This document shows, in pieces, positions 1 to 64,000 of a stretch of 64,000 nucleotides of DNA. Under the pieces are notes generated by a model. The model saw only the letters and a list, made by a program, of their open reading frames with translations. It ran no database searches and was not told where the DNA came from. Origin of the DNA: an uncultured Alphaproteobacteria bacterium (GTDB lineage Bacteria > Pseudomonadota > Alphaproteobacteria > HIMB59); NCBI GenBank assembly GCA_902611415.1, contig CACLZM010000001.1, positions 62,001-126,000 on the forward strand, read 5' to 3'. Within the stretch, counting starts at the first letter, position 1, and each line of letters begins with the position of its first letter. A program made the position numbers and the translations under genes.

Positions 1-591
1 ATAGAAACAGTCGAAAAAACTGAAATTTTATCAATTGGTAAGGGTCTCGAGCTCATTAAAGACTTAGGCGATGCAAATACTGTATCCAATCAATATGGCC
101 TTGATAAATTTATGGGTACCCACGGTATTGGCCATACAAGGATGGCTACCGAGTCTGATGTAGATATTAAATCCGCACACCCTTATTGGGCTTTCCCTTT
201 TGAGGATGTGTCAGTTGTTCATAATGGTCAATTGACTAATTATTGGGGCAATCGAAGAGTACTTGAAAGAAAAGGTTACAGGTTTAATTCAAATTGTGAC
301 TCAGAAATAATTGCTGTTTATATAGCTGATAAGATGGCTAACGGCATTGAACTAGAAAAAGCTATGCATGATAGCTTGGATGAACTCGATGGAGTTTTTA
401 CATATGTTGTAGCAACAAAGGATCAGTTGGGAATGGCAAAAGACCATATGGCCGCTAAGCCAATGGTAATCTACGAAAGTAAAGACATCGTAGCATGTGC
501 ATCAGAGGAAGTTGCAATTAGGAATATATTTCCTCACGAAATTAAAACATATGACCCTTATGAAGCGGAGGTAAAAGTATGGCAGGCATAA
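1..591 (+). CDS. glxB: Class II glutamine amidotransferase (GlxB / MgsA type), 5' truncated by window edge
   Basis: The reading frame is open from base 1, so the gene starts upstream; the ORF track begins only at an internal Met. The visible 196 residues match the class II (Ntn) glutamine amidotransferase fold seen in GlxB of rhizobia and MgsA of N-methylglutamate synthase: GTHGIGHTRMAT, then AHPYW, then VVHNGQLTNY. The catalytic N-terminal Cys must lie in the missing part. The family splits glutamine to release ammonia for a partner synthase. The next gene overlaps its stop by 13 nt, so the subunits are probably translationally coupled. Whether the product is glutamate or N-methylglutamate cannot be decided from this fragment; family assignment is firm, the symbol less so. 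Confidence 0.85.
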   Translation: METVEKTEILSIGKGLELIKDLGDANTVSNQYGLDKFMGTHGIGHTRMATESDVDIKSAHPYWAFPFEDVSVVHNGQLTNYWGNRRVLERKGYRFNSNCDSEIIAVYIADKMANGIELEKAMHDSLDELDGVFTYVVATKDQLGMAKDHMAAKPMVIYESKDIVACASEEVAIRNIFPHEIKTYDPYEAEVKVWQA

Positions 592-1415
592 CAAAAAGAA
601 CTACTGCTTTTGATGATGAAAATTTATCAGGTAGATCGCAAAAATTATATTTTGAAGTAACAGAAGAAGAAAATTATACCTACTACGGTAATCATGAAGT
701 TGATTTTAATAAAAGAACCTCCATTGATTGTGAAGGCATTGATGCTCATGAATTGAATCAAAAAATTAGAGATGCAATTCGAAAGGGATATGGGTCTATA
801 GTTATTAAAAACCCTGGTGCAAAACATTCACTTGGTGTGGGAATTCTAAATAAGTTAAACTTAATCTTTGAGGGTAGCTTAGGTTATTTTGGTATCGGTT
901 GTATCGATGGACCAACAGTGAGAGTTAATGGAAGAGTTGGTTGGTCATGTGCTGAAAATATGATGTCAGGAAAAGTTGTTGTTGAAAACAATGCAGGATC
1001 TTGTTTTGGAGCTGCTCTTAGAGGCGGTGACCTAATTGTTAAAGGCGATGCAGGTGCAAGAACTGGAATTGATATGAAAGGTGGCACTATTCTTATTGGC
1101 GGAAATGCTGGAGCTTACACTGGATTTATGATGCAAAGAGGAAGAATTATAGTTTGTGGTGATGTAAACGCAAACATGGGTGACTCAATGTATGATGGAA
1201 TCATTTTTGTAGGAGGAGAGCCTCATTCGCTTGGAACAGACTGTGTACCTGGTGAAATGAATGAACACGAGGTTAGATGGCTAGAACAAAAAATTAAAAA
1301 TGCTGAGATTGATTGCAAGGTCCCAGCTTCAAAATTTAAGAAATACGTTGCAGGAAGAATGCTCTGGAATTATGACAATCTAGAGCCAGCAGAAAAGAAA
1401 GGAATATTAGGCTAA
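579..1415 (+). CDS. glxC: Glutamate synthase GXGXG-domain subunit (GlxC / MgsB type)
   Basis: A 278-residue stand-alone version of the C-terminal GXGXG beta-helix domain of glutamate synthase. The repeated Gly-rich turns are visible in the middle of the protein (NAGSCFGAALRGGDLIVKG, then DAGARTGIDMKGG, then NAGAYTGFMMQRG). In the large GltB this domain is structural and supports the ammonia tunnel between amidotransferase and FMN site; here it is a separate subunit, as in the GlxBCD and MgsABC complexes. The start overlaps the end of glxB by 13 nt, and the stop shares one base with the ATG of glxD, which indicates one operon and stoichiometric expression. Confidence 0.88.
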   Translation: MAGITKRTTAFDDENLSGRSQKLYFEVTEEENYTYYGNHEVDFNKRTSIDCEGIDAHELNQKIRDAIRKGYGSIVIKNPGAKHSLGVGILNKLNLIFEGSLGYFGIGCIDGPTVRVNGRVGWSCAENMMSGKVVVENNAGSCFGAALRGGDLIVKGDAGARTGIDMKGGTILIGGNAGAYTGFMMQRGRIIVCGDVNANMGDSMYDGIIFVGGEPHSLGTDCVPGEMNEHEVRWLEQKIKNAEIDCKVPASKFKKYVAGRMLWNYDNLEPAEKKGILG

Positions 1416-2749
1416 TGGCAAAACGTAATACACAATTATTAGGACAAAACTCAATTTTTACCCCCGAGGTAATGGACGACATTCATATCAAATCACAACT
1501 TGGTCGTTATCGTATGCGTGGTATGGCGTTAATGAAAAAAATTCCTCACTGGGATGATTTAGTTTTTTTACCTGGCACATTAACAAGATTTGTTATTGAA
1601 GGTTACAGAGAGAAGTGTCTAACAGAAACAATAATAGGTCCTAGAGCAAAAAATCCTATCAAACTTGACATTCCTGTTTACATAACAAGTATGAGTTTTG
1701 GTGCTCTTTCTTATGAAGCAAAAACTGCTTTAGCTAGAGGTTCATCAATGGCTGGAAGTGCAACTTGCTCTGGAGAAGGGGGTATGATACCTGATGAGAG
1801 AAGGTACTCTCACAAATGGTATTATCAATGTATTCAATCCAGGTATGGCTTCAACCCACACCATGCTCAATTAGCTGACGCTATTGAGGTTTTCATTGGC
1901 CAAGGTCAAAAAGTTGGGATGGGTGGTCACTTAATGGGCCAGAAAGTTACTGACCAAGTAGCTGAGATGAGATCGTTACCTGCTGGTATTGATCAAAGAT
2001 CTCCTGCTAGACACCCAGACTGGATGGGACCTGACGATTTAGCTCTTAAGGTTCAAGAATTAAGAGAATTAACTGACAATCAAGTGCCAATTCAATTGAA
2101 ATTAGGCGCATCAAGAGTTTATGACGATGTCAGAATGGCAGCAAAATGTGACCCTGACTCTATATTTTTAGACTCTATGGAAGGTTCAACAGCAGCTGGT
2201 CCACACATCGCAGCAGCTAATACTGGTATTCCTGGTATTGGGGCAATTAGAGAAGCAAGAAGAGCTTTGGACGATGTTGGCAAAACTGGTGAAATATCAT
2301 TGGTATTTGCTGGAGGTATTAGAGATGGAGCTGATATGGCTAAAGCCTTAGCTCTTGGGGCAGATGCTATTGCTATCGGTACAGCTGGATTAGTAGCACT
2401 GAACTGTAACAAAGATATTCCAGAAGCTGATTATGAAAAAGAAATGGGAGTGGAGGCAGGTTACTGCTATCACTGTCATACTGGTAGATGTCCAGTTGGT
2501 GTGGCCACACAGGATCCTGTTCTTAGAAGTAGATTAGACCCAACAGAGGCAGCAGAAAGAGTTTATAATTTGCTTAGCACTATGACTCTTGAGTGCCAAA
2601 TGTTAGCAAGAGCATGTGGTAAGACAAACATTCACTCACTTGAGCCAGAAGATCTAGCTGCATTGACAATGGAGTCATCAGCAATGGCTAAAGTTCCATT
2701 AGCTGGTACAGATTTAACAGTAGGTGTAGATAACTACCACTCAATTTAG
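1415..2749 (+). CDS. glxD: FMN-binding glutamate synthase-like subunit (GlxD / MgsC type)
   Basis: A 444-residue protein corresponding to the FMN/3Fe-4S central synthase domain of GOGAT. The TIM-barrel signatures are visible (ITSMSFGALSYEAK, GEGGMIPDERR, IQLKLGASRVYDD, FAGGIRDGADMAKALALGADA), and the cluster-binding segment CYHCHTGRCPVGVATQ lies near residues 350-365. The family transfers ammonia to a 2-oxo acid or, in N-methylglutamate synthase, exchanges ammonia and methylamine on glutamate. It closes the glxBCD trio with one-base overlap. GlxD-type and MgsC-type enzymes cannot be told apart by eye; the nearby GS-like gene and Amt fit either role. Confidence 0.9.
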   Translation: MAKRNTQLLGQNSIFTPEVMDDIHIKSQLGRYRMRGMALMKKIPHWDDLVFLPGTLTRFVIEGYREKCLTETIIGPRAKNPIKLDIPVYITSMSFGALSYEAKTALARGSSMAGSATCSGEGGMIPDERRYSHKWYYQCIQSRYGFNPHHAQLADAIEVFIGQGQKVGMGGHLMGQKVTDQVAEMRSLPAGIDQRSPARHPDWMGPDDLALKVQELRELTDNQVPIQLKLGASRVYDDVRMAAKCDPDSIFLDSMEGSTAAGPHIAAANTGIPGIGAIREARRALDDVGKTGEISLVFAGGIRDGADMAKALALGADAIAIGTAGLVALNCNKDIPEADYEKEMGVEAGYCYHCHTGRCPVGVATQDPVLRSRLDPTEAAERVYNLLSTMTLECQMLARACGKTNIHSLEPEDLAALTMESSAMAKVPLAGTDLTVGVDNYHSI

Positions 2750-2758
2750 GAGAGTATT

Positions 2759-3235
2759 ATGGTTAAAAAGAAAGTTACAAAAAAGAAATCAACTTCTGCA
2801 AAATCAAAAAAACCTAATAAGTCAAAAGGTTATCAAGTTGTCGGCGGAGCTAAATTAAAAGATAAGGAAATTAAAACATCAAGAGAAAAAATGATTGGCC
2901 AGCATATTGGCTATCGTTATGATGTTAACTTAATTCCTGATTACAAGCACTTAACACCATTTCTTAAACAATATATCGAAATTATGGGTTGGGATGATTT
3001 AAATTGGTTAGAGGACATCCATATGGGTTTTGAAGGTGATACCCCTGCTGTGTTTGACAGAAATGCAAACGCTTGGATCACTTTGCCAAAGAAGATTAAA
3101 CTTCCAAAAAACCAACAAGATAGAGATATGTTAGCAAGAGAACTTTTAATTAAGTTTCAAATGTCACCTAATCATCCCTTGGTACAGTTAAAAAGAACAT
3201 ACGCTAAGGGTGAGAACTTTAAGTTAGTTGAGTAA
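2759..3235 (+). CDS. Conserved-looking hypothetical protein with Lys-rich N-terminus
   Basis: I do not recognise this 158-residue protein. It starts 9 nt after glxD behind GGAGAG and is followed by a strong hairpin terminator, so it is the last gene of the glx transcript. The first 25 residues are almost only Lys/Ser/Thr (KKKVTKKKSTS...), a disordered basic tail; the rest looks globular, with aromatic-rich segments (IGQHIGYRYDVNLIPDY, GWDDLNWLEDIHMGF). There is no signal peptide, membrane segment or Cys. Its place suggests an accessory or assembly factor for the GlxBCD-type enzyme; this is inference only. Confidence 0.75.
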   Translation: MVKKKVTKKKSTSAKSKKPNKSKGYQVVGGAKLKDKEIKTSREKMIGQHIGYRYDVNLIPDYKHLTPFLKQYIEIMGWDDLNWLEDIHMGFEGDTPAVFDRNANAWITLPKKIKLPKNQQDRDMLARELLIKFQMSPNHPLVQLKRTYAKGENFKLVE

Positions 3236-3245
3236 AATTTTATAA

Positions 3246-3269
3246 ATAAGGGAGCCTTTGCTCCCTTAT
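3246..3269 (+). terminator. Hairpin terminator between glx operon and the convergent gene
   Basis: A perfect 10-bp stem (ATAAGGGAGC / GCTCCCTTAT) with a 4-nt loop begins about 10 nt after the stop of the 158-aa gene. It is flanked by TATCCTTTC on one side and AAATTTTATA on the other, so it may serve both the glx operon and the convergent minus-strand operon that ends at 3283. Confidence 0.8.
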
Positions 3270-3282
3270 CCTTTCAAATATT

Positions 3283-3837
3283 TTAATCTTTAATTCTTAT
3301 TAATTTAGATTTTTTCCAATTTGGAATAAACTTTATAACATCTATGTCATTCCCCAAACCAGGATTAAAATTTTTATTATGCCAAAAAATATTTTCCCAA
3401 TGTTCCTCATTTTTATCGAGAATAAAAGGAGAACATGACAATCTATAATTTGTAGAAAGGTGAATAAAATCTAAAATACATGAGCCATCTTTAACTACTT
3501 TTTTTGAGATGCTTGAATCTTTTGGAAAAGTAGCAAATAAAGAGTCTGAAAATTTATCTTTATCCATAAAATATTCAGAAGATAAAAATTTATTCATTTT
3601 ATCAAAACGATCAGCTGGATCGTAAGTTCGTTTAAATGTGTGTTCAAACAGTTTTGTCGTGTTTACAGGATCATTTTCTGAAATTACAACAATAATTCTT
3701 AGAAGTTCATTTCCTTTCTTATCAAGCAATATTGGTGCCATAGATGAGTTTGGTCTACCATTTTGTGTTCTAAATGCCTGAATTCTAGATTGACATTGCC
3801 AATCAAGAAACTTTTCTTGTAAAACTTCAGGTGTCAT
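3283..3837 (-). CDS. Hypothetical protein co-transcribed with GlnT/GmaS-type ligase
   Basis: An unrecognised 184-residue soluble protein lying 7 nt downstream of the GS-like gene on the same strand, so almost certainly in its operon. No signal peptide or membrane segment is visible. There is an N-terminal helix (LQEKFLDWQCQSRI), a central alternating hydrophobic stretch (ELLRIIVVIS), and an aromatic C-terminal part (EHWENIFWHNKNFNPGLGND). The linkage suggests a role in regulation of, or substrate supply to, the GlnT/GmaS ligase; nothing in the sequence proves it. Confidence 0.75.
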   Translation of the reverse strand: MTPEVLQEKFLDWQCQSRIQAFRTQNGRPNSSMAPILLDKKGNELLRIIVVISENDPVNTTKLFEHTFKRTYDPADRFDKMNKFLSSEYFMDKDKFSDSLFATFPKDSSISKKVVKDGSCILDFIHLSTNYRLSCSPFILDKNEEHWENIFWHNKNFNPGLGNDIDVIKFIPNWKKSKLIRIKD

Positions 3838-3844
3838 TAATAAT

Positions 3845-5152
3845 TTAACAATCTAGAGTTGTTTCTCTTTCCCAACTAGAAAGGTGTTTATTAAAAGTAC
3901 CCCAATCTTGATTTTTTAATTTTACATAGCTATTGACTAAATCATCACCAAAACCTGCTCTAATGATTTTTGATTTATCAAAATCACGTATTGCATCAAG
4001 AAGATTTAATGGCAATTTTTTTACTTTCCCAGCCTTGTGACCCTCTGTGTACATATTAATATCTAATCGTTTTCCAGGGTCTCTTTTATTATTTAAACCG
4101 TCCAAACCTAAAAGTAAAATACCTGCTTGAAGTAAATAAGGATTTGTAGCTCCATCCATTAATCTTAATTCAAATCTTCCTGCTCCAGGAACTCTTACCA
4201 TGTGTGTCCTGTTGTTACCTGCCCAAGTAATCGAGCTTGGCGACCATGTTGCACCTGATGTTGTTACACTACCGTTAATTCTTTTATAGGAGTTTACAGT
4301 TGGGTTAAAAACAGCAGCCATTTTGTCCGCACTTTCCATTATTCCACCTAAGAAATTGTAACCAGTTTTGGATAAACCTAATTCATCTTTTTTATCTAAA
4401 AACATATTTTTTTTGCCAGATTTATCCCAAATAGAAATATGACAATGACATCCATTACCTGTTAAATTTGTAAAAGGTTTGGGCATGAAAGTTGCCCTTA
4501 GTGAATGTTTTTCTGCAATAGATTTCACCATGAATTTAAAAAAAGCATGTCTATCTGCTGTTACTAAACAATCTGAAAAATCCCAGTTCATTTCAAATTG
4601 CCCATTCGCATCTTCATGATCGTTTTGGTAAGGTTTCCATCCTAGTGCAATCGTTGAGTCACATATCTCAGTGATAACATCATATCTTCTCATTAAAGCA
4701 GAGGAGTCATAGCATGGTTTTGCTTGCGTATCCCTTTGATCTGATAAAGATGTCCCGTCTTCATTGACCAAAAAAAATTCACATTCAACACCTGACTTCA
4801 TATAAAGATTTTTTTTAGCTGCTTCTTCTATTTGTCTTTTTAAGGCTATTCTGGGTGAAGCTTCTACTGGTTTACCATCCATATGCAAATCAGAGGCAAC
4901 CCAAGCTATTTCTTTATTCCAAGGAAGCTGGATAACACTATCACCATCAGGCATACCAAACATATCAGAGTCAGCTGGAGACATATCAAGCCATGTTGCA
5001 AAACCTGCAAACCCAGCTCCTTCAGATTGAATTTCATCTATAGCTGTTGCAGGTACAAGCTTTGATCTAAGCACCCCAAATAAATCTACAAAGCTTACAA
5101 AAAAATATTTGACACCATTTTTTTTAGCAAATTGGTGAAGGTTTGTTGCCAT
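3845..5152 (-). CDS. Glutamine-synthetase-family ligase, GlnT / gamma-glutamylmethylamide synthetase type
   Basis: A 435-residue glutamine synthetase homologue. Metal and substrate motifs are present: GVECEFFLV (about 121-129), NGQFEMNW (about 183-190), GNGCHCHIS (about 232-240), NSYKRI, GNNRTHMVRVP and GRFELRLMDGATNPYL. It lacks the NLYDLPPEE adenylylation loop of GlnA, having NMYTEGHKAGK instead, so GlnE control is not expected. Length and divergence fit GlnT of rhizobia and GmaS of methylamine users. Divergent transcription from amt and closeness to glxBCD match both the GlnT-Glx cluster and the indirect methylamine pathway. I leave the symbol blank because the substrate (ammonia or methylamine) is not readable from the sequence. 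Confidence 0.88.
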   Translation of the reverse strand: MATNLHQFAKKNGVKYFFVSFVDLFGVLRSKLVPATAIDEIQSEGAGFAGFATWLDMSPADSDMFGMPDGDSVIQLPWNKEIAWVASDLHMDGKPVEASPRIALKRQIEEAAKKNLYMKSGVECEFFLVNEDGTSLSDQRDTQAKPCYDSSALMRRYDVITEICDSTIALGWKPYQNDHEDANGQFEMNWDFSDCLVTADRHAFFKFMVKSIAEKHSLRATFMPKPFTNLTGNGCHCHISIWDKSGKKNMFLDKKDELGLSKTGYNFLGGIMESADKMAAVFNPTVNSYKRINGSVTTSGATWSPSSITWAGNNRTHMVRVPGAGRFELRLMDGATNPYLLQAGILLLGLDGLNNKRDPGKRLDINMYTEGHKAGKVKKLPLNLLDAIRDFDKSKIIRAGFGDDLVNSYVKLKNQDWGTFNKHLSSWERETTLDC

Positions 5153-5385
5153 TATATATCTCCTCTATTTGAATATGCAAATAGTGCATACCATTAAAAA
5201 AACAATTGAACTCAATCTTTTTTTAACATTAATTAACTTCTTTTGATTTTATAATTAAGTCAATTAAAAGTAAAATACATAAAAGTACAGGAAAGAAGAT
5301 TCTAAAAAGTTGTAAAAAGATTTTTTCTCTGTTCTTTTTTATTTTTATAAAAATAAAAAGTAATAATTAATAAGGAGGTCATATA

Positions 5386-6663
5386 ATGACACTTGAAGAA
5401 CTTGAATCGTACGTGATGATGCAAGCGAACGTCAGTATGGAAGCTTACTATTGGTGGTGTACTGCGTTAATGATTGCAATTCACGTAGGTTTCTTGATGT
5501 ATGAAGTAGGATCGTCTCGTTTTAAAAACGCGGTCTCTTCAGCTACAAAAAACCTTTTAGCGTTCGCGTTTATGATACCAACCTTCTGGTTATTTGGTTG
5601 GTATATTTATCTTGCATTTCCAGAGGGATTTACTCCAATAGCACTTGACGGTTATGGTACTCCATGGAATGTATCTATGGGGCCAATGTTAAGTGACCAA
5701 GCCACAGGTGTTTTCTGGGCGGCATTTACATTATTTGCTTGTACTACAGCTTCTATTTTTTCAGGATCTGTTCTTGAGAGAATAAGAATTAGCTCATTTA
5801 CTTTCTTGGCTGTTGTATTAGGGTCTGTAGCATGGATCTTAGCCGCTTCATGGGGCTGGCATCCTGATGGTTGGTTAGTAACACAATTCGGATATCATGA
5901 TGTTGGAGCAGCTGGTGTTGTTCACATGGTAGCAGGTTGGTTTGCTTTCGGAGTTGTCTTAAACTTAGGACCTAGAGTTGGTAAATACAATGCTGACGGT
6001 TCTGCGAATGAGATTGAGGGTCATGATCTTCGTTTCTCATTTATTGGTCTTTTAATGATTATTGTTGGTTTCTTCGGATTCCTCGGTGGTTGTTTAATCT
6101 GGGCAGGTGCAGAGTTTGGTGGATGGATAAACATTTACGGTGCTCCAGCAACATTATCATCTTTCGCTTTCAATACCCTCATGGGTCTAGGTGGAGGAAT
6201 GATTGGTGCATTCTGGATGAGTAAAGGTAACCCATTCTGGATGATGTCAGGTGGTCTTGCAGGTATATTCTCCTGTGCGTCTGGGCTTGATGTTTGGTAT
6301 CCAGGATTAGCCTTTGTTCTCGGTTTTGTTGGCGGTGTTATAATTATTCCTGCGAATAATTGGTTACACAGTGTTTTCAAGATTGATGATCCAGTAGGAG
6401 CTATATCTGTTCATGGAGTTGCCGGTATATGGGGTGTGATTGCAATGGGATTATTTGCATCAGGCTATCCAGCATCTGGTGATATTCCTCCAACAAGTTT
6501 TGGTGGACAGTTAGTTGGATGTATAGTCATGTTCTTAGTAGGATTTGTACCTGGTTATGGTTTATCATTCATTATGAAAATGATGAATTGGTTACGTGTA
6601 CCAGATGCAGTTCAAAAAGCAGGTATTGATAGCGCTGAGTTAAATCTCAAGGCATATCAGTAA
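5386..6663 (+). CDS. amt: Ammonium transporter (Amt/MEP family)
   Basis: A 425-residue polytopic membrane protein with about 11 hydrophobic segments. The twin pore histidines of the Amt family are visible in GVVHMVAGW and ISVHGVAGIWG. It carries NH4+ or methylammonium across the inner membrane. The start follows an excellent Shine-Dalgarno (TAAGGAGG). The gene is divergent from the GlnT/GmaS-type ligase across a 233-nt AT-rich promoter gap in which I see no clear sigma-54 site. No GlnK sits beside it, which is unusual for amt; the only PII gene in the window is glnB at 28.6 kb. A 57-codon membrane protein gene follows at once. Confidence 0.95.
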   Translation: MTLEELESYVMMQANVSMEAYYWWCTALMIAIHVGFLMYEVGSSRFKNAVSSATKNLLAFAFMIPTFWLFGWYIYLAFPEGFTPIALDGYGTPWNVSMGPMLSDQATGVFWAAFTLFACTTASIFSGSVLERIRISSFTFLAVVLGSVAWILAASWGWHPDGWLVTQFGYHDVGAAGVVHMVAGWFAFGVVLNLGPRVGKYNADGSANEIEGHDLRFSFIGLLMIIVGFFGFLGGCLIWAGAEFGGWINIYGAPATLSSFAFNTLMGLGGGMIGAFWMSKGNPFWMMSGGLAGIFSCASGLDVWYPGLAFVLGFVGGVIIIPANNWLHSVFKIDDPVGAISVHGVAGIWGVIAMGLFASGYPASGDIPPTSFGGQLVGCIVMFLVGFVPGYGLSFIMKMMNWLRVPDAVQKAGIDSAELNLKAYQ

Positions 6664-6683
6664 CATATAAGGAAGGAGAAAAT

Positions 6684-6857
6684 ATGAATACATTTCCAGG
6701 ACCTGAAAATAGTTGGGAAGGTGTGGACGCTTATTTCACATATGCCAACAGTGAAGGTGCACTGATATTTTGGACCCTTTTTGTTATTGCTCTATGCGTG
6801 CTAGTCACTATGGCAACAGCAAGACACGAGTCTGATACTGCAAAAAAAACAAAATAA
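6684..6857 (+). CDS. Small single-span membrane protein downstream of amt
   Basis: This ORF is too short for the track: ATG after GGAAGGAGAA (strong SD), 57 codons, TAA, 20 nt downstream of amt and before a GC-rich terminator. The protein is acidic/aromatic at the N-terminus (NTFPGPENSWEGVDAYF), has one transmembrane helix (GALIFWTLFVIALCVLVTMA), and ends in a basic C-terminal tail. The strong RBS and tight linkage indicate a real, co-expressed gene. It may be a small partner of Amt, in the manner of other small transporter-binding membrane proteins; this is inference. Confidence 0.75.
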   Translation: MNTFPGPENSWEGVDAYFTYANSEGALIFWTLFVIALCVLVTMATARHESDTAKKTK

Positions 6858-6869
6858 TGTATAATTTAG

Positions 6870-6891
6870 GGCGGGGAATTTTATCCCCGCC
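6870..6891 (+). terminator. GC-rich hairpin terminator after amt operon
   Basis: GGCGGGGA / TCCCCGCC forms an 8-bp stem with a 6-nt loop, 12 nt after the small membrane gene, followed by TTATAATAT. In such an AT-rich genome this GC stem stands out. Confidence 0.8.
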
Positions 6892-6900
6892 TTATAATAT

Positions 6901-7071
6901 ATGGATTACAACACTTCAAATCTCTTTTTTCAAAATCTCATTCAATCAATAGCTGAAAATAAATTAATAGCAGCAGTTATTTGGATTGCATTTATGATTT
7001 TTATTTTAAGAAAAATAGCAAAAAAAGATAATGAATTGATTTTAAAAAAGAAATTCTCTAGACATAAATAA
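6901..7071 (+). CDS. Hypothetical 56-aa single-span membrane protein
   Basis: A short ORF missing from the track, starting with ATG directly after the amt-operon hairpin. It has a polar N-terminus, one hydrophobic helix (LIAAVIWIAFMIFIL), and a strongly basic tail ending KKKFSRHK, the layout of a small inner-membrane protein with a cytoplasmic C-terminus. No Shine-Dalgarno is visible because the start lies only 9 nt after the terminator stem; translation may be weak or leaderless. The 9-nt gap to the amidotransferase gene suggests co-transcription with it. Confidence 0.5.
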   Translation: MDYNTSNLFFQNLIQSIAENKLIAAVIWIAFMIFILRKIAKKDNELILKKKFSRHK

Positions 7072-7080
7072 ACAGAAAAC

Positions 7081-7821
7081 TTGAATTTACTAATTATCAG
7101 TGGCATGGATAAAAACCACGATAATGAACATGTTAAATCAAATTCTTCTTATCAATATAGTTTTTTTGAAGAAATTATTAAAAAGCAAAATCCCCTCTCA
7201 AATATCTCGGTTTATAAACCTTACATTGAGGATGTAAATAAATTTAGTTTTGAAGATTACGATGCCTTTTTATGGACCGGAGGTCTTGGTAATATTTATG
7301 ATGACAATGATCACAATAAAAATCAGTTGAAGATATTTGATAGAATAGCAACTCTAGAAAGACCAATTTGGGGAAGTTGTTGGGGTCTTCAAGTGGCTGT
7401 AACAGCATTTGGAGGAAAAATATCAAGTTCTATGAGTCCAGAGTTTGGATATTCTGAAAAAATAAAAATTATAAAAAATCATTTTGTTTATAAAAATAAA
7501 AAAAATTTATTTACTGCCCCTGGTCATCATTACGATAGTTTAGAAACTCTTCCCAAGGACTTTGACATAATTTCTGAGAATAATCATTCTATTCAATCTA
7601 TATGTCATAAAAAACAAAACATATTTTGTACTCAATATCATCCAGAACTACCATACAACTATATCGGTAAATTAATGAGTTATTGGAAAAGAAATTATTT
7701 AAAGATTATGAGTGAAAATGAATTTGAAGCATTATTAAATAAATTACAAAGTTTTGAAAATGAAGATCAATTTAACAGAGAACTTGAATTAATGAATTGG
7801 TTAGAAAATATTAAATTGTGA
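7081..7821 (+). CDS. Class I glutamine amidotransferase domain protein
   Basis: A 246-residue stand-alone class I GATase of the GuaA-N-terminal kind. The oxyanion strand FLWTGGLGNIYDD, the nucleophile elbow GSCWGLQV (Cys about 100) and the His-Glu pair in TQYHPE (about residues 186-190) form a complete triad. The start is TTG. It could hydrolyse glutamine or another gamma-glutamyl amide, like PuuD-type hydrolases of gamma-glutamyl-amine pathways. The next plus-strand gene is a glutamine-synthetase-like ligase, so a synthetase/hydrolase pair acting on gamma-glutamyl compounds is plausible. No synthase partner domain is fused to it. Confidence 0.85.
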   Translation: MNLLIISGMDKNHDNEHVKSNSSYQYSFFEEIIKKQNPLSNISVYKPYIEDVNKFSFEDYDAFLWTGGLGNIYDDNDHNKNQLKIFDRIATLERPIWGSCWGLQVAVTAFGGKISSSMSPEFGYSEKIKIIKNHFVYKNKKNLFTAPGHHYDSLETLPKDFDIISENNHSIQSICHKKQNIFCTQYHPELPYNYIGKLMSYWKRNYLKIMSENEFEALLNKLQSFENEDQFNRELELMNWLENIKL

Positions 7822-8067
7822 TTATTTTTTAGTAGCGATCATAATAAGTGATAAAAAAATTACTGCTAAAAGACCACAAAAAACTGCTGCAAAAAAAATA
7901 GTGGATATAATGAACATAAATACTTTTATATCTGTAATCTTACTAAAAAAAAGTGGTGTCTGTAAAAACTGATCAACAGTGAGTATAAAAGTTAAAACAA
8001 AAAATCCCATCATAAAGCCTCTTTTGTAAAATTTAATCCATGATTTTTTAAAGTAATCAATATTCAT
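7822..8067 (-). CDS. Small hypothetical membrane protein
   Basis: An 81-residue protein starting at the ATG of MNIDYFKK; the track starts at an upstream TTG, giving 95 residues. A basic N-terminal segment (KKSWIKFYKRG) precedes two hydrophobic helices (MMGFFVLTFILTV and FMFIISTIFFAAVFCGLLAVIFLSL). It lies alone on the minus strand, abutting the stop of the GATase gene and facing away from the GS-like gene. I do not recognise a family; membrane location is clear, function unknown. Confidence 0.55.
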   Translation of the reverse strand: MNIDYFKKSWIKFYKRGFMMGFFVLTFILTVDQFLQTPLFFSKITDIKVFMFIISTIFFAAVFCGLLAVIFLSLIMIATKK

Positions 8068-8143
8068 AATTTGAAGTAGTAATTTTATATTATGGTCATA
8101 TAATTTCAATTCGATAAGATTTAAATTTTAGGAGGAGACTAAC

Positions 8144-9541
8144 TTGGGTCAATATTTTGAAAATTTTAAAGACGCCTTACCTGATGTAAAAAAAGTTAGA
8201 AAAATAAAAAAGGATTTAGAAAAAAAAGGCGTAAAATACATTTATTCTAATTGGATTGATTTTCTGGGTAGTCCAAAAACTAAGCCTATGCCAATATCTG
8301 ATTTTGAGGATCTTTGTATGGGTAAAGGCCCTCAATTTGCTGTTCATTCTGTTTCCTTTGTTCCAGAATTAACTCCAGCAGATAATGATCAAATCCCTGT
8401 GCCAGATTTGGATAGTCTTGTTATATGTCCATGGGATAAAACATGTGCATGGGTTTTTGCAGATTTATATTGGAATAACAAACCTTACGATGTTTGCCCA
8501 AGAATGACGTTAAAAAAACAAATAAAGGAAAGCGCTAAATCTGACTTGAAATTTTTTGTTGGTATCGAACCTGAATTTTTTTTAATGAAGTGGGAGGGCG
8601 ACAAACCAGTTAAAGCAATTGACAGAGATCCCATAAATTTAAGAAGACAAGCTTTTGGGTATGACTCAGAATACTCAATAGATGGAATGCATTTTTTAAA
8701 AGAAATAATAGATATTTTAAATAATGATTTGAAATGGGATCTCCATGACGTCGTTGCTGAGGGTGCATATGGCCAGTATGAATTAGATTTCGGTTACACA
8801 GATATTTTAGGGATGGCTGATAGATTTGTATTTTTAAGAGTATTACTCAAGGAAGTTGCAAAAAAATATGGATATTTTGTATCATTTATGCCAAAGACAA
8901 CTATTAGTGATTGGAGAGCTGGTGCTCACATCAATCATAGTGTGGCATCAATTAAAAAGAAAAATAATAATATTTATAAGAATGGGAATAATTTCTCTGA
9001 TAAAGCCTACAATGCTGTCGCTGGTATTTTAAAACATGGAGCAGCGATTACAGCTCTAGCCTGCCCAACTGTTAACTCATATAACGGATTTGTTCCTACA
9101 GTTGAGGGCCTTGATGGTGGCCGTCATACATGGGCTCCTACACACATGACATACGGCAGTAACAATAGATCAGCTATGATAAGACTACCACAAAATAGAT
9201 ATTGTATAGAAAATAGGGCATCTGATTTAACTCAAAATCCTTATTTAACTTTTTCTTTATTAGCCGCAGCTGTTACAGAGGGTATCGACAAAAAAATGAA
9301 GCCCCCAAAACCAACTAATAAAAGTCTTTATGATTTGACCGAGAAAGAAAAAAAAGAGGTTACTACTCTGCCAAGAAATTTATTAGAGGCAGTAGACGCT
9401 TTTGCTGCTGATAAATTAACTAGAAAAGTTTTTTCTGAGGCTATGATAAACAATTTTATTGGATATAAATATGATGAGTGGTCTAGATATCATACAACTA
9501 CAACTGATTGGGAAATCAAAGAATATCTAAAGTTATTTTAA
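8144..9541 (+). CDS. Second glutamine-synthetase-like gamma-glutamyl ligase
   Basis: A 465-residue GS-family protein starting with TTG behind a very strong RBS (GGAGGAG). Metal and ATP-site motifs are kept: GIEPEFFLM (about 140-148), YGQYELDFGY, GAHINHS, NSYNGF, GSNNRSAMIRLP. The usual GSS segment near residue 50 of GlnA is replaced by HSVSF, so the amine pocket differs from that of true GlnA. The C-terminal part has LYDLTEKE (about 393-400), resembling the adenylylation loop. It abuts the next gene with zero spacing. Likely an amine or amide gamma-glutamylating enzyme; the substrate is unknown. Confidence 0.82.
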   Translation: MGQYFENFKDALPDVKKVRKIKKDLEKKGVKYIYSNWIDFLGSPKTKPMPISDFEDLCMGKGPQFAVHSVSFVPELTPADNDQIPVPDLDSLVICPWDKTCAWVFADLYWNNKPYDVCPRMTLKKQIKESAKSDLKFFVGIEPEFFLMKWEGDKPVKAIDRDPINLRRQAFGYDSEYSIDGMHFLKEIIDILNNDLKWDLHDVVAEGAYGQYELDFGYTDILGMADRFVFLRVLLKEVAKKYGYFVSFMPKTTISDWRAGAHINHSVASIKKKNNNIYKNGNNFSDKAYNAVAGILKHGAAITALACPTVNSYNGFVPTVEGLDGGRHTWAPTHMTYGSNNRSAMIRLPQNRYCIENRASDLTQNPYLTFSLLAAAVTEGIDKKMKPPKPTNKSLYDLTEKEKKEVTTLPRNLLEAVDAFAADKLTRKVFSEAMINNFIGYKYDEWSRYHTTTTDWEIKEYLKLF

Positions 9542-10558
9542 TTGATTAGTAAAGAGGAACTACATAAATACCAATTAAATAATTTCAAATTAAAATCAGG
9601 CGACATAATAGATTTACAATTAAATTATTTAGCATTTGGGAAACTAAATTCTGACAAATCAAATGTAATTTTATTTCCTACTAGGTATGCTGGTACGCAT
9701 CTTGAGCAAGGATATCTGATTGGTAATAATTTTCCCATAGACCCAGATAAATATTTCATCATTATTCCAAACATGTTTTGTAATGGTGTTTCCTCCTCAC
9801 CAAGTAATACAGAAAAACCCTTTAATGGACCTAATTTTCCCTTAATTACAATATATGATAATGTGCAAGCACAATACACACTTCTAAAAGAAAAATTTAA
9901 CATAGAAAAAATTAAATTAGTTATAGGTTGGTCAATGGGAGGACAACAAGCATTTGAGTGGGCGTCATATTTTCCAGACATGGTAGAAAATATGATATCT
10001 ATGTGTGGTCATGCTAAAACCACAGAGCATACATATGTATTTTTAGAGGGCGTATATGCTGCTTTGACTTCAGATCCAAACTGGAATTCTGGAAATTATG
10101 AAAAACAACCTCAAAATGGAAAAACAACAATGGCAAGAGTATGGGCTGGATGGGCGCATGGGCAAGACTGGTTTAGGGAAAAAAAATATATCGATGATGG
10201 TTACAAAGATGCAAAAGAAGTTTTGGATAAACTTTGGAATAGAATTTATTATCGTAAGGATGCAAATGATTTATTAGCGATGATAAGAACTTGGCAAGAG
10301 CACGACATTAGCAACAATAATAAATTTAATAATCAATTTGATAAAGCTCTTAACTCTATTACTGCGCGATGTATTTTAATGCCAGGTAAAAATGATTTAT
10401 ACTTCCCCCCAGAGGATAATGAAATTGAAATAAAAAATATTAAAAATGGTGAATTACGTATCATTCCTTCAAGCTACGGTCACTATGCTGGAGCAGGTAA
10501 GTCCAAAGAAGATTTAAATTTTGTTAATGATGCTATAAAGGATATATTGATTACTTAA
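9542..10558 (+). CDS. MetX-like alpha/beta-hydrolase (homoserine O-acetyltransferase family)
   Basis: A 338-residue alpha/beta-fold protein with the family triad: nucleophile GWSMGGQQAFEW (Ser about 131), Asp in MPGKNDLYFPPED, His in SSYGHYAGAG. The N-terminal half (LAFGKLN...NVILFPT) is typical of the homoserine O-acetyltransferase superfamily. The start is a TTG immediately after the stop of the GS-like gene, so translation is coupled. True MetX function (acetyl-CoA dependent acylation of homoserine) is possible, but linkage to a gamma-glutamyl ligase and a GATase suggests a hydrolase or acyltransferase acting in that pathway. It overlaps the 3' end of convergent tyrS by 8 nt. Confidence 0.82.
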   Translation: MISKEELHKYQLNNFKLKSGDIIDLQLNYLAFGKLNSDKSNVILFPTRYAGTHLEQGYLIGNNFPIDPDKYFIIIPNMFCNGVSSSPSNTEKPFNGPNFPLITIYDNVQAQYTLLKEKFNIEKIKLVIGWSMGGQQAFEWASYFPDMVENMISMCGHAKTTEHTYVFLEGVYAALTSDPNWNSGNYEKQPQNGKTTMARVWAGWAHGQDWFREKKYIDDGYKDAKEVLDKLWNRIYYRKDANDLLAMIRTWQEHDISNNNKFNNQFDKALNSITARCILMPGKNDLYFPPEDNEIEIKNIKNGELRIIPSSYGHYAGAGKSKEDLNFVNDAIKDILIT

Positions 10559-11747
10559 CAATAATTTTAAAATATTTTTTTTTACCAATCTTAAGTATTT
10601 TTTTGTTATAAGACTTGTCAATCGTAAGATTAATATCGTTAATTTGGTCGTCGTCAATCTTTATACCACCACCATCAATTAGCCTTTTTGCTTCAGATTT
10701 TGATGAGACCGTACTATTGGATGTTAGTGTATCTATGAGTTTTGAGTCTATTTTAAAGTTAATTTCATCAATATTATCGTAAGAATTATTTTCAAAAATT
10801 GATCTTGCTTTTTCTTCAGCACCTTGTGCTGAGCTTTCTGAGTGACAATCTGTAGTCACTAAATATGCTAATTTTTTTTTCGCATTATTGATATCTTCTT
10901 TAATTAATATTTTTATTTCTTCTTTATTTAAATCACTAAAAATAAGTAATAGCTTTTCCACATCATTATCGTCCACATTTCTCCAATACTGATAGAAATC
11001 GTAAGAACTGTATTTATTTTGATCTATCCAGACAGCGCCTTGCTCGGTCTTACCCATCTTCTTACCCGTAGAGGTAGTTAAAAGAGGTGTAGTCAGACCA
11101 AAAGCATCCTTTTTGTTTATTTTTGATATAATTTCCATACCCAAAACGATATTACCCCATTGATCCGAGCCACCAATTTGCAACTCGCAATTTTCATGTT
11201 TATTTAAGTGAAGAAAATCATAACTTTGAAGTATCATATAATTAAATTCTAAAAATGATAATGATTGCTCTCTTTTAAGTCTCTCTTTAACACTCTCAAA
11301 TGTAAGCATTCGATTGATTGAGACTTGACTTCCCAAATCTCTCAATAACTCTATGTAGTTTAATTTATCAAGCCATTGATCATTATTTATAAATTTTATA
11401 TTTTCTTTGAAATCTCTAAAATAATGTTCAAATATTCTTTTAAAATTCTCAATATTTTTTTGAATTGTTTCGTAAGTTAAAATTTGTCTTGAGGCATCTT
11501 TGCCAGAGGGGTCACCAATTTTTGTTGTGCCTCCACCTAATAGTACTATTGCCTGATGACCATGTTTGATTAGTGTCTTAATAGCTCTTAATTGTACAAG
11601 ACTACCGGCATGTAATGCATCAGCAGTTGCATCAAATCCAATATAAAAAATAATTTTTTTCTTATTGAGTAAATTATTAAGTTCTATTTCATTAGTGCAT
11701 TGATTGAATAGATTTCTATCTTTAAATAACTGTATATAATCTATCAT
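10551..11747 (-). CDS. tyrS: Tyrosyl-tRNA synthetase
   Basis: A class I aminoacyl-tRNA synthetase of 398 residues that charges tRNA-Tyr. The HIGH-type motif is HAGS (about residues 47-50), the tyrosine/tRNA segment GGSDQWGNIVLG is present, the KMSKS loop is KMGKT, and a C-terminal S4-like RNA-binding domain follows (SKSEAKRLIDGGGIKID). Length is normal for the bacterial TyrRS-II type. It is transcribed divergently from anmK with only 33 nt between the two starts, so the promoters must overlap. Confidence 0.96.
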   Translation of the reverse strand: MIDYIQLFKDRNLFNQCTNEIELNNLLNKKKIIFYIGFDATADALHAGSLVQLRAIKTLIKHGHQAIVLLGGGTTKIGDPSGKDASRQILTYETIQKNIENFKRIFEHYFRDFKENIKFINNDQWLDKLNYIELLRDLGSQVSINRMLTFESVKERLKREQSLSFLEFNYMILQSYDFLHLNKHENCELQIGGSDQWGNIVLGMEIISKINKKDAFGLTTPLLTTSTGKKMGKTEQGAVWIDQNKYSSYDFYQYWRNVDDNDVEKLLLIFSDLNKEEIKILIKEDINNAKKKLAYLVTTDCHSESSAQGAEEKARSIFENNSYDNIDEINFKIDSKLIDTLTSNSTVSSKSEAKRLIDGGGIKIDDDQINDINLTIDKSYNKKILKIGKKKYFKIIVK

Positions 11748-11780
11748 ATATAATAATTAACATAATTTTATAGATATCAA

Positions 11781-12830
11781 ATGGAATATATCGCCCTCGG
11801 TTGCATGTCTGGTACTTCTTTAGATGGTATTGATTGTAGCTTGGTCAAATCTGATGGAGTTTCATATGTGACTGATATATCAAATGAATTCATTCCATAT
11901 AGTGATGATCTGCAATTAAAATTACGTAATGTAATTTTGAAAGGATACTTAGACGATACCAAAGTTATAAACCAGCTAAATCAAGAATATAAGGATTCTA
12001 TAAACAATTTTATAAAAAAAAATAATTTCGAAATAGACTTAATTGCAATGCATGGACAAACAATATATCACGATCAAAAAACAAAAATTTCAATACAACT
12101 ATTTGATAAGAGTATTAGATTTAACACTAACTCTCCTGTAATATGTAACTTCAGAAAAAACGATTTGTTAAATGGTGGTAATGGGGCACCAATAATGCCA
12201 GAATTCCACCGAGTCTTAGCTAATCAACTAGATTTAAAAAAGGTTATTTTTGTGAATATAGGAGGTGTTACTAATATAACTGTAATTGATAACCAAAAAA
12301 TTACTGCTGGTGATAGTTCTTTTGGTAATGCCATCGTTAATGATTTAATTTATGAAAAAACTAAAGAAAGATTTGATGTTGATGGTTCATTATCTAATAA
12401 TGGTCAAAAAATTGATGTTCTATTTAAGAGAATAATAAGTGACAAGTATTTTTTAGAAAAAATTCCTAAATCTTTAGACAGAAATTATTTTCATAAATAT
12501 ATAGATTATTCTATTAAAGATAAAAATTTAAATGATTTAATTTATACATTGCTTGAAGTTATTCCATTTGCTATTAATTCTTTGATTTCCTCGCAATCAG
12601 AATTCAAAATTATTTTAACGGGTGGTGGAAGAAAAAATCTAACTTTAAAAAAAATTTTCAGTAATTATTTTGATAATATTTTTTTAATTGATGATTTCCA
12701 AATAGATGGAGATTTTATAGAATCCCAAGGAATGGCATTACTTGGTATAAGATATATGCTAAAAAAACAATCTACATATTATGAAACTACAAAAGTTTTA
12801 AAAAATATTTACTTAGGTGAAAAGTGTTAG
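11781..12830 (+). CDS. anmK: Anhydro-N-acetylmuramic acid kinase
   Basis: A 349-residue sugar kinase of the ASKHA fold. The N-terminal signature GCMSGTSLDGIDCSLV, the ATP-binding strand VNIGGVTNITV with DSSFGNAIVND, and the C-terminal ILTGGGRKN with ESQGMALLG are all typical of AnmK. It phosphorylates and opens 1,6-anhydroMurNAc from recycled cell wall, giving MurNAc-6-P. It sits next to tyrS, a common alphaproteobacterial pairing. No MurQ etherase is in the window. Its 3' end overlaps the convergent hydrolase by 4 nt. Confidence 0.93.
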   Translation: MEYIALGCMSGTSLDGIDCSLVKSDGVSYVTDISNEFIPYSDDLQLKLRNVILKGYLDDTKVINQLNQEYKDSINNFIKKNNFEIDLIAMHGQTIYHDQKTKISIQLFDKSIRFNTNSPVICNFRKNDLLNGGNGAPIMPEFHRVLANQLDLKKVIFVNIGGVTNITVIDNQKITAGDSSFGNAIVNDLIYEKTKERFDVDGSLSNNGQKIDVLFKRIISDKYFLEKIPKSLDRNYFHKYIDYSIKDKNLNDLIYTLLEVIPFAINSLISSQSEFKIILTGGGRKNLTLKKIFSNYFDNIFLIDDFQIDGDFIESQGMALLGIRYMLKKQSTYYETTKVLKNIYLGEKC

Positions 12831-13483
12831 CTTTTGTGTTTTTGAATATACTTATTTAAAGTATTCATAAGAGGATCTAGCTTTCCCTCAAATAAGTGAT
12901 TTGATTTTGAGATAGTTTCCATTGAAACTTCTGCATTTTTTTGTTTTTTAAATGTTTCAAAAAATTCTTTTAAATTATCTCTTTTTACTATTTCATCTTG
13001 TTCAGCTTTAACTATCAATGTTTTTATAGGACAGGGTGATAAAAAATTAAAATCGTACAAATTTACAGGTGGAGCTATTAAAATTAATCCATCTACTTCT
13101 GGTCTTCTCATTAGAGTTTGAAATCCAATCCATGCACCAAAGGAGAATCCTACAATCCAACACGACCTAAAATCCTCATTTTTTTTTTGGAGCCAATCTA
13201 AAGAGACACTCGCATCATTTAGCTCTCCCTCTCCCTCAGTGAAGGCACCATCACTCTTGCCAACACCACGAAAATTTATTCTTAAAGTTGAAAAACCAGC
13301 ATCTTTCATCACTTTAAATGCAGCATAATTAACTTTAGTGTCCATAGTTCCACCGTGTTTAGGATTAGGATGAAGAATTATAGCTATATTTGGTTTTTCT
13401 TGCTCACTAGGTGAGTATTTGGCTTGAAGTTTACCTTCGCCACCTTGTATAAATACTTCTGGCATAATTAAAGAAGAGATCAT
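12827..13483 (-). CDS. Alpha/beta-hydrolase (COG2945 type)
   Basis: A 218-residue cytoplasmic alpha/beta-hydrolase. The opening block ILHPNPKHGGTMDTK, followed by LRINFRGVGKSDGAF, is characteristic of the COG2945 family; the nucleophile elbow is GFSFGAW, the acid lies in VKAEQDEIV and the base in SKSNHLFEG. These proteins are predicted esterases of unknown substrate. The gene is divergent from mnmA (33 nt between starts) and convergent with anmK. Confidence 0.85.
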   Translation of the reverse strand: MISSLIMPEVFIQGGEGKLQAKYSPSEQEKPNIAIILHPNPKHGGTMDTKVNYAAFKVMKDAGFSTLRINFRGVGKSDGAFTEGEGELNDASVSLDWLQKKNEDFRSCWIVGFSFGAWIGFQTLMRRPEVDGLILIAPPVNLYDFNFLSPCPIKTLIVKAEQDEIVKRDNLKEFFETFKKQKNAEVSMETISKSNHLFEGKLDPLMNTLNKYIQKHKS

Positions 13484-13515
13484 AGATTACTTTTGATAAA
13501 AAAAGCAAGTTATAA

Positions 13516-14616
13516 ATGAATTCATTAGGTTTTAATAAAGATCCATCAAGCACAACAGTGGTGGTTGCTATGTCTGGTGGAGTGGACAGTTCTGTCACAG
13601 CTGGTCTATTAAAAAAAGAGGGATACAATGTTATAGGTATAACTCTTCAGCTTTATACTTCTAATAACTCTGCAAAAAAAGGTTCTTGTTGTTCAGGTCT
13701 TGATATTTATGACGCTAGAAGAGTTGCCCAAAAATTAGATATACCCCACTATGTATTTAATTATGAAAAAACATTTAAATCAGATGTAATCGATTACTTT
13801 ATCAACGCTTACGAAAATGGTGAGACACCCATACCTTGTGTTAAGTGTAATGAGACTGTTAAGTTTAGAGATTTAATGAACTTTGCAAAAAAATTAGAGG
13901 CAGATTGTATGGCAACAGGTCATTACATTAGAAGAAAAGGTAATATTAAAGATGCCCATATGTATAGGGCCGAGGATAAATCGAAGGATCAAAGTTATTT
14001 TTTATTTGCAACAACACAGGATCAGTTAGATTACCTAAGATTTCCACTTGGTGAGATATCTAAAGCAGAAACTAGAAAAATAGCAGAGGATCTTGGTCTT
14101 ATCGTTTATGACAAGAAGGATAGTCAAGATATATGTTTCATTCCAGATGGAGATTATAAAAAATTTATTAAATCAAATAAGAAGAAAGGTGAAATACTCG
14201 ACCTTTCAGGTAATGTTTTATCTTTTCATGACGGTATTCAAAATTTTACAGTTGGCCAAAGAAGAGGCTTAGGTATAGCAAATGAAGACCCACTTTATGT
14301 TGTTGATATCATTAAAGATAAAAACCAAATAATTGTTGGTGATAAGAAAGATTTGTTAGGTAAATCCCTTTTATTAGGTGATTTGAATTTTATTATGCCA
14401 GAGTACGACCTTTCCAAAAAAACTGTTGAAATCCCTTGTAGTGCAAAAATTAGATCTTTATCTGAACCAAAAAAGGGAAAACTTATTAAACAATCTAATT
14501 CCTACTCTTTTGAGTTTGATGAACCTGCAGAGGCAATTACCAAAGGTCAAGCTTGTGTTTTGTATAATAATGATAGGGTTTTAGGTGGTGGGATTATTAA
14601 ACAGAAACTGAACTAA
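13516..14616 (+). CDS. mnmA: tRNA-specific 2-thiouridylase MnmA
   Basis: A 366-residue protein that thiolates U34 of tRNA-Lys, -Glu and -Gln. The PP-loop AMSGGVDSSV lies near the N-terminus; the catalytic cysteines are in PCVKCNE and SQDICFIPDG; the central ATGHYIRR segment and the GQRRGLGI segment of the second domain are also visible. Length is normal. It directly precedes the suf operon, which supplies sulfur-handling enzymes; a 60-nt gap separates them, so a separate suf promoter is possible. Confidence 0.96.
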   Translation: MNSLGFNKDPSSTTVVVAMSGGVDSSVTAGLLKKEGYNVIGITLQLYTSNNSAKKGSCCSGLDIYDARRVAQKLDIPHYVFNYEKTFKSDVIDYFINAYENGETPIPCVKCNETVKFRDLMNFAKKLEADCMATGHYIRRKGNIKDAHMYRAEDKSKDQSYFLFATTQDQLDYLRFPLGEISKAETRKIAEDLGLIVYDKKDSQDICFIPDGDYKKFIKSNKKKGEILDLSGNVLSFHDGIQNFTVGQRRGLGIANEDPLYVVDIIKDKNQIIVGDKKDLLGKSLLLGDLNFIMPEYDLSKKTVEIPCSAKIRSLSEPKKGKLIKQSNSYSFEFDEPAEAITKGQACVLYNNDRVLGGGIIKQKLN

Positions 14617-14676
14617 TTAGGGTATTTACTCGTATTTTCTTGTAAAAATCCTTATTTATCATATATATCGAGACCT

Positions 14677-16134
14677 ATGGCAGCTACAGAACAAACAATT
14701 AAACAAGTAAACACACTGGGTAGTAGTGATTACAAATATGGTTTTTCTACTGAAGTAGACGAGATCCGACCTCCAAAAGGTTTAAATGAAGAAATAATAA
14801 AATTCATATCTGCCCAAAAAGATGAACCAGAGTGGATGCTTGAATGGAGACTAAATGCATTTAAAGTCTTCAACAAATTACCGAAGCCTCAATGGGCCAA
14901 ATTGAATATTCCAGAAATTGATTATCAAGATTGTTATTATTACTCAATACCTAAAAGTTTAAAAGATAAACCAAAGTCACTAGATGAAATAGACCCAGAA
15001 ATACTAAAAACTTACGAAAAACTTGGTATTCCATTAAAAGAACAAAAAATTTTATCTGGTATAGCTGTTGATGCTGTTTTCGACTCCGTATCAGTTGCCA
15101 CGACATATAAAAAACAACTGAGTGACTTAGGTATAGTATTTTGTTCAATTTCTGAGGCAGTAAAAACTCACCCAGAATTAGTAAAAAAATATCTAGGAAG
15201 TGTAATTCCAGTATCAGATCATTCTTTCGCAGCATTAAACTCAGCCGTTTTCACTGATGGATCGTTTATTTACATTCCTGAGGGAGTAAGGTGCCCAGTG
15301 GAATTATCAACATATTTTAGAATTAATGCAATGAATACTGGTCAATTCGAAAGAACGCTTATCATCGCTGATAAAGACAGTTATGTGAGTTACCTAGAAG
15401 GATGTACTGCACCAATGAGAGATGAAAACCAACTTCATGCCGCTAATGTAGAGTTAGTTGCCCTAGATAATGCTGAAATTAAGTATTCAACAGTTCAAAA
15501 CTGGTACCCAGGAGATAAAGAGGGCAAGGGAGGCATCTACAACTTTGTAACCAAAAGAGGTGCCTGCAGAGGAAAAAATTCTAAAATATCTTGGACTCAA
15601 GTCGAGACAGGCTCTGCAATTACATGGAAATATCCAAGCTGCATTTTACAAGGAGATAACTCTAAAGGAGAATTTTATTCAGTAGCCATAACTAACAATA
15701 TGCAACAAGCTGACACTGGCACAAAAATGATACACATTGGTAAAAACACGTCTTCTAAAATCATATCAAAAGGCATTTCAGCTGGAAAAGCTAATAATAC
15801 GTATAGAGGCCTAGTAAATATTTTGTCGAAAGCCAAAAATGCGAGAAATTTTACTCAATGTGACTCTCTATTAATTGGTAATCAATGTGGAGCCCATACA
15901 GTTCCATATATAGAGTCAAGTAATTCTGACTCAATGGTTGAGCACGAGGCCACAACCTCAAAAATTAATGAAGATCAATTATTTTACTGTCAGCAAAGAG
16001 GATTAAATAGTGAAGATGCAGTGGGGTTAATTGTGAATGGTTTTTGTAAAGAGGTACTTCAACATTTACCAATGGAGTTTGCTGTTGAAGCTCAAAAATT
16101 AGTCGCAATTAGCTTAGAGGGAAGCGTTGGATAA
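14677..16134 (+). CDS. sufB: Fe-S cluster assembly scaffold SufB
   Basis: A 485-residue SufB protein, the scaffold of the SufBCD complex in the cytoplasm. Typical segments: [47 protein letters not shown], the long beta-helix, then [22 protein letters not shown]. Key residues for cluster building (Cys in [15 protein letters not shown]) are present. It is the first gene of a six-gene suf operon; no IscR or SufR regulator gene precedes it. Its stop overlaps the ATG of sufC by one base. Confidence 0.97.
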
Positions 16135-16880
16135 TGTTAGAAATTAAAAACCTTCATGTCTCTATTGAAGAAAAAAAAATAATTAAAGGTTTGGATTTAT
16201 CTATTAATAAAGGTGAGGTTCACGCACTTATGGGCCCTAACGGTTCTGGTAAAAGCACACTCTCTTACGTGCTATCCGGTAAAGATAAATATGAAATAAA
16301 TGATGGAACAATAGATTACAATGGAAAAAATTTATTGGAATTAGATGTTGATGAAAGAGCAAACGAGGGATTATTTCTTGCATTTCAATATCCAATGGAA
16401 ATACCAGGTGTGCAAACTTCATTTTTTTTGAAAACAGCAATCAATTCAAAAAGAAAATATTTAGGTCAAAGTGAAATGGACGCATTGGAATTTGCTAAAT
16501 TAATGAAATCAAAAGCAGAAGAATTGAATATAAGCACTGAAATGCTTAAAAGAGATCTAAATGTTAACTATTCTGGTGGTGAAAAAAAGAAACAAGAAAT
16601 TTTACAGATGTCTATGTTAAGTCCCAAAATGGCTATTTTAGATGAAACAGACTCCGGTTTAGACATTGATGCCTTAAGAATTGTCTCTGAGGGAGTAAAT
16701 AAATTGAGAAATAATGAGAATTCTTTCTTAGTTATTACGCATTATCAAAGACTTTTAAATTATATAAAGCCTGATTTTGTTCATATTATTGCAGATGGTA
16801 AAATCGTAAAATCTGGTGATTACTCTTTAGCTTTAGAGCTAGAAGAAAAAGGTTACGAAGAGATATCTCAAACCGCTTAA
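16134..16880 (+). CDS. sufC: Fe-S cluster assembly ATPase SufC
   Basis: A 248-residue ABC-type ATPase. Walker A is GPNGSGKST (about 34-42), the signature is YSGGEKKK, Walker B is MAILDETDSGLD, and a switch His is in VITHYQR. It drives conformational change of SufB-SufD during cluster assembly. Both ends overlap neighbours by one base, indicating tightly coupled synthesis of SufB, SufC and SufD. Confidence 0.97.
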   Translation: MLEIKNLHVSIEEKKIIKGLDLSINKGEVHALMGPNGSGKSTLSYVLSGKDKYEINDGTIDYNGKNLLELDVDERANEGLFLAFQYPMEIPGVQTSFFLKTAINSKRKYLGQSEMDALEFAKLMKSKAEELNISTEMLKRDLNVNYSGGEKKKQEILQMSMLSPKMAILDETDSGLDIDALRIVSEGVNKLRNNENSFLVITHYQRLLNYIKPDFVHIIADGKIVKSGDYSLALELEEKGYEEISQTA

Positions 16881-17980
16881 TGGAACTTGTATTAAATTTA
16901 GACAAGATACAATCTAAAAGTGTATCTCAATATGCCAAAGACATCTTAGATAATCAAAACCCATATAAAAATTTTAAAATTGAAAATTATAAATACGCCC
17001 AACTCCATAAAGATGTCAAATCAGAAATCTTACTTAGAGATATAGATTTTTCTAAACTATTAGATAATACTAAAAATATTACATCTTCTATTTCAAATCC
17101 ATTCGACTTAACAGCTAATTTAAATCTCTGGAATTACAATAATGAGGATAGTTTTTTTAGAGTCTCCTCTTTAGTAAAAAGAGAAACTAAATCAGTAAAT
17201 TTAGATACATTTGATGATAGAAACTTATTTTTAGATATTTCTGAAATAAATGAGAACATACATATATCTAAATCTTCTACAAATGAAATCAATCTTATTA
17301 TTTTAAATAGCAAATCAAACGATGAGTACCCAAAATCAATTTTCTTAGATTTATCTAATAATTCTAAGTTAAATGTAGTTCACTTTAATGTTTCAAATAA
17401 TAAATCTTTTTTATACTTTGAGACTAATTTACAAGACAGCTCATATTTAAATTTTGTTTCTTTTCAATCAGATAATATCCATACAAGAAACGAGTTTTAT
17501 GCTTCATTAAATCAAGAGTGTAACTTTGATTTATATGGTCTTAATATCAACAATTATGGTGTAAATGACAATTATTCTTTTATACAACATTTAAAGCCCT
17601 CTTCATCAAGTAGAGAAGTTTTTAAATCTATTGTTGAGAAGGGCGCTATTACAAACTTTCAAGGAAAGATATATGTTGACTCTATTGCTCAGAAAACTGA
17701 TGGATATCAAATGAGTAGATCATTGCTTTTAGATGACATATCGAAAGCCAACAATAAACCAGAACTTGAAATTTATGCAGATGATGTAAAATGTAGTCAC
17801 GGGTCTACTGTTTCCAAATTAGATGACGAGCAAATTTATTATTTTAAGTCCAGAGGAATTGATAGCGAAATAGCTAAAAAAATATTAAAAAAAGCATTTA
17901 TTGTTGAGATTATTGAGTCAATTAAAGACGATATGTTAAAGAATTATTCAAATGAGTTAATTGAAAGTTTATTATCATGA
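16880..17980 (+). CDS. sufD: Fe-S cluster assembly protein SufD
   Basis: A 366-residue, low-complexity, Asn/Lys/Ser-rich SufD. The N-terminal half is strongly diverged, but the C-terminal core is typical: REVFKSIVEKGAITNFQGKIYV, QKTDGYQMSRSLLL, and ADDVKCSHGSTVSKLDDEQIYYFKSRGI with the conserved Cys-Ser-His. It pairs with SufB in the SufBC2D complex. It overlaps sufS by 4 nt (ATGA). Confidence 0.94.
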   Translation: MELVLNLDKIQSKSVSQYAKDILDNQNPYKNFKIENYKYAQLHKDVKSEILLRDIDFSKLLDNTKNITSSISNPFDLTANLNLWNYNNEDSFFRVSSLVKRETKSVNLDTFDDRNLFLDISEINENIHISKSSTNEINLIILNSKSNDEYPKSIFLDLSNNSKLNVVHFNVSNNKSFLYFETNLQDSSYLNFVSFQSDNIHTRNEFYASLNQECNFDLYGLNINNYGVNDNYSFIQHLKPSSSSREVFKSIVEKGAITNFQGKIYVDSIAQKTDGYQMSRSLLLDDISKANNKPELEIYADDVKCSHGSTVSKLDDEQIYYFKSRGIDSEIAKKILKKAFIVEIIESIKDDMLKNYSNELIESLLS

Positions 17981-19185
17981 ATAATATTAAATTAGATTTT
18001 CCAATTTTAGATAAAAAGATCAGAGACAAAGCTATTACTTATCTTGACTCTGCAGCAAGCACTCAGAAACCCAAACAAGTAATTAACTCTATTTCTGAAT
18101 TTTTAGAAAATTCTTATGAAAATGTTCATAGAGGAATGAATTCACTTAGTATAGATGCTACAGATTTATATGAAAAATCTAGAGATGTAGCAAAAAATTT
18201 TATTAATTCTAAATCTACAAATGAGATAATTTTTACAAGAGGGGCTACTGACTCTATAAATATTATTGCTAATTCATTAGCTGAACATCTTAAAGAGGGC
18301 GATAAGATTGTTGTAACTGAATTAGAACATCACTCAAATTATTTGCCTTGGATGAACTTATGTAAAAAATTAGGTTTAGCATTAAAAATAATTCCTATTT
18401 CGAAAGATGGCATTTTATCTGAAGACGATATTATTAATAATTGTGATGACTCCACAAAGGTTCTCTCTTTAACACACATGTCAAATGTAACTGGCCAAAT
18501 ACTTGATATCAAAAAGATTAAAAAATCAATAAATAAAGATACTTATGTTGCCGTTGATGGTTGTCAATCAATAGCACACTTAAAAATTGACGTAAAAGAT
18601 TTGGATTGTGATTTTTACTCTTTTTCATCTCATAAACTTTATGGTCCATCTGGTATTGGAATTATGTATGGTAAAGAAGATATTTTAAATAAATTAAATC
18701 CTCCAACACTTGGAGGAGGGATGATCAATGAAGTTTCATCTAGTGATTTTTCTTATGCTATGTTACCTAATAAATTTGAACCGGGTACGCCTTCAATTGA
18801 GGCTGCAATTGGCTTTAAAACTGCTATGGAATATTTGAATAATAATAATTACCAAGACTATTTTCTGAATGAAAAAAAACTCAGATCTACATTAATTAAA
18901 GCTTTACGTGAATTCAAAGAAGTAGATATATACGGCTCTAATGAAGATGGAAATGCTACATCCATTGTTTCTTTTAATATTAAAAACCAAAATTTTAATG
19001 ATATTGCCACTTTTCTTGACCAATATGGAATAATGATCAGAGGAGGTCACCATTGTTGCCAACCATTTATGAAAAAGCTAGGCATCCCTGGTTCTTGCAG
19101 AGTCTCTTTTGGTATTTATAACGATCTTAATGATATTGATCATTTTATAGACTCTTTGAAAAAAACTCTAAAACTTCTTCAATAA
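17977..19185 (+). CDS. sufS: Cysteine desulfurase SufS
   Basis: A 402-residue PLP enzyme that takes sulfur from cysteine as a persulfide. Visible: LDSAASTQKPKQV near the N-terminus, THMSNVTGQ, the PLP lysine in SFSSHKLYGPSGIG (about 220), and the active-site Cys in RGGHHCCQPFM (about 358). The window has no SufE or SufU gene to accept the persulfide, so the acceptor must lie elsewhere or transfer is direct. Confidence 0.96.
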   Translation: MNNIKLDFPILDKKIRDKAITYLDSAASTQKPKQVINSISEFLENSYENVHRGMNSLSIDATDLYEKSRDVAKNFINSKSTNEIIFTRGATDSINIIANSLAEHLKEGDKIVVTELEHHSNYLPWMNLCKKLGLALKIIPISKDGILSEDDIINNCDDSTKVLSLTHMSNVTGQILDIKKIKKSINKDTYVAVDGCQSIAHLKIDVKDLDCDFYSFSSHKLYGPSGIGIMYGKEDILNKLNPPTLGGGMINEVSSSDFSYAMLPNKFEPGTPSIEAAIGFKTAMEYLNNNNYQDYFLNEKKLRSTLIKALREFKEVDIYGSNEDGNATSIVSFNIKNQNFNDIATFLDQYGIMIRGGHHCCQPFMKKLGIPGSCRVSFGIYNDLNDIDHFIDSLKKTLKLLQ

Positions 19186-19188
19186 GCT

Positions 19189-19578
19189 ATGGATAATAAA
19201 ACACTTTCTGACTTTATGCCAAAAGTAAGTTCTGAAGGTGAAATTACTTACGGAGAAATATCATCATCACAGTTAGTGACATTAACAAATGATCATATAA
19301 TTAAAGTTCTCACAGATATAAAAGATCCTGAAATGGATATGAATATTTATGATCTTGGTTTAATTTACGACATATCAATTGATAATTTTAACAATATTAA
19401 AATTATTATGACACTGACAACAGTTAACTGCCCAGTAGCCGATAGTTTTCCACTAGAAGTTGCTAAAAAAGTTCATGAATTAAAAAATGTAGGACAGGTT
19501 AGTATAAAACTAACCTTTGAACCACCATGGAATAAAGATATGATGAGCGAAGATGCAAAGTTAGCTTTAGGTTTTTAA
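19189..19578 (+). CDS. sufT: SUF-associated DUF59 (MIP18-like) Fe-S maturation protein
   Basis: A 129-residue protein with the DUF59/MIP18 fold: DPEMDMNIYDLGLIYDI, then TLTTVNCPVADSFP with the conserved Cys, then FEPPWNKDMMSEDAK. Such proteins help mature Fe-S enzymes and are usual last-but-one genes of alphaproteobacterial suf operons. Three nt separate it from sufS and one from the next gene. The N-terminal 30 residues are variable. Confidence 0.88.
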   Translation: MDNKTLSDFMPKVSSEGEITYGEISSSQLVTLTNDHIIKVLTDIKDPEMDMNIYDLGLIYDISIDNFNNIKIIMTLTTVNCPVADSFPLEVAKKVHELKNVGQVSIKLTFEPPWNKDMMSEDAKLALGF

Positions 19579-19579
19579 T

Positions 19580-19915
19580 ATGACCAATCCTTTATTTTCA
19601 TTATCCAAAACTGCTGAAGAACAAATTTCTAAATTATTAGTTAATAATAGTAATGCTATTGGTTTGAAAATTGGCTTAAGCACTAAAGGGTGTGCAGGAT
19701 TAAGTTATACAATGGAGTATGTGAATAATGATAGCATACAAGGTTGTGAGCTTGTAAATGATTACAAGTTCCCTCTCTATATTGAAGATAAAGCAGTTAT
19801 GTATGTAATAGGTACAGAAATGGACTTTATTAAAGAAGAATTTGGAGAAAGGTTTATTTTTAAAAATCCTAATCAGACCAGTGAATGCGGCTGTGGTGAG
19901 AGTTTTCACGTTTAG
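19580..19915 (+). CDS. sufA: A-type Fe-S carrier protein (SufA/IscA family)
   Basis: A 111-residue HesB/IscA-family protein. The three cluster-binding cysteines are visible: KGCAGLSY (about residue 35) and the C-terminal CGCGESF. It accepts clusters from SufBCD and delivers them to apo-proteins. It is the last gene of the suf operon; the EamA gene starts 13 nt later and may be read through. Confidence 0.92.
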   Translation: MTNPLFSLSKTAEEQISKLLVNNSNAIGLKIGLSTKGCAGLSYTMEYVNNDSIQGCELVNDYKFPLYIEDKAVMYVIGTEMDFIKEEFGERFIFKNPNQTSECGCGESFHV

Positions 19916-19928
19916 ATTTTAATTATTT

Positions 19929-20783
19929 ATGGCAATTTTATTGGGTATTCTCTCAGCTTTTAGTTTTGGTGTTGGAGATTTTTTAGCCAGATTTTCATCA
20001 AAGGAAGTTGGATTTAAAAATTCACTTTTTTGGATGTTGGTTGTTGGCTCAATATTTTATTTAATTTTATTCTATTTTTTTGGAAGTGGTCTTTCTCCAA
20101 ACGCGATTGGTCTGAGTAATAGTTTCCTATCAGGAATTTTAATAATGTTTGGACTTCTTTGTTTGTACAGAGGTCTCCAAATGGGACCAGTGTCAATTGT
20201 AGCCTCGATAACAGCGACCAATCCTTTTTTTGTTTTTGTTATAAGATTTTTTTTAGGAAGTGAACCCACACTTACTCAATGGATTGCCACTCTTGTCGTT
20301 ATATCTGGCGCAATATTTGTATCCATAAGCGCTGATAGTTTTAAAGAAAGCCTAGGTTTGTCAAAAAAACAGATAAAAGAGTCTTTAATAGTGTCATTTA
20401 TGGCAAGTGGAATGCTGGCATTGGGCCTTATTTTTTCTCAAGAGGCCTCTAATTCTTTAGATCCAATTGAGGCTGTTATATATGTAAGATTTTTTAGCTT
20501 ATTGGGTATTGCTTCCTTATTATTTTTTATGAAGTCTAAAATAACACTGACAAAAAAAGCAGTTCCTATTTTATTTTTTCAAGGAATATTAGAAACTACA
20601 GGTTATTTTTGTTTGGTCTCTGCATATGCTTTTGACAAAGTGAGTATTGCAGTAGTCATTTCTTCAGGTTTTGGTCTTGTTACAGTTTTATTGGCTAGAC
20701 TAGTTTTAAAAGAAAAAATATCTAAAATTCAAACTTTAGGCATCTCTTTAACTTTCATTGGTGTTGTTGGTCTTACTATCTAA
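19929..20783 (+). CDS. EamA/DMT-family transporter
   Basis: A 284-residue membrane protein with ten hydrophobic segments in two EamA halves; the second half ends with the usual LVLKEKISKIQTLGISLTFIGVVGL. It is probably an exporter or importer of small metabolites; the substrate is not readable. It follows the suf operon on the same strand and overlaps a second EamA gene tail-to-tail by 8 nt. Confidence 0.88.
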   Translation: MAILLGILSAFSFGVGDFLARFSSKEVGFKNSLFWMLVVGSIFYLILFYFFGSGLSPNAIGLSNSFLSGILIMFGLLCLYRGLQMGPVSIVASITATNPFFVFVIRFFLGSEPTLTQWIATLVVISGAIFVSISADSFKESLGLSKKQIKESLIVSFMASGMLALGLIFSQEASNSLDPIEAVIYVRFFSLLGIASLLFFMKSKITLTKKAVPILFFQGILETTGYFCLVSAYAFDKVSIAVVISSGFGLVTVLLARLVLKEKISKIQTLGISLTFIGVVGLTI

Positions 20784-21672
20784 TTAAATTTTGAAGCCTG
20801 TTTTTATCAAAACGATATGAATTCATCGCGATAGCTAAGCAAATAATAATTCCTCCTATAATTGTATTTATATCTGGTGTTTCATTGATACCCAGAATAG
20901 GTAGCCACGCCCAAAAAATTCCTCCAACTACTTCTAATAAAGATAGCATTGTTAGTTCTCCCGAAAGTAATTGTTTCGAACCAATGCTAAAAAGGATAAG
21001 CCCAGTTGCTACGATCAAACCATGAGTCATACTCAAAAGAATATTTCTGAAGGGTAAATAGATTTCTTGATCATTAAAAATCATTAAAAAGGCGGAAATA
21101 GCTGCGCAAAAAATTCCTGCATAAATTAAAATATAAAATTTTTTAAAGTTACTTTTGCTTCTCAAAGCAACAGTGAATGCTGCAAAGCCAAGACTTGATA
21201 TAAAGCCCATAATTAATCCATACAACGATCCACTAAAGGCACTGGCATATATCATTATTAAAGCACCAAAAAACGCAATAATCATGGTTATAAAATTTTG
21301 TTTTGAGATTTTCTCATTAATAAACACAAGGGCAATTAATGATGCTAAAAAAGGCATTAACGCCAACATAAATAGAGTAACTGCAGCAGTTGTATTGCTA
21401 ATTGAATAAATAAAACCAACCATGGCTGTTGTTAAACTAAGACCACCAATTACAGAAACTTTATCTATTTTAATTACATTCATAAAAAAGTTTTTTTGTT
21501 CATTAACAATAAGATATAAGGATATGATAGTTGCAACTGTAAGCCCTCTTATAACAAGGTAGGGGAGTTGATAGATTTGAGGGTCTATCATATTTTTAAC
21601 TACCAGCGGTCCAAAACTCCATATTAACCCACTTAAAACTACTATAATTACTGCCTTGATGTGGTCGCTCAT
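20776..21672 (-). CDS. EamA/DMT-family transporter (second copy)
   Basis: A 298-residue ten-helix DMT transporter. The first half has LSGLIWSFGPLVVK and a central FINEKISKQNFITMIIAFFGALIMI; the second ends INTIIGGIIICLAIAMNSY. It resembles the neighbouring EamA protein only at family level, so this is not a recent duplication. Substrate unknown. It lies downstream of thrS on the same strand but with a 41-nt gap. Confidence 0.88.
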   Translation of the reverse strand: MSDHIKAVIIVVLSGLIWSFGPLVVKNMIDPQIYQLPYLVIRGLTVATIISLYLIVNEQKNFFMNVIKIDKVSVIGGLSLTTAMVGFIYSISNTTAAVTLFMLALMPFLASLIALVFINEKISKQNFITMIIAFFGALIMIYASAFSGSLYGLIMGFISSLGFAAFTVALRSKSNFKKFYILIYAGIFCAAISAFLMIFNDQEIYLPFRNILLSMTHGLIVATGLILFSIGSKQLLSGELTMLSLLEVVGGIFWAWLPILGINETPDINTIIGGIIICLAIAMNSYRFDKNRLQNLIR

Positions 21673-21713
21673 TTTAAGAAATTAACTTATTTTATAAATT
21701 AACTTTTTAATAG

Positions 21714-23498
21714 TTAATTACTGATAAAGAAATCTGAGAGAGTTTTAATATCATCAAAAGAAGTATTCTTACCCTCATTACTTCTTAGAGTAAATGAGTC
21801 TGACTCAATCTCTTTCTCACCCATTACTAGAGAATAGGGTATCTTTTTAGAAACAGAATTTCTTATTTTATAACCCAATTTGTTATCAGATCCATCAACA
21901 ATTACTCTTACACCCAGTTTTTGAAGTTCACCTTTAATTCGGTTACTATGATCAACAAATTTTTCAGACACAGGTAGAATTGCAAGTTGTATGGGCGTAA
22001 CAAATAAAGGAAGCCAGCCATTAGTGTTTTCAAGAATAATTGCTATAAACCTTTCTAGAGATCCGACAACTGCTCGGTGTATCATTATTGGAACTTGATT
22101 TTTGTCATCTTTGTCTTTGTATTTTGCACCCAATCTATCAGGGAGATTGAAGTCAATTTGTATCGTTCCACATTGCCATTCTCGACCCAGTGAGTCCTCT
22201 AATGTAAATTCTATTTTTGGGCCATAGAATGCCCCTTCACCCTCTAAAATATTAAATTCTTTATTGTTGTCTTTTAAAACTTTTTTTAACTGATTTTCAG
22301 CATTGTCCCAGTTTTCTTGCGTACCAATACTTTTTTCTGGGCGAGTAGAAATATTATATTTTATTTTTTCAAATCCGAACTTTTTATACACTCTCTCAAT
22401 TAATAGGGTTGTCTCATTACAAACATCATAAATTTGTTCTGCAGAACAAAATATGTGGGCATCATCTTGAGTAAAACCTCTGACCCTAAATAATCCATTT
22501 AGAGCTCCAGAGGGTTCGTATCTATGACACTTACCAAACTCCGAGTATCTAAGTGGTAAATCTTTGTAAGTTATTAGTTGAGAGTTAAATAAAACAATAT
22601 GACATGGACAATTCATAGGTTTTAGTGCAAATGTCTTATTGTCAGTTTCTGATGTAAACATATTTTCTTTAAAATTGTCCCAATGACCAGACTTTATCCA
22701 AAGCTCATTTGAAACTAGCTCAGGTGTTTTTACTTCAAAATAGTTAAGTTTTTGTTGCTCAGAGCGAATATATTTTTCAATATTTTGATACAATGTTAAG
22801 CCTTTATCTTTCCAAAATACATTCCCTGCTGATAAATCAGTTAGAAGGAACAAACCCATATCAGTGCCTAATCTTCTATGATTTCTTTCTTTAGCCTCTT
22901 CTAAATTTTTTAAATAAACCCGAAGTTCTTTTTCAGAATACCAAGCGGTTGCATAAATTCTTTGAAGCATTTTGTTAGTGCTAATACCTCTCCAATAAGC
23001 CCCTGATACATTTGTTATTTTAAAGCTGGCATTATAATCTTTTGTGCTTTTATGATGAGGGCCTTTACAAAGGTCAGTAAAATTTTTTTGCTCGTAAAGT
23101 GTTATTTCATCGGAATTATCTAAATTATTAATAAGTTCCAATTTATATTTATTATCCTTAAATATTTCTGATGCTTCTTTTTTAGTTACTGCCCTCTTTA
23201 AAAAGTCTCTTCCCTCTAAGAGAATTTCTTTCATTTTTTTTTCTATATTAGCTAAGTCATCATCTGATAGAGTGCTTTCCATATCAAAGTCATAATAAAA
23301 ACCGTTCTTTATAAAAGGACCAATAGTTGGTTTAGCATTTGGAAAAAGAGTAATTACAGCTTCAGCCAAAATATGAGCCATATCGTGGCGCATTATATTT
23401 AATGCATCATCAGATTTAGGTTCAATGGGAGTGCTATTTTCAACTTCAGTATCCCAATAATTATTATTCGAGTCTTTATATGCTATTATATCGCTCAT
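21714..23498 (-). CDS. thrS: Threonyl-tRNA synthetase lacking the N-terminal TGS domain
   Basis: A class II synthetase of 594 residues, about 45 shorter than the E. coli enzyme. The editing domain is intact: HDMAH near residue 38 and DLCKGPH near 145. Catalytic motifs: RYSEFGKCHRYEPSGALNGLFRVRGFTQDD (motif 2 region), zinc ligands in MNCPCHI, HRAVVGSLERF (motif 3), then the anticodon-binding domain. The usual N1/TGS domain before the HxxxH motif is absent and replaced by about 37 unrelated residues. Its start overlaps the hisI stop (ATGA). Confidence 0.95.
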   Translation of the reverse strand: MSDIIAYKDSNNNYWDTEVENSTPIEPKSDDALNIMRHDMAHILAEAVITLFPNAKPTIGPFIKNGFYYDFDMESTLSDDDLANIEKKMKEILLEGRDFLKRAVTKKEASEIFKDNKYKLELINNLDNSDEITLYEQKNFTDLCKGPHHKSTKDYNASFKITNVSGAYWRGISTNKMLQRIYATAWYSEKELRVYLKNLEEAKERNHRRLGTDMGLFLLTDLSAGNVFWKDKGLTLYQNIEKYIRSEQQKLNYFEVKTPELVSNELWIKSGHWDNFKENMFTSETDNKTFALKPMNCPCHIVLFNSQLITYKDLPLRYSEFGKCHRYEPSGALNGLFRVRGFTQDDAHIFCSAEQIYDVCNETTLLIERVYKKFGFEKIKYNISTRPEKSIGTQENWDNAENQLKKVLKDNNKEFNILEGEGAFYGPKIEFTLEDSLGREWQCGTIQIDFNLPDRLGAKYKDKDDKNQVPIMIHRAVVGSLERFIAIILENTNGWLPLFVTPIQLAILPVSEKFVDHSNRIKGELQKLGVRVIVDGSDNKLGYKIRNSVSKKIPYSLVMGEKEIESDSFTLRSNEGKNTSFDDIKTLSDFFISN

Positions 23499-23827
23499 AA
23501 TTCTAATTTTTTATAAAAACAACTTTTTTTACCCGTATGACAAGCGCCAATTCCTTCAAGCTCTACTTCATAAATTAAAGCGTCACTGTCACAATCAGTA
23601 TAAATATTAGTAATATTAAGTTTATTGCCAGAAGTTTCGCCTTTTAACCATAATTTTTTTTTACTTCTACTCCAAAAGTGAGCTTTTTTTGTTTTTACTG
23701 TCATTTCAATAGAATTTTTATTTGAATAGGCCATCATAAGAATTTCATTAGTTGACTTCTCTTGAGCAATTGTAGGTATTAGCCCATCAGAATTAAAAAC
23801 TAGTTGATTTATGTTGAAATTTTCCAA
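23495..23827 (-). CDS. hisI: Phosphoribosyl-AMP cyclohydrolase
   Basis: A 110-residue HisI of histidine biosynthesis; it opens the purine ring of PR-AMP. Visible are KKAHFWSRSKKKLWLKGETSGN, the metal site DCDSDALIY and the zinc ligands CHTGKKSCFY. It has no fused HisE domain. It is the first gene of a hisI-thrS pair overlapping by 4 nt, and divergent from dusA. Confidence 0.94.
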   Translation of the reverse strand: MENFNINQLVFNSDGLIPTIAQEKSTNEILMMAYSNKNSIEMTVKTKKAHFWSRSKKKLWLKGETSGNKLNITNIYTDCDSDALIYEVELEGIGACHTGKKSCFYKKLEL

Positions 23828-23893
23828 TGTCTTGATTTTTAATGATTTTTACTTTTATTAAAGTATTTTTCAATTATTAAAAGAATTTTTTCG

Positions 23894-24820
23894 ATGAATT
23901 ATTATTTAGCACCAATGATGGGTTACACAGACTGCTATTTTAGAAGTTTAGTCGAAAACATTTATGGAAATAGTGTAACTACCTTTTCTGAAATGATAGT
24001 GGATAAAGCAATTATCCACAATGAGACTAAAACAATAACCAAGCATTTTTTAAAAAATAATAAAAGTGCCATTCAAATTGCAGGCTCAGATCCTGAAGAA
24101 ATTAAAAGAGCAATAAATATTTTAAATAAAGTAGATATTATTAAACATGTAAATTTTAATTTAGGTTGCCCAAGCTCTAGAGTCCAAGAAAATATGCTTG
24201 GTTTAGCTTTAACCCAAAAGTATGACTTAGTAAAAAAATGTTTATATGAATTGATCAAATATAATAAAGATGTATCGGTAAAATGTAGACTTGGTTTAGG
24301 TATGAATGAGGATAAGAGTTATATTTTTGATTATCTTAAATTGTTTAATGAAATAGGAATTAAAAAAGTATTTATACATTGTAGAAATGGTGTTTTGAAC
24401 TTAGATACCAAAAAAAATAGAACAATTCCAAAAATTAATTACAATTTATTTTTAGAGTGTTGTGATCAATTTCCTGAAATGGAACTTATTCCTAATGGTG
24501 AGGTTAATGATTTAGAAACCTTTAAATTTTTTCAGTCAAAAAATATTACTCAATTTATGATTGGTAGGCAATTTGCGAAAGACGCTTTTTTTTTAGAAAA
24601 ATTAGATCTTGAGAATGTCAAAAAGAAGACAGCTTCAATAATTAATACAATAAATGAATTAGAGCATTACAAATATTTAAATATTAATTTATTAAAAAAA
24701 AGTATATTCACTGCACTAAGTAACATATCAAATTCCAAAAAAGTAAAAAAAGAAATCTCAGTTATTAATAACTATAGTGGCTTACTAAATTATTTTGAGA
24801 GGAATGCCATTTGGAGTTAG
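23894..24820 (+). CDS. dusA: tRNA-dihydrouridine synthase, DusA-like
   Basis: A 308-residue flavoenzyme reducing uridines in the tRNA D-loop. The FMN-barrel motifs are LAPMMGYTDCYFR at the N-terminus, NLGCPSSRVQ with the catalytic Cys, KCRLGLGMNEDKSY, FIHCRNG and IPNGEV, then MIGRQFAKD. The LNLDTKKNRTIPKINY segment is typical of the DusA subfamily rather than DusB/C. Its stop overlaps the TTG start of glnE by 10 nt. Confidence 0.9.
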   Translation: MNYYLAPMMGYTDCYFRSLVENIYGNSVTTFSEMIVDKAIIHNETKTITKHFLKNNKSAIQIAGSDPEEIKRAINILNKVDIIKHVNFNLGCPSSRVQENMLGLALTQKYDLVKKCLYELIKYNKDVSVKCRLGLGMNEDKSYIFDYLKLFNEIGIKKVFIHCRNGVLNLDTKKNRTIPKINYNLFLECCDQFPEMELIPNGEVNDLETFKFFQSKNITQFMIGRQFAKDAFFLEKLDLENVKKKTASIINTINELEHYKYLNINLLKKSIFTALSNISNSKKVKKEISVINNYSGLLNYFERNAIWS

Positions 24821-27135
24821 AGAGATTATATAAATCTTCCACTTTCTTATCAAAATATGAATATCTCAATAATTCTTATGATGTTTCAAAGGTTGATGTT
24901 CAATTAATACTTAACCACTACAAAAGTAATATAAAAAAATATTCTAATTCCTCTACAACTAACTTTCTCAATATAAATACACTTAAAAATGAGCTTATTT
25001 ATTTAATTTTTATATCAATTCATCAAAATTTAATTTCTCAGTCTAATGGATCAAGATTGTGGTCTGTTTTATGCAAAAATATTTTAAGTAAAATCATTAA
25101 TATCAATCTATACAGATCATTTAATAATAGTTTAAAAAAATATTATTTTATTTTAGGTATGGGTAAAATTGGAGTAAGAGATTTAAATTTTGCCTCTGAT
25201 ATCGATATAATCATATTCTATGACTCCAAAAATAGTCCTATTCCCCTCCAAGATTTTAATAAATCTATAAAGAAAACCATTAGTGACATATCGAATATTT
25301 CTGAGACTTTTTTTCATAAAATAGATTTAAGATTACGACCAGATTTTGGTGATTCATTAATTATATCTGATATGGATCAAGCAATTAATTACTATACTTC
25401 AGTTGGCAGAAATTGGGAGAGATTAGCATTTCATAGATCAAGTTTTTTGTATGGCGATATTCAAAAATATTTCTCATTTAAGGAAGCAATAAAAAGTTTT
25501 TTATTTAGAAGAACATTTGACTATTACGCTATAGATGAAATTAAAAAGCTTTTTGCCTCCAGTAATACTGAACAAAAGCTAGATATAAAAAATTCTTATG
25601 GCTTTATTCGATCTTGTGAAAATATAATACATTTTAACCAACTTCTTTGGTCTGGAAAAATAAATTCTCTTAAAGAGAGTAATATTCATAAATTACTTAT
25701 AAATTTAAAAAAACATGAAAATATAATTCCAAAAAATGACTTAAAAAATATAACAGAGGCATATTATTACTTCCGTAAAATTGAGAATTATTTACACATA
25801 AAAAAGAATACTTTTCAGAATATAATTGACTCTAATGAAACCTATTTAAATTTAGTATTAGATAACTTTTCAAAAAAATTAGAGAAGCATAAATTTGAAA
25901 TTCAAACAATATATCAGCGTTTATTTTTCCCTAAAATAAATAGAGAAAGTTTACGACGTGAAAAATTTAATGAGTCTAGCCAAAAAATTATTTATAGTCT
26001 TTTAAAACGAGCTGAGAACATCAATAGTTCAGAAACAGTAAAAAATGATTATTTAGAGTCTATTTCAAGTCTCATAAATATTTTATCAACACATAATAAA
26101 CGAGATGATCTAATTATAAAATTTGACTATTTAATTAACTATTATAAGTCTGGAGTCCATTTAACTGCTTTATACAAATACAATAATAAAATTTTTTTAG
26201 AGTTAGCTTTCATATTTGAGAATTCTTCAAAATTAACAAATCTTATTTACAATAATCATTTTTTAATAGAGTCACTAGTCTATTTTTTTAATTATGGCAT
26301 ACCTACTTTTAAGCTGAGAGAATTTTCTGATAATTTTGATTTAGATTTAAAAAAATCAATTCAGGATATTTATGAAATTTTATTCCTTTTAGATTATTTG
26401 TTACTTTCAAAAAAAATAACAAATACTGACTTCCTCAAAAAACGAAATACCGCTGTAAGAAAGTTTATTTTTTATATTTTTGAACTAGTTAAATATGAAT
26501 ACATTGTCAATAGAAGTAATATTTTCTCTGACTTAACACCGATTTTATTTGGAAGTTACGGTGTTAAAATGGCTACGAATTTTTCCGATTTAGATATTTT
26601 TTTTATATATCAATCAAACAAAAATGATCACATAGATAATATTAAAATTGTAAGGAGATTTTACTCGATAATGAAACAATATATTGATCCAAATATCCTA
26701 ATAATTGACGATAGAAATAAACCTTTTGATAGAGACTCTGATCAAGTCATTAATATTGAAAATTTCTTTTCATTTTATTCAAAGACTAGTGAACCATTTC
26801 ATAAATTGTCTTTTATGAAGGTATGTCTTTTAACAAATAATCTAAAATTAGTTAAGTATTTTACAAAAATGAAAAATCAAATTATTTCAAACTTTTCTAA
26901 AATTGATAATGAATACTTTTTAAAAATAGTAGATATAAAAAATCCTTTAAAAAATAATAAGGATCTTTTTCAACTCTTTAAAATTAAAGAAGACATCAAC
27001 TACATAAATAATAAAGAGTTTTCATATCGTGACGATATTAATTATTTAAGAGAGTTGCTTATGTTTGAAAATCTAACTAGCAACCCGTCCAAAGTAGATA
27101 ATAAAAAATATTTAGACAGGTTGCTTTTAATTTAG
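24811..27135 (+). CDS. glnE: Glutamine synthetase adenylyltransferase/deadenylase GlnE, short and diverged
   Basis: A 774-residue protein (family normally about 950) that adenylylates and deadenylylates GlnA. The first nucleotidyltransferase motif is well kept (LGMGKIGVRDLNFASDIDIIIFYD, near residue 115), followed by RLRPDFGDS. The second motif is degenerate: FGSYGVKMATNFSDLDIFFIY keeps the metal-binding SDLD but has lost the GKLGG block. It starts with TTG inside the dusA stop and ends one base from the tail of glnA, its presumed target. Confidence 0.88.
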   Translation: MELERLYKSSTFLSKYEYLNNSYDVSKVDVQLILNHYKSNIKKYSNSSTTNFLNINTLKNELIYLIFISIHQNLISQSNGSRLWSVLCKNILSKIININLYRSFNNSLKKYYFILGMGKIGVRDLNFASDIDIIIFYDSKNSPIPLQDFNKSIKKTISDISNISETFFHKIDLRLRPDFGDSLIISDMDQAINYYTSVGRNWERLAFHRSSFLYGDIQKYFSFKEAIKSFLFRRTFDYYAIDEIKKLFASSNTEQKLDIKNSYGFIRSCENIIHFNQLLWSGKINSLKESNIHKLLINLKKHENIIPKNDLKNITEAYYYFRKIENYLHIKKNTFQNIIDSNETYLNLVLDNFSKKLEKHKFEIQTIYQRLFFPKINRESLRREKFNESSQKIIYSLLKRAENINSSETVKNDYLESISSLINILSTHNKRDDLIIKFDYLINYYKSGVHLTALYKYNNKIFLELAFIFENSSKLTNLIYNNHFLIESLVYFFNYGIPTFKLREFSDNFDLDLKKSIQDIYEILFLLDYLLLSKKITNTDFLKKRNTAVRKFIFYIFELVKYEYIVNRSNIFSDLTPILFGSYGVKMATNFSDLDIFFIYQSNKNDHIDNIKIVRRFYSIMKQYIDPNILIIDDRNKPFDRDSDQVINIENFFSFYSKTSEPFHKLSFMKVCLLTNNLKLVKYFTKMKNQIISNFSKIDNEYFLKIVDIKNPLKNNKDLFQLFKIKEDINYINNKEFSYRDDINYLRELLMFENLTSNPSKVDNKKYLDRLLLI

Positions 27136-27136
27136 T

Positions 27137-28552
27137 TTAGTAATCGTAATACATGTCGAACTCTGCAGGTGTAACTAGCAGTTTATTTGGTTCGATTTCT
27201 TCTTCTCTTTTGTATTCGATATATGACTCGATTAAATCTTTAGTAAACACATTACCCTCTAAAAGATAATCATGATTTGACTCAAGATTATTAATCGCTT
27301 CCTCAAGAGTACCAGGTACTTCCTTTACTTTAGATTGCTCTTCAGGAGGTAAATCATAAAGATTTTTATCCATTGGTTCACCAGGATCAATTCTATTCTT
27401 AATTCCATCTAAACCTGCCATAAGCATAGCTGAAAATGCTAAATAACCATTTGCAGTTGCATCTGGACATCTAAACTCAACTCTTTTTGCCTTAGGAGAT
27501 GGTGAGTATGCGGGTATTCTACATATAGCACTTCTATTTCTATTAGAGTATGCAAGCTTAACTGGAGCCTCATAACCTGGAACTAATCTCTTGTAAGAGT
27601 TAATAGTTGGATTTGTAAAAGCTAATAAAGATGGTGCGTGCTTAAGCAAACCACCAATATAAAATTTTGCTTCATCGCTAAGATTAGCATATCCGCCTTC
27701 ACCATAAAATACTGGTTTACCGTTTGACCAAATACTTTGATGACAATGCATTCCTGAACCATTGTCGTTTGAAAGAGGTTTTGGCATAAAAGTAGCACTT
27801 AAACCATTACTTTTTGCTGTATTTCTTACAACGTATTTATATTTTTGAAGATCATCGGCCATCTTAACCAATGTGTCGAATTTTAAATCAATTTCACATT
27901 GACCAGCAGTAGCAACTTCGTGGTGTTGCGCTTCAACACTCATACCAATCGCAACCATGTGATTTACCATTTCTGATCTAACATCCTGCATAGTGTCATG
28001 AGGTGGGCATGGGAAGTATCCACCTTTATTTCTAACTTTATAACCTAGATTTGGACCTTCGGCTGTGCCTGTATTCCAAACGGCTTCACCGGAGTCAACA
28101 GAAAAAGAGGAGTGATGAGGGTGCGTGTTAATTTGAACGTTGTTGAAAAGAAAAAATTCAGCTTCTGGTCCAAAGAAAATACTATCACCAACTCCTGAGG
28201 TTTTAACGTATTCTTCTGCTTTTTTTGCAACGTATCTTGGATCTTTATCGTACTTTTGCCCGGTAATTGGATCTTGAATATCACATATTAGAACTAGAGT
28301 AGGATCTGTAAAAAAAGGATCTACAAATGCAGTCTCAATATCTGGAATTAATATCATGTCACTAGCTTCAATTGACTGAAAACATCTAATTGAAGAGCCG
28401 TCGAAACCAATACCTTCCTCAAATACATCCATTTCAAATGTATTAATATGGTTTGAAAAGTGCTGCCATGTTCCTAAAGGATCAGTAAATCTAAAATCAA
28501 TATACTTAATACCATTTTCATCGATCATTTTTTGTAATGATTTTTTGTCCAT
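27137..28552 (-). CDS. glnA: Glutamine synthetase type I
   Basis: The canonical 471-residue GSI that makes glutamine from glutamate, ammonia and ATP. Visible: GIGFDGSSIRCFQ, FGPEAEFFLF, GQCEIDLKFDTL, GSGMHCHQS, NSYKRLVPGYEAP, NRSAICRIP, and the adenylylation loop NLYDLPPEE. It is downstream of glnB (40 nt), the usual glnBA operon of alphaproteobacteria. Control by GlnE adenylylation and by PII is therefore expected. Highest similarity to true GlnA among the three GS-family genes in the window. Confidence 0.97.
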   Translation of the reverse strand: MDKKSLQKMIDENGIKYIDFRFTDPLGTWQHFSNHINTFEMDVFEEGIGFDGSSIRCFQSIEASDMILIPDIETAFVDPFFTDPTLVLICDIQDPITGQKYDKDPRYVAKKAEEYVKTSGVGDSIFFGPEAEFFLFNNVQINTHPHHSSFSVDSGEAVWNTGTAEGPNLGYKVRNKGGYFPCPPHDTMQDVRSEMVNHMVAIGMSVEAQHHEVATAGQCEIDLKFDTLVKMADDLQKYKYVVRNTAKSNGLSATFMPKPLSNDNGSGMHCHQSIWSNGKPVFYGEGGYANLSDEAKFYIGGLLKHAPSLLAFTNPTINSYKRLVPGYEAPVKLAYSNRNRSAICRIPAYSPSPKAKRVEFRCPDATANGYLAFSAMLMAGLDGIKNRIDPGEPMDKNLYDLPPEEQSKVKEVPGTLEEAINNLESNHDYLLEGNVFTKDLIESYIEYKREEEIEPNKLLVTPAEFDMYYDY

Positions 28553-28592
28553 CTAATAACCTCCTGAGTTGTTAACTTGGTTTGTGTAAAAA

Positions 28593-28991
<399 letters not shown>

Positions 28992-28996
28992 TTTTT

Positions 28997-29074
28997 GGCG
29001 GGTGTAGCTCAGTTGGTTAGAGCGCCGGTTTGTGGTACCGGAGGTCGGGGGTTCAAGTCCCCTTACTCGCCCCA
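28997..29074 (+). tRNA. tRNA-His (GTG), with encoded G-1 and CCA
   Basis: A full cloverleaf with anticodon GTG in the loop TTGTGGT, T-arm GGTTCAAGTCC, and acceptor stem GCGGGTG / TACTCGC with two G-T pairs. An extra G before the acceptor stem can pair with discriminator C73, giving the canonical G-1:C73 identity element of tRNA-His. CCA is encoded. The tRNA-Leu gene starts 6 nt later, so they are probably one transcript with tig. Confidence 0.95.
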
Positions 29075-29080
29075 ATTTGT

Positions 29081-29162
29081 GCGCCAGTGGCGGAATGGTA
29101 GACGCGCTGGTCTTAGGAACCAGTGGGCAACCGTGGGGGTTCGAGTCCCTCCTGGCGCACCA
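29081..29162 (+). tRNA. tRNA-Leu (TAG)
   Basis: Cloverleaf with anticodon loop CTTAGGA (TAG), a type II variable arm (GGGCAACCGT region), T-arm GGTTCGAGTCC and acceptor GCGCCAG / CTGGCGC. CCA is encoded. Only 13 nt separate it from the tig start codon. Confidence 0.95.
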
Positions 29163-29175
29163 GAATACAAGTAAT

Positions 29176-30402
29176 ATGGATTATAAAAACATAGAAAAAA
29201 AAAGTTACAAATCATCTTTTGAGGTATCTTTAGATCAAAGCGCTATTGCTAAAATTATCGATGAAAAAATATCAGAAAAGCAACCCACTTTTGAAATTGC
29301 AGGTTTTAGAAAGGGCAAAGTACCGGTAAGCATCATAAAGTCTAAAATTGGTCCTCAAATTGAAAACGAGGTATTAAATGAAGAGGTATCAAAAAATATA
29401 AATAAAATCAGTGAGGATGAAAAAATACAATCCCTTATACAACCTGATGTTAATTTTAAAGATAATTATAATTTTACCTTGGCTTTTTATTTAAAACCCG
29501 AAATTAAAATGGATGAGTTAAAAACAAGTGAAATAGAGAAAGTCACATCAGAGGTAACAAAAAAAGATATTGATGATTTTAGAGAAAAAGTAAGAAAAGA
29601 GTACTATTCATTAGAGAGTATAGATATATCAGATGAAAATTCCGTTATAGATTTTGAAATATTAAATTATGAAGATGAACAAAAAAAATTATTTTCTCAA
29701 AAAGAGGTAAGAGTAGACTTAAACACCCAAACTAAAGAAGAAGTATTTTTAGACTTAAAAAGAGCTCTTTTAAAAATTAAAAATAAATCTGACATAAATT
29801 TTTCTACAAAAGGAATAAAGATAAATGCTCAAATCAAAGATATAAATAAAAAGATCTATCCCAAGAATGATGACGAGTTGATTAAGATTTTAAAATTAAA
29901 ATCTACTAAAGAATTAAATGACAAAATTGATAATAAACTCAATGAGGATATGAACTATCTTCAAAAAGAGTTTTTTATTGAAGATCTACTTAAAGTTCTA
30001 TCACAAAAGAAAAAGATTGACATCAACGAGGAGGTTGTAAATCTTGAACTTAAAAGAAAATATCAAATTGATCTATCTAAAATGAAAGATGAGCACAAAG
30101 AAAGAATTGATAGTTTAAAAAAACTCACAAGTGAGAATATTCAAAAAGACGTTCTTTTTTCTGAATTAGTAAAATTTTTAAATGTAAAAGTTGAGCAGAA
30201 AGAACTCCAAGAGTATATTCAAAAATATTATGGTGAAAAAATTGATCAAAGAACGGCAGAAGCTGCTTATGGTACTCTTCTTAGAAATAAAATAGCAGAT
30301 GAGTCTATGAAAACTTTTAAAATTAAAGAAACTAAGTTAAGCTTAGAAGAGCTTATGAAAAAAGGATCTCAAAATCATGAATCTAGTACCCATAGTCATT
30401 GA
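29176..30402 (+). CDS. tig: Trigger factor
   Basis: A 408-residue ribosome-bound chaperone and peptidyl-prolyl isomerase. I start it at the ATG of MDYKNIEKK; the track's longer ORF runs back through both tRNA genes and is spurious there. The ribosome-binding signature is [20 protein letters not shown] (about residues 35-54), followed by a diverged central domain and a helical C-terminal domain ([12 protein letters not shown]). It leads the protein-folding/proteolysis cluster tig-clpP-clpX-lon and overlaps clpP by 26 nt. Confidence 0.93.
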
Positions 30403-30967
30403 ACAATCAGGAAAAGGGGAGAGATCTTTTGATATTTTCTCCAGACTGCTTAGAGAAAGAATTATATTTTTAACAGGTGCTATCAATGATGAAACTGCCT
30501 CTTTGATATGCGCTCAACTTTTATTTTTAGAGTCTGAAAATCCTGAAGAACCAATTAATCTTTATATTAACTCACCTGGTGGTCTGGTCACAGCTGGATT
30601 GGCGATGTATGACACTATACAGTATATTAAATGCCCTGTTCATACTGTTTGTATTGGTCAAGCTGCCTCTGCAGGTTCATTAATACTCGCTGCAGGAAAA
30701 GAGGGCAACAGGTATGCCTTACCACACTCTAAAATAATGATTCATCAACCATCTGGTGGTTTTTCAGGACAAGCAAGTGATATTAAAATTCATGCCGAAG
30801 AGATATTAAAGACAAAAAAAAGACTCAATGAAATATATCAAAAGCATACCAAAATAAGCATTGGTGAAATAGAAAAGGCAATGGAAAGAGATAGATTCTT
30901 TGACCCTGAAGAGGCGCAAAAATTTGGTTTGATAGATAAAGTAATTACTACTAGAATTGAAAAATAA
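30377..30967 (+). CDS. clpP: ATP-dependent Clp protease proteolytic subunit
   Basis: A 196-residue serine protease forming the ClpP barrel. The start [23 protein letters not shown] is typical, which supports the 26-nt overlap with tig. The triad is Ser in GQAASAGS (about 101), His in MIHQPSGG (about 126) and Asp in DRFFDPEEA (about 175). It is 2 nt from clpX, whose ATPase feeds it substrates. Confidence 0.98.
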
Positions 30968-30969
30968 AA

Positions 30970-32223
30970 ATGTCTGATGAAAAAATAATCTCTGCTAATA
31001 GCTCTGATAAAAAAATATCATGCTCCTTTTGTGGTAAAAGCCAAGAAGAGGTTAAAAAATTAATTGCTGGACCAAATGTCTATATTTGTAATGAGTGTGT
31101 GGTTTTATGTAAGGATATACTTGTTGAAGATGATAAAATTGACACAAAGAAAAAATTTGAGATACCAAAGCCAAGTGAGATTTATAATTATCTTGATGAT
31201 CATATAATTGGTCAAGATCATGCAAAAAAAATATTATCTGTATCTGTTTACAATCATTATAAGAGAGTTCAAAACCCCTCAAAAGATATAGAAATTTCTA
31301 AATCAAACATATTACTTATTGGACCAACAGGTTGTGGTAAAACACTTTTAGCACAAACCCTAGCAAAATTTTTAAATGTACCTTTTACAATTGCTGATGC
31401 GACTACGTTGACGGAGGCGGGATATGTTGGTGAAGATGTTGAAAATATTATTTTAAGATTACTGCAGCAATGTGATTATGATGTAGCTTTGGCTCAAAAG
31501 GGTATCGTATATATTGATGAAATAGATAAAGTGGGCAGAAAAAGTGAAAATCCATCAATTACAAGAGATGTATCTGGTGAGGGAGTTCAACAAGCTTTGC
31601 TAAAAATAATTGAGGGAACAACTGCCAGTGTGCCTCCTCAGGGTGGAAGAAAACATCCCCAACAAGAGTTCCTTCAAGTTGATACAAAAAATATATTGTT
31701 TGTTTGCGGGGGCGCGTTTGAAGGCATTGATAAAATCATAAAAAATAGAGTTAATAAAAAGTCTATAGGTTTTAATAAATCAATTAATCAGGATCAACCA
31801 ATGACATCACAACTTGAGAATGACGATTTGATTAAATTCGGATTAATACCTGAACTAGTAGGAAGGCTCCCTGTGAGCGCTAGTCTAAATGAATTATCCC
31901 TAGAAGATTTAAAAGAGATTATTACAAGACCAAAAAATGCAATATCAAAACAATACAAGGCTCTTTTTTCTTTTGAAGGGGTTGAATTCGAGATAACTGA
32001 AGATGGTAGAGAGCAAATTGCTCAATTAGCTGTTGAAAAAAAAATTGGTGCACGAGGCCTAAGGTCAATTATGGAAAAGCTACTCCTAGATTGTATGTAT
32101 GATATTCCTGATAAGGATTCTGTGGATAAGGTAGTTTTAAGTAAAGAGTCAGTAATCTCAAATAGACCAATAATCGTATATAAAGAAAAAGCTAAAATTA
32201 AAAAAAAAGTGGGTGAAAATTAA
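30970..32223 (+). CDS. clpX: Clp protease ATP-binding subunit ClpX
   Basis: A 417-residue AAA+ unfoldase. It has an N-terminal C4 zinc finger ([10 protein letters not shown] ... CNECVVLC), Walker A GPTGCGKT (about 116-123), Walker [10 protein letters not shown], the pore loop GYVGEDVE, sensor-2 [10 protein letters not shown], and an IGF-like loop for ClpP docking in IGFNKS. Full length and normal order after clpP. Confidence 0.98.
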
Positions 32224-32246
32224 AAATTCCTCACTATCTTAATAGT

Positions 32247-34664
32247 ATGGAAAATCAAATCATTGGACCTATTTTACCTCTAAGGGACTTAGTTGTTTAT
32301 CCCTCTATAACCTCACCTTTGTTTGTTGGCCGAGCTAAATCTATTGATGCAATCAATTTTGCTATGAATAACAACAATAAGATTATTTATTTATTTACGC
32401 AAAAAGAACCAACAACTGATGATCCCCAAGTTAATGATGTTTATTCTTATGGTGTAAAATCAAAAATTATCCAGTTTCTTAAGTTGCCTGATAATACATA
32501 TAAAGTTCTTACTGAAGGTTTAGAAATCGTAAAAATAAAGTCTGCTGTTAAGGCAAGTAATAACTTCCTTACAGCTAAAATTGAACCAGTAGTAATTAAC
32601 AAAAAAAATTCAGTTGAATTAAAAGCTTCTTTAAGAGTTTTAAAAAATGAATTTCAAAATTATATACAAAATATAGGAAATAATAATGACATCCTTGAAG
32701 GACTTTTAAATATTGAAGATCCATATCAGTTCATTGATAATATTTATTACAACTTAAACATCGGAATTGAAGATAAACAAAAAAATTTAGAAATTATTGA
32801 TATTAATAAAAAAATTCAAAACTTACTTAATTTCTTTTCAAAAGAACTTAACTTTTCCGCACTTGAGAAAAAAATTAAAAATAGGGTAAAAAGACAAATG
32901 GAAAAAACCCAAAGAGAGTACTACTTAAATGAACAAATGAAAGCCATACAGAAAGAACTTGGTGATGGTGAAGATGGCTCTAACGAATATTCTGAAATAG
33001 AGAAAAAAATAAATGAGGTAAAACTATCAAAAGAGGCAAAAGAAAAAGCTTTAAATGAATTTAAAAAATTAAAATCTATGAGTCCAATGTCTGCAGAAGC
33101 ATCAGTAATTCGGAATTACCTAGAATGGATATTAGATATACCATGGGAAAAATTCTCAAAAGAAGTCATCGATATAAAAGGTTCTGAAAAAATATTAAAT
33201 GACGACCACTATGGTCTCGAAAAAGTAAAAGAGAGAATACTTGAATTTTTAGCAGTCAAAAAAAGATCAAAGAAAGCATCTGGTACAATACTATGTTTTG
33301 TAGGACCTCCTGGTGTTGGTAAGACTTCATTAGGTAAATCTATAGCTAGAGCTACTGGCAGAGAATTTGCAAAGATTTCTCTTGGTGGAATTAGGGATGA
33401 GGCTGAAATTAGAGGCCACAGAAGAACTTATATTGGCTCAATGCCTGGTCGATTTATTCAGGCTATGAAGAAAACCAAAACATCTAATCCCATTATTTTA
33501 TTAGATGAAATTGACAAAGTGGGTAGTGACTGGAGAGGAGATCCATCCTCTGCATTATTAGAAGTTTTAGATCCTGAGCAAAATAATCAATTTAATGATC
33601 ATTATCTTGAGGTTGATTATGACTTATCAAATGTAATGTTTATATGCACAGGTAATACTTACAACATACCTGGTCCTCTTCTTGATAGATTAGAGGTCAT
33701 TGAAGTATCTGGTTATACAGAAAAAGAAAAAGTTGAAATTGCAAAAAAATATTTAATACCAAGAAAAATGAATAAAAATATTTTAAAAAATAATGAATTT
33801 AAGCTTGATAAGGCATCTATTACAAAAATAGTAAGACACTATACTAGGGAGTCAGGTGTCAGAGGGCTTGAAAAAGTTTTTGATAAGTTATTTAGAAAAC
33901 TTGTTTTCCGATTAGAAAAAAATAAATCAAGGTCAAAAAAACCATTTGTTTTTGATGATAAAGCTATAAAAAATTTTTTAGGACCGGAAAAATTCAAGGA
34001 TAGTGTTTTAGAAAAGAAAAATTTAGTGGGCATTACCAATGGGCTTGCATGGACTCAGGTTGGCGGAGATATCTTAAATATTGAAGTTAATTTATCTTCA
34101 GGTAAGGGAATGATTAATGCAACAGGTAAACTTGGTGACGTGATGAAAGAGTCTATTACTGCTGCTTTAGGTTACATTAAATCTAATTCCGTTGAGTTCG
34201 GAGTAAATCCAAAGGTTTTCGATAAAATAGACATTCATTTACATGTACCTGAAGGAGCTATACCTAAAGATGGTCCAAGTGCTGGAATTACAATATTTAC
34301 CTCATTAATTTCATCTCTAACTGATATTAAAATTAAAAGAGACATTGCAATGACTGGGGAAATTACATTAAAAGGAAGAGTTCTTCCAATTGGGGGATTA
34401 AAAGAGAAATTATTGGCTGCGATAAGGTACGGTATTAAAACTGTTATAATCCCAAAAGAAAATGAAAAGGACTTAGTTGAAATACAAAAAGACATTCAAA
34501 ACAAGTTGATAATTAAGAAAGTCGAGTTTGCAAAAGAGGTATTGGACTTAGCTCTCGATGGAAAAATTAGTAAAATCAACAAAAAATTGGACTGGAGACA
34601 CCTAGTTACAGAGTCTATGAAGCCAAAAAACCAGCAAAATCAGGAAAAAACATTCGTCAACTAG
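32247..34664 (+). CDS. lon: ATP-dependent protease Lon
   Basis: An 805-residue Lon with N-terminal substrate domain (ILPLRDLVVYPSITSPLFVGR), AAA+ module (Walker A GPPGVGKTS, about 352; Walker B IILLDEIDK) and C-terminal Ser-Lys protease domain (GPSAGI with catalytic Ser, GGLKEKLLAA with Lys). It degrades misfolded and regulatory proteins. It follows clpX by 23 nt and precedes hupB, the usual alphaproteobacterial order. Confidence 0.98.
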   Translation: MENQIIGPILPLRDLVVYPSITSPLFVGRAKSIDAINFAMNNNNKIIYLFTQKEPTTDDPQVNDVYSYGVKSKIIQFLKLPDNTYKVLTEGLEIVKIKSAVKASNNFLTAKIEPVVINKKNSVELKASLRVLKNEFQNYIQNIGNNNDILEGLLNIEDPYQFIDNIYYNLNIGIEDKQKNLEIIDINKKIQNLLNFFSKELNFSALEKKIKNRVKRQMEKTQREYYLNEQMKAIQKELGDGEDGSNEYSEIEKKINEVKLSKEAKEKALNEFKKLKSMSPMSAEASVIRNYLEWILDIPWEKFSKEVIDIKGSEKILNDDHYGLEKVKERILEFLAVKKRSKKASGTILCFVGPPGVGKTSLGKSIARATGREFAKISLGGIRDEAEIRGHRRTYIGSMPGRFIQAMKKTKTSNPIILLDEIDKVGSDWRGDPSSALLEVLDPEQNNQFNDHYLEVDYDLSNVMFICTGNTYNIPGPLLDRLEVIEVSGYTEKEKVEIAKKYLIPRKMNKNILKNNEFKLDKASITKIVRHYTRESGVRGLEKVFDKLFRKLVFRLEKNKSRSKKPFVFDDKAIKNFLGPEKFKDSVLEKKNLVGITNGLAWTQVGGDILNIEVNLSSGKGMINATGKLGDVMKESITAALGYIKSNSVEFGVNPKVFDKIDIHLHVPEGAIPKDGPSAGITIFTSLISSLTDIKIKRDIAMTGEITLKGRVLPIGGLKEKLLAAIRYGIKTVIIPKENEKDLVEIQKDIQNKLIIKKVEFAKEVLDLALDGKISKINKKLDWRHLVTESMKPKNQQNQEKTFVN

Positions 34665-34674
34665 TATATTGTTG

Positions 34675-34704
34675 TTGATTTTCTTACCTTTTTCTTACTA
34701 CAAT
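34675..34704 (+). promoter_or_regulatory. Candidate sigma-70 promoter of hupB
   Basis: TTGATT followed after 18 nt by TACAAT, ending about 30 nt before the hupB ATG and just after the lon stop. It fits a separate strong promoter for the abundant HU protein. By eye only. Confidence 0.42.
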
Positions 34705-34734
34705 TAACTAATAGAATCACTAAGGAGGTTCGGT

Positions 34735-35016
34735 ATGAACAAAAATGAACTCATTGCTGAATATAGTACGAAAAATGGTGTTGGAAAATCAGATGCAACT
34801 AAGGCTGTAGAAAGTTTATTTGATATTATCACATCTACTTTGAAAGCAGGAGGGGATGTTAAGATTGCCGGTTTTGGTACTTTTAAGGTAGCTAACACAA
34901 AAGCTAAGACTGGAAGAAACCCAAGAACGGGAGAGTCAATCCAAATTCCTGCATCAAAAAAGCCAAAATTTCTTGCTGGAAAACAGCTAAAAGAACTAAT
35001 AAAGTCCACAGTCTAA
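34735..35016 (+). CDS. hupB: DNA-binding protein HU
   Basis: A 93-residue histone-like protein. It starts after TAAGGAGG (perfect SD). The core IAGFGTFKVANTKAKTGRNPRTGESIQIPASKKPKF is the HU beta-arm with the conserved RNPxTG tip that inserts into DNA. It bends and compacts DNA. Located between lon and a tRNA pair, the standard order in the class. Confidence 0.97.
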   Translation: MNKNELIAEYSTKNGVGKSDATKAVESLFDIITSTLKAGGDVKIAGFGTFKVANTKAKTGRNPRTGESIQIPASKKPKFLAGKQLKELIKSTV

Positions 35017-35032
35017 TTTTTTGCAAATTAGA
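35012..35032 (+). terminator. AT-rich hairpin at the 3' end of hupB
   Basis: TCTAATTT / AAATTAGA, 8-bp stem with 5-nt loop, overlapping the hupB stop and ending 2 nt before tRNA-Val. It lacks a clear U tract after the stem, so it may be an RNA-processing or stability hairpin rather than a true terminator. Confidence 0.35.
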
Positions 35033-35034
35033 TA

Positions 35035-35110
35035 GGGCGATTAGCTCAGTTGGTAGAGCATCTCGTTTACACCGAGAGGGTCGGCGGTTCGAGTCCGTCA
35101 TCGCCCACCA
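35035..35110 (+). tRNA. tRNA-Val (TAC)
   Basis: Cloverleaf with acceptor GGGCGAT / ATCGCCC, anticodon stem TCTCG / CGAGA with loop TTTACAC (TAC), T-arm GGTTCGAGTCC and encoded ACCA end. It sits 13 nt before tRNA-Asp. Confidence 0.96.
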
Positions 35111-35123
35111 TTCGACAATTGTC

Positions 35124-35201
35124 GGGGGTGTAGTTCAGTTTGGTTAGAACGCCTGCCTGTCACGCAGGAGGTCGCGGGTTCGAGTCCCGTCGCTCCCGCC
35201 A
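35124..35201 (+). tRNA. tRNA-Asp (GTC), integration target of an island
   Basis: Cloverleaf with acceptor GGGGGTG / CGCTCCC, anticodon stem CCTGC / GCAGG with loop CTGTCAC (GTC), T-arm GGTTCGAGTCC, discriminator G and CCA. Its 3' part, from the anticodon loop to one base past CCA, is repeated exactly 2.67 kb downstream, so the gene is intact but serves as left attachment site. Confidence 0.96.
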
Positions 35202-35202
35202 C
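35157..35202 (+). repeat. attL: 46-bp direct repeat, left copy (inside tRNA-Asp)
   Basis: Begins in the anticodon loop of tRNA-Asp (CTGTCACGCAGG...) and runs one base past CCA (...CCCGCCAC). Every base matches the right copy at 37830-37875; identity stops on both sides. Confidence 0.92.
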
Positions 35203-35316
35203 ATTAAGATAATCTTGGGTTATATATTTCCTAACTTTTTCAATACTTATCTGTTCAACAAAAATTAATTGAATCAATAAACCATGTCGTCTAATTCCAT
35301 AAAATTTCTTTCTAGT

Positions 35317-35336
35317 GGTGAACATATGGTGAGCAA
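35317..35336 (+). repeat. 20-bp island-end repeat, left copy
   Basis: GGTGAACATATGGTGAGCAA, 115 nt inside the left end. It matches the right copy at 18 of 20 positions and is itself two GGTGARCA half-sites in tandem with a 3-nt spacer. This resembles arm-type integrase or excisionase sites; the role is inferred. Confidence 0.6.
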
Positions 35337-35380
35337 AACCCCCCATGTACTTTTAGACAATAATAATGGAAGTGATTTCA

Positions 35381-35530
35381 ATGCAGAACAGATTTCCCAA
35401 TCCCATACCCTATAGCTTTGGGAAATGGGAAAGGCCAAAGAAGGTTATCTGTATTGCTTCAGAAATTAGAAAGTCACTTGAAGAGAGTGATCAAAAAGAA
35501 CTACATAAACTATTTTGGAAGAGAGCATAA
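35381..35530 (+). CDS. Small hypothetical island protein
   Basis: A 49-codon ORF, absent from the track, with GGAAG 8 nt before the ATG; an in-frame ATG at 35366 would give 54 residues. The protein is basic and aromatic (QNRFPNPIPYSFGKWERPKK) followed by a helical charged segment (SLEESDQKELHKLFWKRA). Its TAA is followed at once by the ATG of the next small ORF, so the pair forms a mini-operon at the tRNA-proximal end, where integrase or excisionase genes usually sit. No family recognised. Confidence 0.5.
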   Translation: MQNRFPNPIPYSFGKWERPKKVICIASEIRKSLEESDQKELHKLFWKRA

Positions 35531-35716
35531 ATGGATCGTTACTTATCGGACTATGAAAAACTTCTTCATGAATACGAAAGGATTGAGTCAAAACTTAATA
35601 GCCTTTTTATTCAGACTGATCTATCAGAGTCAGCTAGAAAGAAGTTAGAAATAAGTTTGAAGAGAAGATTAAAAACACTACTACCTGAACTAAGAAAAAA
35701 AGAATTAGAAGTTTAA
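35531..35716 (+). CDS. Small coiled-coil-like island protein
   Basis: A 61-residue, highly charged and almost purely helical protein (LSDYEKLLHEYERIESKLN, then SARKKLEISLKRRLKTLL). The Leu spacing suggests a short coiled coil. It starts directly after the stop of the preceding small ORF. The overlapping 76-aa ORF of the track is in another frame and lacks such composition. Possibly a small phage- or island-type accessory or DNA-binding protein; unproven. Confidence 0.5.
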   Translation: MDRYLSDYEKLLHEYERIESKLNSLFIQTDLSESARKKLEISLKRRLKTLLPELRKKELEV

Positions 35717-35754
35717 TATCGTTTCTAGTTCATTCGTGTCGTTACTTAAATTCT

Positions 35755-35792
35755 TCCAAATTTGATGAATTTAATGCGAAATTAATTGAAAT
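35755..35792 (+). repeat. 38-bp direct repeat, copy downstream of hydrolase gene
   Basis: Reads TCCAAATTTGATGAATTTAA and on to GAAAT; 37 of 38 bases match the copy at 37279-37316. The two copies bracket the minus-strand hydrolase gene exactly: this one lies 12 nt past its stop. Confidence 0.85.
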
Positions 35793-35803
35793 TGATTCAA
35801 TTT

Positions 35804-37231
35804 TTACATTAAGTATTCTTCAAGCAAAGATATTGTTTTTTTTGCAGAATTAATAGCCGCTTCATTGTTTCTTCCCTCTACGACCCCCCAATGCTCACAT
35901 TCTTTTTTATAATCTTTGTAATGCTTATCAGCAGAAACATCCCAAGTATCGTAATTATCTAAATGAATTACTTTATCTTCCATTCGCCACGTTCTTTTTC
36001 CATCCGCAGCAAGCCAGTATTTGCAATTTTTAGTTACTCTAAACCATTGATTTGAAAATTCTGCCTCATCCCAATTGCTCCATCCATCAAAGTTATGATG
36101 GGCGTTAGGAAAAATATCTATAGTTGCATTACCACCAAAATCGTTAAAGTTTTTTGCCATATCTTTACAAAATAAGGCAGGAGTAGTCTCATCCTTTTCA
36201 CCTGTTAAAAAATGAATTTTATTTTTAGTTACACCCTGTTTATCTAAATATCTACAATATGGATAAACTCCTATTCTTAATGCAAAATCATTTAAATTTT
36301 CATCATCAATTATTGGCTTTCTAATCATATCAAGACCAGTGTAAACTGCAGATGAACCACCCCAACTAAAACCCATTACCGCAATTTTTTCAGGATCTAT
36401 TTTGGGATGAGATTGCATGTGCTTTAAACCATAGAGAGCGTCAGCTGCTCCCATCCATGGTGTTAGTTTACTGCTGTTGCCTTGGATAATCATATTGTAA
36501 ATACTGAGGCCTCGTGGAAGACAGCTATCAATCTCTAATGTAGCAACACCTGCTTTTTTTATATCCTGACCTAAAGTAAAATTTCTTTGCCCAAAGTCAC
36601 AGGCAGAATTCATAATTAAAATCATTAAAGGATATTTTTCTTTTTGCTCTTGAGGGTAAGTTAAAAAACCCTCAATCGTATATTTTTGATCATTTTCAAC
36701 ACCATCTATAAAATCAATAGGAATTCTGGGAGTAAATGCTTCAAATTTAACATTCTCTGCTCGATAGAGCAGAGCATCGCAATTATTCCATTCATCAGTG
36801 ACCTCAATATGATTATTGCTTGACATTTTCCCAAACCACTTCCTGGTATTATCCTTATCATCAACAGGCTCTTTGCTTACAATTTCGAAAGAATTCTCAT
36901 TAACCTTAAATGATTTTATTTTGACTCTTCCTCCAAAAGATGGCCAAAGCCATTTTTCTTTTTTTATAATAACTTTTTTGGGATCTTTCTTATCTTTTTT
37001 GATAACTAGATCAATTACACCTTCAATAATTCCATTGCCTAACTCATAGCGTCCATTCCATTCGCAATTAGCTAAACCTCTCCATCTCCCAATGATATCT
37101 GAAGATATTTCCTCAGATTTTAATACTTTATCTTCCGTTTTTTCATTGCCATCAACTTGTTGCCCATCCTTAAAAGTAAGTCCCCAACTCAAACTAGGGA
37201 TTAATAGTAATAGGGTGATAATTATTCTCAT
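35804..37231 (-). CDS. Secreted alpha/beta-hydrolase (dienelactone hydrolase-like), island cargo
   Basis: A 475-residue exported protein. Residues 1-17 are a signal peptide (MRIIITLLLLIPSLSWG). Residues 45-170 form a beta-rich domain of unknown type (IGRWRGLANCEWNGRYELGNG). Residues 180-400 are the alpha/beta-hydrolase: nucleophile GFSWGGSSA, acid GEKDETTP, base FPNAHHNFD. The C-terminal 70 residues are rich in Trp and Tyr. It probably cleaves an ester or similar bond in the periplasm; the substrate is unknown. It is the only large gene in the island and is bracketed by 38-bp repeats, so it may have moved as a cassette. Confidence 0.85.
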   Translation of the reverse strand: MRIIITLLLLIPSLSWGLTFKDGQQVDGNEKTEDKVLKSEEISSDIIGRWRGLANCEWNGRYELGNGIIEGVIDLVIKKDKKDPKKVIIKKEKWLWPSFGGRVKIKSFKVNENSFEIVSKEPVDDKDNTRKWFGKMSSNNHIEVTDEWNNCDALLYRAENVKFEAFTPRIPIDFIDGVENDQKYTIEGFLTYPQEQKEKYPLMILIMNSACDFGQRNFTLGQDIKKAGVATLEIDSCLPRGLSIYNMIIQGNSSKLTPWMGAADALYGLKHMQSHPKIDPEKIAVMGFSWGGSSAVYTGLDMIRKPIIDDENLNDFALRIGVYPYCRYLDKQGVTKNKIHFLTGEKDETTPALFCKDMAKNFNDFGGNATIDIFPNAHHNFDGWSNWDEAEFSNQWFRVTKNCKYWLAADGKRTWRMEDKVIHLDNYDTWDVSADKHYKDYKKECEHWGVVEGRNNEAAINSAKKTISLLEEYLM

Positions 37232-37278
37232 AAGATATATTATTGTTCATAGTGGATTTAAAATCAAAACGAAATTTG

Positions 37279-37316
37279 TCCAAATTTGATGAATTTAATG
37301 CGAAATTAATCGAAAT
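37279..37316 (+). repeat. 38-bp direct repeat, copy upstream of hydrolase gene
   Basis: Second copy of the repeat seen at 35755-35792, differing at one base (C instead of T before GAAAT). It lies about 50-85 nt upstream of the hydrolase start codon, so it may overlap its promoter. Confidence 0.85.
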
Positions 37317-37402
37317 ACTTCTCTATACAAATAAAATGCTCTCTCTAAGAGGGGGTTATTAGGGTTATTTTGTTAATGTTTTCAATAGTTGATACGGAGT
37401 TA

Positions 37403-37663
37403 TTAGTAGTTTTTCCGTATTTCTCGCACAGAACTCTCGTAGGTAATGTAACCTTTTGTTACCCTGAAATGTTTACTTTTGTTAACTTTGAAAGCTACGC
37501 ATAGGGGGGGTTCAAAATTAGTAAAGGTACACTTTAATACATGTTTAACACGCATTTTTGAATCGTAGGGTACGAAGTAAATGCTACCCCCGTAACAAGT
37601 TAACATGAGGCTAACACCATGCTCTATGATTCCTAAAACAGCGTTTCGCGGTGCATGATCCAT
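37403..37663 (-). CDS. Hypothetical island protein of unusual base composition
   Basis: An 86-residue ORF from ATG (the track uses a TTG two codons upstream). Its GC content is visibly higher than the surroundings and its Cys/Tyr/Val-rich sequence (MLTCYGGSIYFVPYDSKM, FRVTKGYITYE) is unlike host proteins. About 22 nt before the start, on the coding strand, is GGTGAACA, the half-site also found in the island-end repeats, so it may be an autoregulated island regulator or excisionase. There is no recognisable domain; it may also be non-coding. Confidence 0.4.
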   Translation of the reverse strand: MDHAPRNAVLGIIEHGVSLMLTCYGGSIYFVPYDSKMRVKHVLKCTFTNFEPPLCVAFKVNKSKHFRVTKGYITYESSVREIRKNY

Positions 37664-37685
37664 GGTCAAATATCAATGGATATTC

Positions 37686-37693
37686 TGTTCACC
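37686..37693 (-). repeat. Inverted GGTGAACA half-site near right island end
   Basis: TGTTCACC on the plus strand, the reverse complement of the half-site in the 20-bp end repeats. It lies 57 nt before the right 20-bp copy and just upstream of the 86-aa ORF. Confidence 0.4.
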
Positions 37694-37749
37694 AATATTG
37701 GAATATTTGAATCATTATTTCGTAAAATGTGGTAGTGTTTCACTAGAAA

Positions 37750-37769
37750 GGTGAACACTTGGTGAGCAA
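37750..37769 (+). repeat. 20-bp island-end repeat, right copy
   Basis: GGTGAACACTTGGTGAGCAA, 61 nt from the right attachment repeat. 18 of 20 bases match the left copy. Together with AGTGTTTCAC at 37734-37743 it also forms an imperfect inverted repeat, as expected for a recombination-protein binding region. Confidence 0.6.
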
Positions 37770-38904
37770 CTCTTATGGGTGTTTAAAAAGTCTTGGTAAT
37801 ATAGGCTTAAAACGACCTAGGATTCCTTACTGTCACGCAGGAGGTCGCGGGTTCGAGTCCCGTCGCTCCCGCCACTTCAAAACATTCATTTCGTTTTTTT
37901 TAATTTTTTCTTTATTTTCATGTTCTTCTTATAAATCAAAAGATGTTCATGGATTAAAGACACTTGGTATGAGCTTTGGCGATACAACAATTAAAGGTTT
38001 TAAAATTGACCCAGGTTGGAATGCTAGTTCAAAAGAAGAAATAAAAAAATATCAAAGAAAAAAGAACTTGGTACTTTTTCAACTTCAGAAAGAGAAAACA
38101 AGATACGGAGATACTGCTTTTTTTATCCAAGCACCAGGAGATGAGTGTTATAACAAATTAAAAGATTGCTCACGACCAAATGGTGAAAAACAAAAAAGAG
38201 TAGAGGTAGGAACCAATTATGGTTTTCAAGGAGAAATATGGTTATCTTATTCTTTTTTAATCACAGAAAATTACGAACTAAATAATGATAGTGCTATGAA
38301 TAAATCAATATTGCAATTTCATAGCACAGAGAGTTTTTTTGGTCCTATGTTTATGCTTCAAATAGACAAGAAGAAAGGTTTGCTTTGGAGACACGAATCT
38401 AGTGAGGGAGTTATTATTATTGAAGGAGGGAATGATGATTGCTCACCTGGTGCTGGAGGTCCAGAGGATACTGATAAAAGAATTTTTTGTGAAGCTAGGC
38501 ATGATTGGTACCAAATAATATCTGCAAAAAATTTACAAAGAAATAAATGGTATGATTTAGTCTTCAATATTAATTTTAATAAAAAGGATATTTCCAAAGC
38601 TTTTCATAAAATTTGGTTAAATGGAAAGTTATTGCATTACAGAAAAAACCAAACACTCTGGAAAGATCAAAAAAGTGTAAAAAACTCAGATAATTTGGCA
38701 AATTTTAAATTTGGTATTTATGGTTCAAGATTAGATGGCTCTTATCAATCTATTTATGCTGATGAAATCCACTTTGGAACTGAATGTAAGGACCTTTTAA
38801 TAGAAAATATTGGCTATTATTGTAGTAATTTAAAAAAACAAACAATAAATGAATCATTTCCTATCTTTACAGAAGATAGAGTTGCTTATTATACTAGAGG
38901 ATAA
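37759..38904 (+). CDS. Polysaccharide-lyase-like lipoprotein reading out through attR (start uncertain)
   Basis: The 381-codon frame starts at TTG/GTG inside the island, crosses the tRNA fragment (which encodes CHAGGRGFESRRSRH) and only then reaches a lipoprotein signal (KTFISFFLIFSLFSCSS). The mature part looks like the heparin-lyase-I-like polysaccharide lyase fold: EIWLSYSFLI, KSILQFHS, LLWRHESS, NKWYDLVFNINFN, IWLNGKLLHY, FKFGIYGSR, YADEIHFG. There is no ATG between the repeat and the signal peptide, so the gene has either lost its start or borrows one from the island. The first 55-60 residues of the ORF should not be trusted. Confidence 0.65.
   Translation: MVSNSYGCLKSLGNIGLKRPRIPYCHAGGRGFESRRSRHFKTFISFFLIFSLFSCSSYKSKDVHGLKTLGMSFGDTTIKGFKIDPGWNASSKEEIKKYQRKKNLVLFQLQKEKTRYGDTAFFIQAPGDECYNKLKDCSRPNGEKQKRVEVGTNYGFQGEIWLSYSFLITENYELNNDSAMNKSILQFHSTESFFGPMFMLQIDKKKGLLWRHESSEGVIIIEGGNDDCSPGAGGPEDTDKRIFCEARHDWYQIISAKNLQRNKWYDLVFNINFNKKDISKAFHKIWLNGKLLHYRKNQTLWKDQKSVKNSDNLANFKFGIYGSRLDGSYQSIYADEIHFGTECKDLLIENIGYYCSNLKKQTINESFPIFTEDRVAYYTRG
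37830..37875 (+). repeat. attR: 46-bp direct repeat, right copy (tRNA-Asp fragment)
   Basis: Exact copy of the tRNA-Asp 3' part without the 5' half, so it cannot be a tRNA gene. It marks the right end of the island. The lipoprotein ORF reads straight through it. Confidence 0.92.
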
Positions 38905-38997
38905 AATATTTTTTTAACTTTTTTACACTCAAATATTAAAAAATCAAGTGTAAGACTAATGCGTCATTTTTATCGTCACTAAATACATATTGTTTCT

Positions 38998-39003
38998 TAT
39001 AAT
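38998..39003 (+). promoter_or_regulatory. Perfect -10 box upstream of nuoA
   Basis: TATAAT lies 30 nt before the nuoA ATG at 39034, in a 100-nt gap with no gene; no good -35 is visible at 16-18 nt. Transcription from here would start after the TTG chosen by the ORF track, which favours the ATG as true start. Confidence 0.35.
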
Positions 39004-39033
39004 GTATTGCGTTACGGAAAATCAAAACTTTTA

Positions 39034-39393
39034 ATGTATAACCTAGATTATATTTTCATATTGATATTCATTGTTATTGGGGCAGGAATGGCAATCGCTA
39101 TGTATTTGCTTTCAAAAATATTATCACCTAGCTCACCTGATACTGAAAAACTATCTGCATATGAATGTGGTTTTGAGGCATTTGACGACGCTCGGTCAAA
39201 ATTTGATGTTAAGTTTTATTTAGTATCAATACTATTTATTATATTTGATTTAGAAATTGCGTTTTTATTTCCCTGGGCCGTGAGTCTTAGCAATATTGGA
39301 GCTCTTGGTTTTTATTCAATGATGTTTTTTTTATTTATTCTCACAGTAGGATTTATATATGAATGGAAAAATGGAGCACTAGATTGGGAGTAG
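39034..39393 (+). CDS. nuoA: NADH-quinone oxidoreductase subunit A
   Basis: A 119-residue membrane subunit of complex I with three helices. Conserved loop: [44 protein letters not shown] start at ATG (MYNLDYIF); the track's TTG adds nine residues upstream without family support. First of 14 nuo genes, on the far side of the tRNA-Asp island and lyase-like gene. Confidence 0.95.
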
Positions 39394-39893
39394 TATTAGA
39401 AAAAGACAAATCATTAAATATTGATGAGCTATTTGAAAAAAAAGGTTTTGTAACAGCATCATTTGAAAATTTAATAAATTGGGCGAGGTCAGGATCTTTA
39501 TGGCCTATGACTTTCGGTTTAGCATGTTGTGGTGTTGAGATGATGCACTCCTATATGAGTAGATACGATCTAGATCGTTTAGGTGTAATTCCAAGAGGTT
39601 CTCCAAGACAATCTGATGTAATGATTGTTGCGGGAACTCTTACAAACAAAATGGCTTCTGCTTTGAGAAAAGTTTATGATCAAATGCCTGAACCAAGATG
39701 GGTAATCTCTATGGGTTCTTGTGCTAATGGAGGAGGATATTATCACTACTCTTACTCTGTTGTTCGAGGATGCGATAGGATAGTGCCTGTTGATATTTAT
39801 GTTCCTGGATGTCCACCTACAGCAGAAGCTCTTTTGTACGGCATTATGCAACTTCAAGATAAAATCAAAAAGAAAAAGAAGATTTATAGGTAA
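39363..39893 (+). CDS. nuoB: NADH-quinone oxidoreductase subunit B
   Basis: A 176-residue peripheral-arm subunit that holds cluster N2, the last Fe-S cluster before quinone. The ligands are in [21 protein letters not shown] and [12 protein letters not shown]. The ATG start overlaps nuoA by 31 nt; an in-frame TTG at 39384 is an alternative and would shorten the overlap. Confidence 0.96.
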
Positions 39894-39898
39894 ATTTC

Positions 39899-40495
39899 TT
39901 GTCTCCAAATATTTTACAAAAATATTCAACTGGTAACTTCCATTTTCCAATAAAGTCTGGAATAGACAATATATTAGTTAACAAAGACTCCATTCTAGAA
40001 GTAACACAAAAAATTAAAGAAGACGAAGATCTACTCTATGATCAGTTAATTGATATTACTGTAACTGATAATATGCTATCCAAATCAAGTTATTCAAATG
40101 AACGATTTACTCTTATCTACTCTTTTCTAAGTTTAAAATTTAATAAAAGATTATTTATTTTTACTAACATTTCCGAAGATAATTTAGATATCAATTCAAT
40201 AACACAAATTTTTGAGTCTGCCGATTGGTTTGAAAGAGAATGTTACGATCTTTTTGGCATAAACTTTGTTAATCACCCAAATCTTCAAAGAATAATGAAT
40301 GATTATAATTTTCAAGGTCATCCGCTCAGAAAAGACTTTCCTCTGACGGGTTATGAAGAGGTTCGTTATGATGAAAACTTAAAAAAAGTTGTTTATGAAC
40401 CTGTAACATTAAAACAGGAATTTAGGGATTTTGACAATGAAAGTCCCTGGGAGGGAATGAAAGAAACAATTAAAGAGGAGCTTGAAAAGAAGTAA
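39899..40495 (+). CDS. nuoC: NADH-quinone oxidoreductase subunit C
   Basis: A 198-residue subunit of the peripheral arm. The 30-kDa signature is complete: [50 protein letters not shown] is the start codon. NuoC and NuoD are separate here, unlike the E. coli fusion. Its stop overlaps the nuoD ATG by one base. Confidence 0.95.
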
Positions 40496-41670
40496 TGTCA
40501 GAGAATTTTAAACCTGTAACTCTAAACTTTGGACCCCAACATCCTGCCGCTCATGGTGTTTTAAGACTTCTTGTACAATTAGAAGGGGAGGTAGTTAATA
40601 AAGCTGAACCTCACATTGGACTTTTGCATAGAGGAACTGAAAAATTAATTGAACAGAAAACTTATACTCAAGCTATTCCATATTTTGATCGTCTAGATTA
40701 TGTCTCACCAATGTGTCAAGAACATGCTTTCGCTTTAGCTGTTGAGAATTTATTAAATATTGAAGCTCCTAAACGAGCTCAATACATCAGAGTTATGTTT
40801 GCAGAAGTTACAAGGATACTAAATCATTTATTAAATATACCAGCATTTGCTATGGATATAGGCGCCGCTACTCCAATGCTGTGGGCTTTCGAAGAAAGAG
40901 AAAAAATGTTGGAGTTCCATGAAGCTGTATCTGGAGCAAGATTTCATGCAGCTTATTTTCGTCCTGGTGGAGTTCACCAAGACTTGCCTGAAAATTTATT
41001 AGAAAAAATGAAAAAGTACTTTACTAATTTTCCTAAATTCATAGATACGCTTGAAGAACTACTTACTGAAAATAGAATATTCAAACAACGATCTGTTGAT
41101 ATAGGTATTTTAAATAAAGATGATGCAATAAGACTAAGTTGCAGTGGCCCTGTTCTTCGTGCTAGTGGTGTAGCTTGGGATTTAAGAAAATCTCAACCTT
41201 ATGATGTTTATGAGGATTTAGATTTCGACATACCAGTTGGAAAAACTGGTGACACCTATGATAGATATTTGGTGAGAATGGAAGAGATGAGAGAGTCAGT
41301 TAAGATAATCTTACAATGTATTGAAAATATTCCAGAAGGACCCGTAATGGTTGAGAATAATAAAATTACTCCACCTAAGAGATCAGAAATGAAAAATTCA
41401 ATGGAAGCTATAATCCATCATTTTAAATTATTTACCGAGGGTTATAGAGTTCCTGAAGGTATTACATACAAAAGTGTAGAGGCACCAAAAGGAGAATTTG
41501 GTGTTGTATTAGTTTCAGATGGAAGCTCCAAACCATATCGATGCAAGTTGAGAGCACCAGGCTTTGTCCATTTACAGGCACTACATTTTTTATCAAAGGG
41601 CCACCAACTAGCTGATGTGCCATCGATTTTAGGAAGCTTAGATATAGTATTTGGAGAGGTAGACAGATGA
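40495..41670 (+). CDS. nuoD: NADH-quinone oxidoreductase subunit D
   Basis: A 391-residue 49-kDa-type subunit forming the quinone site with NuoB. Signatures: [73 protein letters not shown]. Length is normal; overlaps nuoE by 4 nt. Confidence 0.97.
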
Positions 41671-42254
41671 GCGGTAATCATCCAGGTTTATCAAATAATT
41701 TTTCTAGATCAGGCGAAAAATTTTCCTGGTCTAAAGATAATCTAAGATCAATCAAAAATATAATTTCAAAATACCCTAAAGGTAGAGAACAAAGCGCAGT
41801 TATGCCTCTTCTCTATTTGGCGCAAGAGCAAAACAATAATTGGATAAGTATCGAATGTATAGAAACAATCGCTGAAACTTTAAATATGCCTAAAATAAGG
41901 GTCACAGAAGTGGCCTCGTTTTATTCAATGTATAATACAAGACCTGTTGGAGAAAATCTTGTTCAGATTTGTAGAACCTCTCCTTGTTGGCTGAGAGGTT
42001 CCAATAAGATTACGAAAACTATTTGTAAAGAAACAAAATGTGAAATTAATGATACCAGTGACGATAATAAATTTACAGTTGTTGAAGTAGAGTGTCTTGG
42101 GGCTTGCTCAAATGGACCTATGATACAAATCAATAATGACTTCTTTGAGGATTTAGATGAAGAGTCTACAAAAAAAATTATAGACAATATTAAAGAGGGA
42201 AAACCAAATGTCATTGGTTCTCAAAAAGGTAGGAGAAGTTCAGAAAATGCTTAA
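41667..42254 (+). CDS. nuoE: NADH-quinone oxidoreductase subunit E
   Basis: A 195-residue subunit with the [2Fe-2S] cluster N1a. The ligands are in [11 protein letters not shown] and [10 protein letters not shown]. Part of the NADH-oxidising module with NuoF and NuoG. The last 8 nt overlap the preferred nuoF start. Confidence 0.95.
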
Positions 42255-43518
42255 TGAAAAAGATAAAGTTTTTAAAAACCTTCATGGTTTTCAAGAACCC
42301 TTCTTAGAGGGAGCTTTAAAAAGAGGTTCATGGTCAAACACAAAAGAAATTTTGTCTAAAGATCAAAATGATATTATCGAATTAGTTAAATCCAGTCAGT
42401 TAAGAGGAAGAGGTGGAGCTGGATTTTCTACTGGTCTTAAATGGTCATTCATGCCAAAGAATACTGGTAAACAGCATTATTTGGTTGTAAATGCTGATGA
42501 GTCTGAACCCGGTACTTGTAAAGATAGAGAAATTATTAGAAATGACCCTCATACTCTTGTAGAAGGTTGCTTGATTGCTTCATACGCAATTCAAGCCACT
42601 AAATGTTACATATACATAAGGGGCGAATACCATTACGAATATGTCCAATTAGAAAAGGCAATTGAAGAGGCATATGAACGAGGCTTTATCGGAAAAAATG
42701 CTTGTGGTAGCGGATTTGATTTTGATCTTTATGTTCACAGAGGTGCCGGAGCTTACATATGTGGAGAAGAGACAGCTCTTTTAGAGAGTTTAGAAGGAAA
42801 AAAAGGACAACCAAGATTAAAACCTCCTTTTCCTGCCGGTGTAGGTTTGTATGGTATGCCAACAACTATTAACAATGTGGAGTCAATCGCAGTAGTTCCA
42901 ACTATTTTAAAAAGAGGCCCAGATTGGTTTAAGTCAATTGGCGCTGAAAATAATACAGGTACAAAAATTTTTTGCATATCTGGTAACGTTAATAAACCAT
43001 GCACAATAGAAGAGGAAATGGGAATACCACTTAAAGAATTAGTAGAAAAGCATTGTGATGGAGTTGAAGGAGGTTGGGATAATTTAAAGGCAATAGTACC
43101 AGGAGGTTCTAGTACCCCAATGCTTCCAAAAAATATTTGTGAGTCAGTTCTAATGAATTTTGATGATCTAAAAGCTAATGGCTCAGGATTAGGTACAGCA
43201 GGAGTGATTGTTGTTAACAAGAATAATGATATTGCTGAGGTGATTGAGAGATTTGCTCACTTTTACAAACATGAAAGTTGTGGTCAATGTACACCTTGTA
43301 GAGAGGGAACAGGCTGGATGCATAGAATGATGCAGAGATTAGTTAGAGGAGAGATATCTCCAGAACAAATAGAGCTTTTAGAAAATGTTACAAAGCAAGT
43401 AGAGGGTCATACTATCTGCGCTTTAGGAGATGCAGCAGCTTGGCCTATACAAGGACTCATTAAAAATTTTAAATCAGAGTTAATAAGTAAATATAATAAA
43501 AAGTTAAAAGCTTCATGA
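42247..43518 (+). CDS. nuoF: NADH-quinone oxidoreductase subunit F
   Basis: The 423-residue NADH- and FMN-binding subunit. Motifs: [14 protein letters not shown] (NADH/FMN), [24 protein letters not shown], and the N3 [4Fe-4S] ligands [15 protein letters not shown] with a distant Cys in [15 protein letters not shown] start at ATG 42247 (MLNEKDK), just after AGGAG; the track's 42208 start would give a 47-nt overlap with nuoE and an N-terminus that the family lacks. Confidence 0.95.
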
Positions 43519-45548
43519 GTGACGATCTAATAAATATTAAAGTTAATCAAAAAGAAATTCAGGTAGATAAAAATCTGACTGTGATGCAAGCCTGCGAAAT
43601 CGCTGGTGAAGAAATTCCAAGATTTTGCTATCACGACAAACTCTCTATAGCTGGTAACTGTAGAATGTGTTTAGTAGAAATTGAAAAAGCTCCAAAATTA
43701 GTATCTTCTTGCACTATGCCTCTAATGGAGGGCATGTCGATAATCACCAATTCTGAAAAAGTAAACGCAGGTAGAAAAGGTGTAATGGAGTTTTTACTAA
43801 TTAATCACCCATTAGATTGCCCAATATGCGATCAAGGTGGAGAATGCGATTTACAGGATCAGGCCATGTACTACGGTTTCGACAAATCTAGATATAAAGA
43901 GAATAAAAGGGCTGTAGATAATAAAAATATGGGACCTTTGGTAAACACTATAATGACTAGATGCATTCATTGCACTAGGTGTGTAAGATTTGCCACTGAA
44001 GTAGCCGGAGTTCCAGAATTAGGTATGTTAGGTAGAGGAGAGAATGCAGAAATTACCACTTACCTTGAACAATCAATCACTTCAGAGCTTTCAGGTAACG
44101 TCATTGATTTATGCCCTGTAGGAGCACTTACGAGTAAGCCATATCAATTTAAAGCACGTCCTTGGGAGCTAAAACGTACTGACTCAATCGATATCTTCGA
44201 TAGTGTTGGTTCTAATATCAGAGTCGATAGTAGAGCGGAGGAGATTTTAAGAGTTACACCAAGAACAAATGAATACATAAATGAAGAGTGGATTTCAGAT
44301 AAAGTTCGATTTAACTATGATGGTTACTACCAACAAAGAATAGACACACCCTACATTAAAGAAAACCAAAAATTATCAATATCAAATTGGGAAGAGTCAT
44401 TAAAAGTTTTAAAAGATAAATTAAAAACTCTAAAACCATTAGCTTTGATTGGTGAGCACGTAGATTTAGAAACCGGATATGCAATCAAAAAATTTATGTC
44501 AAATTATGGTAAAGACAATGTGGAGTGCCGAACTGATAATCATGCTATTCTAGAAAGCTTAGATAGTTATCGTTTTAACACACCTTTGAACGATATAGAA
44601 AATTCAGATTTAATTATACTTTTAGGAACAAACCCAAAAATAGAAACACCAATTATAAATCATAAGATATTTAAAGCTTACAATAATGATGCAAAAGTAT
44701 TTAACATTGGTGAAAATATATCTTTGAACTATAAAACAGAGTATCTAGGAGAAAGTTTATCAAGTTTAAATAATGAAAATCTAATCAAAGCATTAAAAAA
44801 ATCTACAAACCCTCTAATAATTATTGGCTCTGCGTTTTTAAATAAAATTAAAAATATTAAAACTTTAAAATCTATTTTTTCATATGCTGATAAATACAAA
44901 GTTATTACAAAAGAAAAAAATAATCTAAATTTTTTAAATCCATATGCCTCACGTGTGGGCCAATTGATTATAGGTAATACTACTAATAACCTCTGTGAAC
45001 CGTTTTCTAATTTAAAAAAAGATAATTTTGAATTGGTTCTTTCTTTTGGTTCAGAACATATTGCCAACGAGCAGTTTAATAACTGTTTTAAAGTTTATTT
45101 TGGCCATCATGGTGATGATGGAGCAATGGGGTCTGATATTGTTTTACCAACACCTCTTTATACAGAGAAAAATGGTACTTTTGTAAATATTGAAGGTAGA
45201 CCTCAAGAGGCAAAAAAATGCCATAATCCAATTGGGTCCGCCAAAGAAGAGTGGTCAATACTAAAAAAACTGTCTGATGAATTATCTTTTGATTTTACAC
45301 CAAATACTTTTGATCAATTAAGATCTGAGTTATTTGACAAATACCCAATTCTTTCTGATTATCATGAAATTATTGCTGTTGAAAATTCAACTTCAATTAC
45401 ACCAGATATTGAATTTGAAGATTGTAAGGCAGAATATCCTGTAAGTAATTTTTATATGTCAGATGTGATTTCAAAAAATTCTGTCACTATGGCCAAATGT
45501 GTTGAGGAAATAATCTCAACTCCATCTCTTTTGGAGAAATCAGCATAA
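43515..45548 (+). CDS. nuoG: NADH-quinone oxidoreductase subunit G
   Basis: A 677-residue molybdopterin-oxidoreductase-like subunit carrying clusters N1b, N4 and N5. Ligands: [18 protein letters not shown] with a later SSC; the His-Cys site in [18 protein letters not shown]; and [18 protein letters not shown]. The extra N7 cluster motif of E. coli is not seen. The C-terminal half (residues 350-677) is strongly diverged and Asn/Lys-rich. Confidence 0.95.
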
Positions 45549-46546
45549 TGACAAGTTTATCCTTTGAGTTAACAATTGGTATTTTAAAAATATTTAGTTT
45601 TGTTGTCCCTGTTCTAGTTTCTGTTGCATTATTAGTGTACCTAGAAAGAAAAGTGCTTGGTGCTGTTCAATTAAGAAAAGGCCCTAACGTTGTTGGACCA
45701 TTCGGAATACTACAGAGTTTTGCTGATGTCTTAAAATTACTCACTAAGGAGAATTTACTTCCCTCTAGCTCAAACAAGTTCCTTTTTATCTTTGCGCCTA
45801 TGCTTACTTTAATATTAAGTTTAATAGCTTGGGCTGTTATCCCAATTAGCTCAACTTATGTTATAGCAAATATAAATATAGGTATTCTATATTTGTTCGC
45901 TGTGTCATCGTTTGGTGTTTATGGAGTTATTATCGCTGGTTGGGCTAGTAATTCTAAGTATCCATTTTTAGGGGCATTAAGATCAGCAGCTCAGATGATT
46001 TCTTATGAAGTATCAATAGGTTTTGTAATCATAACAGTTTTAATTTGTGTCGGCTCATTAAATTTAATTGATATTGTAGAGAGTCAAAAGAATATGTGGT
46101 TTGCAATACCACTGTTACCTATGTTTGTTATATTTATAATTTCAGCATTAGCTGAAACAAATAGACTCCCATTTGATTTACCTGAAGATGAAGCCACATT
46201 AGTTGCAGGTTTTTTCACCGAATACTCATCAATATCATTTGGATTATTTTTTTTAGCAGAATACGCCAATATGATTTTAATGAGTTCCCTAACTGTAATT
46301 TTATTTTTAGGAGGTTGGTACCCTCCAATAGATATATTCCCTTTAAATGCAATACCTGGAATATTTTGGTTTGTAATTAAAGTATTTTTAATTCTTTTTG
46401 TGTTTTTATGGGTCAGAGCAACTTTCCCTAGATATAGGTATGACCAACTTATGCGACTTGGCTGGAAAATCTTTCTACCTTTTACTTTGATTTGGGTAGT
46501 TATTACATCGGCATTTTTATTTTACTTTGGATTATTACCTAATTAA
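45548..46546 (+). CDS. nuoH: NADH-quinone oxidoreductase subunit H
   Basis: A 332-residue membrane subunit with eight helices that closes the quinone chamber. Signatures: [66 protein letters not shown], and [18 protein letters not shown]. Confidence 0.97.
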
Positions 46547-46548
46547 CA

Positions 46549-47037
46549 ATGACAACACTAATTAAATACATTAAATCCTTTACTCTTTTCGAACTAATGA
46601 AAGGTTTGAAATTAACGATTACCTATTTTTTTAAGCCAAAAGTAACTCTTAATTACCCTAATCAAAAAGGCCCTATCAGTCCTCGCTTTAGGGGAGAACA
46701 TGCTTTGAGAAGATACCCAAATGGTGAGGAAAGATGTATAGCATGTAAGTTATGTGAAGCAGTTTGCCCTGCGCAAGCTATAACTATCGAAGCAGAAGCA
46801 AAACCCGACGGAAGTAGAAGAACTACCCGATATGACATTGACATGACAAAGTGTATTTATTGTGGTTTATGCGAAGAGGCATGCCCAGTAGATGCAATTG
46901 TTGAAGGACCCAATTTTGAGTATGCTACTGAAACAAGAGAAGAATTACTTTATGATAAGGAAAAGCTTTTACGAAACGGAGATATATGGGAAAAACAAAT
47001 TAGTGAAAATCTTAAAAGGGACAGCAAATATAGATAA
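46549..47037 (+). CDS. nuoI: NADH-quinone oxidoreductase subunit I
   Basis: A 162-residue ferredoxin-like subunit with two [4Fe-4S] clusters (N6a, N6b): [12 protein letters not shown] and [12 protein letters not shown]. Preceded by the conserved [17 protein letters not shown]. Overlaps nuoJ by one base. Confidence 0.97.
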
Positions 47038-47636
47038 TGTTTCTTGTTGGTTCTTTTTTTTTGTTCGCAGCATTTTTGATCACCACATGTATTTTTGTCA
47101 TATTTTCAAAAAACCCAGTCAACTCTGTACTCTTTCTTGTATTAGCTTTTCTTAATTCCACATTTCTTTTTATTCTTATCGGCGCAGAGTTCGTTGGTAT
47201 TATCCTTGCGATCGTTTATATAGGAGCAGTAGCCATACTATTTCTTTTTGTTGTGATGATGCTTGATATTCAAATCACAACTTTAATGTTTAATATTAAA
47301 AGATATATACCCCTTGCATTACTTTTTGCTGGTATAATTTTAGCTGAAATAATCTATTTAACTGTATTTAAAACTTCAAAAGATAATTTAGACACTTTTA
47401 TTAGGTCTAAAAATAATACTGAACAAATTGGAGATGTGCTTTACACAGAGTATTTTATTGATTTTCAGTTAAGCGGTATCGTTTTGTTACTTGCTATGAT
47501 TGGTGCAATTGTTTTAACACATGTGTATAGACCAACAATCAAAAGACAAAATATAGAAAGTCAAAACTCTACTACAGCCGAAGATAGAGTAAAACTAGTA
47601 AAAATTAAGTCTGGTGAGGGTATTAAAGATGACTAG
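47037..47636 (+). CDS. nuoJ: NADH-quinone oxidoreductase subunit J
   Basis: A 199-residue, five-helix subunit of the membrane arm. The conserved helix 3 with its pi-bulge region reads EFVGIILAIVYIGAVAILFLFVVMML. The tail beyond residue 170 is polar and variable. Overlaps nuoK by 8 nt. Confidence 0.95.
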   Translation: MFLVGSFFLFAAFLITTCIFVIFSKNPVNSVLFLVLAFLNSTFLFILIGAEFVGIILAIVYIGAVAILFLFVVMMLDIQITTLMFNIKRYIPLALLFAGIILAEIIYLTVFKTSKDNLDTFIRSKNNTEQIGDVLYTEYFIDFQLSGIVLLLAMIGAIVLTHVYRPTIKRQNIESQNSTTAEDRVKLVKIKSGEGIKDD

Positions 47637-47940
47637 CCTCACGTATAATCATTTCTTCATACTTTCTTTAATTGTTTTTATCATAGGATGCTTTGGATTA
47701 TTTTTAAATAGAAGAAATATGATCCTAATTTTAATGTGTATTGAAATTATATTATTGGCTGCAAATATTAATTTTGTATCAGCTTCGGTTTTCCTAAATG
47801 ATATTAATGGTCAGGTATTTTCCATTTTTATTTTAACTATTGCCGCTGCAGAAGCAGCCATTGGCTTAGCCATATTGGTTATTTATTTCAGAAATAAGGG
47901 AGAGATTGATATTACTCAAATCAATCAATTAAAAGATTAA
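47629..47940 (+). CDS. nuoK: NADH-quinone oxidoreductase subunit K
   Basis: A 103-residue, three-helix subunit (MrpC-like). The conserved glutamates lie in MCIEIILLAANINF and AAAEAAIGLAILV. I use the ATG of MTSLTYNHF, placed 9 nt after GGTGAGGG; the track's start adds five residues and a longer overlap with nuoJ. Confidence 0.95.
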   Translation: MTSLTYNHFFILSLIVFIIGCFGLFLNRRNMILILMCIEIILLAANINFVSASVFLNDINGQVFSIFILTIAAAEAAIGLAILVIYFRNKGEIDITQINQLKD

Positions 47941-49856
47941 TGTTAAGTTATAAATTACTTTTTTTTCTTCCTCTAATTTCAACCATTTTTACATATCCTT
48001 TTGGAGTGTTATTAGGCGAAAAAACTGCCCAATATTTCTCCTCTACTTTAATATCTATAGCAGCTATTTTAAGTTGGTTCTTATTTATCAGTTTTTCTAA
48101 TTCTTCATCGTCTGAAATTATAATTCCTGTCCTAGAGTGGTTTTTTGTTTCTGGTCAGTTCTTTAATTGGGGAATTTCTGTAAATTCTCTTACTCTTTTG
48201 ATGTTAACACTTGTTCTCACAGTTTCCGCATTGGTTCATATTTATTCAATTGAGTACATGTCTCATGATAACTCAAAAGTAAGGTTCATGACTTATTTGA
48301 GTCTGTTTACTTTTTGTATGGTTGCCTTAGTAGTAAGTGATAATTTAATTCAGTTATTTTTTGGTTGGGAGGGTGTTGGTCTAGCCTCTTATTTATTAAT
48401 AGGTTTCTGGCATCATAAGAAGTCTGCAAATTTAGCTGCAATGAAAGCTTTTTTAGTAAACAGAGTTGCAGATTTTGGATTTCTCATCGGTATTGCAACT
48501 CTCTATATATTTTTAGACACATTATCTATTAATGAAATAATTGCAGGGAAAGAGAAATTATTTAGCTATCAAATTAATTTTTTAGGATTTGAAATTAATG
48601 CTTTAATTTTTTCTTGTTTTTTCCTTTTCATAGGTGCTATGGGAAAATCTGCCCAGTTTGGCTTTCATACATGGTTACCTGATGCTATGGAGGGACCTAC
48701 ACCTGTCTCAGCATTAATTCATGCAGCAACAATGGTAACAGCTGGTGTATTCTTGACTGTAAGATTTTCAGAATTAATGGTCATGTCTGACTTCATAATG
48801 ACTTTTGTTTTAATAATAGGTCTATTAACAGCATTCTTCGCTGCATCAGTGGGCTTTTTTCAAAAAGATATAAAAAAGGTAATAGCTTACTCAACTTGTA
48901 GTCAGTTGGGTTTCATGTTTGTGGCTTGTGGTTTAGGCGCATTTAATATCGCAATTTTTCATTTAATAACACATGGTTATTTTAAGGCATTACTCTTTTT
49001 ATCTTCAGGATCTGTTATTCATGGTGTTCACGATGAACAAGATATGGATAAAATGGGAAATCTTTTTTCAAAGATGAAAATCACCGCAGTAATGATGTGG
49101 ATAGGTACATTAGCTATTATAGGTTTTCCATATTCATCAGGTTACTTTTCAAAAGATCTAATTTTAAGTTCATCATTTAACTTAATTAGTTTAGGCCCAT
49201 TGGTTTATGTAATTTTAGCTATTGTCTCTGCCATGACGGCATTTTACTCTTTCAGGCTCATATTTAAGGTGTTTCATGGAAATTATAATGGATCTTATGA
49301 TTATGAAAAAATTCATGAATCCGGTCCTTTTATGTTAGTTCCATTATTATTACTTTCTGTAGGAGCAATTCTAGCAGGCTTCTTCCTAAACGATTTGTTA
49401 GCGGGATATAATTCAATAAATTTCTGGAACGGAATAATATTTTTGAGTCAAAATAAGCAATATTACTCGTCTTTTTATCCAATTTTATCAAAATCTTTTG
49501 TAGCTTTCGGTGTAGGGTTGGCAGTTTATTATTATGGTTATAATTTAAATAAACTTGCTGACTTAAAAAAACGTTTTGACACAATCTATAATTTTATTTT
49601 GAACAAATGGTATTTTGATGAACTTTATAACAAAATTTTTGTTTTACCACTTTACAATTTAGGTAAGTTTTTATGGACTAAAATAGACCAAGGTATAATT
49701 GATAAGTATTTACCAAACGGAAGTGCCTCAATAGTTTCTTCTATTTCAAAAGCATTTAAAAGGATACAAACAGGGTATATTTTCGATTACACTTTTATAA
49801 TAATTTCTGGTTTCACACTCTTTATAACTATCATTTTTTATATATCCATAACCTAA
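47940..49856 (+). CDS. nuoL: NADH-quinone oxidoreductase subunit L
   Basis: A 638-residue antiporter-like proton-pumping subunit at the end of the membrane arm. Signatures: HIYSIEYMSHD, FFGWEGVGLASYLLIGFWH, KSAQFGFHTWLPDAMEGPTPVSALIHAATMVTAGVFL, and the long lateral helix at the C-terminus. Confidence 0.97.
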   Translation: MLSYKLLFFLPLISTIFTYPFGVLLGEKTAQYFSSTLISIAAILSWFLFISFSNSSSSEIIIPVLEWFFVSGQFFNWGISVNSLTLLMLTLVLTVSALVHIYSIEYMSHDNSKVRFMTYLSLFTFCMVALVVSDNLIQLFFGWEGVGLASYLLIGFWHHKKSANLAAMKAFLVNRVADFGFLIGIATLYIFLDTLSINEIIAGKEKLFSYQINFLGFEINALIFSCFFLFIGAMGKSAQFGFHTWLPDAMEGPTPVSALIHAATMVTAGVFLTVRFSELMVMSDFIMTFVLIIGLLTAFFAASVGFFQKDIKKVIAYSTCSQLGFMFVACGLGAFNIAIFHLITHGYFKALLFLSSGSVIHGVHDEQDMDKMGNLFSKMKITAVMMWIGTLAIIGFPYSSGYFSKDLILSSSFNLISLGPLVYVILAIVSAMTAFYSFRLIFKVFHGNYNGSYDYEKIHESGPFMLVPLLLLSVGAILAGFFLNDLLAGYNSINFWNGIIFLSQNKQYYSSFYPILSKSFVAFGVGLAVYYYGYNLNKLADLKKRFDTIYNFILNKWYFDELYNKIFVLPLYNLGKFLWTKIDQGIIDKYLPNGSASIVSSISKAFKRIQTGYIFDYTFIIISGFTLFITIIFYISIT

Positions 49857-49857
49857 G

Positions 49858-51312
49858 ATGAGTTTCCCAATATTATCACTGTTAATTCTAACACCTATTA
49901 TAGGAGCATTAACACTCTCACTTTCAAGTAGTACGCAACTTAAAAATAAAACTATTTTTCTATCAGGTTTATGGATAACAACAGGTGAATTTCTTCTTAG
50001 TTTGTTATTACCAATTTTTTATGATAAATCAAAAAATGGTTATCAATTTATAGAGTTTCATACTTGGTTTGATAAGTTTGATATAAATTACTATGTCGGA
50101 GTTGACGGTGTTTCAATACCACTTATATTACTGACTACATTCTTAGTCCCTATTTGTTTGTTGTGTTCTATTAGCTCTATTCAAAATAGAGCCAAAGAAT
50201 TTGTTATTTATTTTTTATTGCTTGAGAGTTTTATTATAGGAGTATTTGTTAGTATCGATCTTGTAATTTTTTACGTTTTCTTTGAAGCTGTTTTAATCCC
50301 GATGTTTTTGATAATTGGAATTTGGGGAGGAGAGAACAGACTTTATGCTACCTTCAAATTCTTTCTCTACACACTAGCAGGATCTGTTTTAATGTTACTT
50401 GCGATTATTTATATTATTTCTAAAGTGAAATCAGGCAATATTGAGTTAATTTCGGACTTTACATTTGATCAGCAAATTGAGTTGGTTCTCTTTTTATGTT
50501 TTTTTGCATCTTTTGCAGTAAAAGTACCTATGTTTCCTTTTCATACATGGTTACCTGATGCACACGTTCAAGCGCCCACGAGTGGATCAGTAATTTTGGC
50601 TGGTGTGCTTCTTAAATTAGGTGCATACGGCTTTATAAGACTATCTTTACCTTTTTTTGAGTATGCCTCAATTTATTTTCAACCAATGATTTTTGCACTA
50701 AGTTGTGTAGCTATTGTTTACACTTCAATCGTAGCTCTAAGACAACTAGATATGAAAAAAATGATTGCCTATTCCTCTGTTGCTCATATGGGATTTGTTA
50801 CCATTGGCATTTTCACTTTAACTCAAGATGGAATTAATGGTGCATATTTTCAGATGATAAGTCATGGAATTGTTTCTGCAGCATTATTTTTAATAGTCGG
50901 CGTGGTATACGAAAGACATCACACTAGAATGATATCTGATTATAGCGGTGTAACAAATGTAATGCCTAAATATTCATTCTTTTTTATGGTTTTTATGCTC
51001 TCATCTGTGGGCCTACCTGGAACTAGTGGTTTTGTTGGTGAGTTCTTAGTTATAATGTCAACCATAAGTGTTAGTGTTTATCTCACTTTTTTTACCGCTA
51101 TTGGAGTAATCTTAGGAGCTTCATACATGCTCTTATTGTATAAAAATATTAATTTCGGAGATTTAAAATCAGATATTAAGCAATTAGCTGACTTAACAAA
51201 TATTGAAATTTTCTACTTCTCCTGTTTAGCATTTCTCACAATGCTTTTAGGAGTTTATCCAAAACTTTTATTTGAAATGATAAATAAGAGTATTTCCTTA
51301 AGCATTATATAA
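49858..51312 (+). CDS. nuoM: NADH-quinone oxidoreductase subunit M
   Basis: A 484-residue antiporter-like subunit. Signatures: VGVDGVSIPLILLT, FFEAVLIPMFLIIGIWGGENR, KVPMFPFHTWLPDAHVQAPTSGSVILAGVLLKLGAYGF, AYSSVAHMGF. Shares one base with the nuoN start. Confidence 0.97.
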   Translation: MSFPILSLLILTPIIGALTLSLSSSTQLKNKTIFLSGLWITTGEFLLSLLLPIFYDKSKNGYQFIEFHTWFDKFDINYYVGVDGVSIPLILLTTFLVPICLLCSISSIQNRAKEFVIYFLLLESFIIGVFVSIDLVIFYVFFEAVLIPMFLIIGIWGGENRLYATFKFFLYTLAGSVLMLLAIIYIISKVKSGNIELISDFTFDQQIELVLFLCFFASFAVKVPMFPFHTWLPDAHVQAPTSGSVILAGVLLKLGAYGFIRLSLPFFEYASIYFQPMIFALSCVAIVYTSIVALRQLDMKKMIAYSSVAHMGFVTIGIFTLTQDGINGAYFQMISHGIVSAALFLIVGVVYERHHTRMISDYSGVTNVMPKYSFFFMVFMLSSVGLPGTSGFVGEFLVIMSTISVSVYLTFFTAIGVILGASYMLLLYKNINFGDLKSDIKQLADLTNIEIFYFSCLAFLTMLLGVYPKLLFEMINKSISLSII

Positions 51313-52700
51313 TGATTAATTTATATCAATTCATACCAGAAATTTTTATATTATCTTTGATTTTGATAACTTTATGTTTTGGATTATTTAATAAGGATAG
51401 GGCTATATCTTTAAATACTTTCGGTTTCATTTTGTTGAGTATTTTGCTTTTAAATTATGGAAAAGAATTTTATAGCACCACAAAATTGTCACTTAATACA
51501 ATTAATTTATTTGTTTTATCTAAAATTATTTTATCTATTGGCTCAATCGTGTTTATTCTACTGTTAAAAAGACCCTTGAAGAATGAAAATTTATATAGAT
51601 ACGAATATGTGTTATTTATACTTTTCGCTATTCTTGGCTCATTTGTTCTTATTTCAAGTAATAATTTTTTAACAGCTTTTATTGGTTTAGAACTACAATC
51701 TTTATCCTTGTACTTGATGGCTGCTTTCAATACTAAAAATTTATCTTCAAATGAAGCAGGTATAAAATATTTTTCTCTTGGTGCTTTATCATCAGGATTT
51801 CTTCTATTTGGTATTTCAATGATTTATTACGATACTGGGTCTTTTAATATACAAAACTTAGACAATTTCACTGCAATAAGCGAAATAGGATTATCATTAG
51901 TACTTATTTCTTTATTTTTTAAAGTTTCCGCTGCTCCATTTCATATTTGGACACCTGATGTGTACGAAGGATCTCCAACTATATCTACACTCTTTTTTGC
52001 AACTTTACCTAAATTTGCATCATTAATATTTTTATTCAGGGTTTATCAAGAACTTAACATTTCTGAAATTAAATCTCTTAATTACATTTTTCAAATGGTA
52101 TGTGCTTTTTCATTATTAGTAGGTGTATATGGGGCCATTTCACAAAAAGTTATAAAAAGACTTCTAGCCTTCAGCTCCATCAACCACATTGGTTTTATGC
52201 TTCTCGGAATAATGAGTTATCAATTTATGTCTGAGGGCACATTATTTTTTTACTTGATTATTTATCTGATTACTACGTTTGGTATTTTTGCTGTTTTACT
52301 GAACTTGAGAACTGTAGATGGGGAATTTACAAAAATATCCCAACTCAATGGTTTAAGATTTAACTCAAATTCGAAATCCATAAGCATGTTGGTGTTTTTC
52401 TTTTCTCTCGCAGGAATACCACCTTTTGCAGGATTCTTCGCAAAGTTCTTCATTCTTTCAGCTTCTATAAACGATGGATTTATTTTTTTATCAATTATTG
52501 CTGTTTTAAGTTCAGTAATTGCTGCATTTTATTACTTAACAATTATTAAGAATATGTTTTTCAATAAATTAGAAATAGAGTTACTAGATGATAATAACAA
52601 AACAGGCAAAGTTATATTTATAACATCTGGATTAATTATAACTTTATTTTTCATCTATCCGGACCCTTTAATTAATTTAGTAGATAATCTTTTCAAATAA
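51312..52700 (+). CDS. nuoN: NADH-quinone oxidoreductase subunit N
   Basis: A 462-residue antiporter-like subunit and last gene of the operon. Signatures: FIGLELQSLSLYLMAAF, KYFSLGALSSGFLLFG, KVSAAPFHIWTPDVYEGSPT, LAFSSINHIGFMLLG. The birA gene follows after 3 nt and may be co-transcribed. Confidence 0.96.
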   Translation: MINLYQFIPEIFILSLILITLCFGLFNKDRAISLNTFGFILLSILLLNYGKEFYSTTKLSLNTINLFVLSKIILSIGSIVFILLLKRPLKNENLYRYEYVLFILFAILGSFVLISSNNFLTAFIGLELQSLSLYLMAAFNTKNLSSNEAGIKYFSLGALSSGFLLFGISMIYYDTGSFNIQNLDNFTAISEIGLSLVLISLFFKVSAAPFHIWTPDVYEGSPTISTLFFATLPKFASLIFLFRVYQELNISEIKSLNYIFQMVCAFSLLVGVYGAISQKVIKRLLAFSSINHIGFMLLGIMSYQFMSEGTLFFYLIIYLITTFGIFAVLLNLRTVDGEFTKISQLNGLRFNSNSKSISMLVFFFSLAGIPPFAGFFAKFFILSASINDGFIFLSIIAVLSSVIAAFYYLTIIKNMFFNKLEIELLDDNNKTGKVIFITSGLIITLFFIYPDPLINLVDNLFK

Positions 52701-52703
52701 AAA

Positions 52704-53390
52704 TTGTATAAAGTTATCTTTGAATCGATTAATTCTACACAAGATGAAATTATCAGCTTTAATAATTATAAAAAAATTTTAAAAAAAAATAATTTATATA
52801 TCCAATCTTTTAGACAGATTAAAGGCACTGGAAGGGGCAAAAAAAAATGGTTAAGCCCTATAGGTAATATTTATTTAACAATTAATCAAAAATTAAAAGC
52901 CTCATTTGCTTTAAGAAATAACTTTTATATTTGTTATATAATCCATAAATTTTTTAAAATTAATTTTAATATTAACCTAGACTACAAATGGCCAAATGAT
53001 TTGTTATTTAAAAATAAAAAAATAGTTGGTGTTGTTGTCAAATCAACTATCTTAGGTAAAAAATCATATCTAAAAACGGGTATAGGAATAAATATAAACA
53101 ATTCTCCAATAGTCGATTCATTTTCTCTATTTAGCATTATCAATGAAAAATCAAATATTCTCGATTTATCAAACATAATTATTGATTTTATTGAACATAA
53201 TTTAACAAAAAAAATATCTAATAAGAATTTAGTGAGATATCTTAATAAATATATGTTTAGGGACTTTAAATTAAATCATCCAATTTTAGGAAAAAATATT
53301 ATTGAAATATTATCAGTAAATGAAGATTTATCTTTAAAGATTAAAATAGATAATGGAACTAAAAATATTTTCTTTGGAGAGCTAATTTGA
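52704..53390 (+). CDS. birA: Biotin--[acetyl-CoA-carboxylase] ligase, catalytic domain only
   Basis: A 228-residue biotin ligase without the N-terminal repressor helix-turn-helix, so it is an enzyme only. Motifs: INSTQDEI at the start, TGRGKKKWLSPIGNIYLT (biotinoyl-AMP site), YKWPNDLLFKNKKIVGVVV, and GIGININNSP. Starts with TTG. Standard neighbour of nuoN and coaX in alphaproteobacteria; overlaps coaX by 4 nt. Confidence 0.93.
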   Translation: MYKVIFESINSTQDEIISFNNYKKILKKNNLYIQSFRQIKGTGRGKKKWLSPIGNIYLTINQKLKASFALRNNFYICYIIHKFFKINFNINLDYKWPNDLLFKNKKIVGVVVKSTILGKKSYLKTGIGININNSPIVDSFSLFSIINEKSNILDLSNIIIDFIEHNLTKKISNKNLVRYLNKYMFRDFKLNHPILGKNIIEILSVNEDLSLKIKIDNGTKNIFFGELI

Positions 53391-54145
53391 ATTTATTAGT
53401 TGATATTGGAAATACATCTATAAAATTTTCATCATTTGTTGATAAGAATTTAAAAAATATCTCTCAAATTAGATACTCAAAGAAAGATTTGAAATTAGTA
53501 ACTCTTTTTTTTAAGAATAAACTTAAAACTCATAATAAAATTTATATTTGCTCTGTTGTCTCAGAAGTAGACAAAGTTATAATTAAAAATTTAAAGTCAT
53601 ATCGAAATCGTTTATTTTTCATTAATAAGAAAAAATTATCTACTTTAGTTCATAAAACTGTAAATTTACACCAACTAGGTAATGATAGGATTATTAATGT
53701 TTTATCCGCAATTAATATTTATCCAAAATCTAAATTTTTTATCATAGTTGATTTAGGCACTGCCACTACATTAGATATCATTATAAATAAAAAATATTAC
53801 GGAGGTGTAATATTACCCGGTCTCACCACCTCTTATGAAAATCTAATTTCTTTAGCTTCTGGTATAAAGATCATGAAATTTTCTAATAAACCTACAATCA
53901 TAGGTAAAAATACTAATCAAGCTCTAATGTCTGGTTTTAATGTGGGTTATAAAATAATGATAGAGTCTTACATAAAATTAATTAAAACTACCTATAAAAG
54001 AAATTTTAAAGTGATTTTTACTGGTGGATATGCTACCTCTATCGACTATAAAAAAGCTAATTTTATTTATAGAGAAGATTTAACTCTTTTAGGTATTTTT
54101 TTTTATCATATTTTTTTAAATGAAAAACTTAGAATTATTAAATAA
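53387..54145 (+). CDS. coaX: Type III pantothenate kinase
   Basis: A 252-residue ASKHA-fold kinase for the first step of CoA synthesis. Motifs: LLVDIGNTSIKFS, LGNDRIINVLSA, FIIVDLGTATTLDII, YYGGVILPGL, VIFTGGYA. TTG start nested in the birA stop (TTGA). No CoaA is visible in the window. Confidence 0.94.
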   Translation: MNLLVDIGNTSIKFSSFVDKNLKNISQIRYSKKDLKLVTLFFKNKLKTHNKIYICSVVSEVDKVIIKNLKSYRNRLFFINKKKLSTLVHKTVNLHQLGNDRIINVLSAINIYPKSKFFIIVDLGTATTLDIIINKKYYGGVILPGLTTSYENLISLASGIKIMKFSNKPTIIGKNTNQALMSGFNVGYKIMIESYIKLIKTTYKRNFKVIFTGGYATSIDYKKANFIYREDLTLLGIFFYHIFLNEKLRIIK

Positions 54146-55778
54146 TAAAAATAACAATTATTTTTTGCCTATTGGAGGAATAGGTGAAATAGGGGGCAAT
54201 AACTATTTATACTCCTTTAAAGGAGAACAAATAATAGTTGATGGTGGTATTTCATTTGCTGATGATAGTCTCCCCGGTGTAGATATAACTATTCCTGATC
54301 CATATATTTTTTTGAATACATCCATTAAACCTAAAGCAATGATACTAACTCACGCGCATGAAGACCATGTTGGAGGACTAGAGTATTACTTTGATAAGAT
54401 TTATTTTCCAATCTATTGCAATCAATTTACTTTTTCTTATATAAAACATAAGTTCAATAAAAAAAAAGATTTTGAGAAAAAATTTGTAATAGTTGAAGAC
54501 TTTCAAAAAGTAGAGTTTGAGAACTTTTCATTTCAATTAATTCCAACAACTCACTCTATACCTGATCCTACAGGTATATTTTTTAAAACATTGGAAGGAA
54601 ATATTTATCATACAGGTGATTGGAAAATAGATAAAAATCCTGTTACTGGCTCACCTTTTGATTACAAAAATTATCAGTTATTAAAAGATGAAAATATCGA
54701 TTTACTTATTGGTGACTCAACAAACGCAGGTGTAAACGAAATATCACGCTCAGAATCTGAGTTAGGTCCATCGTTTGATAATTTATTTAATAAACTTGAA
54801 GGTAGAATTATAGTTACTTGTTTTTCCTCAAATATTGCTAGACTTAAAACCATTATTTCAAATGCGATTAAGCATGATAAAAAAATATTTGTTGTAGGAA
54901 GAAGTATAAAAAGAGCTATTAATACTGCTATAGAAGAAAAGTTAATTGAAAATTTTGAAATTCTTAATGAAAAAAAATTTCAGGATTATAATAAAGATAA
55001 AGTACTTTTAATCTGCACAGGTAGCCAAGGTGAAAAAAACTCTGCTCTTTGGAAGATTGCTCATAATACACATAATCAAATTAAATTAAGCACAAAAGAT
55101 AATATAATTTTTTCATCAAAAGAAATTCCTGGTAACGAAAAATCAATTTCATATTTAAAAAATTCTTTTAGTTACTTAGGCTTAAATATTATCTCTGATG
55201 AAGAGGAATTTGTTCATGTTTCAGGACATCCAGGAAAAAATGAAATAAAAGAATTTTACTCTTTCATTCAACCTAAGTCTTTAATCCCCATGCATGGAGA
55301 ATATCTTCATTTAAAAAAACATTTAGAAATAGCTAAAAGCTTAAAAATTGAAAAAACTAATCTTCTTTTAAGTGGAGATTTATGCCAATTAGATTTAGTA
55401 AATAAAAATCATAAGTTAATTGAACAGTTTGTTATAAAAAAACTACCTGTTGTTCAAAATCTAATTATTGAAGAAGATAATTTTATAAATGAAAGGGGAA
55501 AGATACTTCATAATGGTGTAGTTAGTATTAATTTAATTCTAAACAAACAATTTGATATTATTAAATTTCAAATATCTGATAAAGGTTTCCCTTTTTCCTA
55601 TGATAAAGAAGCAATCCAAGATGAAATTAAAGATATCTTACTAAATAAAATATTGTTTATTAAGGAGGAGATAGATGAAAATTCGCTAAGCGGGTTAGTA
55701 GAGGATGTTTCAAGAAAAACTTATAATAGAAATTTTTCATTAAAGCCTGAATTATTAATACACATATCTTTGATATGA
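54120..55778 (+). CDS. rnj: Ribonuclease J
   Basis: A 552-residue metallo-beta-lactamase/beta-CASP nuclease with 5'-3' exo- and endonuclease activity in RNA maturation. Metal motifs: THAHEDHVGG (about 77-86), HTGDWKID, GDSTNAG; beta-CASP parts: TCFSSNIARL, GRSIKRAI, CTGSQGE, HVSGHPGKNEIKEF, PMHGEYLHL. Overlaps coaX by 26 nt. Confidence 0.94.
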   Translation: MKNLELLNNKNNNYFLPIGGIGEIGGNNYLYSFKGEQIIVDGGISFADDSLPGVDITIPDPYIFLNTSIKPKAMILTHAHEDHVGGLEYYFDKIYFPIYCNQFTFSYIKHKFNKKKDFEKKFVIVEDFQKVEFENFSFQLIPTTHSIPDPTGIFFKTLEGNIYHTGDWKIDKNPVTGSPFDYKNYQLLKDENIDLLIGDSTNAGVNEISRSESELGPSFDNLFNKLEGRIIVTCFSSNIARLKTIISNAIKHDKKIFVVGRSIKRAINTAIEEKLIENFEILNEKKFQDYNKDKVLLICTGSQGEKNSALWKIAHNTHNQIKLSTKDNIIFSSKEIPGNEKSISYLKNSFSYLGLNIISDEEEFVHVSGHPGKNEIKEFYSFIQPKSLIPMHGEYLHLKKHLEIAKSLKIEKTNLLLSGDLCQLDLVNKNHKLIEQFVIKKLPVVQNLIIEEDNFINERGKILHNGVVSINLILNKQFDIIKFQISDKGFPFSYDKEAIQDEIKDILLNKILFIKEEIDENSLSGLVEDVSRKTYNRNFSLKPELLIHISLI

Positions 55779-55975
55779 AGTTTTTATTTTTACTTTTTAT
55801 TATCTGGTGGGTTATTTTTATGACAATATTACCTATTAAAAGATCTGATTTTGAAGAGGGTATGCCAAAAAAGTCTTATTTAGGAATTAAATTTTTAGTT
55901 TCATTTACTCTATCAATGATCGTATCTTTTTTTATAATAAAATATGAAAATAATATATTCGAATACTTTAAATGA
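55775..55975 (+). CDS. DUF1467 small membrane protein
   Basis: A 66-residue, two-helix inner-membrane protein with the DUF1467 pattern: FIIWWVIFMTILPIKRS, a short loop with PKKSYLGIKF, then a second helix. Function unknown; almost always between rnj and proS in alphaproteobacteria, as here, with 4-nt overlaps on both sides. Confidence 0.82.
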   Translation: MKFLFLLFIIWWVIFMTILPIKRSDFEEGMPKKSYLGIKFLVSFTLSMIVSFFIIKYENNIFEYFK

Positions 55976-57246
55976 AACTTTCAAATCTTTTATTTAACTC
56001 ATTAAAAGAGTCACCAAAAGAAGCTAAAATTATTTCCCATCAATTAATGTTGCGTTCATCGATGATTAGGCAACACACCTCTGGTATATACACATGGTTA
56101 CCATTAGGTTTTAAAGTCCTAAAAAATATTGAGAATATAATTCGAAATAATCAAGACGAAATAGGTTGTAATGAAATGTTAATGTCTACTATACAATCTT
56201 CAGAATTATGGAAAAAAAGTGGTAGATATGCAGACTATGGAAAAGAGATGTTAAGAATTACTGACAGACATGATAATGATTTATTATATGGACCAACTAA
56301 TGAAGAAGTAATTACAGATTTATTTTCTGATTATGTAAATTCCTATAAAGGTCTTCCAAAATATCTCTACCATATTCAATGGAAATTTAGAGATGAAATT
56401 AGACCTCGTTTTGGCGTAATGCGAGGTAGAGAATTCTTAATGAAAGATGCCTATAGTTTTGACTTAACCGAAGAAGCTGCTCTTGAAACTTATAAAAAAT
56501 TTTTTAGAAGTTATTTAAAAACCTTTCTAGATCTTGGATTACAACCGATTCCTGTAAAAGCTGCGACGGGTGCCATTGGTGGAGATTTATCTCATGAGTT
56601 TCAAATATTAGCTAATACCGGTGAAAGCGAACTTGCTTATGACTCTAAATTAGTTGACTCTAACTTATACGAAAAAAGTTATGAAGAAATTACAACAATG
56701 TATTCTGCATCTGACGAAATGATTGATAAATCAAAATCTGATATGATAATTGGAAGAGGTATTGAAGTAGGGCATATATTTAATTTTGGTACAAAATATA
56801 CTAAGCCATTAGAATGTTTCGTGCTAAATCAAGATGGAAAAAGAATAACACCATATATGGGATCGTATGGAATAGGTGTTTCCAGATTAACAGCAGCAAT
56901 AATAGAGGCATTCCACGATGATAAAGGTATCAAATGGCCAATTAATATTTCACCATTTAAGATAAATATCATAATGCAATCAAACTCTGACTATTTAGCT
57001 GATGTAGAAAGTATTTATAATCTGCTTATTACTAAATATGATAATGTTTGTTTAGATGATAGAGATTTAAGTATAGGAAGAAAAATTAAAGACTCTGAAT
57101 TGATTGGAATACCTTGGACATTGATTATCGGGAAAAATTTTAAAGAAAAAGGTCAAATTGAACTGATTAGTAGATCTAACAGTGATAAGATATTCTTAAC
57201 TAAACAAGAAATTGAGAATTTTGAATTTGAACAATACACTCCATAA
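55972..57246 (+). CDS. proS: Prolyl-tRNA synthetase, short form without editing insertion
   Basis: A 424-residue class II synthetase. Motifs: RQHTSGIYTWLPLGFKV (motif 1), QWKFRDEIRPRFGVMRGREFLMKDAYSF (motif 2), GSYGIGVSRLTAAI (motif 3), and the anticodon domain DDRDLSIGRKIKDSELIGIPW. It lacks the 180-residue editing insertion of the E. coli enzyme, as is usual in alphaproteobacteria. Ends inside the lolC/E start region. Confidence 0.95.
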   Translation: MKLSNLLFNSLKESPKEAKIISHQLMLRSSMIRQHTSGIYTWLPLGFKVLKNIENIIRNNQDEIGCNEMLMSTIQSSELWKKSGRYADYGKEMLRITDRHDNDLLYGPTNEEVITDLFSDYVNSYKGLPKYLYHIQWKFRDEIRPRFGVMRGREFLMKDAYSFDLTEEAALETYKKFFRSYLKTFLDLGLQPIPVKAATGAIGGDLSHEFQILANTGESELAYDSKLVDSNLYEKSYEEITTMYSASDEMIDKSKSDMIIGRGIEVGHIFNFGTKYTKPLECFVLNQDGKRITPYMGSYGIGVSRLTAAIIEAFHDDKGIKWPINISPFKINIIMQSNSDYLADVESIYNLLITKYDNVCLDDRDLSIGRKIKDSELIGIPWTLIIGKNFKEKGQIELISRSNSDKIFLTKQEIENFEFEQYTP

Positions 57247-58399
57247 ATTATCTTTCTCCTATATATTTAATTTTAAAAAAGATAAAGCGTTCTCAGTATC
57301 AACAATCTTATCTTCTTTAGCATTAATTTTAGGTATTTCAATTTTAATTACTGTAATGTCTGTGATGAATGGTTTTAGAGAACAATTAGTTGATTCATTA
57401 AGTGGTGTCAATGGAGATATTACTATTTATAATGCAAAAAAAGACGAAATAAAAAAAATTCAAGATAAAAATCCTTCAATATCTTTTGTTGAAAATATTC
57501 AAAATAGAGTAATCACAAGTAATGAAAATGGTATAGAAGGTCTTTTAATGAAATCTCTTAATAAAGAAGACATTTATAAGATACCTAAAATAAATCAAAA
57601 TATATTTGAAATTGAAAAAAATATCGAAAATTGGGTTTTCATTGGAGTTGAACTAGCTAGGTCTTTAAATTTAAAAGTAGGAATGCCTCTTCAAATCAAT
57701 ATTCCTGGAAATTCTATGACAATTTTAGGCCCTGTTTTAAATTCAAGACAATTAATCATTAAAGGAGTATTTAATACAGGAGTATATGACTTTGATAAAT
57801 ATTTTATTTTTAGCAATATTGATCAGTTTAAAAATAACATAAGCAATAAAGTTATAGATGTTTATTTGAATGATAAAGACTTTGATTATAGGGATTTAGA
57901 TGGCCTAAACTACTCAACATGGGAGGATCAAAATCAAACTTTAGCTCAAGCATTATCTACTGAAAAAAATGTTATGTTTGTTATTCTCTTTTTTATTATT
58001 GTGATTTCTTCCTTTACAATAATTTCAAATCAAATTTTTTTTATAAAAGAAAAGTATAAAGATATTATTTTATTAAAAGCATTGGGAATAAAGCAATCAA
58101 AAATTTGTTTTATATTTTTTTTAAATTCTTTTTTCATATCATTTTTCTCAATTGTTATTGGTACTTGTTTAGGATTGTTGCTATCTACAAATATAGACTC
58201 AGTTGAAAATTTTTTATCATATTTGTTAAATTTTGAGCTTTGGAATAATGAAATAAGATATCTAACATCTATGCCTTATAGTATTAAATTAAACGACATA
58301 GTGTTTATTGTAAGTATTTCTCTTTTTTCAAGTTTAGTTGCCTCTTACATTCCAATATTGAGAATATTTAGAATTAAACCAAATTTAATATTAAGATGA
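57212..58399 (+). CDS. Lipoprotein-releasing ABC transporter permease LolC/LolE
   Basis: A 395-residue permease with one N-terminal helix (STILSSLALILGISILITVMSVMNGFREQL), a large periplasmic domain and three C-terminal helices, the MacB/FtsX layout. With LolD it extracts lipoproteins from the inner membrane. Alphaproteobacteria often have one LolC/E hybrid (LolF) forming a homodimer. Start unclear: three in-frame TTG codons (57212, 57221, 57227) lie within the proS 3' end. Confidence 0.92.
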   Translation: MRILNLNNTLHKLSFSYIFNFKKDKAFSVSTILSSLALILGISILITVMSVMNGFREQLVDSLSGVNGDITIYNAKKDEIKKIQDKNPSISFVENIQNRVITSNENGIEGLLMKSLNKEDIYKIPKINQNIFEIEKNIENWVFIGVELARSLNLKVGMPLQINIPGNSMTILGPVLNSRQLIIKGVFNTGVYDFDKYFIFSNIDQFKNNISNKVIDVYLNDKDFDYRDLDGLNYSTWEDQNQTLAQALSTEKNVMFVILFFIIVISSFTIISNQIFFIKEKYKDIILLKALGIKQSKICFIFFLNSFFISFFSIVIGTCLGLLLSTNIDSVENFLSYLLNFELWNNEIRYLTSMPYSIKLNDIVFIVSISLFSSLVASYIPILRIFRIKPNLILR

Positions 58400-59031
58400 G
58401 TTTATTAGAATTAAAAAATATTAATAAATCATATCTATCTAAGGTAGGAAATTTTCAAGTAATCAATAAATTAAATTTATCAGTAGAGCATAACCAAAAT
58501 ATTTTTTTATTTGGTCCATCAGGATGTGGTAAGTCAACTTTATTAAACTTAATATCAGGATTAGATAGTTCAGACTCTGGAGAAATTTACTTTGATGGCA
58601 AACTAGTAAAAAACCATTTTGATCTTTTGAAAGACGATATTGGTATTATATTTCAAGATCACTATCTGATATCTGAATTAAACATTTTCGATAACATTAA
58701 ATTAAAAATTAATGATACGAGAAAAATTGAAAAAATCTTGTCATATTTTAATTTGAGTCAATTTAAATTTAAATACCCTAATCAGTTATCAAATGGACAA
58801 AAACAAAGAGTTTGTGTTGCAAGATCGCTAGTGAATAGCCCTAAACTTTTAATAGCTGATGAACCTACAAGTTATTTAGATAAAGAAAATGCAAATTTGG
58901 TTATTGATCTTATATTAAATAGTTCAAAAAAATTCAATTTATCAACAATAATAGCCAGTCATGATATTTCATTTCGTCCACTTTTTGATAAGTCTTATAC
59001 AATTGAGAATAAATCAATAAAAGAATGCTAA
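58396..59031 (+). CDS. lolD: Lipoprotein-releasing ABC transporter ATPase LolD
   Basis: A 211-residue ABC ATPase. Walker A GPSGCGKST (about 36-44), Q-loop GIIFQDHYLISELN, signature LSNGQKQRV (the usual SGGQ is degenerate), Walker B LLIADEPTSYLD, switch HDISF. Overlaps the permease gene by 4 nt and dnaE by 7 nt. Confidence 0.93.
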   Translation: MSLLELKNINKSYLSKVGNFQVINKLNLSVEHNQNIFLFGPSGCGKSTLLNLISGLDSSDSGEIYFDGKLVKNHFDLLKDDIGIIFQDHYLISELNIFDNIKLKINDTRKIEKILSYFNLSQFKFKYPNQLSNGQKQRVCVARSLVNSPKLLIADEPTSYLDKENANLVIDLILNSSKKFNLSTIIASHDISFRPLFDKSYTIENKSIKEC

Positions 59032-62000
59032 TACCTCTAAGAAATTATTCAAATTATTCTATTTGCGAGTCCAATATTAAAATTGAGGATCTTGTAAATT
59101 TTGCTGAAAAGGAAAAATTACCTGCAATCGCATTAACAGATTACAAATTATTATCAGGTGCTCTTGAATTTTCAACAAAATGTAAAAACAAAGGTGTTCA
59201 ACCGATTATAGGATTAGATGTTGATTATATTTCAAAATTAAACCACAAATCGCGACTTACTTTTCTAAGCAAAAATGAATTTGGCTTTAAAAATCTCAAT
59301 ATATTATCTACAAAAATAAATACCGAAAATGATTTTAATTTATCTTTAAATAATATTAATAATTTTTCCGAAGGTAACATTTTGATTTTAGGTGGGTTAT
59401 TTAGTTATTTCCAAGATTTGAATATAAATACAAATAATTTAAAAATTATTATTGAAGAAATCACTGCTTTAAAAAATTTCTTTAAAAATGATATCTTTTT
59501 TGAATTTGATGAAAATTTAGACAATAAACCGTTAAATGAAATATCTAAAAAAACTAAGATTTATTCATTTTTATCTTCATTTAGTTTTTACAAACAAGAT
59601 AAAGATTATGATGCAATAAAAATACTTCATTGTTTAAAAAATGGTGAATATTTACAAAATACTTCGTTTAATCTAAAAAATAATTATTCTTTAGCTAATA
59701 TTAACCAAGATAATAATAGCTTAATCCCTTTAATACAAAATTCAAATTTGATAGCAAATAAAATTAATTTTCTAATTGAAGAAAAACCTATTACATTGCC
59801 AAATTTTAAATCAGATTTTGACTCCGATGAAGATAAAGAAATTATTAAACAATCTAGAAGTGGCTTAGATTTAAGATTAAAAAAAATACTTGCAAACATA
59901 AGCATCGAAGAATTCAATAGTCAATCAAAAATATACAGGGATCGTTTAGAATATGAATTAAATGTTATTATAAAAATGAAATTCTCTGGATACTTTCTTA
60001 TAGTAAGTGATTTTATTAGATGGGCTAAATCAAATTCAATTCCTGTTGGTCCCGGAAGAGGATCAGGTGCTGGTTCTATTGTTGCGTGGTCTTTATTAAT
60101 CACAGATGTAGATCCAATTCAATATGGTTTGCTTTTTGAAAGATTTTTAAACCCAGATAGAGTGTCAATGCCTGACTTTGATATTGATTTTTGTAAATCA
60201 AGAAGAGATGAAGTTATCGAGTATGTTCAAAAAAAGTATGGGTATCAAAATGTTGCACAAATAATTACCTTTGGATCGATGATCTCCAGAGGAATATTGA
60301 AGGATATAGGTAGAGTAGAGGGTGTTCCATACTCTGAAGTAGAGAGAATGGTAAATAAAATACCTTATAATCCAGTTCATCCATTAAGTATTAGTGAGTT
60401 GAAAGCTAATCATTCTGATCAATTAGGTGATTTAGCTGACTCTCCAATGATGGAAAAAGCCGAGTCAATGGAGGGCGCACTAAGAAATGTATCTACACAT
60501 GCTGCAGGAATAATAATTTCTTCGGATAAGCTTTATGGAAATATTCCTTTATTCAAGGATGATGACTCAGAGATAATGGCTACACAATACAATATGAAGG
60601 ATTGTGAGAAAGCAGGGTTATTAAAATTTGATTTTCTTGGACTAGCTAATCTCACAATAATTGATGAGACTCTTAAATTAATAAAAGCTAAAAATCAAAT
60701 TTCTATTGATTTAAATGAAATTCCTTTCAGTGATGAAAAAACCTTCAAATTATTAAGTGATGGCTATACGTGTGGAGTGTTTCAAGTTGAAAGTGCTGCG
60801 ATGGTTGACACTTTGATTAAACTCAAACCAACAAGCTTGGAAGAAGTTATAGCAGTCTTAGCTTTGAATAGGCCTGGTCCAATGCAATTTATTGATAGCT
60901 TTATTAAAAGAAAAAAAGGTGAGGAAAAAATAATATATGATCATCCTTTACTTGAACCAATTTTGAGAGAAACTTATGGAATAATTGTTTATCAAGAACA
61001 AATTATGAAAATAGCTCAAGTAATATCAGGATATACTTTAGGTCAAGCAGATTTATTGAGAAGAGCTATTGGTAAAAAAATTAAAGCTGAATTAATGAGT
61101 CAAAAGGATAATTTTATTAAAGGTGCTTTAAATAAAAAGGTTAGATCTAAAGATGCTGAGAAACTATTTTCTTTAATCGAAAAATTTGCAGAATATGGAT
61201 TTAATAAAAGTCATGCAGCCGCTTACGCTTTTATTACTTATTATACAGCATATTTAAAAGCACATTTTCCACTAGAATTTTATTGTGAATTACTTAACAA
61301 CTCGTTAAATAATACTGACAAAATTTTTGTAATACTAAATGAAATGTATGAACAAGATTTAAAAATTTTACCACCTGATATAAATTATTCAGAATATAAA
61401 TTTACAGTATATGAAGATAAGATTATCTATGGTTTAGCTGCTCTAAAGGGAGTAGGTGAGGAGTCAATGAAAGAATTAGTAAAAGAAAGAAAAAAAAATG
61501 GTAAATTTAAATCTCTGTCAGATTTTAATGATAGATTATCGAGATCTGTATTAAATAAAAGACAAATAGAAAAACTTATATTATCAAATTCTTTAAATTC
61601 ACTTCATACGAGCATCTCAAAACTATTTGCTAATGTTGAAAATATTATACAAAAAAAATCTGGAGCAACATTATTTAATGACTTATCTGATGATCAGTTT
61701 TTTCTTAACAAAAGTTATACTAAAGTTGATCCAATCAAAGCTGAATTTGAAAGCTATGGATTTCTTTACTCTCAAAAAAAACAAACAAAAATACTATCAA
61801 AACTAAATCAATCATCTTTTAAAGAAAAAATTAATTTTAAACTTGAGTTTTTAGAGGATTTTTATTTTTATGTTGTTAAGTCACAATATAAAACTACTAG
61901 AAATGGTAAAAGATATATTCTCTTAAATGTAATAAATGAAAGTGGTTTTTTTGACTTAAGACTTTTTGATGATAAATTTGACTTAGGTTCACTTCACGCG

Positions 62001-62210
62001 CAATACATAAAAACCAAAATTAAAACAGTTATTAAAAATGACTTTTATAATGTAAATATTGATAATTTACTCATTATCAATGATGATGATTTAATTAATC
62101 AGATAAACCATATTTCCTATGAGGAATTACTAGAATTAGATAAAGTTAATGCTTCCAACAATATAAGAGTTCATAATGATAACAAAATAGTCAATATTTC
62201 ATTGAATTAA
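59025..62210 (+). CDS. dnaE: DNA polymerase III alpha subunit
   Basis: A 1061-residue replicative polymerase, about 100 shorter than E. coli DnaE. The catalytic block VGPGRGSGAGSIVAW, then MPDFDIDFCKSRRDEVI, and FNKSHAAAYAFITYYTAYLKAHFP are well conserved; the tRNA-like C-terminal OB part is short. The N-terminal PHP domain has lost its metal-binding histidines (PLRNYSNYS, LTDYKLL), so any PHP-based proofreading is gone and DnaQ must do this. Confidence 0.95.
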   Translation: MLIPLRNYSNYSICESNIKIEDLVNFAEKEKLPAIALTDYKLLSGALEFSTKCKNKGVQPIIGLDVDYISKLNHKSRLTFLSKNEFGFKNLNILSTKINTENDFNLSLNNINNFSEGNILILGGLFSYFQDLNINTNNLKIIIEEITALKNFFKNDIFFEFDENLDNKPLNEISKKTKIYSFLSSFSFYKQDKDYDAIKILHCLKNGEYLQNTSFNLKNNYSLANINQDNNSLIPLIQNSNLIANKINFLIEEKPITLPNFKSDFDSDEDKEIIKQSRSGLDLRLKKILANISIEEFNSQSKIYRDRLEYELNVIIKMKFSGYFLIVSDFIRWAKSNSIPVGPGRGSGAGSIVAWSLLITDVDPIQYGLLFERFLNPDRVSMPDFDIDFCKSRRDEVIEYVQKKYGYQNVAQIITFGSMISRGILKDIGRVEGVPYSEVERMVNKIPYNPVHPLSISELKANHSDQLGDLADSPMMEKAESMEGALRNVSTHAAGIIISSDKLYGNIPLFKDDDSEIMATQYNMKDCEKAGLLKFDFLGLANLTIIDETLKLIKAKNQISIDLNEIPFSDEKTFKLLSDGYTCGVFQVESAAMVDTLIKLKPTSLEEVIAVLALNRPGPMQFIDSFIKRKKGEEKIIYDHPLLEPILRETYGIIVYQEQIMKIAQVISGYTLGQADLLRRAIGKKIKAELMSQKDNFIKGALNKKVRSKDAEKLFSLIEKFAEYGFNKSHAAAYAFITYYTAYLKAHFPLEFYCELLNNSLNNTDKIFVILNEMYEQDLKILPPDINYSEYKFTVYEDKIIYGLAALKGVGEESMKELVKERKKNGKFKSLSDFNDRLSRSVLNKRQIEKLILSNSLNSLHTSISKLFANVENIIQKKSGATLFNDLSDDQFFLNKSYTKVDPIKAEFESYGFLYSQKKQTKILSKLNQSSFKEKINFKLEFLEDFYFYVVKSQYKTTRNGKRYILLNVINESGFFDLRLFDDKFDLGSLHAQYIKTKIKTVIKNDFYNVNIDNLLIINDDDLINQINHISYEELLELDKVNASNNIRVHNDNKIVNISLN

Positions 62211-62255
62211 CTCTTGATTATTACAATTTATTCTTTAAAACTTCAAAAAAAACAG

Positions 62256-62318
62256 GTTAATAGACATCCGGTGCCTAAAGGTTTCCCTTCTATTAACTAA
62301 AGCTAAACCGGAGGCAAA
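62256..62318 (+). promoter_or_regulatory. Structured leader of rpsB with possible SD-sequestering pseudoknot
   Basis: A perfect 9-bp stem GTTAATAGA / TCTATTAAC (62256-62264 with 62289-62297) encloses a 24-nt loop. Loop segments TGCCT (62272-62276) and GGTTT (62280-62284) are complementary to AGGCA (62312-62316) and AAACC (62305-62309), which contain and flank the GGAGG Shine-Dalgarno. Such a fold would hide the ribosome site, as in known S2-autoregulated leaders. Seen by eye; not folded by program. Confidence 0.55.
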
Positions 62319-63032
62319 ATGGAAATTGAAATATCACTTGAAGATCTTTTAAAGAATGGCTCTCACTTTGGTCATAACAAAAAAAGATGGAACCCAAAAA
62401 TGGAAAAGTACATTTATGGTGAAAAAAACGGCACACATATTCTGGACTTGAGAAAGTCACTACCTTTAATTGAAAATGCACTAAAATTTGCACATGAGTC
62501 TGCAAAAAATAAAAAAAAATTTTTATTTGTTTCAACTAAAAAACAACACAGTGAAATTGTTGAAACTATAGCAAAAGAAACTAATAATTATTACGTAAAT
62601 TTTAGATGGCTTGGAGGTATGATTACTAATTGGAATACTGTAAAAAATTCAATTAATACTCTTAATAATTATGATGGTATATTAAAGTCTGATGATACAG
62701 TTTTTACTAAAAAAGAATTATCAGATATAGAAAAAAAGAAAATCAGATTAGATAAAACTCTAGGGGGTATTATTGAAATGAAATCAACACCTGACGTAAT
62801 TTTTATTATAGATACTAATAGAGAACACATTGCAGTGTTAGAGGCAAAGAAATTAGGGATACCAATAATAGGCATTGTAGATACAAATTGTGATCCTGAA
62901 TTAATTGATTATCCAATTCCTGCAAATGATGATGGTGTCAAATCTGTGCAATTTATTCTTGATAACTTTAAAAAGGTTTTAATTTCGAAAAATGATGATA
63001 CATCATCTGAAGATAGTAATAAAAATGAGTAG
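62319..63032 (+). CDS. rpsB: 30S ribosomal protein S2
   Basis: A 237-residue S2. Signatures: LLKNGSHFGHNKKRWNPKMEKYIYGEKNGTHILDL, NFRWLGGMITNWNTV, PDVIFIIDTNREHIAVLEAKKLGIPIIGIVDTNCDPELIDYPIPANDD. The acidic C-terminal tail is variable. It heads rpsB-tsf-pyrH and overlaps tsf by 8 nt. Confidence 0.97.
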   Translation: MEIEISLEDLLKNGSHFGHNKKRWNPKMEKYIYGEKNGTHILDLRKSLPLIENALKFAHESAKNKKKFLFVSTKKQHSEIVETIAKETNNYYVNFRWLGGMITNWNTVKNSINTLNNYDGILKSDDTVFTKKELSDIEKKKIRLDKTLGGIIEMKSTPDVIFIIDTNREHIAVLEAKKLGIPIIGIVDTNCDPELIDYPIPANDDGVKSVQFILDNFKKVLISKNDDTSSEDSNKNE

Positions 63033-63897
63033 TATGGAATTAATCAAAAAGCTAAGAGATACCACTGGTAGTGGCATTGTTGATTGCAAAAAAGCTCTCT
63101 CTGAAAATAACAATGATATAGACGCATCAGTTAAATGGTTAAGAGAAAAAGGTATTCTTAAGGCACAAAAAAAGCAAGATAGAGAAACAAATGAAGGTGT
63201 TGTCTCGTTTTATAATAATTCTTCAAATACAGAGTTTACAGTTTGCAAAATAAAATGTGAAACTGATTTTGTAGCTAAAAATAATGATTTTTTAGATTTT
63301 GCTGAGTCTCTTTGTAAAGCTATTCATGAAAATAAAAATATAAATGATAATGGAACTGATAAAGATTTAACTACTTTAACTATTAATGAACGAATTTTGA
63401 GTGATTGTCTAACAGATCTTATTTCTAAAATTGGTGAAAATATTCAAATTGTATCATATAAGAAATATTTTTCTGACAACTCAATTTTTATAAGTTACCT
63501 TCATAATAAATATAATTCAAATTGTTCAAAAATTGGTTCAGTTGTTGAAATTTCCACAGATAATCAAAATTCTGCCCTTAAGTTAGTTGATGAGTTAAAG
63601 ATTATAGCCATGCAAGTCTCTGCGATGAAACCTATGGGTATTGATGAAAATTCAATTAATTCAAAAATTCTTGATGATGAAAAAGATATTATTTTGAAAC
63701 AAATGACAAATGTGCCTGAAGATAAAAAAGATCAGATACTCAAAGGAAAATTAAATAAATTTTTAAAAGAAAATACTCTTTTAGGGCAAGCTTTAATAAC
63801 TGATCCGAAAAAAAGTGTAAGTTCTTTTTTGAGTGAAATTTCAAAAAATAATAACATAAGCCTTAACATTACATCTATGGATTTATATACTATCTAA
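63025..63897 (+). CDS. tsf: Translation elongation factor Ts
   Basis: A 290-residue EF-Ts, the nucleotide exchange factor of EF-Tu. The start is the ATG of MSSMELIKKLRDTTGSGIVDCKKAL; the track's longer ORF runs into rpsB. The core contacts TDFVAKNNDF and the IAMQVSAMKP segment are present. The middle is Asn/Lys-rich and diverged. Confidence 0.94.
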   Translation: MSSMELIKKLRDTTGSGIVDCKKALSENNNDIDASVKWLREKGILKAQKKQDRETNEGVVSFYNNSSNTEFTVCKIKCETDFVAKNNDFLDFAESLCKAIHENKNINDNGTDKDLTTLTINERILSDCLTDLISKIGENIQIVSYKKYFSDNSIFISYLHNKYNSNCSKIGSVVEISTDNQNSALKLVDELKIIAMQVSAMKPMGIDENSINSKILDDEKDIILKQMTNVPEDKKDQILKGKLNKFLKENTLLGQALITDPKKSVSSFLSEISKNNNISLNITSMDLYTI

Positions 63898-63901
63898 TAA
63901 T

Positions 63902-64000
63902 ATGTATAAAAATATCATGCTAAAGATATCTGGTGAGTCTTTAGCAGGATCTAATGAGCAGGGTTTTGACTTTGCTTTTCTAAATGAACTTTCAAATAGT
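63902..64000 (+). CDS. pyrH: Uridylate kinase, 3' end outside window
   Basis: The first 33 codons only: MYKNIMLKISGESLAGSNEQGFDF is the typical N-terminus of PyrH, which makes UDP from UMP. Too short for the track. It starts 4 nt after the tsf stop, the usual order. Confidence 0.88.
   Translation, partial: MYKNIMLKISGESLAGSNEQGFDFAFLNELSNS

Follow-up and report, generated by a model that had tools for sequence, protein, structure and literature searches.

Gene arrangement in the window

The stretch of DNA analysed here, called the window, comprises 64,000 nucleotides (bases 62001-126000 of contig 1) from a 1.24 Mb genome, 81% complete, that belongs to HIMB59, a group of marine alphaproteobacteria. 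Three intact ORFs lie on its plus strand. They encode a stand-alone class I glutamine-amidotransferase-type hydrolase, here GATase (7081..7821, 246 aa, TTG start; PF00117 69 bits, PF07722 25 bits), a GS-like ATP-dependent ligase, here GSx (8144..9541, 465 aa; PF00120 277 bits), and an alpha/beta hydrolase of the MekB/CgHle esterase type (9542..10558, 338 aa; NF005757 429 bits). GSx is preceded by a clear ribosome site, AGGAGGAG, and the start of the hydrolase is the base directly after the GSx stop codon. This zero spacing, already pointed out in the initial annotation, recurs in other genomes of the same genus, for example G030 and G013.

The plain three-gene operon that had been pictured for this region is not what we see. 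A conserved ORF for a small membrane protein (7822..8109, minus strand, about 82-95 aa), convergent with the GATase gene, lies between GATase and GSx, and its proteins cluster across loci. Because this ORF intervenes, it is GSx and the hydrolase that make up the tight unit, with the GATase probably on a transcript of its own. The two HIMB59 families both have the small membrane protein beside GSx and hydrolase; tblastn gave matches of 49-65% in L073, L076, L078, L082 and L083, and none in L087 (without GSx) or L074 (with GSx).

Nor do the three genes stand by themselves, since they lie directly downstream of a methylated-amine locus. The mgsABC-like genes of an N-methylglutamate synthase-type locus (1..2749, plus strand; PF13522, PF01493, PF01645) include the GATase_6 end of an MgsA-like gene, a GXGXG MgsB-like gene and a Glu_synthase MgsC-like gene. 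Upstream of the window, in a part taken from L009, the mgs-like genes continue, accompanied by a flavoprotein resembling sarcosine oxidase and by another GS-like gene. Within the window, the mgsABC-like genes are followed by GmaS, the gamma-glutamylmethylamide synthetase (3845..5152, minus strand, 435 aa), which scores 613 bits over its full length to RhGmaS of Rhodovulum (7cql) and 337 bits to 9qur and groups with 7cql in the tree, and an Amt-family transporter (5386..6663, plus strand; PF00909 210 bits). As mgs-like, gmaS and amt genes adjoin it, the trio can be placed at the edge of a methylamine/N-methylglutamate locus. The genome G037 is without any member of the trio, and there gmaS is followed directly by a different Amt (45%) and then by tyrS, an arrangement consistent with the three genes arriving and leaving as a block.

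Relatives and catalytic residues of the three proteins

How far does GSx depart from the known ligases of its fold? It scores 357 bits against the GmaS profile TIGR03105 (cut-off 469.6) and 182 bits against NF045547, the model of the gamma-glutamylputrescine synthetase PuuA (cut-off 650). Among solved structures it comes closest, with about 180-220 bits, to GmaS-type proteins and to GlnA of archaea or Gram-positive bacteria. Automated annotation labels it plainly as a "glutamine synthetase family protein". The AlphaFold model of GSx was poor (mean pLDDT 54, shallow alignment). The roles of residues were taken from the structure of GmaS, in which Arg288 of RhGmaS, within the NSYKR motif, binds a glutamate analogue and Asp177 deprotonates methylamine (PMC7948447).

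All six metal ligands, like the phosphate-site Arg, are unchanged in 87/87 GSx orthologues, as expected of a GS superfamily ligase, so that GSx should, to judge from its sequence, still activate an acid with ATP. Position 315 is Gly in 87/87 GSx proteins versus Arg in 86/86 proteins of the GmaS/GSIII type. Position 258 aligns with Gly231, which contacts glutamate in GmaS; all 87 GSx proteins have Arg there, and the GmaS/GSIII-type proteins have Gly or Ala. Position 204 is Val in 87/87 versus Asp in 85/86. In a protein of Rhodococcus opacus, which is the nearest outgroup, the standard Arg and Gly are retained. The gain of Arg258, together with Gly315 and Val204, indicates that the acid and amine pockets of GSx have both been remodelled, and with Gly at the place of the glutamate-binding Arg in every orthologue the label "gamma-glutamyl" does not appear to be supported for this enzyme.

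GSx thus shares with GmaS (7cql, 9qur) its fold family, length, metal ligands, phosphate-site Arg and gmaS/mgs neighbours, but lacks the glutamate-binding Arg and the methylamine-deprotonating Asp, carries the new Arg258 and a longer loop, and forms a separate clade. Residues and profile scores alike led us to reject the identification of GSx with PuuA or with another GmaS, and the framing of the locus as a PuuA-to-PuuD route, proposed in the initial annotation, is not supported, given the low PuuA score and the lost Arg. The two systems have in common the logic of a ligase plus a class I GATase. Unlike PuuA/PuuD, the trio of the window has no oxidase or aldehyde dehydrogenase between ligase and GATase.

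In the phylogenetic tree the GSx clade has 100/100 support and a long stem, and its deep internal forks are partly open. GSx from the window genus and GSx from the second HIMB59 family are not sisters, the latter falling together with Rhodobacteraceae plasmids; this topology suggests a separate acquisition of GSx by the two families.

The hydrolase belongs to NF005757/PRK07581 (429 bits, cut-off 332), and its Ser131-Asp285-His314 triad is intact and invariant. Its AlphaFold model (pLDDT 88) resembles MekB (TM 0.93) and CgHle (0.92) more closely than homoserine acetyltransferases (about 0.79-0.86), and the sequence scores 258 bits to MekB chain 5e4y and 255 bits to CgHle, at about 31-34% identity. 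Triad, closest fold and closest sequence all place it in the MekB/CgHle subfamily of acetyl esterases. Of the earlier description of the middle enzyme as an alpha/beta acyltransferase/hydrolase, the alpha/beta hydrolase part stands; by sequence and predicted fold the protein is nearest to esterases rather than acyltransferases. The ester substrate of MekB is the product of a Baeyer-Villiger step, and no Baeyer-Villiger gene was seen alongside the hydrolase here. On plasmids of Roseibium and Aminobacter, members of the hydrolase family have urea/amide-type ABC transporters, an ANTAR regulator and an amidase as neighbours; GSx is absent from those stretches, and they pinpoint no substrate.

In the GATase, Cys100, His187 and Glu189 are invariant among four diverse orthologues. 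Compared with PuuD, it has the Cys-His-Glu triad, but scores just 25 bits against Peptidase_C26 and 69 bits against the GATase profile; the profile search returned generic families only and no PuuD-specific match.

Distribution of GSx and its partners

The genes proposed to belong together do co-occur in relatives, and much more often than chance would give. Among 52 genomes of the same genus, GSx and the hydrolase are found together in 39, neither in 12 and the hydrolase alone in 1. GSx is accompanied by the hydrolase in 39/39 cases (P = 6e-11) and by the GATase in 36/39 (P = 3e-8), both P values being descriptive only for related genomes; in the three GSx genomes without GATase, GSx lies on a contig end or fragment. 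Completeness of the genomes is about 50-99%, which makes absences in single genomes weak. In the sister family GSx was detected in 11/98 genomes, with the hydrolase in 10 of the 11 and an orthologue of a Rieske oxygenase, RieskeA, in all 11. The usual order there is RieskeA, glyoxalase-fold protein, EutQ-like cupin, GSx, hydrolase and small membrane protein. No match to a RieskeA-type protein was found in the whole genome of the window, so the version in this genus must work without Rieske or on another substrate. As its GSx also branches apart from that of the Rieske-bearing sister family, its function may differ.

The pattern scan of bacterial genomes revealed GSx relatives in SAR324, SUP05/Thioglobus, other Gammaproteobacteria, an Acidobacteria-labelled MAG and Kiloniellaceae. 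At 47 such loci outside HIMB59, two of them on Rhodobacteraceae plasmids, neighbours were counted within about 10 kb, and the counts are lower bounds, many of the loci being cut by contig ends. The hydrolase is present at at least 39 of the 47 loci, RieskeA at at least 36 and RieskeB at at least 23. Other frequent neighbours are an AsnC-type regulator (at least 29), a glyoxalase-fold protein (at least 28), an EutQ-like cupin (at least 25) and a D-2-hydroxyacid dehydrogenase (at least 23); GmaS (at least 13), MgsC (at least 12) and glycerate kinase (at least 10) also occur, and most of the marine GSx loci have no Mgs or GmaS within 10 kb. In SUP05/Thioglobus (e.g. L166) a co-directional run consists of RieskeA, glyoxalase, cupin, regulator, GSx, MgsA, MgsB, MgsC, GmaS and hydrolase. 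A plasmid of Leisingera thetidis carries regulator, Rieske, gloA, cupin, GSx, ABC transporter and hydrolase. Oxygenases of other types are found as well: GSx lies near a diiron phenol-hydroxylase-type gene at L123 and L129 and near a PhyH oxygenase at L136. At L158 there is a GTP-cyclohydrolase-like gene near GSx, and in strain M382 the context includes agmatinase and amidinotransferase. In an even sample of alphaproteobacteria GSx reached E <= 1e-140 in just 9/385 genomes, that is, a sparse and scattered distribution.

The GATase orthologue is confined to the genus of the window (f1) and was found at 0/47 of the loci outside HIMB59, where the Rieske oxygenase, out of sight of the initial annotation, is the recurrent partner. 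The trio was consequently rejected as a universal unit, and the GATase is no general member of the set. The lasting unit is the pair of GSx and hydrolase, which the GATase accompanies only in this genus. An undescribed pathway of ligase, GATase and hydrolase had been proposed for the window. This was partly right: the GSx-hydrolase pair is conserved, the GATase goes with it in the genus, and we found no description of a GSx/hydrolase set in the open literature searched (the paper on homarine catabolism lies outside that search); the trio gives way as the defining set to ligase, hydrolase and oxygenase.

A putative catabolic pathway and its alternatives

We propose, at a probability of roughly 0.45, that GSx, as ligase, and the MekB-type hydrolase form the core of a pathway by which a marine metabolite that contains nitrogen, and is probably N-methylated, is broken down. 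The sequences themselves show the pairing and its conservation, the linkage to oxygenase and methylamine genes, the intactness of the catalytic residues and the exchange of Arg. For the substrate class, the order of steps and the role of the GATase we infer the following. GSx would spend ATP on converting a carboxylic acid to an acyl-phosphate, which would then be joined to an amine. The substrate or its conjugate would, in most lineages, be oxidised by an oxygenase, as a rule a Rieske enzyme and sometimes one of the diiron or PhyH type, and the hydrolase would cleave an ester or amide formed along the route. Freed methylamine or ammonium could be captured by the co-encoded GmaS and N-methylglutamate enzymes. 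The HIMB59 genus would have a reduced form, with the oxygenase missing and the GATase added; here the GATase would most likely hydrolyse the amide made by GSx, as AtdA2 does with gamma-glutamylanilide. Against the proposal stand the missing RieskeA of the window genome, the separate branching of its GSx and the lack of Mgs or GmaS within 10 kb at most of the marine GSx loci, and the contexts at L158 and in strain M382 point elsewhere. A bolder version, which we regard as somewhat unlikely, holds that GSx no longer uses glutamate: the Arg258/Gly315 swap would re-aim the acyl pocket at another carboxylate, and GSx would, with the MekB-type hydrolase and an oxygenase, degrade an abundant marine nitrogen compound. 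If true, GSx would represent new acid-amine ligase chemistry in the GS fold.

All characterised GS-family amine ligases use glutamate, to our knowledge, and this favours a true gamma-glutamyl-amine pathway, in which GSx would join L-glutamate to an amine with Arg258 replacing the lost Arg, the GATase would hydrolyse the gamma-glutamyl amide and the hydrolase would act on a tagged intermediate. Arg258 never varies in the very proteins that have lost the other Arg, GATase and GSx were gained or lost jointly in the genus (36/39), and in Rhodococcus opacus a sister GS-like gene, with the standard Arg kept, is followed by a GATase of the gamma-glutamyl hydrolase type. A GATase also lies two genes away from GSx at L136, but it is just 26% like that of the window, and the other loci have no orthologue. 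With the residue that binds the glutamate analogue in GmaS replaced by Gly in 87/87 GSx proteins, and with GATase profile matches that are generic and in no case PuuD-specific, this pathway seems to us a possible but rather doubtful one. It is less probable still that GSx and hydrolase are a working pair and the GATase a bystander of other function that is transcribed on its own, serving, for example, the amt or mgs genes. The minus-strand ORF between GATase and GSx would fit this, as would the much faster divergence of the GATase (48-55% identity where GSx has 83-93%), the lack of a GATase orthologue beside GSx in all other lineages, and the genome G009, where the GATase is kept with a stop codon and GSx is absent. 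Against it stand the joint presence and absence across the 52 genomes and the amt-tyrS interval of G037, from which all three genes are missing. We give hardly any credence to O-acetylhomoserine synthesis by the MetX-like gene amid incidental neighbours. The similarity to MetX is distant (TIGR01392, 152 bits) and far under the cut-off of 500, and the nearest solved folds are esterases. The initial annotation had allowed that this gene might be the only homoserine acetyltransferase, which is not so, a canonical metX followed by metW being present elsewhere in the genome (G000:C4); on these grounds the MetX role was rejected, as far as sequence allows.

Returning to the ligase/hydrolase core, among its closest known counterparts are the aniline and 1-naphthylamine systems (AtdA1-A5, NpaA1-A5), in which a GS-like ligase, a GATase-like hydrolase and a Rieske oxygenase act on a tagged amine (PMC11335346). 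This cast resembles the one summed across GSx loci, but its full set is present at no GSx locus read, and GSx loci add the MekB-type hydrolase, the cupin and the glyoxalase-fold protein. GSx scores only 119 bits against NpaA1 (chain 8wwu). An aniline-dioxygenase-type system is also not what the gene content gives, the genome of the window being without RieskeA and the other lineages having Rieske but no GATase orthologue.

The catabolism of homarine, a marine N-methylated pyridine, is linked to N-methylglutamate enzymes (cited in PMC13390433). As far as that citing text goes, the likeness to GSx loci consists of the marine setting and the linkage with N-methylglutamate enzymes. The hom operon of Ferrer-Gonzalez et al. 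(2026) reportedly comprises a regulator besides five structural genes, and such a make-up would match GSx loci. It may already cover the GSx pathway and is the main threat to its novelty; should the operon include these genes, the pathway would be a described one already.

GS-like ligases serve as markers of marine methylamine and polyamine use, and GSx is a separate, widely scattered clade among them with an altered glutamate site. In lineages such as SAR324, SUP05/Thioglobus and HIMB59 its linkage to Rieske and N-methylglutamate genes suggests that they have a route in common for some compound of the dissolved organic nitrogen.

Genes beside amt and the mgs-like genes

Directly 3′ of amt, on the forward strand, lies a gene for a membrane protein of 57 aa (6684-6858; sequence MNTFPGPENSWEG...). 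Its conservation is 58-82%, with the second HIMB59 (sister) family and a genome lacking the GS-like ligase GSx (locus L087) included; it is a candidate partner peptide of Amt. Just upstream of the window, an unusual second GS-like protein of 489 aa (L009:12161-13630) adjoins the mgsA-like genes on their 5′ side; in the tree it is distant from GmaS, with a branch of 4.35. The mgsB/mgsC-like genes occur twice around this one locus (L009:7833-9835 and window 579-2749), and between both sets lie a putative IclR-like regulator and a sarcosine-oxidase-like flavoprotein.

The locus in two relatives

In one MAG (L085; G038:C3:52000-71000), the GATase, GSx, hydrolase, gmaS and tyrS genes are full of in-frame stops and frameshifts, reflecting either decay or poor assembly. 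In another genome (L086; G032:C2), the hydrolase is present without GSx, and other genes stand at the sites of GSx and the methylamine locus.

Other gene neighbourhoods of GSx and hydrolase homologues

At loci L123 and L129, GSx is close to a gene of the diiron phenol/alkene-hydroxylase type, which may be an alternative oxygenase partner, and to a gene whose product has three RidA domains. In a Spongiihabitans MAG (L158:6393-9888), GSx-hydrolase are preceded by genes for a GTP-cyclohydrolase-II-like protein and for a GhrA-like dehydrogenase.

Plasmids of Roseibium and Aminobacter (L170, L172) carry hydrolase homologues (47-48%) adjoining urea/amide-type ABC transporters and an ANTAR regulator; in Roseibium the neighbours also include an amidase and a cytosine permease. 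GSx is absent from these plasmid stretches. On a Rhodococcus opacus plasmid (L171:8631-13540), a GS-like gene, sister to GSx and with a standard glutamate site, accompanies a gamma-glutamyl hydrolase-type GATase, a DUF1116 protein and a cytosine permease. This gene set possibly represents another undescribed gamma-glutamyl route.
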